A DNA stretch of 46,846 bases from Lachnospiraceae bacterium (lineage in GTDB: Bacteria > Bacillota > Clostridia > Lachnospirales > Lachnospiraceae). Both the position numbers and the translations under genes were made by a program. The DNA lies in NCBI GenBank assembly GCA_017935565.1, contig JAGBHK010000023.1, positions 1 through 46,846 of the forward strand. The letters run 5' to 3'. The notes below the pieces were generated by a model. The model was not told the DNA's origin. It ran no database searches and saw nothing but the letters and a program-made list of their open reading frames with translations. Positions 1-46,846 of this stretch are shown piece by piece. Every line of letters starts with the position of its first letter. Position 1 is the stretch's first letter.

Positions 1-253
1 AAATACTTATGATAACTCAAAATGTAGATAAAAAAAGAGACCAAATACAAATGTTTTGTATTGATGATTTAGTTCCAAATGATCACTTGCTTAGATTGAT
101 TGATAAGGCAATTAACAAGTTCATAAATAAAGTTCCAGTTAATTGCCTTATCAATCAATCTAAGCAAGTGATCATTTGGAACTAAATCATCAATACAAAA
201 CATTTGTATTTGGTCTCTTTTTTTATCTACATTTTGAGTTATCATAAGTATTT
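1..253. repeat. Perfect 116-bp inverted repeat at the window edge
   Basis: Bases 1-116 are the exact reverse complement of 138-253, around a 21-nt centre (117-137). The right arm plus centre reads on the minus strand as the natural 5' end of an IS1182-family transposase gene; the left arm is a flipped copy of the same bases. The repeat runs into base 1, so its full extent is unknown. It could be a real fold-back rearrangement of an insertion sequence, or a hairpin-ended contig artefact. Confidence 0.95.
117..245 (-). pseudogene. IS1182-family transposase, N-terminal fragment
   Basis: From ATG 245 the minus strand encodes about 43 residues typical of the start of IS1182-type transposases: MITQNVDKKR, then QMFCIDDLVPNDHLLRLIDK, then NWNFIYELV. 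A GAGGTGG ribosome-binding site lies about 10 nt upstream. A GTG further upstream also opens the frame but would sit on that site. After NWNFIYELV the sequence turns back on itself at the centre of the inverted repeat, the frame drifts into nonsense and soon stops. Full transposases of this family have roughly 450-550 residues, so only the first tenth is present and the catalytic DDE region is missing. A TATAAT box lies upstream near 280. Confidence 0.75.
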
Positions 254-345
254 GCCACCTCACTGTTTGATACTTATATTATATCAAAAAAGAGCCAAAA
301 AGTCTTGTAATTACTGAACTTTTCAACTCTTTTTCTAAAGAAAAA

Positions 346-373
346 TGGTGCCAGGACTCGCATCCCAGCACCA
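346..373. other. Short hairpin, weakly tRNA-3'-end-like
   Basis: TGGTGC (346-351) pairs with GCACCA (368-373). Read on the minus strand, the segment ends in GAGTCC then TGGCACCA, resembling the T-arm and acceptor 3' end of a tRNA. No D-arm or anticodon arm could be found beside it, so it is at most a remnant, an insertion-sequence end or a chance hairpin. Confidence 0.3.
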
Positions 374-385
374 CTTTGTCTACAG

Positions 386-417
386 TCTGAAAGGTTGTCG
401 TAAGACAACCTTTTTTT
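386..417 (+). terminator. Intrinsic terminator hairpin
   Basis: AAAGGTTGTC (390-399) pairs perfectly with GACAACCTTT (404-413) around a GTAA loop, and a run of seven T follows on the plus strand. The hairpin lies just past the stop codon of the minus-strand lipoprotein gene at 421 and could also end that transcript, although the U-tract on that strand is poor. Confidence 0.7.
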
Positions 418-420
418 ACT

Positions 421-1464
421 CTAATCCTCTAAAATTACTACACTAACTTCCCCGCCGTATTTTTTCATATCCAATACGCCACTACAATACTCACCTTCAT
501 AGCTAATGACTTTTTCGTATTCATCATCACTATTCTTTTCGTAAACAATGCCAATGCTGTTATCATCATTATCAAAAGACTCTATAAATATGTATACATC
601 TTCTTCATCACCATAGATTTTGTATGCATTTGACACAACTTCAGCCTTTTTAAATCCACTATCTTCCCAGCCTTGTTCATCTACAACTGTATCAATTACG
701 TCAAATTCACATTCATCTGAATATACAATATAACCTAGGTCAAATTCTTGTTTTTCATATTCAACAACTTCATCCTGGTCTTTCTTAACATCTGCACTCC
801 AATTTAACCAAAGAGCGTATTTGTGTTCCCAATCATATTTAATATTATTACCATTCTTATTATAGTATTTTTCCTCATAAGAATATACATGAAGTTCTCC
901 GCTTTCCATATCCACAGTGCTAAATTCACCCACTTTTTCATCAGTAGTAACAAGCACTACGCTTACATACTGTTCTTCCATGAATTTCTGTATATCACCA
1001 TCATAATATAGCGTAGTTATATGTTCTAAAGAAGACTCTTCAACATCGTTGTACCAAACTGATAATTCTTCAATATTAACATCAGTCTGATCTTTTAAAT
1101 AATCCTTCATGTCGTTGTATATCTCATCATATTGATAATTATCACCGAAAAGTTTTTTTCCATCTTCATCTAAATCATCCCAGGCTTTATCACCTCGTAC
1201 GTACACATCAAACTCCTTATCATCATACTCCATCTTCACATCTACATAACTTGAGGCAACTTCACCAAACATTCCGCTTTTGTTAAATGAAGCTTCTACT
1301 ACATCAGCATCAATGTCATACTTTTCTTTAATGTATTCTACCGCATTTTCTTCGGCCTGTTTCTCATATTCTTTTGCTTTTTCTTTTTCCTCTTTGGACA
1401 TACAACCGCTAAATCCTGCTAATATAGTCATTGCAATTGTAATAATAAATAATTTCCTTTTCAT
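421..1464 (-). CDS. Putative lipoprotein of unknown function
   Basis: This 347-residue protein begins with a lipoprotein signal: a basic start (MKRK), a hydrophobic core, and a lipobox-like FSGC with the acceptor Cys at about residue 21. It should be exported and lipid-anchored on the outer face of the membrane. The mature part is very acidic and starts with a Lys/Glu-rich helix of about 25 residues. The rest looks like soluble alpha/beta sequence, and I recognise no family. A GGAGGAG ribosome-binding site precedes the ATG. It follows the sigma-factor gene on the same strand with a 73-bp gap, so the two may be co-transcribed or the lipoprotein may be a target of that sigma factor; this is inference from position only. 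Confidence 0.75.
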   Translation of the reverse strand: MKRKLFIITIAMTILAGFSGCMSKEEKEKAKEYEKQAEENAVEYIKEKYDIDADVVEASFNKSGMFGEVASSYVDVKMEYDDKEFDVYVRGDKAWDDLDEDGKKLFGDNYQYDEIYNDMKDYLKDQTDVNIEELSVWYNDVEESSLEHITTLYYDGDIQKFMEEQYVSVVLVTTDEKVGEFSTVDMESGELHVYSYEEKYYNKNGNNIKYDWEHKYALWLNWSADVKKDQDEVVEYEKQEFDLGYIVYSDECEFDVIDTVVDEQGWEDSGFKKAEVVSNAYKIYGDEEDVYIFIESFDNDDNSIGIVYEKNSDDEYEKVISYEGEYCSGVLDMKKYGGEVSVVILED

Positions 1465-1537
1465 ATTTCTCCTCCTCTGTGTTTAGTTACTTTAACTACA
1501 AATAACTACATCAGTATAGCACAAAGGAGGAATAAAT

Positions 1538-3166
1538 TCAATCATTGTCCACAAACATCCAACAGCCTTCCGCTCCTATTCCATTTTTAGGTGCGCTAAT
1601 ATAATTATGTTTAATCAATTCGTTAAACACACCATCAATAAGTGGTAATCCAGCAACATTATTGCCATAGGCATATTCACTATATAAATATTCTGGTAAC
1701 ATCTGTTTAAGTAATGCACCTATTTCATCGGCCATTTCATCTATCATTTCCTGACTATTTTCAAAGCATTTACTATTAATATTGTACAATTCTTCTTCAT
1801 CATTAATTCCTGAAACATCTAAAACCAATATCTTCGTGTAAATCTTATCATTTTCTCTATATAAATATCCACATTCTATAGCCTTTGCAATATCTTCTTT
1901 AGAATCTTTAGGTATGTCCTTCACATCTATACCTTCTATTGCTTTGATAGCCCATTGCATCTGTTTGTCATTTGCAATATCATGACCACAATGAAAATGT
2001 ATATTCACATTTGTAATATAAATATTTTCAAACCAAACTTTCTTATATCCACAAATATTTTCTGCAGATATTCTATCATCACCACAGCCATAATCTTTTC
2101 CATTATCAACATAACCAAATACACTAAATGGTCTATCTACTTTATCTACGTTTAAAAAATGTTTTTTACCTATAGCTTCAACAATTCTATTTCCAAACCT
2201 AAATATGATATCCATACAGTTTTGCCATATAATATACTCAAATGGAACCTTGTGATTCAAATATGGCTTTGACATATATTCATCTTTATATTTGTCAAAA
2301 TGGCTCATTATTGCATTAGCTACTTCAGATATTTTTTCTTCGTAAACCTTATGCAATTTACTCACTTGATTAGTATCAAACAATGCGAAATTTATACCAA
2401 ACTTTCCATTTCCCATATCTTTAAGCAGACCATATTCATTGTTTGCTCCCTTAGATAATATCTCTAATTCTTCTTCAACATATGGCATAGGAATATGCAA
2501 TTCATCTGATATTTCTTTAGCTGTTTTAGGCTTTTTATGGCACATCCAAACTATGTGTTTAGATAATTGTCTTGAGCATACATCTCTTGGATCGCCCCAT
2601 GAAGGGTCGCCCGTTCCTATAATTTCATACTCAATTTTATCAAATACTACTGGTTTCATTACATCATTCATATTTAATACCTCTTTTCTTATAGATTCTC
2701 TGGCATAAAACAATCTTTGACGAACTGAAGTTTCACTAATATTTAATACTTTTGCAATAGTTGCACTACTCATTTGTTCAAAATAGTACATAATCATTAC
2801 ATCTCTATACGCTTTTGTCAAAAATGAGATAGCTCCTACTATTCGAGATATTTCTTCTAACTCATCATCTTCTTCTGGCAAAATAAGTTCTTTAAATACT
2901 TCCTCTGGATCACCTTCATAAATTTTCGTAGCCATTCTACTCTTTCTTTCAGAAAAATCTGCATAAACATTTTTAGCCACTCGCCAAATAAAAGCGTAAA
3001 ACTCTTTAATTTCACCTTCTTTTTGGCTTGATTTTATGATTGCATAGAGAATATCGGAGCATAACTCTTCCGCCTCATAACTATCTCTAGTCCTAACATA
3101 TGAAAATCCCATAAGTTTATCAATTAGTTCTTCATCAATTCTTTTTAATATTTCTTGTTTTTCCAT
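1538..3166 (-). CDS. Sigma-70 family (ECF-like) sigma factor with a large C-terminal extension
   Basis: Residues about 15-75 fit sigma region 2 (GFSYVRTRDSYEAEEL, then FIWRVAKNVYADFSERKSR). Residues about 105-170 fit region 4 with its helix-turn-helix (SATIAKVLNISETSVRQRL). ECF sigma factors normally end near residue 180; this protein has 542. Residues about 200-260 look like a second winged helix (KTAKEISDELHIPMPYVEEE), and about 280 residues of unrecognised sequence follow, containing several Cys and His. The extension may sense a signal or act as a built-in anti-sigma or effector module. The gene has a GAGGAAA ribosome-binding site and no obvious separate anti-sigma gene beside it; the next gene downstream is a lipoprotein. 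Confidence 0.8.
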   Translation of the reverse strand: MEKQEILKRIDEELIDKLMGFSYVRTRDSYEAEELCSDILYAIIKSSQKEGEIKEFYAFIWRVAKNVYADFSERKSRMATKIYEGDPEEVFKELILPEEDDELEEISRIVGAISFLTKAYRDVMIMYYFEQMSSATIAKVLNISETSVRQRLFYARESIRKEVLNMNDVMKPVVFDKIEYEIIGTGDPSWGDPRDVCSRQLSKHIVWMCHKKPKTAKEISDELHIPMPYVEEELEILSKGANNEYGLLKDMGNGKFGINFALFDTNQVSKLHKVYEEKISEVANAIMSHFDKYKDEYMSKPYLNHKVPFEYIIWQNCMDIIFRFGNRIVEAIGKKHFLNVDKVDRPFSVFGYVDNGKDYGCGDDRISAENICGYKKVWFENIYITNVNIHFHCGHDIANDKQMQWAIKAIEGIDVKDIPKDSKEDIAKAIECGYLYRENDKIYTKILVLDVSGINDEEELYNINSKCFENSQEMIDEMADEIGALLKQMLPEYLYSEYAYGNNVAGLPLIDGVFNELIKHNYISAPKNGIGAEGCWMFVDND

Positions 3167-3243
3167 TATATTTCCTCTTTGCTAGCATTGATTTCACTTA
3201 TATAGTCGGTATTAAATATGAAATGTTAGGTGGGTTTATAATT

Positions 3244-3723
3244 TTATTTGTGGTATGGTTCATTTCCCAATATCCTATAACTCCTATACACCTGCTCCAA
3301 CAACACCACTCTCATCAACTGATGTGGAAATGTCATCTTTGAAAAACTAAGCTTGTAATCAGACTTACTCTTAACTTCATCAGATAATCCCAATGAACCA
3401 CCAATTATAAATGTAATATGGCCCTTTCCCGAAACACCTATATTCTCAATCTTTTTGGCAAGTTCCACTGAATCTAGCATTTTGCCTTCAATTTCGAGCG
3501 TAATAACATAAGAATCTTCCTTTAAATTTGCAAGAATTCTCTTTCCTTCTTTATCCCTAATCGCCACTTCAATAGCCTCTGATGCTCCATCTGGCGTTTT
3601 CTCATCAGCCACCTCCACGATATCTAATTTCACATATCTTGACAGCCTTTTTGAATATTCATCTATAGCCATTGTAAAATATTTTTCTTTAATTTTTCCA
3701 ACACATAAAATTGTAATTTTCAT
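3244..3723 (-). CDS. rlmH: 23S rRNA (pseudouridine-1915 N3)-methyltransferase
   Basis: RlmH is a SPOUT methyltransferase that methylates pseudouridine 1915 in helix 69 of 23S rRNA, using S-adenosylmethionine. The start [15 protein letters not shown], the glycine-rich [10 protein letters not shown] and the knot-forming C-terminus ([23 protein letters not shown], then PYHK) are all family hallmarks. I chose ATG 3723 because it gives 159 residues, the canonical length, and the canonical first residues. An ATG at 3732 and a GTG at 3735 open the same frame, but neither has a better ribosome-binding site. It is a single-gene unit diverging from the zinc-ribbon gene at 3867. Confidence 0.95.
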
Positions 3724-3803
3724 AGAATTCATCACTTTCTGTATTAAATATTATAATGCAGATATTATATCACATTGCAATGATTAAAAAAACAAATATT
3801 CTC

Positions 3804-3832
3804 TTGTTATCGCGAAGAAAATATTGTAAACT
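3804..3832 (+). promoter_or_regulatory. Candidate promoter for the zinc-ribbon membrane protein
   Basis: TTGTTA (3804-3809) and TAAACT (3827-3832) are 17 bp apart, a fair sigma-A match, about 35 bp before the ATG at 3867. Confidence 0.4.
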
Positions 3833-3866
3833 ATATCTAGTTTTTTGTAACAAAGGAGATATTGAT

Positions 3867-4709
3867 ATGAACTGGTGTCCAAAATGTAAAAAAGAATATG
3901 ATGACAGTATTAAAGAATGCGAAAACTGTAATGTTGAATTGCTTGAAGGAAATGCAGATGATTATGTATTATTGTTGAAAGACAATAACGAAGAAGCCAT
4001 TTTCACAGTATATAACCATATTAATGAAACTACTGATTACAATGTTCAGCTTTTCAGCGATTATGAAAAAAATGAACACGAAATATATGTATTAAAAGAA
4101 GACGAAGAACTCGTAAAAAAGATTGCCATTAGTTTTTTAGATGGTGAACTTGAAGCTATGTCAGATCTTAAAAATGATGATTTTGAAATAGATTTGGACA
4201 ATGACTCTATCGAGGCAGAATACGATAAATCAGCCACTTACATAAGCGCAAAAGACAAATTTGAAGAACGTCGTTCTTCTGCCTTTAGCACTCTTGTTAT
4301 TGGTATTTTAGGTTTAGTGTATATGGGCTTTGACTTTGCAGGATTTGGTATATTTGAATTGGAAAAAGGCGCTGACATTCTCTTTAAAGTCACTATGACT
4401 AGTGTTTTTGGAATTTTCACTCTTGTTGGCATTATCACATACATTAACTCAAACAAACTTAAGGCATCTATCAAAGACGAAGAAAATCTTATCAATGATT
4501 TAAAAAAATTCTTTGATGAAACTATCACTGCCGAAGAAATTGACTCACAGTGTAATTTCGAAGATGATGCTGAAGAACTTAAATATTTCGAAAGACAGGC
4601 CGTTATCAAGGCTAAAATTCAAGGAAAATTCGGAAAGACTGATGATAAATTAGTTGACCAATTTATTGACGAGTATTATCCATTGCTTTTTAACAATGAC
4701 GAACAGTAA
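3867..4709 (+). CDS. Zinc-ribbon protein with two transmembrane segments
   Basis: The ATG at 3867 has an AAAGGAG ribosome-binding site 7-8 nt upstream, and the protein then starts MNWCPKCKKEYDD, as zinc-ribbon proteins do; an upstream ATG in the same frame adds an implausible N-terminus. The product has 280 residues. Residues 4-25 hold two CxxC-type pairs (CPKC and CENC), forming a zinc ribbon. Residues about 35-95 form a small acidic alpha/beta domain resembling the putative signal-transducing DUF2007 type. Two hydrophobic helices follow at about residues 135-160 and 170-195, and a charged C-terminal tail ends the protein. It is probably a membrane protein with the ribbon in the cytoplasm; its function is unknown. 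Confidence 0.75.
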   Translation: MNWCPKCKKEYDDSIKECENCNVELLEGNADDYVLLLKDNNEEAIFTVYNHINETTDYNVQLFSDYEKNEHEIYVLKEDEELVKKIAISFLDGELEAMSDLKNDDFEIDLDNDSIEAEYDKSATYISAKDKFEERRSSAFSTLVIGILGLVYMGFDFAGFGIFELEKGADILFKVTMTSVFGIFTLVGIITYINSNKLKASIKDEENLINDLKKFFDETITAEEIDSQCNFEDDAEELKYFERQAVIKAKIQGKFGKTDDKLVDQFIDEYYPLLFNNDEQ

Positions 4710-4714
4710 AGAAA

Positions 4715-4755
4715 AAGCGAGGTATTGGAACATGTTTAGTCCTACTACCTCGCTT
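4715..4755 (-). terminator. Terminator between convergent genes
   Basis: AAGCGAGGTA (4715-4724) and TACCTCGCTT (4746-4755) form a 10-bp stem with a 21-nt loop. On the minus strand the stem is followed by GCTTTTTCTTT, a good U-tract for the HD-GYP operon. On the plus strand it lies directly after the zinc-ribbon gene, so it may work in both directions. Confidence 0.75.
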
Positions 4756-4775
4756 AAAATTTAATCTCATCTATA

Positions 4776-5822
4776 TTACAATATTTCTTCAATAAAAACC
4801 GTTCTTTCTTCACCCAAATCGACGATTTTATCCTCTGTTATAGTTCTGTTAACTCTATTGTAATAAACCTTAATCACAGGTCTTGCGCCCTTATTCTTTC
4901 TTATATTTGATACAATTCCAACTTCCTTTGTGGATAATCTTACAATTGTACCTAATGGGTATATTGGAATGTTTGTTACAAATGAGTTTACAACCTTTGA
5001 ATCGTAATACATACCACTTGTTCCATATAACTCCTCAACTGCCATATATGGTGTTATATTTTTATACATAACATTACTTGCGTAAGATGAACAAACAGCA
5101 ACTATTCTTGCATGGATTGGTATTTCATCATTCATTGCCCCCTTTGGATAGCCACTGCCATTCCATTTTTCATGATGATATAATATACAATCAGCTACTT
5201 CTTTTCTTATTTTTTTCTGTAATGCAAAGTAGTAACCATATGTTGGATGCTCCTTCCACAAACTTTCCTGTTGTGGATTTCGTCTTTCGACCGTTAATAG
5301 TGTTGGCATTTCTGCTAACCCAATGTTATGTAATAATGCTCCAACCACTGTAATATAAATGTTTTCTGCACTTAATCGCATACACCCAGCTATAAGCCCA
5401 CTTAAAACCGCTGTATAAATAGCTGTATCATAGAGTCGTACTTTATCGATTATTCGCATTTCCATCATAAATTGAAGAATTTCTTCTTCCATTGCAATTT
5501 TATTAATCAATTTTTCCAAAAAATCGGCTACTGCCATTACGCTATCATTTTTATTTGCTTCACTAACTTTTGGCGACACTTTTCTTAGCACTGAAACAAA
5601 ATCTTCCTCCAGCGCTTCTTGCATCTTATCTTCTGGTGACACAAATAAAGTATATCTATCAGCAACATCAACCTCTTGAATACCTAATTCTTTTAGTTTT
5701 TGAATATGCTTAATACTTAGTGTTGTTCCTGCTTTTAATAAACATTGCGTACCATCTGGAATATATACTGCTTTTTGCACACACATTCCTGGTCTTACTT
5801 CCATTACATTTAATATGCTCAT
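4776..5822 (-). CDS. HD-GYP-type protein with degenerate metal site
   Basis: The 348-residue protein has an N-terminal segment of about 115 residues found in many HD-GYP proteins (RPGMCVQKAVY and so on), then an HD-GYP domain at about 120-290. HD-GYP domains normally hydrolyse cyclic di-GMP. The GYP part is intact (HHEKWNGSGYP, 216-226) and the HP of HPxxG remains (192-193). The HD pair reads His165-Asn166 (HNIG instead of HDIG), the first conserved His is absent (LYDTAIYTAV), and the later Asp is replaced (ARIVAVCSSYAS). It has therefore lost several metal ligands and may bind rather than cleave its ligand. It is last in the unit CNNM - yebC - this gene, 16 bp after yebC. Confidence 0.85.
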   Translation of the reverse strand: MSILNVMEVRPGMCVQKAVYIPDGTQCLLKAGTTLSIKHIQKLKELGIQEVDVADRYTLFVSPEDKMQEALEEDFVSVLRKVSPKVSEANKNDSVMAVADFLEKLINKIAMEEEILQFMMEMRIIDKVRLYDTAIYTAVLSGLIAGCMRLSAENIYITVVGALLHNIGLAEMPTLLTVERRNPQQESLWKEHPTYGYYFALQKKIRKEVADCILYHHEKWNGSGYPKGAMNDEIPIHARIVAVCSSYASNVMYKNITPYMAVEELYGTSGMYYDSKVVNSFVTNIPIYPLGTIVRLSTKEVGIVSNIRKNKGARPVIKVYYNRVNRTITEDKIVDLGEERTVFIEEIL

Positions 5823-5838
5823 CTATACCTCGTATATT

Positions 5839-6567
5839 TTACTCATCCCAGTTGTGGTAAACTGCCTGCACGTCGTCGTCCTCATCAAGCAAATCAAGGA
5901 TTCTGTTAATCTTCTTAATATCATCCTCGCTTGAGAGTTCTACGTAGTTTTGTGGAATCATTGTTACTTCTGCTGATGCCATCTCTACGCCTGCATCTTC
6001 AAGTGCTTTTCTTACTGTTTCAAAATCATCTTGAGCTGTTACTACTTCATAGCTATCTTCTTCTTCAGCAAAATCTTCAGCACCTGCATCGAGAGCTGTC
6101 ATCATAATTTCGTCAGCTTCCATATCACAATCTTCTTTAGCAATAATAATCTGACCTTTTTCATCAAACATATAAGATACACAGCCTGTTGTTCCAACGC
6201 TTCCGCCACCCTTTGTGAATGCATTTCTTACATTTGAAGCTGTTCTGTTTCTGTTATCTGTAAGAGCGTTTACAATAATAGCTGTACCGCTTGGACCATA
6301 GCCTTCGTATGTAACTGATTCGTAGTTAACGTTGTTAGCATCACCTGCTGCCTTCTTGATACCTCTATCAATTGTATCATTTGGCATATTGTTCTGTTTA
6401 GCCTTAGCAATAACTGCTGCAAGTTTACTATTATTTGCTGGGTCTGGACCGCCTTCCTTTACTGCTACTGCGATTTCTCTACCAATAATTGTAAAGATTT
6501 TACCCTTAGCTGCATCGTTCTTTTCCTTTTTGTGCTTAATGTTTGCAAATTTTGAATGTCCTGACAT
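5839..6567 (-). CDS. yebC: YebC/PmpR family protein (TACO1 family)
   Basis: The protein has 242 residues and is a full-length member of the YebC/TACO1 family. The start [18 protein letters not shown] is diagnostic, as are [20 protein letters not shown] and [14 protein letters not shown]. Family members are cytoplasmic. They were first described as DNA-binding regulators (PmpR), and more recent work ties the family to translation of difficult proline-rich stretches. A strong AAAGGAG ribosome-binding site lies 8 nt before the ATG. The gene is between the CNNM-type membrane protein (21-bp gap) and the HD-GYP protein (16-bp gap), probably in one transcript. Nothing in the sequence is atypical. 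Confidence 0.95.
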
Positions 6568-6588
6568 TTTTCATTACTCCTTTAATTC

Positions 6589-7929
6589 TTATTCATTTTC
6601 TTCTTGTTCTTTCTCTGGCAAAGTCATTCTTACCAAAGCTATGCTATTTTTTTCAACCGATAAAATATCAAATTGAATATTTTCAACTGTAACACTTGTT
6701 TTTTCATTGGCCTCAGGAATTTTCCCCATAGCATTGATTAATAAACCATTCAATGTGTCAAAATCCTCCTGCTTAAACGTCACTTCCAACTTGTCCGCAA
6801 TTTCAGCCAATGCTGTCATACCTTTTATAAGATAAACATTTTCTTTTTCGAGCACTATGTTATTTTCTTCAACATCATACTCATCCATAATATTTCCTAC
6901 AATTTCTTCTAAAATATCTTCCATTGTAAGAAGTCCCACTGTCTGTCCATATTCATCGACAACGATTTCCATATGGTTCTTTTCAGACTGCATTTCCTTA
7001 AATATATCATCTATATTTCTTGTTTCAGGAATAAACGCTGGTTTTCTGATACTTGCAATATCTTTGACCTTCTTTTCCTTCAATCCATTTCTATACTCTG
7101 AAATAACTTCCTTAATATGAATAATACCTATGATATTATCAATATTATCTTCCTCAACAACTGGAAATCTTGAATAATTGGCATTAATCATAAAATCTAA
7201 TGCATTTTTAATATTCTCATTACCATCAACATATATAATTTTATTTCTGTGAATCATAATGTTTGAGGCCTGCTTTTCATCAAGTTCGATGATGTTTGAA
7301 ATCATTTCCGCCTCTCGTTCCTCAAGAACACCTTGCTCATGACCTTCATTTACAATAGATATAATCTCCTCTTCTGTAACATTTTCATATGTTTCATTAG
7401 GGTCAATTCCAAATATTCTCAAGATAATATTTCCAAAGAATGTAATGACCCATGTAATTGGAGTTAATATAACCATTAAAAATATAGCAATATAACACAA
7501 ATTAAATGCTACTCCAAGACTATATTTGGCACCAATTTTCTTTGGAACTATTACACCTACTGACAAAAGCAAAAATCCAAGGTAAATTGCCAAAATTACA
7601 TTGGACAATGTAAGTAATACTTCTAATCTAAGCATTGTACCAAACTTTGTAAATACCCAGTCGTTGACGGTCGCAGCATATGTGTTCATCTGCCAAAATC
7701 CAACAAATATAGCTGTAGCAGTAGAAATAACCTGAATTGTATTAATGAGTTTATCAGGCTTTTCTATCATCTTTAAAATCTTTTTTGGTCGTTTTGAACC
7801 TTCATCAACTCGTTTTTCCAACTCATTTTCATTAATGTTTTTAAGCGCCTCCCCGTAGCTGTACATTATGGCATTAACCAAAATAAATCCTAAAAATACA
7901 ACTAACGCCTGTATGGGGTTTCCTTCCAT
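6589..7929 (-). CDS. CNNM/CorC (hemolysin C-like) membrane protein with CBS pair
   Basis: The protein has 446 residues. Residues 1-180 form a CNNM/DUF21 membrane domain with about four hydrophobic helices. Residues about 195-330 carry two CBS domains (EEEIISIVNEGHEQGVLEE, then the paired motifs around NYSRFPVVEEDN and MEIVVDEYGQTVGLLTMED). The C-terminal 80 residues match the CorC_HlyC domain. Relatives are implicated in magnesium or cobalt export, with CBS domains sensing nucleotides; the old name hemolysin is not informative. The ribosome-binding site AAGGAG is well placed. A TTGACA promoter with an 18-bp spacer lies upstream at 7976-8005, making this the first gene of the unit that continues to yebC and the HD-GYP gene. 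Confidence 0.9.
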   Translation of the reverse strand: MEGNPIQALVVFLGFILVNAIMYSYGEALKNINENELEKRVDEGSKRPKKILKMIEKPDKLINTIQVISTATAIFVGFWQMNTYAATVNDWVFTKFGTMLRLEVLLTLSNVILAIYLGFLLLSVGVIVPKKIGAKYSLGVAFNLCYIAIFLMVILTPITWVITFFGNIILRIFGIDPNETYENVTEEEIISIVNEGHEQGVLEEREAEMISNIIELDEKQASNIMIHRNKIIYVDGNENIKNALDFMINANYSRFPVVEEDNIDNIIGIIHIKEVISEYRNGLKEKKVKDIASIRKPAFIPETRNIDDIFKEMQSEKNHMEIVVDEYGQTVGLLTMEDILEEIVGNIMDEYDVEENNIVLEKENVYLIKGMTALAEIADKLEVTFKQEDFDTLNGLLINAMGKIPEANEKTSVTVENIQFDILSVEKNSIALVRMTLPEKEQEENE

Positions 7930-7975
7930 CTATTCATTCTCCTTTGTGTTTTTTCTAGACTCTTTCCCGCATGAT

Positions 7976-8005
7976 AATATACCATATATGCAAAATCAAT
8001 GTCAA
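7976..8005 (-). promoter_or_regulatory. Promoter for the CNNM - yebC - HD-GYP unit
   Basis: On the minus strand TTGACA (8005-8000) and TATATT (7981-7976) are 18 bp apart. The -10 box is about 47 bp before the CNNM start codon and lies just past the mazF stop codon. Confidence 0.6.
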
Positions 8006-8026
8006 TAGATGTATTTTCGTACAACC

Positions 8027-8374
8027 TTATGTATCAAGTTCTAAACTTATCAATAAGGCTTTATCTACACTTTTTAAAACCTCACCATCTATATGACAAA
8101 CTTTATCCTTTAATCTCTTTTTATCAATTGTTCTTAGCTGCTCTAACAATATTACTGAGTCTTTCATAATATCATATTTATTACTGTCCAATTCTACATG
8201 CGTCGGCAATTTGGCTTTGTTCATCTTGGACGTAATGGCTGCGCATATCACAGTTGGACTATGCTTATTCCCTGTATCATTTTGAATAATCAAAACAGGT
8301 CTTATTCCTCCCTGCTCCGAACCTATTACTGGTCTTAAATCTGCATAATATATATCCCCTCTTCTAATAACCAC
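8027..8374 (-). CDS. mazF: MazF/PemK (EndoA-type) mRNA interferase
   Basis: The 115-residue protein is a complete MazF toxin, a sequence-specific endoribonuclease. [20 protein letters not shown], the RPVLIIQND strand, the [10 protein letters not shown] strand and the C-terminal [13 protein letters not shown] are the family signatures; the catalytic Arg and Thr lie in the second and third of these. The start is GTG 8374, with GGAGAG about 8 nt upstream. As in Bacillus it follows alr, but the antitoxin gene that normally sits between the two is missing: the 106-bp gap has no reading frame longer than seven codons. It may be an orphan, may be controlled by an unlinked antitoxin, or may act as a housekeeping RNase. 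Confidence 0.93.
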
Positions 8375-8480
8375 TTTCTATACTCTCCATATACAAAAAT
8401 AATACATACACCTGATTACATAATATGCTCACCAGGCATATCCACTTACATTATTTCCATATATATTTTTTTTAAACCTA

Positions 8481-9668
8481 TTAAGTGGTTAACTGATAAT
8501 CGTCATCAAAATAATCTTTTCCACCTATTATCTCGCCATCAGAAATATATACTCTAGGTACTCTCTTACCAACATCACATATGAATTCGTAATTAAATGT
8601 TCCTGCCATCATAGAAACTTCTTCAACAGATAAAAATGCGCCATTATCCTCTCCAACAAGAGTAACTAAATCACCTTTTTTAGTTTCAATATCTGTAACA
8701 TCTACCATAAACTGGTCCATACAAACTCTACCTAAAATAGGCGCCTTCTTGCCGTTTATAAGAACATATCCTTTGTTTGATAAACTTCTAGGATAACCAT
8801 CACCATAACCAACAGGAATAGTTGCAATCCTCATCTTTTTATCCGCAACAAATGTTCCACCATAACTTACAGGAGTTCCTGCTTCAATTTCTTTTATATA
8901 TACAATATGACTCTTTAACTGCAACACAGGTTTTAATGAAACCCTATTTTTATCCACTTCATCAGAAGGATACAATCCGTATAATGAAATTCCAAGTCTC
9001 ACCGCGTCGTGATTTGCTTCTTTGATATCAATTATTCCAGCACTGTTTGAGCAATGCTTAATCCCTATCTCCACGCCTTTTTGCGCTAATTTTTCATTAA
9101 ACTCATCAAATCTTCTCATCTGAGACAATGCATTTGATTTATCATTTTCATCAGCCTTTGCAAAATGAGTAAAAATACCTTCTATTTCAATGTTTTCCAA
9201 TGCATTTATACGCACAATATCATCAATTGCCGCATCATCATCTTTAAATCCTATCCTGCTCATACCAGTATCAACTTTAATATGAACTTTAGCCACTTTT
9301 CCCATTTCTTTTGCGCATTTATTAATCAAAACTGCTGTTTCATATTCAAAAACAGCCATTCTAATATCGTATTTAATTGCACCCCTAATGCGTTTCTCAT
9401 AGGTAAATCCTAAAATAACTATAGGTTTAGTAATTCCATTTTTTCTTAAGTTAATGCCTTCATCAACTGTAGCAACTGCATATGCGTCAACTATGCTGTC
9501 GATTTTTTCCGCAACCGGCACAGCTCCATGACCATATCCATCCATTTTAATTACTGCACAAAGCGCAGTATCATCGTTTATATTTTTTCTTATATTAACT
9601 ACATTTTCATAAATATTATCAAGATTAACCTGACAATATACCCTGTAATATTTATCTAATAAATCCAT
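8481..9668 (-). CDS. alr: Alanine racemase
   Basis: Alanine racemase interconverts L- and D-alanine with pyridoxal phosphate and supplies D-alanine for peptidoglycan. The protein has 395 residues, normal for the family. Lys41 in AVIKMDGYGHGA is the cofactor lysine, and the catalytic Tyr is in VSYGGTFVADKK (about residue 270). VGYGDGYPR and ILGRVCMDQFMVDVT are the C-terminal beta-domain motifs. The gene lies 13 bp after nnrD/E and 106 bp before mazF on the same strand, an order reminiscent of the Bacillus alr-ndoAI-ndoA region. It is probably transcribed from the rex promoter region. Nothing in it is degenerate. Confidence 0.96.
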   Translation of the reverse strand: MDLLDKYYRVYCQVNLDNIYENVVNIRKNINDDTALCAVIKMDGYGHGAVPVAEKIDSIVDAYAVATVDEGINLRKNGITKPIVILGFTYEKRIRGAIKYDIRMAVFEYETAVLINKCAKEMGKVAKVHIKVDTGMSRIGFKDDDAAIDDIVRINALENIEIEGIFTHFAKADENDKSNALSQMRRFDEFNEKLAQKGVEIGIKHCSNSAGIIDIKEANHDAVRLGISLYGLYPSDEVDKNRVSLKPVLQLKSHIVYIKEIEAGTPVSYGGTFVADKKMRIATIPVGYGDGYPRSLSNKGYVLINGKKAPILGRVCMDQFMVDVTDIETKKGDLVTLVGEDNGAFLSVEEVSMMAGTFNYEFICDVGKRVPRVYISDGEIIGGKDYFDDDYQLTT

Positions 9669-9681
9669 TTTCTACTCCAAT

Positions 9682-11157
9682 CTATAACAAGGTTTCATTT
9701 ACACTCTCTGCTATATCAGATGCCATAACACCTGCATTGCCTAAACGAGTAGCTGCAATATCACCAGCAACACCATGTAAGAATACAGCATTTATCGCAG
9801 AATTGAAAGCACTATTATCTCTTGCATATAAACTTCCCATAATTCCAGCTAAGACATCACCGCTTCCCGCTGTTGCCATGCCGTCATTTCCTGATGTATT
9901 GATATATTTTTTACCAGTAACTCCGCAGGCAACTACTGTCCTTGCATCTTTTAGCACCACTGTTATATTATACTTATTTGCGAATTCTTCTGCAATACTA
10001 ATTATATTATTTTTTACCTCATATATGCTCTTCATAGTAAGGCGCGCCATTTCGCCTATGTGTGGTGTAATGATAACATTATTATTAAGTTTATCTTTTA
10101 AATATATATGCTCACTGATAATATTTAATCCATCTGCATCTATAACTATTTTCTTATCGCTATTTAATACTTGTTCAACAAGACTTACTGCACTCTGGCT
10201 TTTCCCAATACCAGGGCCTATCACAATACTATCCGCCCAGTTTATTTCATTTGATATATCAATATTCTCAAGCCCGTTATATGTGAACAAAATAGCTTCT
10301 GGTAACATTTTTTGCAACACCTCTCTGTTTTCGTTGCAAGTAACAATTTTAACCAATCCACTCCCCATTCTGTAGGCTGCCTTTGCGCATAAATACGCAG
10401 CTCCAGACATATTCATAGAGCCTGCTATAATAAGGATTTTACCAAATGTACCTTTATTGCCATTTGCATCTCTTCCTGGCATTGATAATTCTGTTTTGTC
10501 CATATACGTGATTGTATTGCAATTACCCTCGTACGCTATGCTTGGTATACCTATATTTGCAATAGAAACTCGTCCTGCATATGTATTTCCAGGCGCTAAT
10601 AACAAACCTATTTTAGCGTTAGAAAATGTAATTGTATGTTTCGCTTTTACTGCTATTCCCATAATATTTCCTGTATCAGAATCCACGCCTGATGGTACAT
10701 CTATAGACACAACTTCTCTTTGCAAATTATTAATACATTCAATAATTTCTCTGTACTTTCCAGTTATTTCGCGTTTCAAACCTATTCCAAATATGCCATC
10801 TACGATAACATCATATGCATCAAAATCTTCCCACATAGATACATATTCACCATCAAGATTGTCATATATCTCTTTTTGAACTGCAAACTCAGGTGTAGAC
10901 TTTGATTCATCTCCAATAATATAAACAGCGACTTTTCTATCTGCTACTTTGAGCATTCTAGCAACTGCAATACCATCTGCGCCATTATTTCCAACACCTG
11001 CAACCACCAGAATTTTTTTATCGTCACTGTAGTTTTCCATTAAAAAATTGCACAACGATAAAGCTGCTCTTTCCATTAATGTAATAGAAGGCAACTTTAT
11101 AGTGTTTATGGCATATTCCTCTATCTTTTTCATTTCATTTCCGGAAACAACTAGCAT
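9682..11157 (-). CDS. nnrD: Bifunctional NAD(P)H-hydrate epimerase / dehydratase
   Basis: The 491-residue protein repairs damaged NADH and NADPH hydrates. Residues 1-205 form the YjeF N-terminal epimerase domain (VAGVGNNGADGIAVARML, VDGIFGIGLKREI, SIDVPSGVDSDTG). Residues about 225-490 form the ribokinase-like ADP-dependent dehydratase (GTFGKILIIAGSMNMSGAA, then NTSGNDGMATAGSGDVLAGI). Both active domains appear intact. The gene starts 2 bp after the coiled-coil gene and ends 13 bp before alr. Its place in an operon led by rex, the NADH-sensing repressor, fits a link to nicotinamide cofactor state; that link is inference. Confidence 0.95.
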   Translation of the reverse strand: MLVVSGNEMKKIEEYAINTIKLPSITLMERAALSLCNFLMENYSDDKKILVVAGVGNNGADGIAVARMLKVADRKVAVYIIGDESKSTPEFAVQKEIYDNLDGEYVSMWEDFDAYDVIVDGIFGIGLKREITGKYREIIECINNLQREVVSIDVPSGVDSDTGNIMGIAVKAKHTITFSNAKIGLLLAPGNTYAGRVSIANIGIPSIAYEGNCNTITYMDKTELSMPGRDANGNKGTFGKILIIAGSMNMSGAAYLCAKAAYRMGSGLVKIVTCNENREVLQKMLPEAILFTYNGLENIDISNEINWADSIVIGPGIGKSQSAVSLVEQVLNSDKKIVIDADGLNIISEHIYLKDKLNNNVIITPHIGEMARLTMKSIYEVKNNIISIAEEFANKYNITVVLKDARTVVACGVTGKKYINTSGNDGMATAGSGDVLAGIMGSLYARDNSAFNSAINAVFLHGVAGDIAATRLGNAGVMASDIAESVNETLL

Positions 11158-11159
11158 AA

Positions 11160-11777
11160 CTATTCTTCCTCCTCCATATATTTGCGATACATGGATACAA
11201 TCTCACCGCCAAAAATATTATACATATATTGGCGCATCTTCTCATTAATTTCAGCCTTTTCATGACGAAGGGCAACTTTTTCCTTTAATTCCTGTCTGGT
11301 CTTTTCAATCCATTCATCAAGTTCTTCAATATCCTCTTCAAAATCATTAATACTTTCATACATAACTGAAAGACCTTCTAAACCAAGTTCTGCATTTGCT
11401 TCCCTAAGTTCTCTTGGAAGGGATAACTCTTCATCTTCAAGTAATATCAGTTTATCGTTAATATCATTAATCAATTCACGACTTTTGGCCATTTTTGCAT
11501 CGGACCTTTTATCATTACTTTCCATGTTATCAACAATGCCCTTCATAAGGCGCTTTTTTAGTTGATTTAATTCGCTTTTTTTAGAATTAACCGCGCCTTG
11601 ACTTTTAAGGAGTTTATTTACATTTTCTTCTAATTTATCCATTTCTTTTGTTCTGTTCTCACCACTAAATAGAACAATCCACTTTCTATCCAAAGTGAAT
11701 ATCGGAAGTTTTACAGACTTTAAAATCTCTAATATATCTTCTAAACTAGTATTTTCGTATTTTTTCTTTCTAGCCAT
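11160..11777 (-). CDS. Coiled-coil protein of unknown function
   Basis: The 205-residue protein has no signal peptide and no membrane helix, so it should be cytoplasmic. Residues about 1-35 look like a small globular start (IFTLDRKWIVLF). From about 45 to 190 the sequence is nearly all charged amphipathic helix with heptad spacing (LEENVNKLLKSQ; LNQLKKRLMKGIVDNM; IEELDEWIEKTRQELKEKV), suggesting long coiled coils, and it ends in MEEEE. The ATG overlaps the rex stop codon by one base and the stop is 2 bp from nnrD/E, so translation is probably coupled to both. I recognise no named family. A role tied to Rex or redox is only a positional guess. Confidence 0.75.
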   Translation of the reverse strand: MARKKKYENTSLEDILEILKSVKLPIFTLDRKWIVLFSGENRTKEMDKLEENVNKLLKSQGAVNSKKSELNQLKKRLMKGIVDNMESNDKRSDAKMAKSRELINDINDKLILLEDEELSLPRELREANAELGLEGLSVMYESINDFEEDIEELDEWIEKTRQELKEKVALRHEKAEINEKMRQYMYNIFGGEIVSMYRKYMEEEE

Positions 11778-12418
11778 TATTCATCACCCTTTCCGGCATT
11801 TTTCAAATTGTATGACAATCTCATAAGACTTTCAGACAAATGCACGCTCTCCACCATAACATCTGCTGGCACGTTTAAATCTGTATGAGCAAAATTCCAA
11901 AAGGCCTTAACTCCTAATTCAACCAGTACTTCTGCAGCCTTTACCGCTTCTGTTTTAGGAATAGTCAATGCTGCAATATCCACCACATTATCTTTAACAA
12001 AATCTTCCAATTCTGACATATGGCAAACCTTTATGCCTCGTACCATACCGCCTTTTAAATCTTCATTTATATCAAAGATTCCAATAACTTTGAATCCGCG
12101 CTTTTCAAAATTCGCATAATTTGCAATCGCTCTTCCAAGGTTACCTGCACCTATGATAATCACATTATATATTCTATCGAGACCAAGTATTTTAGCAATT
12201 TCTTCATATAAATATTCAACATTATATCCATACCCTTGCTGGCCAAAGCCTCCAAAATGGTTTAAATCCTGTCGAATCTGCGAAGCTGTAACCTTCATCT
12301 TCTTACTTAATTCCTCTGAAGAAATTCTTTGAACTCCCATTTCGAGAAGTTCACCTAAATATCTATAATATCTTGGTAGTCGTTTAATAACTGCTTTTGA
12401 TATTTTATTATCTGCCAT
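11777..12418 (-). CDS. rex: Redox-sensing transcriptional repressor Rex
   Basis: Rex senses the NADH/NAD+ ratio and represses fermentation genes when NADH is low. The 213-residue protein has the N-terminal winged helix (LPRYYRYLGELLEMGVQRIS, then TASQIRQDLNHFGGFG) and a Rossmann domain with GAGNLG at about residue 90, followed by a C-terminal swapped helix. It is the first gene of the minus-strand unit rex - coiled coil - nnrD/E - alr - mazF and diverges from the ABC-F gene. I did not see a clean Rex operator (TTGTTAA-N4-TTAACAA) in the 152-bp divergent intergenic region, so autoregulation is not evident. Confidence 0.96.
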   Translation of the reverse strand: MADNKISKAVIKRLPRYYRYLGELLEMGVQRISSEELSKKMKVTASQIRQDLNHFGGFGQQGYGYNVEYLYEEIAKILGLDRIYNVIIIGAGNLGRAIANYANFEKRGFKVIGIFDINEDLKGGMVRGIKVCHMSELEDFVKDNVVDIAALTIPKTEAVKAAEVLVELGVKAFWNFAHTDLNVPADVMVESVHLSESLMRLSYNLKNAGKGDE

Positions 12419-12487
12419 TGGTTTTTTAATCCTCCAAATATAAAAAAAAATAACTATAATAAATAATTATAAACTTTTCCTAAAAGA

Positions 12488-12516
12488 TTGTCAATTTGTC
12501 CAATAACTATTTAAAA
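12488..12516 (+). promoter_or_regulatory. Weak promoter candidate for the ABC-F/CotH unit
   Basis: TTGTCA (12488-12493) is 17 bp from TTAAAA (12511-12516), in the very AT-rich gap between rex and the ABC-F gene. The -10 match is poor and other TTAAAA-like positions nearby are equally possible. Confidence 0.3.
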
Positions 12517-12570
12517 AAAGTTAAAAATATGTTAAAATTTGACGAGATGAAAAAATAAGAGGACAAAGAA

Positions 12571-14481
12571 ATGATTTTATCATGTAATAATATATCTAAA
12601 AGTTTTGATGACACAAGTATTATATCAAATTGCTCATTCGTTATTAATGAAGGCGAAAAAGCTGCTATCGTTGGTATTAATGGCGCTGGTAAGTCTACTT
12701 TATTAAAGATAATTGTAGGTGAACTTGCCGCTGACGACGGTACAGTTGTTATTTCAAAAGGTAAAACTATTGGCTATTTAAGCCAGCATCAGGACATTAA
12801 CAATAATAACACTATTTATCAGGAAATGCTTTCTGTTAAACAACATATCATTGATATGGAAGATCGTATTCGTACTATGGAACAGCAGATGAATGGCCTT
12901 GAAGGCGATGCATTAACTGCACATATGAATTCCTATACTAATCTTGTTCATACATTTGAAGCACTTGATGGATATTCATACAAAAGCGAGATAAATGGTG
13001 TTTTAAATGGTTTAAGTTTTAAAGAGGACGAACATAATGCATTGGTTTCTACCCTCTCTGGCGGTCAACGTACGAGAGTTGCATTATGTAAGCTTTTATT
13101 ATCAAAACCTGATATCATACTTCTTGATGAACCAACAAACCATTTAGATATAGCTTCTATCACTTGGCTTGAGGACTTTTTAAGAAATTACAAGGGCACA
13201 GTCATTATCGTTGCCCATGATAGATTCTTCCTTGACCGCATTGTAACTAAGGTTATTGAAATAGATATGAGCAATGTACTTGTTTTTTCAGGAAATTATT
13301 CAGATTACTCAAGCAAAAAAGCTATGCTTCGAGATAATCTTATGAAAGCTTATCTCAATCAACAACGCGAGATAAAGCACCAGCAGGAAGTCATCGACAA
13401 ATTGAAATCTTTTAACCGTGAGAAATCCATTAAAAGAGCTGAAAGTCGTGAAAAAATGCTTGATAAAATTGAAGTTTTAGACAAACCTACTACTGCTAAC
13501 TCAAATATGCGCATAATGCTTACTCCTCAAAAAATAAGTGGCAATGATGTTCTTGATGTTTGCGGTTTAACTAAATCTTATGATAATCTTCTTCTATTTA
13601 ACAATGTTAACTTCCAGGTAAAACGTGGCGAAAAGGTGGCCATTATTGGTGCCAACGGAACTGGAAAAACTACTATTCTAAAGATTATCAACCAACTTGT
13701 AACACCTGATAAAGGTGATGTAAAGCTTGGTACAAATGTTGAAATTGGCTACTACGACCAGGAACATAATGTTCTTAATATGGATAAAAGTATTTTTGAT
13801 GAAATATCAGATGCTTATCCATATCTTACAAATACTGAAATTAGAAATGTTTTAGCAGCATTTTTGTTTACTGGAGATGATGTATTTAAACTTATAGGTG
13901 ATTTAAGTGGTGGCGAACGAGGTCGAGTTTCTCTTGCGAAGTTAATGCTTTCAAATGCAAACTTCTTAATTCTCGATGAACCTACAATCCACTTAGATAT
14001 AGAGTCAAAAGAAATTCTTGAAAATGCTATAAATAGTTATGAAGGCACGGTATTATATGTGTCTCATGACAGATATTTTATTAATAAAACTGCTACAAGA
14101 ATTCTTGATTTAGAAGGTCAAACATTGACTAATTATATCGGTAACTATGATTACTATTTAGAAAAGCATCCAGTATTGGCTCCTGTTGCTACTACTGTTG
14201 CTTCACAGGAAAATGTTTCAGTTTCAGATAACTCTGGCAAAAAGGATTGGCAGGCAATGAAGGAAGAACAAGCCATGCTTAGAAAGCGCCAAAATGATTT
14301 GAAGAAAACTGAAGATAAAATTGCTTCTATAGAGGCAGAAATTAACTTGCTTAATGAGGAAATGGCAAAAGAAGAAGTCTATTCTTCTCCTGCCGAATCC
14401 CTTAAGATACACAAAAAACAAACTATACTAAATAAAGAATTAGAAACATTATATGAATTATGGGATAGTCTAATGGAATAG
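12571..14481 (+). CDS. ABC-F family ATPase
   Basis: The 636-residue protein has two ATP-binding cassettes and no membrane segment, the layout of ABC-F ribosome-associated ATPases. Cassette 1 has Walker A GINGAGKST (35-43), signature LSGGQRTRVAL (about 163) and Walker B with LLDEPTNHLDI. A charged linker follows at about 250-300. Cassette 2 has GANGTGKTT (about 361), LSGGERGRVSLA and LILDEPTIHLDI; the usual Asn of PTNHLD is replaced by Ile. A C-terminal coiled coil lies at about 570-630. Relatives act on stalled ribosomes or protect them from antibiotics; which role applies here cannot be read from the sequence. The cotH gene starts 21 bp downstream. Confidence 0.92.
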   Translation: MILSCNNISKSFDDTSIISNCSFVINEGEKAAIVGINGAGKSTLLKIIVGELAADDGTVVISKGKTIGYLSQHQDINNNNTIYQEMLSVKQHIIDMEDRIRTMEQQMNGLEGDALTAHMNSYTNLVHTFEALDGYSYKSEINGVLNGLSFKEDEHNALVSTLSGGQRTRVALCKLLLSKPDIILLDEPTNHLDIASITWLEDFLRNYKGTVIIVAHDRFFLDRIVTKVIEIDMSNVLVFSGNYSDYSSKKAMLRDNLMKAYLNQQREIKHQQEVIDKLKSFNREKSIKRAESREKMLDKIEVLDKPTTANSNMRIMLTPQKISGNDVLDVCGLTKSYDNLLLFNNVNFQVKRGEKVAIIGANGTGKTTILKIINQLVTPDKGDVKLGTNVEIGYYDQEHNVLNMDKSIFDEISDAYPYLTNTEIRNVLAAFLFTGDDVFKLIGDLSGGERGRVSLAKLMLSNANFLILDEPTIHLDIESKEILENAINSYEGTVLYVSHDRYFINKTATRILDLEGQTLTNYIGNYDYYLEKHPVLAPVATTVASQENVSVSDNSGKKDWQAMKEEQAMLRKRQNDLKKTEDKIASIEAEINLLNEEMAKEEVYSSPAESLKIHKKQTILNKELETLYELWDSLME

Positions 14482-14502
14482 TTCTTTGTAGAAAGGGGCA
14501 AA

Positions 14503-16503
14503 ATGCAAACAAAACTCAAACTGTATTTCGGTTGGCTTGTTGCAGCTATTTGTTCACTTATCATTGGTATCGTACTATTTTTTATTCCGGAGGAAAAACA
14601 GGCGGAAGTTATTTTTCAACCAACTATTGAACCGGAAGTTACAAATGAAGTCGTAAAATACGGCGTTCAAGATAGTACATTACCTATTGTATATGTGGAT
14701 TTAGGCGATAAATCAATGATTTCAGCCGCAGATACAAAGGCAAATGTGACCATCATTAACAACTTTTCAGAAGGTATTGTTGAATATGATGGTAACGCAC
14801 TTATGAAGATTCGTGGTAACTCTACTGCTAATCGTCCAAAATTGCCATACAAACTTAAGCTTGAGACCAAAAGTGATTTGTTTGGTATGGGTGAGTCAAA
14901 ACATTGGGTACTTCTTGCCAATGATATCGACCACACATTCTTAAGAAACAAACTTGTATGCGATTTTTATAATGACATAGGCGGTTCATATGCTACAGAA
15001 TCTCTCAATGTAATATTAATGGTAAACGGAAAATACCAGGGAGTTTACACTCTCACTGAACAGATTCGAATTGACGAAGAACGAGTTGATATCTTTGATT
15101 GGGATGGTTTAGCTAAAGATGCTATAAAAATCATTGCAAAAAAAGAAAAAGAAATGAATGATTTGTCTGACGAAGAATATGATCTTTTCAAAGATGCACT
15201 TGAACTTGCGTGCACTGAAGATTATTCATGGATTTCCGAACCTCATACTATTACAGTAAACAATGTTACATACGATTTAAGCGAATATGTTGACATTCCT
15301 GAACCTACAGGCGGATTCCTTTTAGAAATGGATTTTTATCATGCTAATCTTCCTGAAAATTCTTCTTTGAAGACAGCATTCCAATTACCATTTTATTTTT
15401 CAAGACCAAGTATGGTCCACACAAACAGAGAAATTCGCGAATATGCAAAAGAATATATTCAATCCTTTGAATATGCATTACACAGTGACGACTTTTTCTT
15501 TGAGTCAAGCGATACTCACTATACTGCTTTCGGTACAAGATTTAGTTGGAATTCCTACGTATGGAGAAACGAGGTATCTACTAAATTTTTCAAATCCGAT
15601 GAACATGATGGAAAACACTATTCAGAGTTATTTGATTTAGAATCACTTGTTGTAAACTTCTGGGTATGTGAGTTTGCTATGAACTGGGACTCAATGAAAA
15701 ACTCAGTATTCGTATCAAAAGATATTGATGAATTAGCCAAAATAGCTCCAGCTTGGGATTATGACTGGGCTTTCGGTAACAATAATATGTTCAATATTTA
15801 TACCAACATACCTGATGAATGGCATACATCAAATGAATATTTCACTAACGAGCAATACTATCAGTATGAAAACTGGAATAGATATTTAGCTAGTGACCCT
15901 TATTTTATGTTAAAGGCTTATGAAAAATATCAAGAAATAAGACCTACTGTTATTGAAGACATTATTAAAAAGAATGGTACATTAGAAACTTATGCAATAA
16001 CACACAAAAAAGACGGTCAGGCTAATGACTTAAGATGGAGCGGTACATATAGACAATATAACGGAGAGAATTTCTTACAGTCAATGAACAGTTTAAAATC
16101 TTTCATTACAACAAGAATCAACTTCATTGACAGGGAAACTGCTACTCTTGATAAATTCATAGATTCTCTTGGTTATTACGACAGATGTGATGATATTTCC
16201 TTTGGAGCTATAAATGAAAACTCCGATGGTTCTTACACAATCACTGCTTCTACTACTAATGCAGATGCTACTGAATTATCATTCCAGGTTAATGGTACAA
16301 ATATGTATACTGCAACATTAAAAGGCGGCAAAGCCACTATCGAAGTTCCAAGCAGTGCAATAACTTCAGATTCATCAAACATAGTTGTTGTACGAATGCT
16401 TGATAAAAAGGGTAATTATGTAATGGAATACGCCAATACTGGTGATAGAAACTTTAATCCGGATCATGTTGATCCATTATCAAATTATAAAGTATTTGAA
16501 TAG
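14503..16503 (+). CDS. CotH family protein (CotH-type kinase), membrane-anchored
   Basis: The 666-residue protein has one N-terminal hydrophobic helix (residues 8-28, signal anchor). A CotH domain then spans about 60-530. Family motifs are present: KIRGNSTANRPKLPYKLKL (102-120), SKHWVLLANDIDHTFLRNK (132-150), VNGKYQGVYTLTEQI (174-188) and the acidic AWDYDWAFGNNN (about 416). In Bacillus, CotH is an atypical protein kinase that phosphorylates spore-coat proteins; here the anchor puts the domain outside the membrane. Residues about 565-650 look like an Ig-like beta-sandwich. The ribosome-binding site GAAAGGGG is good. The stop codon TAG overlaps the AGGAGG of the microprotein gene, which is followed by VTC and DUF4956 genes. 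Confidence 0.88.
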   Translation: MQTKLKLYFGWLVAAICSLIIGIVLFFIPEEKQAEVIFQPTIEPEVTNEVVKYGVQDSTLPIVYVDLGDKSMISAADTKANVTIINNFSEGIVEYDGNALMKIRGNSTANRPKLPYKLKLETKSDLFGMGESKHWVLLANDIDHTFLRNKLVCDFYNDIGGSYATESLNVILMVNGKYQGVYTLTEQIRIDEERVDIFDWDGLAKDAIKIIAKKEKEMNDLSDEEYDLFKDALELACTEDYSWISEPHTITVNNVTYDLSEYVDIPEPTGGFLLEMDFYHANLPENSSLKTAFQLPFYFSRPSMVHTNREIREYAKEYIQSFEYALHSDDFFFESSDTHYTAFGTRFSWNSYVWRNEVSTKFFKSDEHDGKHYSELFDLESLVVNFWVCEFAMNWDSMKNSVFVSKDIDELAKIAPAWDYDWAFGNNNMFNIYTNIPDEWHTSNEYFTNEQYYQYENWNRYLASDPYFMLKAYEKYQEIRPTVIEDIIKKNGTLETYAITHKKDGQANDLRWSGTYRQYNGENFLQSMNSLKSFITTRINFIDRETATLDKFIDSLGYYDRCDDISFGAINENSDGSYTITASTTNADATELSFQVNGTNMYTATLKGGKATIEVPSSAITSDSSNIVVVRMLDKKGNYVMEYANTGDRNFNPDHVDPLSNYKVFE

Positions 16504-16513
16504 GAGGCACCTT

Positions 16514-16600
16514 ATGTTTAAAATATTATCAATTTTATTTTTTGCATTAGCGTTTCTATTTTTTGGTGTTTTCCTTAAAAAGATACGCAATCATTACTAA
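16514..16600 (+). CDS. 28-residue single-helix membrane microprotein
   Basis: A short reading frame of 29 codons runs from ATG 16514 to TAA 16600. It has a perfect AGGAGG (16502-16507) six bases before the ATG, overlapping the cotH stop codon, so translation is likely coupled to cotH. The product is one hydrophobic helix (LSILFFALAFLFFGVF, about residues 5-20) followed by a basic tail, LKKIRNHY. This fits a single-pass membrane peptide with the tail in the cytoplasm. The next gene, VTC, has its own AAGGAGG directly after this stop. It may assist one of the flanking membrane proteins; nothing more can be said from the sequence. Confidence 0.7.
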   Translation: MFKILSILFFALAFLFFGVFLKKIRNHY

Positions 16601-16612
16601 GGAGGAAATTTT

Positions 16613-17347
16613 ATGAACTTAAAGAAAAATTTACCTTCTACGCGACATGAGATTAAACTACTTATTACATATGCTGATTATATTGATTTGTCTCATCGAC
16701 TTTCAGCTATAATGCAGAGAGATAAAAACTCAACTGATAATGGTGATTATTTTATTAGAAGTCTCTATTTTGATGATAGATATAATACTTCTTATATCAC
16801 AAAGGTGGATGGTGTTGACAACAGAACCAAATATAGAATCAGAATATATAATAACTCTGATAATGTAATCAAATTCGAGAAAAAGGAAAAATATGTAAAT
16901 AAAATACATAAAACTTCCATTTTCATCAACAGAGAGCAATATGAAATGATTATGAACAAGGAATATGATTTCCTTCAGTACATTGATAAGCCTCTGGCAA
17001 GAGAATTATATGCACAATTCAAGGGAAAAGGCTTATTCCCTTCTGTAATTGTAGATTACAACAGAGATGCTTTTATTCACGATTTATCAAATACAAGAAT
17101 TACATTTGACAAATCACTGGCCGCAGGTATTAATACATATGATATTTTTGATGAAAACCTTACAACACTATCTGTCTTTAACAAAGATATGGTAATCTTA
17201 GAGGTTAAATATGACAAATTTATTCCTGCACACGTTATGTCTGTAATAAATAGTGTTTACGGTGTTAAAATGTCATTATCAAAATTTGTTATGTGTAAGA
17301 AACTTGAAGGCACAATGAATATTGGTAGTTTATTTATTAAAAAATGA
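16613..17347 (+). CDS. VTC-domain protein (polyphosphate polymerase-like)
   Basis: The 244-residue protein is a stand-alone VTC domain, the fold of the yeast Vtc4 polyphosphate polymerase, a beta-barrel tunnel lined with basic and acidic residues. Seen here are RHEIKLLI (11-18), SLYFDD, KYRIRIYN, FEKKEK, VIVDYNRDAF and ILEVKYDKFIP, each placing Lys, Arg or Glu on strands as expected for the tunnel. In bacteria such domains often sit beside CotH and DUF4956 genes, as here. Whether this one makes polyphosphate is not known. It is soluble by sequence, so the adjacent DUF4956 protein may hold it at the membrane. The ribosome-binding site AAGGAGG is strong. Confidence 0.9.
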   Translation: MNLKKNLPSTRHEIKLLITYADYIDLSHRLSAIMQRDKNSTDNGDYFIRSLYFDDRYNTSYITKVDGVDNRTKYRIRIYNNSDNVIKFEKKEKYVNKIHKTSIFINREQYEMIMNKEYDFLQYIDKPLARELYAQFKGKGLFPSVIVDYNRDAFIHDLSNTRITFDKSLAAGINTYDIFDENLTTLSVFNKDMVILEVKYDKFIPAHVMSVINSVYGVKMSLSKFVMCKKLEGTMNIGSLFIKK

Positions 17348-17369
17348 GAATAGAAAGGATTAAATAATT

Positions 17370-18035
17370 ATGAGTATATCAGATATCATAAAGCAAAGTA
17401 TGGAACAAGGAACTGTAAATACAAATCTTTCAGCATCTAACATTATTGTTACTGCACTTGCTGCATTGCTTTGTTCATTAGTAATTTATTTTGTATATAA
17501 ATTCTTCTTTAGAGGAGCTGTATACAGTGAAAACTTTAACATTTTAAATGTTTTATTATGTATTGTAACATCATTTATCATTACAACAATTCGTTCTGAC
17601 CTTATGTTATCATTAGGTATGGTTGGTGCGTTATCAATCGTAAGATTCCGTTCAGCAGTAAAAGATCCTCTTGATATTGGCTTCTTATTCTGGTCAATTT
17701 CAACTGGTATTGCAATTGGTGCCGGATTATTCCCATTTGCAGTAATTACAACTATCTGTATTGCAGTTATTTATATTGTTATTTCATTACTTTCATCTGG
17801 AAAGAATACATACCTTTTAGTTGTTAAATATACAGCCGAAAAGGATTCAGATGTTAGAAACGCTCTTAATGCAATTAAAAACACTTTAAAAAGCAAGAAT
17901 GTATACAAAGACTGTATCGAACTTACTGTTCAGGTTAGTGTTAAAAAGGGTAAAACAGGATTTGTTAATAAGATTTCAGAAATCGAAGGCGTTGAATCTG
18001 CTATATTGGTAGAATATACAGGCGATTACTTATAA
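17370..18035 (+). CDS. DUF4956 domain membrane protein
   Basis: The 221-residue protein has about four hydrophobic segments in its first 145 residues (about 24-46, 57-78, 80-95 and 108-142), including the conserved DUF4956 stretch LGMVGALSIVRFRSAVKDP. The last 75 residues form a soluble alpha/beta domain (YLLVVKYTAEKDSDVRNALN, then GFVNKISEIEGVESAILVEY) that looks like a ferredoxin-fold regulatory domain facing the cytoplasm. DUF4956 proteins often occur beside VTC domains; the pair has been assumed to couple polymer synthesis and membrane passage, without proof that I know of. It is the last gene of the unit and ends before a strong terminator at 18051. Confidence 0.88.
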   Translation: MSISDIIKQSMEQGTVNTNLSASNIIVTALAALLCSLVIYFVYKFFFRGAVYSENFNILNVLLCIVTSFIITTIRSDLMLSLGMVGALSIVRFRSAVKDPLDIGFLFWSISTGIAIGAGLFPFAVITTICIAVIYIVISLLSSGKNTYLLVVKYTAEKDSDVRNALNAIKNTLKSKNVYKDCIELTVQVSVKKGKTGFVNKISEIEGVESAILVEYTGDYL

Positions 18036-18050
18036 GAGCATTCGCAAAAA

Positions 18051-18098
18051 AAATAGGTAGGGATTTTCAAGCAAGCTTGAATCCCTACCTATTTTTTA
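18051..18098. terminator. Bidirectional terminator between convergent units
   Basis: AAATAGGTAGGGATT (18051-18065) pairs with AATCCCTACCTATTT (18080-18094) and is flanked by an A-run on one side and a T-run on the other. It should end both the cotH-VTC-DUF4956 transcript and the Re-citrate synthase/GntR transcript. Confidence 0.88.
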
Positions 18099-18113
18099 TC
18101 TACAAGCCTCGTG

Positions 18114-18767
18114 TTACCACAACGCATGTGCTTTTATATTTTTTACTGCTTTTGCAATATGTTCTCTTGCGAGTTTTGATGCTTTTTCTGCATCTCTTTC
18201 TTTCATTGCTTCAAGCAACGCTCTGTGCTCTTTGTTAGAATTTTGAACTCTTTCACTTTCACCAAGAGTTGTCTTTCTCATTGCTTTAATATACTGATGG
18301 AAATCAGATAATGTATGTCTTAACATCTTACTATCTGCAGCACTATAGATTCCTTCATGAAACATATTATCAAGCTCATGAACCTTTTCCATCTTACCTT
18401 TTTCATAGTAAAATTCCGACAAATCAAGAATACTTTCTAACTCTGTAAGCTGTTCTTCAGTAATGAGTTTCGCTGCCTTTTTGGCACATAACCCCTCTAA
18501 CAGAGAACGCATTTCATATATATCATGTATATCTTTTGTACTAATACCGATAACATATGCTCCCTTATTAGGAATTATATTAACCAGCCCTTCCAATTCT
18601 AGTTGTCTTAAGGCTTCTCGAACAGGGGTCCTACTAACACCTAATTCATTTCCGATGGCCAATTCTCTCAACTCATCGTTTTCCTTATATTTTCCGCTGA
18701 TTATTCCCTCTCTAAGTTTTTTAAAAACATATGTGCTTAATGAATTCTGTCTTAATTCTTTTTCCAT
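18114..18767 (-). CDS. GntR family transcriptional regulator (FadR/FCD subfamily)
   Basis: The 217-residue protein has a GntR winged helix at residues about 8-72 (YVFKKLREGIISGKYKEND, then ELGVSRTPVREALRQLELEG) and an all-helical FCD ligand-binding domain at about 80-210 (IYEMRSLLEGLCAKKAAK; ELDNMFHEGIYSAA; HRALLEAMKERDAEKA). FCD regulators usually bind carboxylic acids, often through a metal held by Asp and His residues such as those in the HEGIY region. The gene is 16 bp downstream of the citrate-synthase-like gene on the same strand and so is probably co-transcribed with it and regulates it. A matching palindrome lies on that unit's -10 box at 20237-20248. Confidence 0.9.
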   Translation of the reverse strand: MEKELRQNSLSTYVFKKLREGIISGKYKENDELRELAIGNELGVSRTPVREALRQLELEGLVNIIPNKGAYVIGISTKDIHDIYEMRSLLEGLCAKKAAKLITEEQLTELESILDLSEFYYEKGKMEKVHELDNMFHEGIYSAADSKMLRHTLSDFHQYIKAMRKTTLGESERVQNSNKEHRALLEAMKERDAEKASKLAREHIAKAVKNIKAHALW

Positions 18768-18783
18768 ATTTCTCTACCATTAA

Positions 18784-20175
18784 CTAATTCAATGTGATGT
18801 TAAGTTCTTCACATGTTTTTGTAATAATACTAATTAGCTCATCATCTGTGATAACTGTTACTCTTCCTGTTTCATACTCAGCATCTACCCATTCTTTAAC
18901 TTTCTTAACAAGTTCTGACTGCTTATCTACCTGAGCATCACCTTTAAGCTTATAATATGTGTTAATCCAATGTGCAATACCAGCAAGACCCGATGTATTA
19001 GAAACTGCTACAAGTACAGGTCTATTTAAAATCTTTTCTGTATCAAAAATATTGTAAATTTCTTCATTCTTTAAAAGTCCATCTGCATGAATACCAGCTC
19101 TTGTAACATTGAATGCAGAACCAACAAATGGAGTTCTTGAAGGAAGCTTGTATCCAATTTCTCTCTGATAATATTCTGCCATTTCTGTAATAACCTGTGG
19201 CTTCATACCATCAAGAGTGCCTCTAAGCTGAGCATATTCAAATACCATTGCTTCAAGTGGTGTATTACCAGTTCTTTCACCGATACCAAACAATGAACAG
19301 TTAACACCGCTAGCACCATATAACCAAGCTGTTGTTGAGTTTGTAACAGCCTTGTAGAAGTCATTGTGTCCATGCCATTCAATCTGTTCGCTTGGAACGC
19401 CCGCATGTGTCTTTAATGCATATATTATACCCTGTACTGAACGAGGAATAACTGCACCTGAAAAGTTTACACCATAACCCATTGTATCGCATGCTCTAAT
19501 TTTAACAGGAATATTGTACTGTTCCTGTAATTTCATAAGTTCACGACAGAATGGAATAACAAAACCATGAATATCTGAACGAGTAATATCTTCAAGATGA
19601 CATCTTGGACTAACACCAGTTTCCAAACATTCTCTAACTATGCTTAAATAATGTTCCATACATTCGCGTCTTGTCATCTTCATCTTATAAAAGATATGAT
19701 AGTCAGAGCAACTTACCAAAATACCAGTTTCTCTGATACCGATATCCTTAACAAGTTCGAAATCCTTCTTGCTAGCACGAATCCATGTAGTTACTTCTGG
19801 GAATTTATATCCTCTTTCCATACATTTATAAAGAGCATCTCTATCCTTTTTACTATATACGAAAAATTCACACTGTCTAATGATACCCTTCTCGCCACCT
19901 AATTCGTGGAAATAATCATATAATTTAAGTATCTGTTCTGGTGTGTATGGAGCTCTTGACTGCTGTCCATCTCTAAATGTTGTATCTGTAATCCATATTT
20001 CTTCTGGCATACAATGTGGAACTATTCTATCATTGAATGCAATTTTAGGAACTTCATCATATGGAAATAAATTTCTAAATGTATTTGGTTCATTTACATC
20101 AACCAAATGATATAAATGTTCTTCAATTTCCAATAAGTTGGTGTTTTCGTTAAATCTTACTTTTCTGTTATCCAT
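18784..20175 (-). CDS. Probable Re-citrate synthase (isopropylmalate/homocitrate synthase family)
   Basis: The 463-residue protein has the HMGL-like TIM barrel of the LeuA/homocitrate synthase group: ITDTTFRDGQQSRAPYT with the metal-binding Asp and catalytic Arg, RCHLEDITRSDIHGF, and the metal His pair in EWHGHNDFYKAV. The wording of these motifs (GIIRQCEFFVYSKKDRDAL, TGILVSCSDYHIFYKMK) matches the Re-citrate synthase branch known from Clostridium kluyveri, which replaces ordinary citrate synthase in anaerobes and feeds glutamate synthesis. Such genes are often misnamed 2-isopropylmalate synthase. No C-terminal LeuA regulatory domain is evident. ATG 20175 was chosen over ATG 20187 because GGAG lies six bases before it. 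A GntR regulator gene follows. Confidence 0.82.
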   Translation of the reverse strand: MDNRKVRFNENTNLLEIEEHLYHLVDVNEPNTFRNLFPYDEVPKIAFNDRIVPHCMPEEIWITDTTFRDGQQSRAPYTPEQILKLYDYFHELGGEKGIIRQCEFFVYSKKDRDALYKCMERGYKFPEVTTWIRASKKDFELVKDIGIRETGILVSCSDYHIFYKMKMTRRECMEHYLSIVRECLETGVSPRCHLEDITRSDIHGFVIPFCRELMKLQEQYNIPVKIRACDTMGYGVNFSGAVIPRSVQGIIYALKTHAGVPSEQIEWHGHNDFYKAVTNSTTAWLYGASGVNCSLFGIGERTGNTPLEAMVFEYAQLRGTLDGMKPQVITEMAEYYQREIGYKLPSRTPFVGSAFNVTRAGIHADGLLKNEEIYNIFDTEKILNRPVLVAVSNTSGLAGIAHWINTYYKLKGDAQVDKQSELVKKVKEWVDAEYETGRVTVITDDELISIITKTCEELNITLN

Positions 20176-20236
20176 AATAATCTCCATTTCTGAAGCATAT
20201 CATCTGTGTACGCCTCTATACTTTCATACCTGTATG

Positions 20237-20265
20237 ATTGTATACAATTATACACAAAATGTCAA
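20237..20265 (-). promoter_or_regulatory. Promoter of the Re-citrate synthase unit with operator on the -10 box
   Basis: On the minus strand TTGACA (20265-20260) and TACAAT (20242-20237) are separated by 17 bp. The perfect 12-bp palindrome ATTGTATACAAT (20237-20248) covers the -10 box. FCD-type GntR regulators commonly bind short palindromes with a GTATAC-like centre, so this is a good operator candidate for the GntR protein encoded in the same unit. The transcript would start near 20230, leaving a leader of about 55 nt. Confidence 0.7.
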
Positions 20266-20285
20266 TATTTTTTTCTAAATATTGT

Positions 20286-20378
20286 AAAATAGAGTTTGCT
20301 TTCGCAAACTCTTCGCGCCGAGCGCGGTCGCATTTGCGACATATTTCCATTCGCGCGAGTGCGCATCCTCGCGGAGCA
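20286..20378. repeat. GC-rich multi-hairpin intergenic repeat
   Basis: A GC-rich patch in AT-rich DNA holds three consecutive perfect hairpins: AGAGTTTGC/GCAAACTCT (20291-20312, loop TTTC), GTCGCA/TGCGAC (20327-20340) and CGCGAG/CTCGCG (20354-20373). The first part (20286-20323) recurs nearly base for base at 43602-43639, so it is probably a dispersed intergenic repeat family. Short reading frames cross it but have no ribosome-binding site. Confidence 0.7.
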
Positions 20379-20427
20379 TTTTTTACTATATAAGAAAGTT
20401 CGAAGAACTTTCTTATATAGTAAAAAA
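20379..20427. repeat. Perfect 23-bp palindrome with GAA loop
   Basis: Bases 20379-20401 are the exact reverse complement of 20405-20427, with GAA (20402-20404) between. The stem has a T-run on the left and an A-run on the right, so as RNA it would form a long hairpin in either direction. Its right arm shares six A with the next hairpin. Confidence 0.85.
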
Positions 20428-20460
20428 GACATCTTATGCACTTATGCACAAAATGTCTTT
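20422..20460 (-). terminator. Terminator of the nifS-to-carboxypeptidase operon
   Basis: On the minus strand AAAGACAT (20460-20453) pairs with ATGTCTTT (20432-20425), and T continues to 20422. It lies 17 bp past the carboxypeptidase stop codon. The 20-nt loop contains a repeated TGCATAAG. Confidence 0.7.
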
Positions 20461-20476
20461 ATTATTCATCCATATT

Positions 20477-21700
20477 CTACCTAGATTCTTCATCATTATA
20501 GAATCTTGTTTGCTTATAACGTTCTTCCATCTTTCGCCTATGTTCTAACTGTCTCTTTTTTCGCATTTCACGTTTTTTCTTGCGACGAACATATACTACA
20601 TACCTAGCATATATATACAACAATATGAAACCGACAAGAACAATTACAAACAACCATAAAAGTACCTTTAATATAATAGGCATTCCCTTTTTTTCAGTGT
20701 TTTCCTCGCTAGCTGCTTTAGATGTGTTTTGTTCTTCTTCATTTACATCGTCATCCACACCTGCAACAACATCTTCTGTTTCCTCTTCTTTTGGATACAA
20801 TTTATCAAGTTCTGCGTAATACTCTATGGTCACATTTTTCTCAATATATTCAAACAATGCTTTTGTATCAACCATTGCCTGACCTTTCGATGGTGCCTTT
20901 AACATAACACATATCAATGTTCTTCCATTAATATTTGCATAAGTTACCAATGTACTTTTAGCTTTTACATCATAACCAGTCTTTCCACCGATGCATTTAT
21001 CATAATAATAATAACCTTCAAGAATCATTTCATGACCATTATTCCAGTATCTAGTTTCCTCACATTTATTTGTAGGTTCAACCTGATATTTTTTTGTAGA
21101 TATTATATCCTTATATAAAGGCTGTGAATCATATGCATACATACCGATTAAAGCCATATCGTAAGCGCAGGTATAATGTTCATCATTGTCAAGACCATGA
21201 GCATTTACAAAATTAGTACTAATGCATCCTAATTTTTTTGCTCGCTCTGTCATAAGCTCTGCAAATGAATTCAAATCACCTGAAACCGCTTCCGCTAAAC
21301 CATTTGCGAAATCATTGCAAGAATGGACCATCAATCCATATACACAATCTTTCACACTAACTTCTTCGCCTTCAACTACATATGCGGCAGTACTGTTCAT
21401 CTCTATATTTACAGCTTCCTCTGAAAACGTGATTACATCATCCATATTAAGATTTTCAAGTGCAAGCATGCATGTCATAATTTTAGTAATACTTGCAGGA
21501 TAATGCTTTTCATATATATTCTTTCCATACAACTGCTGACCTGTACTAATATCAACAATTATAGCCGATTCAGCTTCAATATAAGGTGGTGTAACATCTA
21601 CAACCGAATTACCTTCGATTGTTTTTATCGTAGATGCCTCTACCAATCCAGTACTTAAAGAAAAGACAGCCATAACTATGCATACTGCTTTTCTAAACAT
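20477..21700 (-). CDS. D-alanyl-D-alanine carboxypeptidase (DacF/PBP5-like, S11 family)
   Basis: This low-molecular-weight penicillin-binding protein trims the terminal D-Ala from peptidoglycan stem peptides. The 407-residue product has a signal peptide (1-22), the catalytic SxxK as Ser70-Ile-Thr-Lys73, SxN as Ser127-Cys-Asn129 and KTG at 240-242. The usual amphipathic C-terminal anchor is replaced by a true transmembrane helix at about 345-368 (MPIILKVLLWLFVIVLVGFI) and a long basic cytoplasmic tail rich in Arg and Lys. The start codon is one base after the stop of the dCache-PAS gene, so the two are translationally coupled. It is last in the nifS-mnmA-SNF2 unit and ends before a terminator. 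Confidence 0.93.
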   Translation of the reverse strand: MFRKAVCIVMAVFSLSTGLVEASTIKTIEGNSVVDVTPPYIEAESAIIVDISTGQQLYGKNIYEKHYPASITKIMTCMLALENLNMDDVITFSEEAVNIEMNSTAAYVVEGEEVSVKDCVYGLMVHSCNDFANGLAEAVSGDLNSFAELMTERAKKLGCISTNFVNAHGLDNDEHYTCAYDMALIGMYAYDSQPLYKDIISTKKYQVEPTNKCEETRYWNNGHEMILEGYYYYDKCIGGKTGYDVKAKSTLVTYANINGRTLICVMLKAPSKGQAMVDTKALFEYIEKNVTIEYYAELDKLYPKEEETEDVVAGVDDDVNEEEQNTSKAASEENTEKKGMPIILKVLLWLFVIVLVGFILLYIYARYVVYVRRKKKREMRKKRQLEHRRKMEERYKQTRFYNDEESR

Positions 21701-21701
21701 A

Positions 21702-22988
21702 TTATTTTTCCACCTTTTCGTCTTTCTTATCTAATACACCAATAAGTTTAACAAATTTACCTTTTCTAGCCTTAATAGCAAATATTTTCATATGACACTC
21801 AATTGGTTCATTATTTGCATTGATAATTCTAATATTTTCTTCGATTTCATCCTGATTATTTCTTAATTCTTCAATTGACTGAATAAATTTCTCTTTATCA
21901 TCTTCGAAGATATATTTAAGTTTCTCTTCTTTAGGGTCTTCTAAATCAATCTTATAACCGAACAATTCTTCCCATTTCTCATTACAATATACTCTGTTAT
22001 TCTTTGCACTATAGTCAAATACTATATGCTCCATCTGCGCTGACATCAAATAATATCTACGCTTATTCATCTTACTTTCTCTATTAAATGCAATCATTGT
22101 GTAGATAAAATAAAATACTAAAAATACAAACAATATTGCAATCTGTATAAAGAATACTCGTCCTTCATTATTAATTGAACCAATTTCAGATTCAACCGCA
22201 TTAGATGAGATTAATGATAATACATACCATTTATTATAATCACTCTTACAATATCCGAAATATTGTTTATTATCACCGTTACTAATAGAAACATTACCTT
22301 TGTTTCTAACCTTCATACTGTTTATCAACTGTTTTGCAACAGATTCCTGGTCGTTTAAAATCTGTGTGATATTTTCAACTTCATCGAGTCCATCACCTCT
22401 TGAAAGTAATGTACCGTCTTTCTTCACAATGAAAATATTTCCCAAATGTGATAATTCAGAAAAATCAATAAAATCTGTAAACTGTTCAAGGTTTGTTGTG
22501 ATTTTTAAAACACCAGTTGTTTTTTCACCATAGTTAACTGGAACATAATAATCCACACCACTAATTTTACCAAATTCATCGACAGCTTCTTTTACTAAAC
22601 ACTCACCAGCCAATGCCTTAATAAAATTCTTGTTTTCAGAATAATTATCTCCATGAAGACCAACACCCTCTGTATTGATAATGTCATACTCACTGTATCC
22701 TTCAACCTGTGCCTGTGCAGATAATGCTGAAGTAACATTTTCATTTGTCCAATCATCAAATGTACCAATAAATAATGCTAATGCTTCAATACTGGCAACT
22801 CTCTTTTCCATCTTTAAATTAAAGAACTCCACTGTATCTTCAACGATTGTTGAAATGTGGTTCTGAGTCTGAGTATTCAAATCATATTGAACATTATCCT
22901 GATACTGAAAATATGCTAATACGTTTATAACCATAATGGCAATTATTACTAAAATAGTAATACCGTTGTTTCTAATTGTTTTTATCAT
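21702..22988 (-). CDS. Membrane sensor: dCache-like ectodomain plus PAS, no output domain
   Basis: The 428-residue protein has a transmembrane helix at about 8-27, an extracellular sensor of about 240 residues resembling dCache domains (IINTEGVGLHGDNYSENKNF, VDYYVPVNYGEKTTGVLKIT, then FIVKKDGTLLSRGDG), and a second helix at about 280-300. It ends in a cytoplasmic PAS/PAC region (about 315-425; EHIVFDYSAKNNRVYCNEKW). Relatives usually continue into a GGDEF or histidine kinase domain. Here the frame ends cleanly after PAS with EKVEK and a stop, one base before the carboxypeptidase start, so the shortness looks genuine. It may signal through a partner protein. Confidence 0.8.
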   Translation of the reverse strand: MIKTIRNNGITILVIIAIMVINVLAYFQYQDNVQYDLNTQTQNHISTIVEDTVEFFNLKMEKRVASIEALALFIGTFDDWTNENVTSALSAQAQVEGYSEYDIINTEGVGLHGDNYSENKNFIKALAGECLVKEAVDEFGKISGVDYYVPVNYGEKTTGVLKITTNLEQFTDFIDFSELSHLGNIFIVKKDGTLLSRGDGLDEVENITQILNDQESVAKQLINSMKVRNKGNVSISNGDNKQYFGYCKSDYNKWYVLSLISSNAVESEIGSINNEGRVFFIQIAILFVFLVFYFIYTMIAFNRESKMNKRRYYLMSAQMEHIVFDYSAKNNRVYCNEKWEELFGYKIDLEDPKEEKLKYIFEDDKEKFIQSIEELRNNQDEIEENIRIINANNEPIECHMKIFAIKARKGKFVKLIGVLDKKDEKVEK

Positions 22989-23027
22989 TTATGTAAATCC
23001 TTTCTAACTATCTATATTTTTTCACAC

Positions 23028-26000
23028 TTACTCAAGTATACTCAATAATTCGCTTTTTGACAAGTCACTTAAATTAATATCTGCATCTTTTAAAATGTCA
23101 TCCGACAATTTTTCCTTGAAATTCTGCAGTTTTTGTATTTTTTCTTCAATTGAATCTTTCATTATCAATTTAAAGACTAACACATCATTTTTCTGACCTA
23201 TCCTATACGCTCTATCCGTAGCTTGATTTTGAGTTGCAACATTCCACCATGGGTCATAATGAATTACCATATCTGCCCCTGTAAGATTTAGTCCAGTACC
23301 TCCAGCTTTAAGTGATATTAAAAACACATTTGTCTTATCACTATTAAAACTGTTAACAAGGTAATTTCTTCGCTCCTTCGATGTACTTCCTGTCAACTCA
23401 TAGAATGAGATATCCTCCTCAATGAGTCTTTCTCTTATATACGGAAACATTGATGTAAACTGTGAGAATAACAGTATTTTATGGTTCGCAGCCACACCTT
23501 CTCTAATGAGTTGCATACATGTCTCAAGTTTTGCTGATTCGCCTTTGTAATCCTCAAAACATAATGCCGGTTGACAACAAATCTGTCTTAGTTTGGTCAA
23601 TTCAGCCAAAACCTTAAGTCTTTCATCATAAAATCCCTGTTGGTTAAGATTATCTCGCAAACGCTCTTTTAGGGCTGTATATAACTTCAACTGTTCGCCA
23701 TCCATTTTAGTATATACATTACTTTCAATCTTATCCGGTAATTCTTTTAATACATCTTTCTTTAATCTTCTCAATATAAATGGATTTATTAGACGGTTTA
23801 AGCCTTTTATTTCTTCACTTCTATTATATTTTACAATTGGAGCCTCAAACTTGTCCTTAAATTTAGAGTAAGAGTATAAAAATCCTGGCATAAGGTAATC
23901 AAATATGCTCCACAATTCGCTTAATCTATTTTCTACAGGTGTACCTGTCAATGCAAATCTGGTATCTGCATTTATTTTTTTAACAGCCTTTGCAGTATCT
24001 GTTGTATGGTTCTTAATATTTTGAGCTTCATCAATTATTTCAAATCTAAATTTCTTTTCTTTGTATAAATCAATGTCTCTCTTTAATAAATCATATGATG
24101 TAACCAATAATTCATACTCATCTGATTTGTCAAGTATTTCAACTCTTTGTTGCTTATTTCCAAGAACCAACGCATATTTAATTTCTGGTCCAAATTTCTT
24201 TATTTCATTTTCCCAATTATAAAGAATTGAAGCAGGCGCCACAATCAGTGATGTTTTTCTAGCATTGGTACCATTTTCTTTTTCATCTAGCAACAATGAT
24301 ATTATTTGTATTGACTTACCCATACCCATATCATCGGCTAAAATTCCTCCAAATCCGCACACATCCATGGTTTTGAGCCATCTGAAACCAACCTTTTGAT
24401 ATGGACGCAATACATTTACAATTGAATCCGTCGGCACATAATCACTGTCTTCCACTTGCTTTATAGTTCGAACCAATGCTTTAAACGCACCATCTCTATT
24501 ATAATTTGTAAGTTCTCTATCGCGCAGTCTTGAATCGATATACAACGCACGATACTTAGGAATAAATATATTATTATCAATAATATCCTTCGCTGTAAAA
24601 TCCAAATCATTTGCCATTTCAGCAAGCAATGCTAAGCCATTTGATTCTAATTTTATAAGTTTATTACTTCCAACTTTAACAAACTTCTTCTTTTCTTTGT
24701 ATGCTTTCAGCACTTCTTCCAATTCTTTTTTAGAAAAGCCTGTAGTATCAAGGTCAAAATGCAGCATATTTTCTTTTATGGATACATTCGCATTTATATG
24801 AACAGTATCAACAATTTTAAAGGTTTTCAGTCGTTCTGACACATATACATTTCCAAACTGTTCAAATGCATTAACTCCATATAAGAGTATCTCGTAAATA
24901 TCCTTATCTTTGTCGGCCACAAAATGTCCTTCTCCAATACCCTCTTCAAAGAAACCATTAATCATTTTAGCCAATGCATACTCTTTTTCATAATCTCTGC
25001 AAGTATCTGCACTAATCTTATTATTTCCAAAAACGCTAAACTCTTCGCCGTCATAATACGTTTTCACATCCAAAATAAGTTTACTATCTACAATATCTAA
25101 ATAAAATTCACACATAAGGTCCATAGGAGCATACTTTGTAATTTGTGCACTATCACCTTCAACGCTTACGTATTTATGGACTTTGCTTAATACTGCATTG
25201 CAAAATGCTGGCATATCCCTCTTGCTTATTTCTAATACATTTTTATTGTCTGACTGAATGAAAAATTTTAAAAATAGTTTCATTCTGTCAGAAAACTTCT
25301 TATCAGCGATATATATTTTATTTTCATTTACAATGTAAATCTTATTATAGCCTTCAACATATGATGATACGCCTTTTAGCTCAAGTTTGTATCCCGTTGT
25401 ACCACTCTTAGTGATATCCATTCTAACTTTAGGATTTTCCTGAACTATATCACATTCTCCTAAATCATCAAAATAGACCTTATCATCTAAATCCGTGATA
25501 ATATTAAATATTTTTTCAATATCTGCAGTTGTCAGATATAAGTATTTTTTTTCATTTGTCGCATACTTTTTAGCTGTACCAGTGCCTGATAACAATTCAT
25601 TTTCTTTTATTTTGTTTAAAATAAAGGTTAATACTGGCTCGTATGCTTCATCAAATGATTCCTTGTTATGCAGAACGGTAACTCCACTTCCATAGGCGTA
25701 TATTTCGTTATTTTCAAATAATCTGTTAAACTCATATAGATCCCTGATTAAATATGATTTATTGTTATAAACGAGATTTACTTTAGCCTTTAATACATTT
25801 ATGTCATTTTTAAAGGTTAATTTGATTTTAAGTCCGTTAACACATTTTTTAACATTTGTAGGCATGGACCATTTCAAATACTCGTTAAGCATTCTTTTTA
25901 CGCCTGTTGAAGTATATACAACCTTTTCATTGCCTACATCTTTGGTATTAATGTACTTCATGGCTATTGCTCCGATATGTGAACACATTGACTTATTTTT

Positions 26001-26234
26001 TGTAAAATACTGACATTTACAACCATAGGAAACTAGACTACCATTTTTCAACGTAAAACTGGCAATTATTTTGCTCTCCCCGTCACTAATTTCACCACTT
26101 ATTGACTCTTCTCCCCTAAAAATACTTCTATTAGGGAATAGTTTGACACCATCAGCTTCAATATACGAAATACCTTTTTCGTATTCATTTGCATCTTTTA
26201 TATAATTTTTAATACTGTTATTATCAAATGCCAT
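23028..26234 (-). CDS. SNF2-family helicase-like ATPase with SWIM zinc finger
   Basis: The 1068-residue protein starts with a SWIM zinc finger (Cys72, Cys74, Cys84, His86), then has about 500 residues of unassigned N-terminal region. The SNF2 motor follows: motif I DDMGMGKSIQ (about 635), motif II IIDEAQ (about 736), TGTPVENRLSELWSIFDYL, and the C-terminal lobe with SLKAGGTGLNLTGADMVI and DRAYRIGQ (about 1010). Such proteins are dsDNA translocases; in Firmicutes this SWIM-SNF2 layout is common but its duty is unclear. It is 12 bp downstream of mnmA on the same strand. No defence-type neighbours are present, so I see no reason to assign it to a phage-defence system. Confidence 0.92.
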   Translation of the reverse strand: MAFDNNSIKNYIKDANEYEKGISYIEADGVKLFPNRSIFRGEESISGEISDGESKIIASFTLKNGSLVSYGCKCQYFTKNKSMCSHIGAIAMKYINTKDVGNEKVVYTSTGVKRMLNEYLKWSMPTNVKKCVNGLKIKLTFKNDINVLKAKVNLVYNNKSYLIRDLYEFNRLFENNEIYAYGSGVTVLHNKESFDEAYEPVLTFILNKIKENELLSGTGTAKKYATNEKKYLYLTTADIEKIFNIITDLDDKVYFDDLGECDIVQENPKVRMDITKSGTTGYKLELKGVSSYVEGYNKIYIVNENKIYIADKKFSDRMKLFLKFFIQSDNKNVLEISKRDMPAFCNAVLSKVHKYVSVEGDSAQITKYAPMDLMCEFYLDIVDSKLILDVKTYYDGEEFSVFGNNKISADTCRDYEKEYALAKMINGFFEEGIGEGHFVADKDKDIYEILLYGVNAFEQFGNVYVSERLKTFKIVDTVHINANVSIKENMLHFDLDTTGFSKKELEEVLKAYKEKKKFVKVGSNKLIKLESNGLALLAEMANDLDFTAKDIIDNNIFIPKYRALYIDSRLRDRELTNYNRDGAFKALVRTIKQVEDSDYVPTDSIVNVLRPYQKVGFRWLKTMDVCGFGGILADDMGMGKSIQIISLLLDEKENGTNARKTSLIVAPASILYNWENEIKKFGPEIKYALVLGNKQQRVEILDKSDEYELLVTSYDLLKRDIDLYKEKKFRFEIIDEAQNIKNHTTDTAKAVKKINADTRFALTGTPVENRLSELWSIFDYLMPGFLYSYSKFKDKFEAPIVKYNRSEEIKGLNRLINPFILRRLKKDVLKELPDKIESNVYTKMDGEQLKLYTALKERLRDNLNQQGFYDERLKVLAELTKLRQICCQPALCFEDYKGESAKLETCMQLIREGVAANHKILLFSQFTSMFPYIRERLIEEDISFYELTGSTSKERRNYLVNSFNSDKTNVFLISLKAGGTGLNLTGADMVIHYDPWWNVATQNQATDRAYRIGQKNDVLVFKLIMKDSIEEKIQKLQNFKEKLSDDILKDADINLSDLSKSELLSILE

Positions 26235-26246
26235 CTTTTTCCCTTT

Positions 26247-27302
26247 CTATATGATAATACCGCCTCCTGCAACATATTCACCCTCATACAGGACTAATGC
26301 CTGTCCAGGTGTTGCAGCTCTTACTTTTTCTTCAAATTTGCATTCATACACGTTCTCATCAACTTGTTTTAATCTACATTTTGTACCTTTATGACTATAT
26401 CTAATTTTTCCAAGTAATTCTTTGGTCTCATCACATGAATCTATAGCCATAAAATTAAAATCCTTTACATATACCACATCTGTAAATAAATCTTCATTTT
26501 CACCTAAAACAACCTCATTACTATTCTTATCTATCTTTGTGACAAACACAGGATGTCCCATAGCAATTCCTAACCCTTTTCGCTGACCTATGGTGTAATT
26601 AGTTATTCCTTTGTGCGTTCCAACAATCTTACCTTCTGTTGTAACAAAATTACCTTCCTCTGGAACAAAATTACCATGCTTTTGTATAAAAGCAATGTAA
26701 TCTTTATCCGGAATAAAACAAATATCTTGACTGTCCGGTTTCTCAGCAACATTCAAACCTATTTCTTTAGCTATTTCTCTAATCTTATCTTTTGTATATT
26801 CACCCACAGGCATAATCGTCTTGGATAGTTGCTCTTGCGTTAAATTGTATAAAGCATATGTTTGATCTTTATCTGCTGTAATTGAGTTTTTTATAGCATA
26901 TCTGCCATTTGAAAGTTTATCTATTCTTGCATAATGTCCTGTAGCCACATAGTCTGCTCCAAATTCTTCGAATCTATCAAGTAAAGCCTGCCACTTCACA
27001 AATCTATTGCAAACATTACATGGATTTGGGGTTCTTGCGTTTTTATACTCTTCAATAAAGTAATCTACGACATTTTTCTTAAATATATCCCTAAAATCAA
27101 GGACATAATGTGATATTCCTAACATTTTAGCAACATTTTTAGCATCATTAATAGTATTGTTAACATTTTCCTCATTGGCTCCTGCCACTGTAGTATCCAT
27201 AGTTACACCTATAACATTATAACCCTGTTTTTTTAATAGGTAGGCTGCAACCGAAGAATCAACGCCTCCGGACATACCTACAATAACTGTCTTATTATTC
27301 AT
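26247..27302 (-). CDS. mnmA: tRNA-specific 2-thiouridylase
   Basis: MnmA puts sulfur on uridine 34 of tRNA-Lys, -Glu and -Gln, using ATP and a persulfide. The 351-residue protein has the PP-loop GMSGGVDSSVAAYLL at the start, the catalytic Cys98 in NPCNVCNRFVKW and the second Cys195 in SQDICFIPD, plus GADYVATGHYARI and the C-terminal barrel ending RAATPGQALVLYEGEYVAGG. The start has an excellent AGGAGG. It lies 34 bp downstream of the cysteine desulfurase gene, which is the expected sulfur donor; the pairing is common in Firmicutes. Confidence 0.97.
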   Translation of the reverse strand: MNNKTVIVGMSGGVDSSVAAYLLKKQGYNVIGVTMDTTVAGANEENVNNTINDAKNVAKMLGISHYVLDFRDIFKKNVVDYFIEEYKNARTPNPCNVCNRFVKWQALLDRFEEFGADYVATGHYARIDKLSNGRYAIKNSITADKDQTYALYNLTQEQLSKTIMPVGEYTKDKIREIAKEIGLNVAEKPDSQDICFIPDKDYIAFIQKHGNFVPEEGNFVTTEGKIVGTHKGITNYTIGQRKGLGIAMGHPVFVTKIDKNSNEVVLGENEDLFTDVVYVKDFNFMAIDSCDETKELLGKIRYSHKGTKCRLKQVDENVYECKFEEKVRAATPGQALVLYEGEYVAGGGIII

Positions 27303-27336
27303 CCTAGGCCTCCTAATATGTTAAAACCACATTATA

Positions 27337-28479
27337 TTATATCACATTTTCTCGTAATTTGTATATAATCTCCTTCAATTTATTCACTACAATATCTATC
27401 TCGCCTTTTGTATTTTCATGGGAAATTGTAAATCTAACTGCACCTTGCAAAAAATCTTTTTGAATTCTCATTGCTTTTAACACATGTGATGCATCATTGT
27501 CTCCAGAGGAACATGCTGAACCTGTTGAAGCACAAATTTCTTCATCCGATAAAAGAGCGATTATACTATGCCCTTCCACATTTTTAAAACCTATATTTAT
27601 ATTATTGGGCAGCCTTTTGAACCTGTCACCATTTAATTTACAAAAGGGTATTTCTCTCAAAATTCTGTTTATCATATAATCACGAAGCCTAATCTCATAT
27701 GCCATACGTGCCCTCATATTAATCATTGAATCTTTTATAGCTTCAGCCATACCTACTATTCCAGAAACATTCGTTGTACCGCCACGCATTCCATTTTCCT
27801 GGCTACCACCGTGTATTAATGGTTTCATCTTGAGTCCATTCTTTACATATAAAAAGCCAACACCTTTAGGTCCACCAAATTTATGACTACTAGCACTTAA
27901 CATATCAATATTTAACCTATTTACATCAATTGGTATATGTCCAAATGCTTGAACCGCATCTGTGTGAAATAATATATTATATCTTTTGGCAATTTGTCCT
28001 ATTTGTTCTATTGGTTGCAATGTCCCGACTTCATTGTTAGCATACATAATACTGATTAATATTGTTTCTTTTTTGATTGCCGATTTCAATTCATTTAAGT
28101 TTACACATCCATTTTCATCAACATTCAAATAAGTTACATCATATCCCATTTCCTCTAAATATTTACATGTATTAAGAATAGCATGGTGTTCTATTTTGCT
28201 TACAATTATGTGATTCCCCTTATCTTTATAAGCATTAGCAACACCTTTAAGAACCCAATTGTCCGATTCCGTTCCTCCACTTGTTATATATATTTCATCA
28301 CTAGAACAGTTTATTGCTCCTGCAATTATCTCTTTCGAATTTTCTACTACTTTCATACATTTGTATGCATTTTCATAAATAGCCGACGGGTTATAATAAT
28401 CTTCAACCATATATTTTCTCATTGCATTAGCAACTTTATCACTCATCCTTGTGGTTGCTGCATTATCCAAATATATCAT
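27337..28479 (-). CDS. Cysteine desulfurase (NifS/IscS-like)
   Basis: The enzyme takes sulfur from cysteine with pyridoxal phosphate and passes it on as persulfide. With ATG 28479 the product has 380 residues and begins MIYLDNAATTRMS as the family does; GGAG lies nine bases upstream, whereas the upstream ATG 28494 has no good site. The cofactor Lys is Lys200 (SSHKFGGPKGVGF) and the active Cys is Cys323 in the loop STGSACSSGD. With mnmA directly downstream and no iscU in sight, its main job is probably tRNA thiolation, although general sulfur supply cannot be excluded. It is the first gene of a five-gene unit. Confidence 0.95.
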   Translation of the reverse strand: MIYLDNAATTRMSDKVANAMRKYMVEDYYNPSAIYENAYKCMKVVENSKEIIAGAINCSSDEIYITSGGTESDNWVLKGVANAYKDKGNHIIVSKIEHHAILNTCKYLEEMGYDVTYLNVDENGCVNLNELKSAIKKETILISIMYANNEVGTLQPIEQIGQIAKRYNILFHTDAVQAFGHIPIDVNRLNIDMLSASSHKFGGPKGVGFLYVKNGLKMKPLIHGGSQENGMRGGTTNVSGIVGMAEAIKDSMINMRARMAYEIRLRDYMINRILREIPFCKLNGDRFKRLPNNINIGFKNVEGHSIIALLSDEEICASTGSACSSGDNDASHVLKAMRIQKDFLQGAVRFTISHENTKGEIDIVVNKLKEIIYKLRENVI

Positions 28480-28564
28480 TTTTTCACTCTCCATTCCATC
28501 TGTATGAACAATTAATGTCCAACACGCATATATATAATATCAATACTGTTTTTAAGAGGTATCA

Positions 28565-30088
28565 ATGTTAAAAAACAAAGTTATCAAAGGTACTTGCATA
28601 TTAACTTTAGCAGGACTCATAACCAGAATAATCGGGTTCTACTATAGAATATTCCTATCTAAGACTATTGGTGCAGAAGGAATTGGATTATATCAAATGA
28701 TATTTCCAATTTATGGATTATGTTTTGCATTATCAGTTTCAGGCATTCAAACCGCTATATCTAAATATGTCGCTGCAGACAATGCAAAAAGCAATCGTGG
28801 TGGTATGATGGACACCTTAAAAACCGGCCTTTTTATGTCGTTAACAATGTCCATAATAACAGCCTTTACTCTATATCATACTAGTGAGTTCATAGCTATA
28901 GATGTCCTTGGTGATATCAGATGTAAGCGATTATTAGAATTAGCAGCTTTTTCTGTTCCCCTCGGAGCAATGCACAGTTGTATTTGCAGTTATTACATAG
29001 GTCGTCAAAAGACCCTTATTCCTGGTTTTTCACAATTGATTGAACAAATCATACGAGTTTTTTCTGTATATATAATTACAACTGTATTAATATCATCAAA
29101 CGCATTTAATGAACGCACTACACTTATGCCAGAACTGGCTGTCATTGGGCTAATACTAGGTGAAGCTGCCTCTTGCACATTAAGCTTACTTGCTATATTA
29201 AGTGATAAAGAATTCAAACTATTCAAGAAAATACATGGAGTAAAAAAAATACAAAGCAATTTGATAAACATGGCAGGTCCATTAACTCTAAACAGAGTTA
29301 TTATAAGTGTTGTAACAAGTTTAGAAGCCATATTAATCCCTTTATCATTACAAAAATACGGATTAGAAGCTGGTAATGCAATAGCAACTTACGGAATACT
29401 TACAGGTATGGCAATGCCTTTTATTTTCTTACCTTCCACATTAACCAATTCAATATCCGCACTACTATTGCCATCAATATCTGAGTCTTTGGCAAATGAT
29501 AACACTAAAAATATTTGCTTTATATCAGAAAAATCGATTAAATATTGCTTATCCATCGGAATATTTTGCACTGGTTTTTTTGTTGTATTCGGAAATGAAT
29601 TGGGGGTATTTTTATACGACAACTACATTGCTGGCGCATATATATGTATTTTGGGTTGGTTATGTCCATTTTTATATTTATGTTCTACATTATCTAGTAT
29701 ATTAAATGGACTTGGATGTACCAAAGCAACCTTTAGAAACAACATGCTTTCAACGATTTCAAGAATAGCCTTTATAATCATTATTGTTCCTAAAATAGGA
29801 ATAAAAGGCTATCTATACGGATTATTATTTAGTGAAATTTTATGTGCATTACTACATATTCTTTCTTTAACAAAAAAATACAGGTTACATTATGATTTTT
29901 CGAATTTCATAATGAAACCTGTACTCGCTGAATTGCTTTCATTAGGGGTATCAATATTTACTTACAATGTTGTAACTAATAAACTTGCTTTTGGAAACAT
30001 AACCAATTTAATTATCGCAGGTGGAACTGGAGGTCTTCTCTATCTTTTTTATCTTGCAGGAGACGTAAAAGACACTATTTCACAATAA
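28565..30088 (+). CDS. SpoVB-like lipid/oligosaccharide flippase (MOP superfamily)
   Basis: The 507-residue protein has about 14 hydrophobic segments and begins KGTCILTLAGLITRIIGFYY, followed by GAEGIGLYQMIFPIYG, as in the SpoVB/MurJ-type polysaccharide flippases. SpoVB-like proteins flip lipid-linked wall precursors during growth or sporulation. A GAGGT site five bases before the ATG supports the start. It is a single plus-strand gene that diverges from nifS and converges on an ABC transporter ATPase gene. The last 14 bp (30075-30088) overlap the 3' end of that gene on the opposite strand, and no terminator hairpin fits between them. Confidence 0.9.
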   Translation: MLKNKVIKGTCILTLAGLITRIIGFYYRIFLSKTIGAEGIGLYQMIFPIYGLCFALSVSGIQTAISKYVAADNAKSNRGGMMDTLKTGLFMSLTMSIITAFTLYHTSEFIAIDVLGDIRCKRLLELAAFSVPLGAMHSCICSYYIGRQKTLIPGFSQLIEQIIRVFSVYIITTVLISSNAFNERTTLMPELAVIGLILGEAASCTLSLLAILSDKEFKLFKKIHGVKKIQSNLINMAGPLTLNRVIISVVTSLEAILIPLSLQKYGLEAGNAIATYGILTGMAMPFIFLPSTLTNSISALLLPSISESLANDNTKNICFISEKSIKYCLSIGIFCTGFFVVFGNELGVFLYDNYIAGAYICILGWLCPFLYLCSTLSSILNGLGCTKATFRNNMLSTISRIAFIIIIVPKIGIKGYLYGLLFSEILCALLHILSLTKKYRLHYDFSNFIMKPVLAELLSLGVSIFTYNVVTNKLAFGNITNLIIAGGTGGLLYLFYLAGDVKDTISQ

Positions 30089-30833
30089 TATACTCTTTTT
30101 TTCCTTCTACTGTAACAGTATGCAATTTTACATTGTATATATCCTGTATTAAATTGCTTTCAATAAGCTCATCTGCATTGTTAAAAGCATTAATACAACC
30201 ATCATTAACACAAAAAATTTTATCTGCAATCTTAAGGCCGTGGCAAATGTCATGAATTACCATAACCACGGTCTTCCCTTTGTTTTTCAATATATCAATA
30301 AGTTCTAAAACTTCAAATTGTTTTTCCACATCAAGAAAAGTTGTAGGTTCATCTAAAAGCAAATAATTTGCTTCCCATGCCAACATAAACGCAAAATATA
30401 CTTTTTGTCGTTCTCCACCTGAAAGTCGTTTTAGGTTTCTATTTCTAAAATCCTGTATTCCAACTAACTCCATGGCCTCTTCCACAGCAATATAATCGTT
30501 TTTTTCAGGATTATTAAACATTCCTATGTATGGATATCTAGCACACATAAGAAACTCTTCTACAGACATTGATGGAATATGACGTATTTGAGGCATATAG
30601 GCAATAATTTTAGCAAGTTGTTTTTTATTAATATTTTCCACGTTTTTCCCATCAACAAAAATTTTACCTGTATAACTCTTGTTTAGACCTGCAATCGTTT
30701 TCAGTAATGTACTTTTGCCACATCCATTTTTACCAATAATCACATTTATACTATTTTCTTGAAAACAAGCATCTAAATGATTTAATATAATTTTCTTTCC
30801 ATATCCACAAGACAAATCTTCAAGTTTAATCAT
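30075..30833 (-). CDS. ABC transporter ATP-binding protein (FecE/FhuC type)
   Basis: The 252-residue protein has Walker A GKNGCGKST (about 36-44), signature RLSGGERQKVYFA (about 138), Walker B LLLDEPTTFLD (about 163) and the switch His (VIHDICHG). It belongs to the group that powers iron-siderophore, haem and cobalamin import. It is the last gene of the unit metA - sirohaem protein - binding protein - permease - ATPase, 14 bp after the permease. Its 3' end overlaps the convergent flippase gene by 14 bp. The substrate cannot be read from the ATPase. Confidence 0.93.
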   Translation of the reverse strand: MIKLEDLSCGYGKKIILNHLDACFQENSINVIIGKNGCGKSTLLKTIAGLNKSYTGKIFVDGKNVENINKKQLAKIIAYMPQIRHIPSMSVEEFLMCARYPYIGMFNNPEKNDYIAVEEAMELVGIQDFRNRNLKRLSGGERQKVYFAFMLAWEANYLLLDEPTTFLDVEKQFEVLELIDILKNKGKTVVMVIHDICHGLKIADKIFCVNDGCINAFNNADELIESNLIQDIYNVKLHTVTVEGKKEYIIVK

Positions 30834-30847
30834 ATTGTTTCGCCAAT

Positions 30848-31843
30848 CTATTGATTGTACTTAACTCCTTTCAATAATAGAATAATAAAAAATGGACCAC
30901 CAATAAATGACATAACTATTCCCACTGGTATCTCATACGGTACAAATAACACTCTGCTAATTAAATCACATATAATTACAAAACTTGCTCCCATAAGAGC
31001 TGAACACGGAATTAGAAGTTTATGGTTGTTTCCAGTGTATTTCCTAACTATGTGTGGCACAATTAATCCAACAAATCCTAATAATCCACAAAAACTTACA
31101 GCAGCACCAGCCAACATTGATGAACATATTATTAATAAAAATCTATTTAATTTCACATTCATTCCCAATGTTTGCGCCATTTCCTCGCCAAGTCCTAATA
31201 TATCTATATTTCTAGCCATTAGCATAGCTAACAGTAATCCAAAAATTATGTAGTATACTGCTGGAAACAGCGACTTAATAGATATTCCTGAAAAACCACC
31301 TATCATAAATGAATTACTATCAATAATCACATCTGGAAATACGGTTTTTAAAGCATCAATGCCTGCAGACAAAATGCTACTTATAGCAACACCTGCTAAC
31401 ACAATTGTAACTTTTCCTGATTTTGATTTTAACGCAATCAGATAGACAAGAAGCGATGTTATTAGTGCCCCCAAAAAAGCCATAACTGGAACGCTTCCAA
31501 CCTTATATGGAAATATAATCATTGCACATATAGCCCCAAATCCAGCGCCCGAATTTACGCCAATAATATTAGGACCAGCCAAAGGATTATGCAATACACC
31601 TTGAATAATAACTCCACTTACAGCTAATGCTGCGCCCGCAAACATTGCTGCTAATACTCTTGGCAATCTAACATACAAAAAGACACGATAAACAACTAAT
31701 CCTTTTTGATTAGTCCTTATCGCATCTATTAATTCACCAATATCAATTTTTGTAGAGCCAAAGCTAAGACCTATACAAAAAGCAATAATCAACACAACTA
31801 TCATTATTGCAACTATTACTATCTTTTCTCTCGCCTTGCTCAT
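30848..31843 (-). CDS. FecCD-family ABC transporter permease
   Basis: The 331-residue protein has about nine or ten transmembrane helices and the FecCD/BtuC signatures LPRVLAAMFAGAALAVSGVI, NPLAGPNIIGVNSGAGFGA and GLLGFVGLIVPHIVRKY. It forms the membrane channel, presumably as a homodimer, since only one permease gene is present. ATG 31843 was chosen because GAGG lies eight bases before it. A TTG ten codons upstream also opens the frame and would overlap the binding-protein gene by 8 bp, but it lacks a ribosome-binding site. The family transports Fe-siderophores, haem or corrinoids. Confidence 0.93.
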   Translation of the reverse strand: MSKAREKIVIVAIMIVVLIIAFCIGLSFGSTKIDIGELIDAIRTNQKGLVVYRVFLYVRLPRVLAAMFAGAALAVSGVIIQGVLHNPLAGPNIIGVNSGAGFGAICAMIIFPYKVGSVPVMAFLGALITSLLVYLIALKSKSGKVTIVLAGVAISSILSAGIDALKTVFPDVIIDSNSFMIGGFSGISIKSLFPAVYYIIFGLLLAMLMARNIDILGLGEEMAQTLGMNVKLNRFLLIICSSMLAGAAVSFCGLLGFVGLIVPHIVRKYTGNNHKLLIPCSALMGASFVIICDLISRVLFVPYEIPVGIVMSFIGGPFFIILLLKGVKYNQ

Positions 31844-31865
31844 TTTTCTAACCTCGTTATCTAAT

Positions 31866-32843
31866 TTATTCAAATACCTGTGGATATATTATTTTAGCCA
31901 AATATTCATAACTTTCTGCCCATCTTGCATTTGGTTTATAATGGAACAAATCCTTTGGCAAAACTATATATCTGTCATTTTTCACTGCTTTTAACGTATT
32001 CCACGCTGGATTGCTTTCAATACCTTCTTTCAATGCACGCAATGCATTTTCTTCATTTCCCATAGTAGTAACGAAAATATAATCCGGATCTTCTTCGATT
32101 ATGGTTTCTATACTCAAATCTTCTAGCAAAGATGGATATTTTTTTGCTATATTTTCAGTTCCAAGTTCCTCTAAAATAATTCCAACAAAATTATCGTCTG
32201 TTTTAGCTTTAGCACCACTTGAATATGCCCTTAAAAACAATATTTTTGCATTTGAATCCTTTGGTATCTTATCAAGAATTTTATCGATAGCCTTGGAAAC
32301 CTTAAGACCATTCTTTTCATACAAATCAGAGCGCCTATTCATATCTGATGAAATCTTTAAAAAATCAAGGTAATCTTCAAAAATATCGATTCTCATATAC
32401 GCATAAGGTATATCCATTTGCTCAAATGAATTTCCAAATTCCTTGTGATTTTCAATATCCGCAGACAAAATCACAAATGTTGGGTCTACTGCGATTATTT
32501 CTTCAAGGTTTGGCTCCTTAACAGTTCCAACAATCCTAACCTCGTCATCTAAGTCAAGATTTCGCTCTGTTATCGCATCTTCTGTGGTTCCGACAACACT
32601 TCCACCACCATTAATCCACGCTTCAGTAAATGAACCATACAAAACAACAACTCGGTCAATAGAATTAACTACAACTTCATTTCCCAATGCATCTCTAAAA
32701 CTATAAGGTAAAACCTCTTGCGAAACTTGTTCATTTTCAGCATCATTCATACTATCTGTTATATTTTTATTTACATAAATCATTCCGCCAAGCAAAATAA
32801 CTAATACAAGAATACAAATATATAAATAACTATTCTTTTTCAT
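31866..32843 (-). CDS. ABC transporter substrate-binding protein with N-terminal membrane anchor
   Basis: The 325-residue protein has an N-terminal hydrophobic helix (about 6-24) without any Cys, so it is not a lipoprotein; it is probably held by an uncleaved anchor, unusual for a Firmicute binding protein. Residues about 45-320 match the FecB/BtuF type (YSFRDALGNEVVVNSIDRVV, LEEIIAVDPTFVILSADI, IIEEDPDYIFVTTMGNEENA), with two lobes joined by a helix. The start codon is two bases after the stop of the sirohaem/ferredoxin gene, so it is tightly coupled to a sulfur-metabolism gene. Its ligand could be an iron complex, a corrinoid or another metallated tetrapyrrole. Confidence 0.88.
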   Translation of the reverse strand: MKKNSYLYICILVLVILLGGMIYVNKNITDSMNDAENEQVSQEVLPYSFRDALGNEVVVNSIDRVVVLYGSFTEAWINGGGSVVGTTEDAITERNLDLDDEVRIVGTVKEPNLEEIIAVDPTFVILSADIENHKEFGNSFEQMDIPYAYMRIDIFEDYLDFLKISSDMNRRSDLYEKNGLKVSKAIDKILDKIPKDSNAKILFLRAYSSGAKAKTDDNFVGIILEELGTENIAKKYPSLLEDLSIETIIEEDPDYIFVTTMGNEENALRALKEGIESNPAWNTLKAVKNDRYIVLPKDLFHYKPNARWAESYEYLAKIIYPQVFE

Positions 32844-32845
32844 TG

Positions 32846-33718
32846 CTATGAAAAAATCTCCTTTTCAAGCTTGTCCATACCTACTCGGTCAATGGTTTTC
32901 CCAAATCTTTCCTTTTGATTTGCATTTTCTTTATACCACAACATTGCCTTTTCTAAAATTGGGAATATTTCTTCATATTCAACGAGTCTTGAAAGCGCTG
33001 TTCCCATACGAGTTTCTTTGCCCCAAGTTCCACCAACATATATTTGATACATAGTATGTTCGGCACCTGTAACAGCCTTAAATGGACACTTAGTAGTGCA
33101 AACACCACAAGTTCTACAATCTTCAGAAATAAAAAGTTTACCATCAACAAGTTTAGCTGCCTTTGAAGGACATGATTTCTCAATTTGACAAACCTTACAT
33201 CCTTTACACAATTCAGTATCAAGCACTGGCACTTTATGACCTTCAATACCAAAATCATTAAGGCTTGGCTTCATACAACTATTAGGACATCCACCTACAC
33301 CAATTTTAAATTTGTGCGGCAACACAACATCTTTCCACCCAATGTAATAACGGTTGTGTATTTCCTTAGCCAATGCCTGTGTATCAAAATTACCATAAAC
33401 ACATGTTGTTCCCTTACAAGCAGTAATAGGACGAATTTTCGCTCCTGTACCACCAAAATATAAATCATGTTCTTCTGCAAACTCTATAGCAGATTCAATA
33501 TTTTCATAGGCAATTCCTATTATTTCAGCGGATAAACGACTTGTAAAGCCAATTTTACCATTACCGTATTTTTCAGCAATTTCAGCAATTGTCTTTAAAT
33601 CCTTAGCGCTAAAAACACTCCCTTGCGGAACTATTCTTCCAGAAAATTCAGTTGTACCTCTGTTTAACAAAAAACCTTTACCTTTGACTTCTACAATCTG
33701 TTCATTTGTTAATTTCAT
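32846..33718 (-). CDS. Sulfite/nitrite reductase-like sirohaem protein with two 4Fe-4S ferredoxin sites
   Basis: The 290-residue protein is a compact relative of anaerobic sulfite reductase subunit C. Residues 1-90 form the ferrodoxin-like half domain. The sirohaem-[4Fe-4S] ligands are Cys101 and Cys106 (ACKGTTCVYG; four residues between the Cys, not the common five) and Cys144 and Cys148 (GGCPNSCMKP). Two ferredoxin sites follow: Cys171/174/177/183, with a five-residue last gap instead of three, and Cys201/204/207/211 of the standard type. It probably reduces sulfite or nitrite, or serves as a redox partner. It lies between metA (15-bp gap) and the ABC importer (2-bp gap), which suggests sulfite reduction for methionine or cysteine synthesis. 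Confidence 0.85.
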   Translation of the reverse strand: MKLTNEQIVEVKGKGFLLNRGTTEFSGRIVPQGSVFSAKDLKTIAEIAEKYGNGKIGFTSRLSAEIIGIAYENIESAIEFAEEHDLYFGGTGAKIRPITACKGTTCVYGNFDTQALAKEIHNRYYIGWKDVVLPHKFKIGVGGCPNSCMKPSLNDFGIEGHKVPVLDTELCKGCKVCQIEKSCPSKAAKLVDGKLFISEDCRTCGVCTTKCPFKAVTGAEHTMYQIYVGGTWGKETRMGTALSRLVEYEEIFPILEKAMLWYKENANQKERFGKTIDRVGMDKLEKEIFS

Positions 33719-33733
33719 AACTCACTACTCCTT

Positions 33734-34639
33734 TTACAATTCATATGGTGTAACCTGATATACATAATAATTTAACCAATTTGTATACAATCCATTAGCA
33801 TGGCTTCTCCACTTAAGTTCTGGAGTATTATTCATATCATCATCAGGATAATAATTTACTGGCATTTGAATATCAAGCCCTTTATCCAAATCTCTTCTGT
33901 ATTCTGTATCCAATGTCAATCTATCATATTCAGGATGACCTGTTACAAAAATATGCTTACCTTCCTTTGCAATAACAAGAAATGCTCCTGCAACATCAGA
34001 TTCAGCTAATATCTGCAAATCAGGATGATTCTTAATACTTTCAAGCGGAATCTCTGTATGTCTTGAATGAGGTGCATAAAACACATCATCAAAACCTCGT
34101 ACAAGAGGTGTTTTTCTATGTTTCACCTTATGCTCAAACACACCAAATACCTTTTCAGGCATCAATTTTTTCTGTAAACCATAATGATAATAAAGTCCAG
34201 CCTGTGCTCCCCAACAAATATGAATAGTTGATGTTACGTTTGTAAGAGACCAATCCATAATTCTAGTCAATTCTTCCCAATAATCAACCTGTTCAAACTC
34301 CATATGTTCAACAGGCGCACCTGTAATAATAAGTCCATCGAACTTTTTATCCTTGATTTCAGAAAATCTTGAATAAAACTGATTTAAATGGCTAATAGGT
34401 GTATTTTTAGCTGCATAAGTTTCCACGCAAACAAATGTCACATCCACCTGTAATGGTGTATTTGACAATGCTCTAAGAAGTTGAATCTCTGTATCATGCT
34501 TTAATGGCATAAGATTCAAAACCGCAATCTTAAGCGGTCTAATATCCTGACTTATCGCTCTAGATTCATCCATAATAAATATATTTTCTTTTTCAATCAC
34601 TGCCTTTGCAGGCAATGCACCTTTAACTTTAACTGGCAT
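33734..34639 (-). CDS. metA: Homoserine O-acetyltransferase (MetA family)
   Basis: MetA activates homoserine for methionine synthesis. The 301-residue protein has the catalytic Cys142 ([15 protein letters not shown]) and the His235/Glu237 pair in GHPEYD. Residue 111, in [11 protein letters not shown], is Glu. In structurally studied MetA proteins Glu111 selects acetyl-CoA while Gly at this place (TGAPLG in E. coli) selects succinyl-CoA, so this enzyme should be an acetyltransferase despite its common name homoserine O-succinyltransferase. It sits 37 bp after ligA and is followed by the sirohaem protein gene. No SAM riboswitch or T-box fits in the short gap upstream. Confidence 0.95.
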
Positions 34640-34676
34640 ATTTCCACCTTCTTTTCTTCATATTCAGATAATTTTA

Positions 34677-36632
34677 TCACATACCGCCAATCATTTCAAT
34701 AAATTCATCCTCGGTAATGATTGGAATATTAAGTTCCTTCGCCTTCTTATTTTTAGAAGAATTTGAAGTAATATCATTATTGATAAGATAATCTGTTTTA
34801 TTTGTAACCGAGCCTGTAACCTTGCCTCCAAGGGACTCAATTTTTTCTTTCACTTGATTTCGGTTCTCAAAATGATTAACCGAACCTGTAATAACAAATG
34901 TTTTACCTACAATTTCAGAATCTGTCGCCATTTCCGGCTTTTCCACAACCAATTCATCAAGAAGATTATTCAATTCTGTAATATTTTTCTCATCAGTAAA
35001 ATATTCTTCAAATGAATTTGCGATAACTTCGCCTATTCCTTCAATGCAAGTAAGTTCCTCTGTTTTTGCATTAACTACTTTTTCTAAATCATTATCAAAA
35101 TGTTTGCAAATCAATTTTGCATTAGCTAATCCTATATTAGCAATACCTAGACTATAAATAAGTTTAAATATCATAACATTTCTAGCTTTATCAGTAGCTG
35201 CAACAATATTTTCATAGGATTTTACTCCAAAGCCTGGCATATTCTCAATCTCGTCCTTATATCGATTCAACTTAAATATGTCCGCATATTCCTTAATAAA
35301 TCCCTTGTCCACAAACTTATCCAATGTTTCTTCCGACATTCCCTCAATGTTCATTGCATCTCTGCTAACGAAATGAGCGAATTTTTTGACATTTTTTACC
35401 GGACATGACTTATTTATGCAATAAAGTGATTTTACTTGATTTACGGACCTAATTTCAGTCTCACAGCCACAAACTGGACAGACTTTCGGTATCTCTATGT
35501 TACCACTTCTTGTTAAATTCTCATTTATCTGAGGAATAATCATATTCGCTTTGTACACAGTAATAGTGTCGCCAATTCCCAATGCCAACTCCTCAACTAT
35601 GCTAACATTATGCACACTGGCTCTAGTTACTGTAGTGCCTTCAAGGCTGACTGGTTCAAAAATTGCTACAGGATTAATAAGCCCAGTTCTCGAAGGACTC
35701 CAATGAATACTTGTAAGTTTTGTTGTCGCTAACTCATCCTTCCATTTGAACGCAATACCATTTCTTGGAAATTTTGCAGTATTTCCCAAAGATAAGCCAT
35801 AGGCAATGTCATCATAAATAAGTACAAGACCATCTGATGGAATCTCAAATGTCTTGATGGCTTCACTATAATATCCAACTGCTTCTTCAACATTTGTAGC
35901 GGAAACCTTTTTATATTCAACAACATCAAACCCTTGCTCTTTTAAAAACTCAAACTGTTTTTCCAATGAATTTTCAAAATCAACATCTTCAGCACTAACT
36001 AAATTAAATGCGTAAAAATTAACATTTCTACTTGCTGTAATCTCATTGTTAAGCTGTCTAACCGAACCAGAACATAAATTTCTTGGGTTTTTATACTTTT
36101 CATTTTCATCTTCAATAAGTTCATTAATCTTCTCAAAATCGGCGTATTTTATGACCGCTTCACCTCTAAGAACAAGTTTACCCTTGTAGGCAATGTTCAT
36201 TGGCATATTTTTGAAGGTTTTAGCATTATTTGTAATTACTTCGCCTACTTCACCATTTCCTCTCGTAACAGCCTTTTTTAAAGTGCCTCCCTCATATGTT
36301 AACACAACTGTCAAACCATCAAGTTTCCATGATAAAATACCTTCTTTATCACCTAAAAATGCCGCTAATGCATCCACCTCTTTTGTCTTATCGAGCGACA
36401 ACATTGGTTTTTCGTGAACTTCCTTTGGCAATTCACTTAATATCTCATATCCTACATTAACCGTTGGACTATTCGATAAAACCATGCCTGTTTCTTTCTC
36501 TAATTCGCATAATTCATCATATAATTTATCGTACTCGTAGTTTGACATTATCTCTCTACTTTCCTGATAATAAGCCTTTGAAGCCTCATTTAAAAGATTA
36601 ACCAATTCCTTTATTCTATCTATTTTACTCAT
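34677..36632 (-). CDS. ligA: NAD+-dependent DNA ligase
   Basis: LigA seals nicks in replication and repair. The 651-residue protein has the adenylation lysine at Lys103 (SWKLDGLTVVLTYEGG), the OB fold, a four-Cys zinc finger (CPVCGCETEIRS, then LYCINKSCPVK), helix-hairpin-helix repeats (ENMPGFGVKSYENI; LTCIEGIGEVIANSF) and a C-terminal BRCT domain (IVGKTFVITGSVNHF). ATG 36632 was chosen: GGAG lies seven bases before it, and the ten-residue upstream extension overlaps the rluF stop and is not family-like. The gene follows rluF by 19 bp. Several positions differ from textbook LigA (for example KLDGLTV), but all core residues are present. Confidence 0.96.
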   Translation of the reverse strand: MSKIDRIKELVNLLNEASKAYYQESREIMSNYEYDKLYDELCELEKETGMVLSNSPTVNVGYEILSELPKEVHEKPMLSLDKTKEVDALAAFLGDKEGILSWKLDGLTVVLTYEGGTLKKAVTRGNGEVGEVITNNAKTFKNMPMNIAYKGKLVLRGEAVIKYADFEKINELIEDENEKYKNPRNLCSGSVRQLNNEITASRNVNFYAFNLVSAEDVDFENSLEKQFEFLKEQGFDVVEYKKVSATNVEEAVGYYSEAIKTFEIPSDGLVLIYDDIAYGLSLGNTAKFPRNGIAFKWKDELATTKLTSIHWSPSRTGLINPVAIFEPVSLEGTTVTRASVHNVSIVEELALGIGDTITVYKANMIIPQINENLTRSGNIEIPKVCPVCGCETEIRSVNQVKSLYCINKSCPVKNVKKFAHFVSRDAMNIEGMSEETLDKFVDKGFIKEYADIFKLNRYKDEIENMPGFGVKSYENIVAATDKARNVMIFKLIYSLGIANIGLANAKLICKHFDNDLEKVVNAKTEELTCIEGIGEVIANSFEEYFTDEKNITELNNLLDELVVEKPEMATDSEIVGKTFVITGSVNHFENRNQVKEKIESLGGKVTGSVTNKTDYLINNDITSNSSKNKKAKELNIPIITEDEFIEMIGGM

Positions 36633-36651
36633 ATACATTCTCCATTCAATA

Positions 36652-37377
36652 CTATAATCCAAGGGATTTCTTTAATTTTAATAATTCCTCACCCTTTACT
36701 TCCCTATACTTACCAATAGGTAAATCCTTAAGGTTTACATTCATTATTCTAACTCTCTCAAGTTTTGTAACCTGATAATCATTTACTTCACACATTCGTC
36801 TAATCTGTCTGTTTAATCCCTGTGTCAAAACAATGCTAAAAGTATATTTACTAATTTTTCTAACATCACATTTTCTTGTAACCGTATCAATTTTATGTTC
36901 TTCATCATACAATTTAACGCCACCCGCCATAGCCTTTACAAATTCCTCTGTGACTGGTTTGTCCACTGTTACAATGTATTCCTTCTCATGATAGTTTGCT
37001 GCTCTCATAAGTTTATCGGATAACTGTCCATTATTAGTCAATAGTATAAGTCCTTGCGACTTCTTATCCAATCGACCTACCATAAACACCCTTTTAGGAT
37101 AATTCAAAAAGCTAATAATATTATCTTTATTAGACAAATCCGTGGTACACTCTATTCCAACAGGCTTATTAAGTGCCAATACAATCTCTTCGTCCTTATG
37201 CTGCACTTCTTTCCCATTAACTATTATTTTGTCTTCCTTTGTAACTTTTGTTCCAAGCGTCGCAACTTCACCATTTACATAAACTTTATTAAGTTCAATC
37301 ATTCTGTCCGCCTCACGTCTAGAACAGACTCCAACCTGACTTAAATATTTATTTAATCTCACTTCATTTTCTTGCAT
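36652..37377 (-). CDS. rluF: 23S rRNA pseudouridine synthase, RluF-like
   Basis: The 241-residue protein has an N-terminal S4 RNA-binding domain (RLNKYLSQVGVCSRREADRM) and a pseudouridine synthase domain with the catalytic Asp in GRLDKKSQGLILLTNNG. HEKEYIVTVDKPVTEEFV, QGLNRQIRRMCE and LERVRIMNVNL follow RluF (23S U2604) more closely than RsuA, which has GRLDIDTEGL-type text; the exact target is inferred. It is the first gene of a long minus-strand series (rluF, ligA, metA, sirohaem protein, ABC importer) with gaps of at most 37 bp, and a promoter candidate lies at 37412-37440. Confidence 0.9.
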   Translation of the reverse strand: MQENEVRLNKYLSQVGVCSRREADRMIELNKVYVNGEVATLGTKVTKEDKIIVNGKEVQHKDEEIVLALNKPVGIECTTDLSNKDNIISFLNYPKRVFMVGRLDKKSQGLILLTNNGQLSDKLMRAANYHEKEYIVTVDKPVTEEFVKAMAGGVKLYDEEHKIDTVTRKCDVRKISKYTFSIVLTQGLNRQIRRMCEVNDYQVTKLERVRIMNVNLKDLPIGKYREVKGEELLKLKKSLGL

Positions 37378-37411
37378 ACTGCGACAACCTCTTTCCTTTC
37401 ACATAAGTTAT

Positions 37412-37440
37412 ATTATATAACATTCCAAATTCTTTTTCTA
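37412..37440 (-). promoter_or_regulatory. Promoter candidate for the rluF-ligA-metA series
   Basis: On the minus strand TAGAAA (37440-37435) and a perfect TATAAT (37417-37412) are 17 bp apart, about 35 bp before the rluF start codon. Confidence 0.5.
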
Positions 37441-37497
37441 CCTTTTATCTACTAAATCTTCAATTCAAAAAGTAGATATTTTTCTATAGTGAAAGAT

Positions 37498-37526
37498 TTT
37501 ACAAATCATTATAATTATGGTATAAT
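37498..37526 (+). promoter_or_regulatory. Promoter of the diguanylate cyclase gene
   Basis: TTTACA (37498-37503) and TATAAT (37521-37526) are 17 bp apart, about 40 bp before the ATG at 37568. Just upstream, TATCTACT and AGTAGATA form an 8-bp inverted repeat around 37445-37479 that could be a regulator site. Confidence 0.7.
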
Positions 37527-37567
37527 GTTTATAATTATTTAATTGTACTTGAACTGGAGAGAAGAAT

Positions 37568-39259
37568 ATGAAAAAACAAAAAAATCGGATTGAGCATCTA
37601 TATATTTTTTTAATTATATTGGTGTTTTGTCTTTTATTACTGACATATATACAGGTTGTTCAAAATAAAGCTGGAAATGTAACCAACAAAAAAACTTCTT
37701 ACAACATAACTTATCTCGATGATTTGTCATATTTTGATGGCAATATGGAAACAGAAATTGACGATATTAATGATTTAGATACAGATAATTATGTATTTGT
37801 CAAAGGAACATTTCCTACAGATATGGATTACAATGCTGCACTTGGTTTTCATAGCATACATCAACATGTTTCTGTGAAAATCAAAGAAAATGAAACTTAT
37901 ACTGAAATATATGAATTTTCCAGACCCAAATCCAAACTTGGATTTGGATATACCCCTGGACATGCTTACAATATTATAGATAATATCTACGAATATGCAG
38001 GTAAAGATTTTTTAATTCAACTTTATTCACCATATGGTATATCGTATGAAGACATACCAAATTTTATAATAGGTTCAAACACTAACATTGTATTATATGG
38101 TTTAAAAGAATCTTCACTCGTTTTATGTTCGTCATTTATAATATTTTTACTTGGTATATTTTCATTATTTATATTTGTAATATTCAAAAAATACATTATT
38201 CGCGGCGATTTGACATTACTATATGCTGGAATATTCTCCATTGTTGTATCCATTTGGACTATAAACGAGCAACCTATAATGTCATACTTTTTAAACAATA
38301 GCATCCTAACCGCATACTTGTCATACATATCACTACTGCTTGTTGCCCCAAGCATTTACCTCTTTTTTAGAGAATTATGTAAGACAAAAGAAAATCCTAT
38401 TTGGGATATTTCATTAATAATTAGTTACTTAAATTTGATTATCCACACATTCTTGCATATACTTAATATTGCTGATTTTAAAGAATGTTTACCTACTATC
38501 CAAATAGTATTTTTAGTTACTGCAATTGTAATATTCATTTACTCTGCATATATTACATTTAAAAAGCGTACTACTGATGGTTGGATAAACTTTATATGTG
38601 TAATTTGTTTGTATATCGGCTATTTCCTTTATTTATACAGCTATTACACAGACCAAACCAACAAATTATACTATGGTAGCACCTTTATTATCATTTACTT
38701 GATTGTAATTATCACATTATATATTCGCAAGAGTATTACTTACATGATTAAGAGCGACCAGGCTGAATTTTACGAGAATCTTGCATATAAAGATAGCCTT
38801 ACAAACCTCTTCAATCGTTTAGCTTATGATACTGCCATTGCTAATGTTGATGTAAAAAAAGCATCCTATATCATCGTAATTTTCGACCTAAATAACTTGA
38901 AACACTTCAATGATGTTTACGGCCACACTATTGGTGATACTTACATTATAGATAGTTCTGCAATGATTAAACAAGCGTTCGCGGACCTAGGCAATGTATA
39001 TAGAATCGGCGGTGATGAATTCTGTATCATAATGGAAGATAAGAGCATTTTCCAATACGAAACAGCAACTCGTACGCTTGATACATTGACATACAATTAC
39101 AACAAAGTGTCTGATGTATTGAAGATAAATATTGCATATGGATATGCACAATACGATAAATCCATCGATAGAGATATTTATGAAACAAGAAACAGAGCTG
39201 ATGCTATGATGTACGAAAAGAAATTCTTTATGAAACAAAATCAAGTTCCATTGATTTAA
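37568..39259 (+). CDS. Membrane diguanylate cyclase (ectodomain, multi-helix membrane region, GGDEF)
   Basis: The 563-residue protein has an N-terminal helix (about 11-31), an extracellular region to about residue 175, then seven or eight transmembrane helices to about 395, similar to 7TM sensor (DISM-like) proteins. A GGDEF domain spans about 405-555 (LTNLFNRLAYD, GGDEF at 481-485 intact). GGDEF enzymes make cyclic di-GMP. The inhibitory RxxD site five residues before GGDEF is absent (the Arg position is Ala in AFADLGNVYRI), so product feedback is unlikely. It is a single-gene unit with its own promoter and terminator. In this window the only HD-GYP counterpart is degenerate. Confidence 0.92.
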   Translation: MKKQKNRIEHLYIFLIILVFCLLLLTYIQVVQNKAGNVTNKKTSYNITYLDDLSYFDGNMETEIDDINDLDTDNYVFVKGTFPTDMDYNAALGFHSIHQHVSVKIKENETYTEIYEFSRPKSKLGFGYTPGHAYNIIDNIYEYAGKDFLIQLYSPYGISYEDIPNFIIGSNTNIVLYGLKESSLVLCSSFIIFLLGIFSLFIFVIFKKYIIRGDLTLLYAGIFSIVVSIWTINEQPIMSYFLNNSILTAYLSYISLLLVAPSIYLFFRELCKTKENPIWDISLIISYLNLIIHTFLHILNIADFKECLPTIQIVFLVTAIVIFIYSAYITFKKRTTDGWINFICVICLYIGYFLYLYSYYTDQTNKLYYGSTFIIIYLIVIITLYIRKSITYMIKSDQAEFYENLAYKDSLTNLFNRLAYDTAIANVDVKKASYIIVIFDLNNLKHFNDVYGHTIGDTYIIDSSAMIKQAFADLGNVYRIGGDEFCIIMEDKSIFQYETATRTLDTLTYNYNKVSDVLKINIAYGYAQYDKSIDRDIYETRNRADAMMYEKKFFMKQNQVPLI

Positions 39260-39268
39260 AAAATAATT

Positions 39269-39317
39269 AAGACCAATCACTTCTTTACAAGTAAAAGTGA
39301 TTGGTCTTCTTATTTTC
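39269..39317 (+). terminator. Terminator after the diguanylate cyclase gene
   Basis: AAGACCAATCACTT (39269-39282) pairs with AAGTGATTGGTCTT (39295-39308) over a 12-nt loop, followed by CTTATTTTC. Convergent gdhA ends 37 bp further on and may use it as well. Confidence 0.85.
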
Positions 39318-39353
39318 TTATCGTCAAACGACGTTTAGCTTATTGCCTAACGA

Positions 39354-40724
<1,371 letters not shown>

Positions 40725-40790
40725 TCAGTTAATATTACTTCATTAAATCATACTAATAACTCGCAAATAATTATATTATATCATTTTAAA

Positions 40791-41552
40791 TTATTCAACT
40801 TTTTTTTCATCTGATTTTTGACTATTCAAAGCCTCTACAACGCTCTTAATCTCGCTATTACTGTCTATTACTGCATTGTATTCAGATTGTATTTTTTCAA
40901 TGAGAATATTCAATTCTGTCACCTGTTCCCCGTCACTCATAAACTGTTCATATTTTTCACCTAATCCAATATTATGAACACGTAACTTTGAATCAGCATC
41001 TTTTTTCACCAAAAAGAATTCTGCTGCAGGTAGTAATGTTTCGAAATTATTAAGTTTAACATCATATCTAACGAATACAACTGATATATCTTTATCACTG
41101 TCTAGCATATAAACTTCAATATTATTATATGACTCGATATATCTTTGCTTAATTTCGTTATTGTCAATATTAACTGCCTCCATCGAATCTACAAGTGGCT
41201 CTAGCAATGTCATATCACCTTGTACATAAGCCGCATCAATATACGAAGTCATAAGCTTATATACTTCATCATCTGCACCTGAAGCAACTAATTCAGGTGT
41301 GTTATCTTCATCTTTCACATCGCCACTTACTTCCTCCTCGGCCACATTCGATGTTTCCTCTTCTTTACTTTCACTGGTATCATCTTTTGAATTTGTCAGT
41401 ATCATCGCGATAATCAATATCACAAAAAGCACAAATAATAATATCCATAATATTTTTAATTTATCGTTATCACTCATTTTAGAATTATTTTGACTTACAT
41501 TTATTTTCTTCTTACTTTCAAACTCTTTTATCTCTTTATATTCATTGTTCAT
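40791..41552 (-). CDS. Single-pass membrane protein with NTF2-like outer domain
   Basis: The 253-residue protein has a cytoplasmic charged start of about 32 residues, one transmembrane helix (about 33-53, KILWILLFVLFVILIIAMIL), an acidic Ser/Glu-rich linker to about 95 and an outer domain at about 95-205. That domain (VYKLMTSYIDAAYVQGDMTL, then QRYIESYNNIEVYML and VVFVRYDVKL) resembles NTF2-like folds seen in Firmicute envelope proteins. A helical C-terminal stretch follows. The function is unknown. It faces the divergent tRNA-Arg gene, and no terminator hairpin was evident between it and gdhA. Confidence 0.75.
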   Translation of the reverse strand: MNNEYKEIKEFESKKKINVSQNNSKMSDNDKLKILWILLFVLFVILIIAMILTNSKDDTSESKEEETSNVAEEEVSGDVKDEDNTPELVASGADDEVYKLMTSYIDAAYVQGDMTLLEPLVDSMEAVNIDNNEIKQRYIESYNNIEVYMLDSDKDISVVFVRYDVKLNNFETLLPAAEFFLVKKDADSKLRVHNIGLGEKYEQFMSDGEQVTELNILIEKIQSEYNAVIDSNSEIKSVVEALNSQKSDEKKVE

Positions 41553-41622
41553 TGATTTTACCTCTCATATGTATAGCATAAAAATATAATATCAAAAATA
41601 CGTGTAAAACTCAACAAATATA

Positions 41623-41651
41623 TTGCTTTAAATCTTTTATTATTATATAAT
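41623..41651 (+). promoter_or_regulatory. Promoter of the tRNA-Arg gene
   Basis: TTGCTT (41623-41628) and a perfect TATAAT (41646-41651) are 17 bp apart; the tRNA begins 10 bp after the -10 box. Confidence 0.75.
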
Positions 41652-41660
41652 TCAATTGCT

Positions 41661-41732
41661 GCATTCGTAGTCTAATGGATATAACGTACTCCTCCGGAGA
41701 GTAAGATGCTGGTTCGATTCCTGCCGAATGCG
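41661..41732 (+). tRNA. tRNA-Arg (anticodon CCG)
   Basis: The acceptor stem GCATTCG (41661-41667) pairs with CGAATGC (41725-41731), with discriminator G at 41732. The anticodon stem TACTC/GAGTA holds the loop CTCCGGA, giving anticodon CCG (Arg, codon CGG). The T-loop is TTCGATT, and its stem GCTGG/CCTGC has one T-T mismatch in the middle. No CCA is encoded. A promoter precedes it and a terminator follows, so it is a single-gene unit. Confidence 0.93.
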
Positions 41733-41748
41733 TTTCTTATCAGAAAAT

Positions 41749-41775
41749 AAAAGAGCAGGGTTTCTGCTCTTTTTA
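41749..41775. terminator. Bidirectional terminator after tRNA-Arg and the GNAT pair
   Basis: AAAGAGCAG (41750-41758) pairs with CTGCTCTTT (41764-41772), with T-runs on both strands. It ends the tRNA transcript from the left and the GNAT/57-residue transcript from the right. Confidence 0.85.
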
Positions 41776-41784
41776 TGGTGTTAG

Positions 41785-41958
41785 TTATTTAATTCTAAAC
41801 TTTTCGGCTTCTGTTTCAGTTAATGGTCGTCCGATTTTTCTAATTAATTCAAAAGCAGCCCTGTAATCATAAATTTTTCCATCTGAAACTTCTGTTAACC
41901 TTCCATCTTTTGAATAACGTTCAATATCAATTACATCCTTTTTTAACAAAACATTCAC
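41785..41958 (-). CDS. 57-residue partner of the GNAT-like protein
   Basis: A frame of 58 codons begins at GTG 41958, immediately after the TAG stop of the upstream GNAT-like gene (TAGGTG), and ends at TAA 41787-41785. GGAAAG lies just before it, inside the end of the GNAT gene. The product is small and charged: MNVLLKKDVIDIERYSKDG, then RLTEVSDGKIYDYRAAFELI and GRPLTETEAEKFRIK. From memory, small proteins of this type follow this GNAT-like family in many genomes, so the two probably form a functional pair, possibly toxin-antitoxin-like. It has no membrane or export signal. The stop is 10 bp from a bidirectional terminator. Confidence 0.75.
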   Translation of the reverse strand: MNVLLKKDVIDIERYSKDGRLTEVSDGKIYDYRAAFELIRKIGRPLTETEAEKFRIK

Positions 41959-42456
41959 CTACTTTCCAAAATATTGCTCCATTAACTTATTTGCGTTTGC
42001 TTCCCAAATTATCATTCTTTGACCTTGAAATACTTCCGCACCTATCTTTTCTTGATAATAATTTATCAATCCTGTTTTTGATGTGAATGCCACAACACCA
42101 TCACATCCTGCTTCAAGGCTAATTTTACAAGCTATTGCAAATAAATGACCTCCTACGCCTTCATACTTACCTTTATTACCAAAATTATGCGGGGCTGACT
42201 CGACTAATTTAACATCTGCGACGCCACCATCAATCTTAAGTGCAATTCGACCTTGGACAATATCACTTCCATCAACAAACAACTCATATACATCATAATC
42301 ATCTTTATTGGCAATAGTCCAATCAAATTTCCAATTTTTCGTTTCAGTTCTAGAGACTTTACTATTTCTTTTTTTATAATTAGTATTAACCACTTTACCC
42401 GAAATTCTTTCATTAAGGCAATTTGTAAGTTTATCAATTATAATGTCTATTTTCAT
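41959..42456 (-). CDS. GNAT-like protein of a two-gene module
   Basis: The 165-residue protein begins MKIDIIIDKLTNCLNER and has a GNAT-like C-terminal half: IALKIDGGVADVKLVESAPH, GNKGKYEGVGGHLFAIACKI and CDGVVAFTSKTGLINYYQEK, corresponding to the central strand, acetyl-CoA-binding loop and late helix of acetyltransferases. ATG 42456 was chosen: the upstream TTG at 42501 sits on the -35 box of the predicted promoter and cannot be in the mRNA. The transcript would begin only about 10 nt before the ATG, so it is almost leaderless. GTG of the 57-residue gene follows its stop directly. Which molecule it acetylates, if any, is unknown. Confidence 0.75.
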   Translation of the reverse strand: MKIDIIIDKLTNCLNERISGKVVNTNYKKRNSKVSRTETKNWKFDWTIANKDDYDVYELFVDGSDIVQGRIALKIDGGVADVKLVESAPHNFGNKGKYEGVGGHLFAIACKISLEAGCDGVVAFTSKTGLINYYQEKIGAEVFQGQRMIIWEANANKLMEQYFGK

Positions 42457-42472
42457 CAGTTCATTTTTCCTT

Positions 42473-42501
42473 ATTATACCATAAATTTTAAATAAAAACA
42501 A
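42473..42501 (-). promoter_or_regulatory. Promoter of the GNAT/57-residue pair
   Basis: On the minus strand TTGTTT (42501-42496) and a perfect TATAAT (42478-42473) are 17 bp apart. The -10 box ends only 16 bp before the ATG, leaving a very short leader. Confidence 0.65.
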
Positions 42502-42534
42502 CGATACAATAAATACCTTCCATTACTATTATTT

Positions 42535-43458
42535 TTATGCTATCGCCAATTTCTTACCATTATAGCAATACACATTATCAGACAACACTTCCAAGTAATC
42601 GACTTCATTTTCATTGATTTCTTTTACCATACTTTTCATCTCTTCAATAGAAATATCCGTTTTAGGCACGACAATCACCTCATGTATACTACTTGGTAAC
42701 ACATAATACTCCCCTTGAAATTTCTCATAAAAATATTTAAGCACTGGCTCATACAAAATAACAGCCGCTCCTAAAGTCTTTTTACTATTGGTAATCACAT
42801 ACATTGGATATTCCGCATCAGCGGTTTCTTCAATTATTTGTTCGGCTTCTTCCCTACTAATACGACCATTTTCAATCATCTCTTCATATATTCTAATAGC
42901 CATGTCTTTAATATCACAAATCTCTACGTCCAACACCTCTATCATATTTTTGTAACCATCAAAAAACACCGTATTAAAATCGACCTTCCACATTTCAATG
43001 CAATCGTTTGTTACATTTGAAGTCATATATCCAATTTTCTCATCGTTCCATAATACATATGCGACAATTGCCAAATCATGAAACTTTCTATATGGTAATT
43101 TGCTAAGCATTTCCTTATTTCTTTCAATATTGACAAGTTTTAACATAACCTTGTCTTTAACCTGGTCATAATCACTTATGTCATCCATAGTCAAATTAAC
43201 CTTTTTTTCATATTTGAAATGTATTGCAATAATGTTATTAGCTATGTCTGTCAATTCAACACCTGCAACATACATATCATAAAAATCATCAAGGTATATT
43301 GTTGGTATAGCACCACTATATCCTCGTTCACCAATGGTTATCGCCACCAACTCTACTCCATTATTTTTTGTAACCTTATGAAGATTCACCTCATAATTTA
43401 CTTCCATTATGTCTCTTACAATTTTGAGTATCTCATTTTGAAATTCTAAATAGTCCAT
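42535..43458 (-). CDS. DUF5688 family protein
   Basis: The 307-residue protein matches the DUF5688 family, common and often multi-copy in Lachnospiraceae. Typical stretches are MDYLEFQNEILKIVRDIM, YLDDFYDMYVAG, NKEMLSKLPYRKFHDLAIV and the C-terminal MYVITNSKKTLGAAVILYE and YYVLPSSIHEVIVVP. It has no signal peptide or membrane helix. ATG 43458 has a GGAGG six bases upstream; the TTG one codon earlier is less likely. A strong promoter is 90 bp upstream. The function is unknown, and its neighbours give no clear hint. Confidence 0.88.
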   Translation of the reverse strand: MDYLEFQNEILKIVRDIMEVNYEVNLHKVTKNNGVELVAITIGERGYSGAIPTIYLDDFYDMYVAGVELTDIANNIIAIHFKYEKKVNLTMDDISDYDQVKDKVMLKLVNIERNKEMLSKLPYRKFHDLAIVAYVLWNDEKIGYMTSNVTNDCIEMWKVDFNTVFFDGYKNMIEVLDVEICDIKDMAIRIYEEMIENGRISREEAEQIIEETADAEYPMYVITNSKKTLGAAVILYEPVLKYFYEKFQGEYYVLPSSIHEVIVVPKTDISIEEMKSMVKEINENEVDYLEVLSDNVYCYNGKKLAIA

Positions 43459-43547
43459 CAATTTCCTCCATATACTTTAAATATTTTCAGAAACTATGAA
43501 CTTAAAGTTTTTATATAGATTTAAATTTAATGATTTAAGATATAAAT

Positions 43548-43576
43548 ATACTATAATATCTAACAATTTATGTCAA
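43548..43576 (-). promoter_or_regulatory. Promoter of the DUF5688 gene
   Basis: On the minus strand a perfect TTGACA (43576-43571) and TAGTAT (43553-43548) are 17 bp apart, about 90 bp before the start codon. Confidence 0.65.
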
Positions 43577-43601
43577 TGACTTTCTTCTTAGATTTTATAC
43601 G

Positions 43602-43639
43602 AAAATAGAGGTTGCTTCGCAAACTCTTCGCGCCTGAGC
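43602..43639. repeat. Partial copy of the multi-hairpin intergenic repeat
   Basis: This stretch matches 20286-20323 almost base for base (AAAATAGAG, GCAAACTCTTCGCGCC, GAGC), with a few single-base differences. Only the first hairpin of the longer copy is kept. It lies between the DUF5688 promoter and the terminator of the first surface-protein gene. Confidence 0.75.
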
Positions 43640-43672
43640 AAAAGAAAGAGGTACCTCTTATGAAGTACCTCT
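43639..43672 (-). terminator. Terminator of the leftmost surface-protein gene
   Basis: On the minus strand AGAGGTAC (43672-43665) pairs with GTACCTCT (43654-43647), followed by TTCTTTT. The same hairpin follows the other two paralogues. Confidence 0.7.
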
Positions 43673-43705
43673 AATAAACTTATTGTTTAATTTTGTTTAC
43701 TGAAA

Positions 43706-44518
43706 TTATTCAGCAACTGTTCTTCTCTTTAATACAACTACTACAGAAACTGCAGCTACTGCAAGAAGAATACCTACCATTGTAGAATCACCTGTATCTG
43801 GTGTTGTAGCGCCAGCGTTTGAACCAGCGTTTGTATTTGTGTCTGTTGTATTGTTATCTGTTGCGTTGTTATCTGTTGCGTTGTTATCAGCTGATGCTTC
43901 AACCTTTGCAACTGTTACATCCGATGTGTCACATGCAAAAAATACATATAAACCAGCACTTGTATCAACATCTGTTGTAGCTGTGTATGTAAAACCATGT
44001 CCATTTGCACCTGTAACAACATACTCTAAAGAAATACCTGTTGCTGTCTTAGAAATCTTTGCATCAATATGAGCATCCTTCATAACCGCAACTAAATCAT
44101 CCCATTTATCAATTGCACCCTTATCATCACCATTAACATTTTCTGTTGAGAAAACATCTTCTGAATCCCATGTTGTTGTGTAAGTAATAGCATTGCCGTC
44201 GACAGACTTGTTGTCTCCGCCGCCCCAGCCCCAGCTATCAGCACGAACTACGGCATATTCCTTATAGCCTTCGAAGTTATCTGCGCTTGGAGTTGTAGCA
44301 CCATCTGTTGCAACATTTACAAATACTGCACTAAGATTCTGATAGTTTGCACTACCACCCTTAACATCAATATCAAATTCTACAGTATCAGTAACTTCAT
44401 AACCTGGTGTCCATGCCGTCCACCAAGCACCTGTAATTGTGTCTGCTGCAAATGCACTTAATGCACTTGAAATAACCATTGTAGCTGCTAAAGCAACTGT
44501 TAAAAGTTTCTTCTTCAT
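43706..44518 (-). CDS. Cell-wall-anchored surface protein, tandem paralogue 1
   Basis: The 270-residue protein has a signal peptide (MKKKLLTVALAATMV..., cleavage after AFA at about 24), a beta-rich domain at about 28-205, a low-complexity Asn/Thr/Asp linker with NNATD repeats, and a C-terminal sortase signal TTPDTGD followed by a hydrophobic helix and KRRTVAE. The domain starts ITGAWWTAWTPGYEV and contains YAVVRADSWGWGGG; the aromatic and glycine content recalls carbohydrate-binding beta-sandwiches, but this is inference. The RAD-aromatic motif is shared with the other two copies. The sortase is not in this window. A leader of about 70 nt is nearly identical to that of paralogue 2. Confidence 0.85.
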   Translation of the reverse strand: MKKKLLTVALAATMVISSALSAFAADTITGAWWTAWTPGYEVTDTVEFDIDVKGGSANYQNLSAVFVNVATDGATTPSADNFEGYKEYAVVRADSWGWGGGDNKSVDGNAITYTTTWDSEDVFSTENVNGDDKGAIDKWDDLVAVMKDAHIDAKISKTATGISLEYVVTGANGHGFTYTATTDVDTSAGLYVFFACDTSDVTVAKVEASADNNATDNNATDNNTTDTNTNAGSNAGATTPDTGDSTMVGILLAVAAVSVVVVLKRRTVAE

Positions 44519-44597
44519 AATAAATAACCTCCGTTTTTTCTCGCCTTGTATGTATATTTTCTACATTAGGGAGTAAGCCGTAAGACATAGGTTATCA

Positions 44598-44630
44598 TAA
44601 AGAAAGAGGCACCTCTTATGAAGTACCTCT
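44598..44630 (-). terminator. Terminator between paralogues 2 and 1
   Basis: On the minus strand AGAGGTAC (44630-44623) pairs with GTGCCTCT (44612-44605), with one G-T pair, followed by TTCTTT. The conserved leader of paralogue 1 begins right after it, leaving little room for a separate promoter. Confidence 0.6.
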
Positions 44631-44663
44631 AATAAACTTATTGTTTAATTTTGTTTACTGAAA

Positions 44664-45470
44664 TTATTCAGCAACTGTTCTTCTTTTTAATACAACTACT
44701 ACAGAAACTGCAGCTACTGCAAGAAGAAGACCTACCATTGTAGAATCACCTGTATCTGGTGTTGTAGCGCCAGCGTTTGAACCAGCGTTTGAATCAGCAT
44801 TTGAATCATTATCAGCGTTATCACCGGCATTGTTGTTAGCATCATTATTTGTGTTTGAGTCATCGTTTGATGATGTATTATTTGTAAATGAAATATTTGA
44901 GAACTTTGCCTGATCACCGAACATTGTAAGTTCAATCTTATCTGGAACATCTACAGTACCAAATGAAAAATCAGCTTTAAACTCATGACCATCTTCAAAT
45001 TTTGCTGAATACTTAAAAGCGTCGCCTGTTCTTACTAAATTAATTTCCACATCAGAACCTACACAGTCCTCTAACCATTCTGCCCATTCTGCATCATCTG
45101 CACAAGCACCAGTCCATGTAGCTACTAATTTAGAATTAGCTGTCTCACCAGCAGCTGGGAATGTCTTACCAAATGTAGGACCATTTGTAAATGCGAACGC
45201 ATCTGCTCTAATGCTAAGGAAATCGTAATCTGCTGAATCACCTGTTCTAAACTCAATTACATAGTTTAACCAGTTAGATGCACCAACTGCATCAATTGTG
45301 AATTTGTATGTAACATCAAAATCACCTGTTAATTCTTCATCACCCGCATTGCTTGGCTTAGCCCAACCAGCTGAGTTGTCAAGAGAAGTAGCTGTTTCAC
45401 CGAATACAGAAAGTGCACTAGAAACAACCATTACTGCTGCTAAAGCAACTGTTAAAAGTTTCTTCTTCAT
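44664..45470 (-). CDS. Cell-wall-anchored surface protein, tandem paralogue 2
   Basis: The 268-residue protein has the same layout as paralogue 1: signal peptide ending near SVFG, a beta-rich domain (about 27-200) with the motif SIRADAFAF, an Asn/Asp/Ser-rich linker (NNDANNNAGDNADNDSN) and the sortase signal TTPDTGDSTMVG with a helix and KRRTVAE. The middle domain is clearly diverged from its neighbours, while both ends are almost identical, a pattern that suggests gene conversion or shuffling of ends. The 5' part (45393-45522) is the exact reverse complement of 46717-46846, the start of the fourth copy. The ligand of the middle domain is unknown. Confidence 0.85.
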   Translation of the reverse strand: MKKKLLTVALAAVMVVSSALSVFGETATSLDNSAGWAKPSNAGDEELTGDFDVTYKFTIDAVGASNWLNYVIEFRTGDSADYDFLSIRADAFAFTNGPTFGKTFPAAGETANSKLVATWTGACADDAEWAEWLEDCVGSDVEINLVRTGDAFKYSAKFEDGHEFKADFSFGTVDVPDKIELTMFGDQAKFSNISFTNNTSSNDDSNTNNDANNNAGDNADNDSNADSNAGSNAGATTPDTGDSTMVGLLLAVAAVSVVVVLKRRTVAE

Positions 45471-45548
45471 AATAAATAACCTCCGTTTTTTCTCGCCTTG
45501 TATGTATATTTTCTACATTAGGGAGTAAGCCGTAAGACATAGGTTGTC

Positions 45549-45582
45549 ATAAAGAAAGAGGTACCTCTTACGAAGTACCTCT
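45549..45582 (-). terminator. Terminator between paralogues 3 and 2
   Basis: On the minus strand AGAGGTAC (45582-45575) pairs with GTACCTCT (45564-45557), followed by TTCTTT, the same hairpin as after the other copies. Confidence 0.65.
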
Positions 45583-45615
45583 AATAAACTTATTGTTTAA
45601 TTTTGTTTATTGAAA

Positions 45616-46434
45616 TTATTCAGCAACTGTTCTTCTCTTTAATACAACTACTACAGAAACTGCAGCTACTGCAAGAAGAAGACCTACCATTGTAGAATCA
45701 CCTGTATCTGGTGTTGTAGAACCTGAGTTTGAATCAGCGTTTGAATCATTATCAGCGTTATCACCGGCATTGTTGTTAGCATCATCATTTGTGTTTGAAT
45801 CATCGTTTGATGAACCAAATGTTGCAGAAACGAGTTCCATCTTACCACCATCAGCACCAATCTGGAATGCAAGGTCTGAAGGAACGCCTTCTGAATATAC
45901 TAATGTATAAGTTTCTTTTGCAGATGCATCAGAAGCAAATGTAATATCAAATGTAACTGTGTTAGCATCTGTCTTCTTAGCAACAACTGTTACAGTTGTA
46001 TCATCTGTTAATGCGTGCCAATCAAAGTTAGTATCTGCCCAATCCCATGAGATTGTAGGTGTAATTGTAGGTACATTTGTACCTTCACCATATGTCCAAG
46101 AAAAAGCATCAGCTCTCATTGTAGCACCCTTAGTTGTTTCTGTAGCGATTGTTTCAACAACAAAGTTATCCCAAGTATCATATTCAGTACCGAACTTATC
46201 GCCATTACCATTGTCTACGCTATCTGTGAAAGCGTCATTCTTAAATACTACTGTAACACCTTCTTCGTTGATAGGGAATGTAACCCCTGTTCCAGCAGAA
46301 TTCCATGCTGCAGAACCGTCTGCTACTTTACCTGTAAAAGTTGTATCAGCTTCTACTAATTCTGCCATTGCAGAAAATGCGCTAGAAACAACCATTACTG
46401 CTGCTAAAGCAACTGTTAAAAGTTTCTTCTTCAT
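45616..46434 (-). CDS. Cell-wall-anchored surface protein, tandem paralogue 3
   Basis: With ATG 46434 the product has 272 residues: signal peptide (to about SAMA), a beta-rich domain at about 27-205 with TMRADAFSWTYG, a linker nearly identical to that of paralogue 2, and the sortase signal TTPDTGDSTMVG with a hydrophobic helix and KRRTVAE. The frame stays open for 27 codons upstream because a one-base deletion in the leader (GCCTTTATG instead of GCCTTGTATG on the plus strand) brings it into phase. That extension is the conserved untranslated leader, and the strong GGAGG belongs to ATG 46434. It heads the tandem array of three, and no good promoter pointing left was found upstream of it. Confidence 0.85.
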   Translation of the reverse strand: MKKKLLTVALAAVMVVSSAFSAMAELVEADTTFTGKVADGSAAWNSAGTGVTFPINEEGVTVVFKNDAFTDSVDNGNGDKFGTEYDTWDNFVVETIATETTKGATMRADAFSWTYGEGTNVPTITPTISWDWADTNFDWHALTDDTTVTVVAKKTDANTVTFDITFASDASAKETYTLVYSEGVPSDLAFQIGADGGKMELVSATFGSSNDDSNTNDDANNNAGDNADNDSNADSNSGSTTPDTGDSTMVGLLLAVAAVSVVVVLKRRTVAE

Positions 46435-46463
46435 AATAAATAACCTCCGTTTTTTCTCGCCTT
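46382..46463. repeat. Left arm of an 82-bp perfect inverted repeat
   Basis: This stretch, covering the leader end, ribosome-binding site and first codons of paralogue 3, is the exact reverse complement of 46740-46821 in paralogue 4. The 276 bp between the arms hold the consensus promoter. Confidence 0.9.
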
Positions 46464-46661
46464 TATGTATATTTGTTACATTAGGGAGTAAGCCGTAAGA
46501 CATAGGGATTAGCAATAGAAATATGTCGAAACAAGTTGAAGATTTAAATGTAAAAACAGAACATTAACGTGGGTTTAGGTTAGTAAAAGGACACTTTGGA
46601 TAAAATGCTGATTTGAATTATAAAAATAATGAATAATTTATTAAAAAATAATAAAAAAAAG
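46464..46661. other. Intergenic region between head-to-head paralogues
   Basis: Most of this AT-rich stretch has no reading frame, hairpin or repeat that I can support. Its left end (to about 46506) is the upstream part of the leader of paralogue 3. No TTGACA/TATAAT-like pair facing left was found, in contrast to the strong right-facing promoter at 46662. Confidence 0.6.
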
Positions 46662-46690
46662 TTGACAAGATTGTGATATGGATATATAAT
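46662..46690 (+). promoter_or_regulatory. Consensus sigma-A promoter facing paralogue 4
   Basis: TTGACA (46662-46667) and TATAAT (46685-46690) are both perfect and 17 bp apart. The transcript should start near 46697, giving a leader of about 72 nt before ATG 46769. It is the best promoter in the window and lies inside the segment bounded by the 82-bp inverted repeat. Confidence 0.9.
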
Positions 46691-46739
46691 ACAAAGGAAA
46701 TGAAAAAAGATGTATGCCTAATGTAGAAAATATACATAC

Positions 46740-46821
46740 AAGGCGAGAAAAAACGGAGGTTATTTATTATGAAGAAGAAACTTTTAACAGTTGCTTTAGC
46801 AGCAGTAATGGTTGTTTCTAG
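46740..46821. repeat. Right arm of the 82-bp perfect inverted repeat
   Basis: This is the exact reverse complement of 46382-46463. A longer stretch around it, 46717-46846, is also the exact reverse complement of 45393-45522 in paralogue 2, so the identity runs to the window edge. Confidence 0.9.
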
Positions 46822-46846
46822 TGCACTTTCTGTATTCGGTGAAACA
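46769..46846 (+). CDS. Surface protein paralogue 4, 5' part only
   Basis: Twenty-six codons are present before the window ends: the signal peptide MKKKLLTVALAAVMVV followed by SSALSVFGET, identical to paralogue 2 at both protein and DNA level. The leader has the same GGAGG nine bases before the ATG. It is in head-to-head orientation to the tandem array and is the only copy with a clear consensus promoter of its own. The rest of the gene, including its binding domain, lies outside the window. Confidence 0.85.
   Translation, partial: MKKKLLTVALAAVMVVSSALSVFGET

Follow-up and report, generated by a model that had tools for sequence, protein, structure and literature searches.

A promoter at the end of a contig of a Lachnospiraceae bacterium is probably switched among surface-protein cassettes by site-specific recombination, carried out by a large serine recombinase (LSR) whose own gene would be one of the slots. 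The half-sites, the core, the promoter, the terminator-like hairpins and the LSR gene are all present in the genome, and the same layout was found in a second species.

The window, meaning the whole stretch of DNA that was analysed, is 46,846 nucleotides long, and its right edge coincides with that of contig C40 (46,846 bp). The draft genome to which it belongs comprises 2.48 Mb in 45 contigs and is 81% complete.

Surface-protein genes, promoter and inverted repeat

Three paralogous genes for predicted surface proteins lie in tandem near the contig end. Their signal-peptide-like start with the leader and their tail are conserved, and their middles are divergent. In the features below, X and Y denote left half-sites, Z and W right half-sites and P the promoter.

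43647..43672, minus strand: terminator-like hairpin following paralogue 1 (stem of 11 pairs, T tract; no X after it)
43706..44518, minus strand: paralogue 1, predicted surface protein
44564..44591, minus strand: X/Z junction of paralogue 1 (core CCTAATG at 44564-44570; exact 28-mer)
44605..44630, minus strand: terminator-like hairpin following paralogue 2 (stem of 11 pairs, T tract)
44664..45470, minus strand: paralogue 2, predicted surface protein
45516..45543, minus strand: X/Z junction of paralogue 2 (core CCTAATG at 45516-45522; both flanks found at two contig ends)
45557..45582, minus strand: terminator-like hairpin following paralogue 3 (stem of 11 pairs, T tract)
45616..46434, minus strand: paralogue 3, predicted surface protein with signal peptide (by eye), variable middle and TPDTGD tail
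46382..46463, no strand: left 82-bp perfect arm, in the leader and signal-peptide codons of paralogue 3
46479..46506, minus strand: X/Z junction of paralogue 3 (CCTATGTCTTACGGCTTACTC and core CCTAATG at 46479-46485; exact 28-mer)
46486..46716, no strand: shortest switchable segment (231 bp) between the two cores, with P and its upstream region
46662..46690, plus strand: promoter P, TTGACA-17-TATAAT (12/12), the only Y-type promoter found
46697..46723, plus strand: Y half-site and core CCTAATG (46717-46723), start of the Y/Z junction, by site alignment
46724..46846, plus strand: start of 'paralogue 4', with Z half-site, leader and 26 codons from the ATG at 46769; same sequence as paralogue 2
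46740..46821, no strand: right arm (82 bp, perfect) of this inverted repeat

A hairpin with a T tract follows each paralogue, and transcription from paralogue 3 should therefore not pass through paralogues 2 and 1. Read-through from paralogue 3 into these two, as proposed in the preliminary description, is thus unlikely, each paralogue having a terminator-like hairpin and an X/Z slot of its own.

None of the three paralogues had a Pfam match above the cut-off, and no informative match to the surface proteins was obtained among solved structures (best E 0.54). The TPDTGD tails matched the NCBIfam family EF0750_LPXTG below the cut-off only, with 18-25 of 47 bits. For the sortase family PF04203 there were 0 matches in the 81%-complete draft, and 3 of 14 control genomes were positive. 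Paralogue 3 gave 14 matches when searched against its own draft, with no further close copy outside C40; tail-like matches were located on C32, C25 and C3 (37-49%). The surface proteins may have a role in adhesion or in phage-receptor variation. A stretch coding for the signal peptide recurs, at 81-84% identity and without the X half-site, at G000 C38:35882-35957 and C25:8703-8770, and a gene for a DUF5688 protein lies beside the end of the array at 42535-43461 of the window.

The 82-bp perfect inverted repeat described earlier (46382-46463 and 46740-46821, with 276 bp between the arms) is real and continues imperfectly to 104 nt at 93%. At such a length chance is not a realistic source of the repeat, but paralogy is. 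The leader recurs at the 5′-ends of the three tandem genes, the copies of paralogues 1 and 2 being direct repeats, and since the same leader is found there, the repeat alone is what two divergent members of a gene family would give. On this comparison the 82-bp arms are simply the common 5′-ends of paralogous genes, and the informative feature is the short junction outside them.

The TTGACA-17-TATAAT promoter facing right was likewise found as described, with a 12/12 match, and is the only 12/12 site within 43400-46846, where weaker matches also occur. A second perfect match lies at 12466-12494 on the minus strand, and four matches carrying no more than one mismatch were present in the window, compared with a shuffle mean of 1.52, a count of 4 being reached in 5 of 100 shuffles; the promoter match alone is therefore modest evidence. 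The statement that no comparable leftward promoter precedes paralogue 3 holds for 12/12 matches, but a weaker TTAATA-16-TATAAT (10/12) is located at 46644-46617. This leftward match counts against a single-promoter switch; the scan that yielded it returned 10 sites against a shuffle mean of 13.9, which is not significant.

Half-sites around a conserved core

Paralogues 1-3 each begin with X/CCTAATG/Z, the promoter side reads Y/CCTAATG/Z, and contig C24 starts with X/CCTAATG/W, so that a putative conserved site with a CCTAATG core and X or Y as its left half precedes every gene of the set. Read in gene direction, X ends in CCTATGTCTTACGGCTTACTC and is followed by CCTAATG and then by Z and the leader in paralogues 1, 2 and 3. 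Y, on the promoter side, ends in GGAAATGAAAAAAGATGTATG, which is unrelated to X, and is followed by CCTAATG and the same Z.

The 28-mer made up of X and the core occurred four times in the genome when up to 3 mismatches were allowed, and all four occurrences were exact, three of them within the window and the fourth on contig C24 (52-79). An Rfam scan of the window at the gathering threshold found one tRNA only and nothing accounting for the 28-mer. In the 20 nt preceding CCTAA, the four X halves were mutually identical (20/20), against 5/20 between X and Y. Z was identical (20/20) among paralogue 1, paralogue 2 and P, agreed in 16/20 positions with paralogue 3, the leader of which carries a one-base shift, and in 8/20 with W. 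A single Y was present in the draft. On both sides the change in similarity fell within CCTAATG at all five junctions of this genome.

A large serine recombinase behind the same half-site

Beyond W on C24, 76 bp after the core, an ORF of 532 aa (L007:156-1754) carries the domains Resolvase, Recombinase, Zn_ribbon_recom and DUF4368 and is thereby a large serine recombinase (Pfam E-values of 8.9e-21 for Resolvase, 1e-23 for Recombinase and 1.2e-12 for the zinc ribbon). No equivalog cut-off of NCBIfam was reached, the best being CcrB with 98.8 of 900 bits. The best match among solved chains was TnpX (2mhc, E 2.7e-35), covering the catalytic domain only, followed by YokA (E 3.2e-19) over nearly the full length. 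A promoter-like match in front of the gene, ATGGCA-18-TATAAT (10/12), starts inside the core and is weak, with 2 sites found against a mean of 1.5.

PMC5311408 describes TnpX and TndX as natural LSRs that work in both directions. Phage LSRs recombine attL with attR only in the presence of a directionality factor and do not recombine other pairings (PMC3783163). Given such limits on pairing for phage-type enzymes, an exchange of X/Z with Y/Z would need a bidirectional enzyme or two steps; either a bidirectional enzyme or a route by way of Y/W would serve.

The same layout in a second genome

In a genome of the same genus (G001) the whole set is located on one 82.9-kb contig with one Y' and four X', one of the latter before an LSR gene whose product is 51% identical to the LSR of C24. 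The sites were X'/W' at 7180, X'/Z' at 9404, 10463 and 12900, and Y'/Z' at 10683. The Y'/Z' site carries a TTGACA-17-TATTAT promoter, and the distance from TATAAT or TATTAT to CCTAA is 26 nt in both genomes alike. Y agrees with its G001 counterpart in 14/20 positions, and in G001 the change in similarity falls within CCTAA. The inverted repeat is here 128 nt long at 96%, with 219 nt between the arms, and the locus was assembled in one state, with the promoter before a real gene. Three of the four members of the surface set match Laminin_G_3.

Two further observations were made at this locus. The X site at L069:12900 has the core TCTAA in place of CCTAA and is possibly a locked slot. A PDDEXK_2 (Rpn-like) gene flanks the switch in two inverted copies (84%) at L069:7323-8180 (minus) and L069:11826-12755 (plus), the 3′-ends of which abut two X half-sites, that of the LSR and that of the surface gene at 12900.

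About the point between CCTA and A, the X'/W' site of G001 displayed a dyad score of 12/20 and Y'/Z' a score of 10/20, the latter also at three neighbouring centres. The X/W site on C24 scored 8/20 at the same point, and Y/Z of C40 peaked at 10/20 five bases off. A score of 12 was attained by 0.28% of the null centres and a score of 10 by 2.8%. The scan covered 18 centres for every one of the ten sites, so that chance alone should yield about 0.5 scores of 12, and what speaks for the dyad is then solely its coincidence with the core. Y/Z and X/W have little in common beyond the core (5/20 on the left, 8/20 on the right), and as a working guess X/W may be attB-like, Y/Z attP-like and X/Z a hybrid.

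Proposed switch

The notion of an invertible promoter choosing among the paralogues, already put forward in the preliminary description, is well supported; its exchange point, its use of RecA and its read-through are not. As we picture it, one strong promoter ends in half-site Y, and promoterless surface-protein cassettes would each open with Z, with X in front when silent. The LSR would cut in the CCTAA core and swap Y for X, inverting the DNA between them. One gene would then be preceded by Y/Z (on) and the rest by X/Z (off), and such inversions would proceed reversibly in living cells. The LSR gene behind W would have a slot of its own, at present X/W; a Y/W state, if it exists, would place the promoter before the recombinase.

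The switch might moreover reset itself. In the Y/W state the LSR would be fired, the promoter would be passed to one X/Z cassette, and the LSR would then stay silent until leaky expression sets it off again. With direct X/Z sites on both sides of the tandem cassettes, the LSR could also excise and insert whole promoterless cassettes, like a serine-recombinase counterpart of the integron for surface proteins. Self-resetting and cassette exchange taken together we propose only tentatively, the joint reading being rather doubtful.

Two contig ends that match the flanks of one junction

As the contig stops at 46846, 'paralogue 4' consists of only 26 codons. From the core onwards this end (46717-46846) repeats the 5′-end of paralogue 2 (45393-45522) in inverted orientation, without a mismatch over 130 nt. 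When compared ungapped over 130 nt with the three junctions, it had 0 mismatches to paralogue 2, 17 to paralogue 1 and 76 to paralogue 3, the last number being inflated by the one-base shift. With identity to paralogue 2 over 130/130 nt, the contig end probably does not represent the separate fourth gene for which it had been taken.

Contig C24 starts with 79 nt identical to the reverse complement of 45516-45594, which is the tail before the paralogue-2 junction, and then continues into W. Here the mismatches numbered 0 to the paralogue-2 junction, 3 to the paralogue-1 junction and 36 to the paralogue-3 junction, so that the 79-nt match separates the first two weakly (0 vs 3). For an exchange between P-Y/W-LSR and paralogue 3-X/Z-paralogue 2, these two ends and the intact paralogue 3-X/Z-paralogue 2 are three of the four junctions, all found in one assembly; the fourth, P-Y/W, was not in it. 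The overlaps at the two ends are unequal (130 vs 79 nt), which is not what one plain k-mer break would give. The simplest reading would be that the sampled population held both inversion states and that these were assembled together, one with P before the LSR and the other with P before paralogue 2 and with paralogue 3 facing the LSR. The linkage of C24 to C40 is here proposed from the logic of the sequences.

The main rival is a fixed arrangement with a hybrid fourth paralogue that is missing from the draft. P would then drive a real paralogue 4, followed by X/W and the LSR, and switching would be rare or over, the half-sites being traces of the past. The grammar of the half-sites would be identical in such a case, the single state of G001 agrees with it, and exact paralogue repeats can end contigs just as an 81%-complete draft can miss a short one. 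The arrangement nevertheless needs a gene in which the first 130 nt equal paralogue 2 and the last 79 nt equal the tail of paralogue 3. Those ends are the two flanks of one junction, where the paralogues differ from each other, and no such gene body turned up in the draft. We regard a fixed arrangement as unlikely.

Probable exchange at the core

The exchange had previously been placed within the 82-bp arms and ascribed to RecA or to an enzyme encoded elsewhere. Similarity changes, however, at CCTAATG (46479-46485 and 46717-46723), outside the arms. The left halves X and Y are dissimilar and the Z halves alike (16-20/20), with the break at the core, which argues for site-specific and against RecA exchange. 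A flip of the promoter by RecA-type homologous exchange between arms of 82 to 130 bp, long enough though they are, would be expected to scatter the breakpoints, whereas ten junctions in two species change at the same core of 5 to 7 bp and the LSR gene bears the same half-site; this explanation is very improbable. A candidate enzyme, the LSR on C24, is present in the genome, its gene following the same half-site.

A different recombinase could also be supposed to drive the switch, the half-site at the LSR being incidental. The genome has two Resolvase and five Phage_integrase matches, so that candidates exist in the five tyrosine recombinases and in another serine recombinase on C15. None of the matches is on C40, no Phage_integrase is on C24 and none of the candidates is beside the C24 site, and the nearest relative of the C24 LSR accompanies the same half-sites in G001, leaving this supposition very improbable as well. 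It is also very improbable that there is no switch, the repeat being divergent-gene paralogy or a palindromic contig end wrongly produced in assembly. Divergent paralogues do yield inverted repeats, and the contig ends inside one. G001, however, which was assembled separately, carries the same set of half-sites, promoter and LSR at a distance of many kb from either end of an 82.9-kb contig, and assembly software would hardly connect P with Z by way of a 7-bp core if no reads supported it.

Distribution and relatives of the recombinase

A survey of LSR loci (108 tested of 109 given) was made for two signs, recurrence of the stretch directly preceding the LSR gene (in G001 the X half-site of 25 nt) and an inverted repeat close by with a loop of 100-700 nt. 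Both were found at the G001 locus only, which was present twice (L069 and L098). Another 20 loci had one sign, 2 of them the inverted repeat only and 18 a match of 15-19 nt only. The system was seen in two genomes only.

With a strict threshold, LSR matches were obtained in 50 of 397 genomes of the family, at most 3 candidates being scored per genome, and all except the LSR of C24 itself were at most 41% identical; G001 was apparently absent from this sample. In a tree of 37 rows thinned from 106 proteins, the LSRs of C24 and G001 grouped as fully supported sisters (100/100). In the neighbourhoods of four sampled relatives, of which 10 proteins were scanned, three had relaxase, NikA or MobC-type genes near the LSR and the fourth had none among the proteins covered, and the mobilisation-type genes of these relatives suggest that the LSR may derive from a mobilisable element. 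No mobilisation genes were noticed among the translated neighbours of the C24 and G001 LSRs, part of which were scanned. Viral contigs contained seven relatives, 32-47% identical, and an exact search of these contigs for the X half-sites of both genomes found 0.

We also noticed that 15-17 nt containing GAGGAAGTCCCTTT, just upstream of LSRs of about 33% identity, recur inverted about 1.7-6.1 kb away at the loci L150, L152, L155, L157, L158, L163, L166, L169, L171, L175 and L176; these repeats may be attachment sites of another element. At L208 (G006:C6:68137-72959), in a genome of the same genus, three large serine recombinase matches are found in tandem.

Discussion

LSRs are known mainly as integrases and transposases. 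If the proposed switch is true, gut-type bacteria have recruited LSRs to change their coat in a multi-way manner, and expression of the recombinase itself is one of the settings. Site choice and direction in these enzymes could then be studied with profit on such a natural multi-way LSR switch. The half-sites allow an exact and cheap test of switching.

In the sap S-layer system of Campylobacter fetus a promoter is moved among surface-protein genes with common 5′-ends, for which homologous recombination is needed. The predicted switch is alike in the moved promoter and in the common 5′-ends, but its breakpoints are confined to the short core at five sites of this genome and five of G001 and are not spread along the arms. 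Integrons hold tandem promoterless cassettes, each with a recombination site (attC), one resident promoter and the tyrosine integrase IntI alongside. Here too there are tandem promoterless cassettes, one promoter and a recombinase gene, but the recombinase is a serine recombinase, each cassette has a terminator-like hairpin and the promoter would invert. Hin and Mpi are small enzymes of about 200 aa with symmetrical sites, in contrast to the 532-aa LSR and the four kinds of half-site found here. Both are described as serine recombinases that switch expression by DNA inversion (PMC5903667, PMC8987985). TnpX and TndX of clostridial mobile elements move transposons, whereas the LSR is here predicted to switch genes.

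No LSR case was contained in the accessible parts of a phase-variation review (PMC11868660) and an inversion survey (PMC5903667), and in PMC11892184 'serine' has 0 occurrences. Among the matches listed from the open-licence literature, the titles and the beginnings of the abstracts named no LSR that chooses a surface-protein gene with one promoter.

Closest in its predicted working is the vpma system of Mycoplasma agalactiae, in which one promoter serves otherwise silent surface genes through inversion by an adjacent tyrosine recombinase (PMC2268961). The sites proposed for vpma and for vsp of M. bovis lie in 5′ untranslated regions (PMC2268961). The likeness, one promoter for several otherwise silent surface genes, extends to vsp and to vsa of M. 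pulmonis. The vpma recombinase is a tyrosine enzyme of the lambda-integrase family encoded beside the locus, whereas the recombinase found here belongs to the unrelated class of the large serine recombinases and is not of the tyrosine (Xer-type) kind. In this genome, furthermore, two unlike left half-sites (X and Y) occur, and a putative slot for the promoter is taken by the recombinase gene itself.
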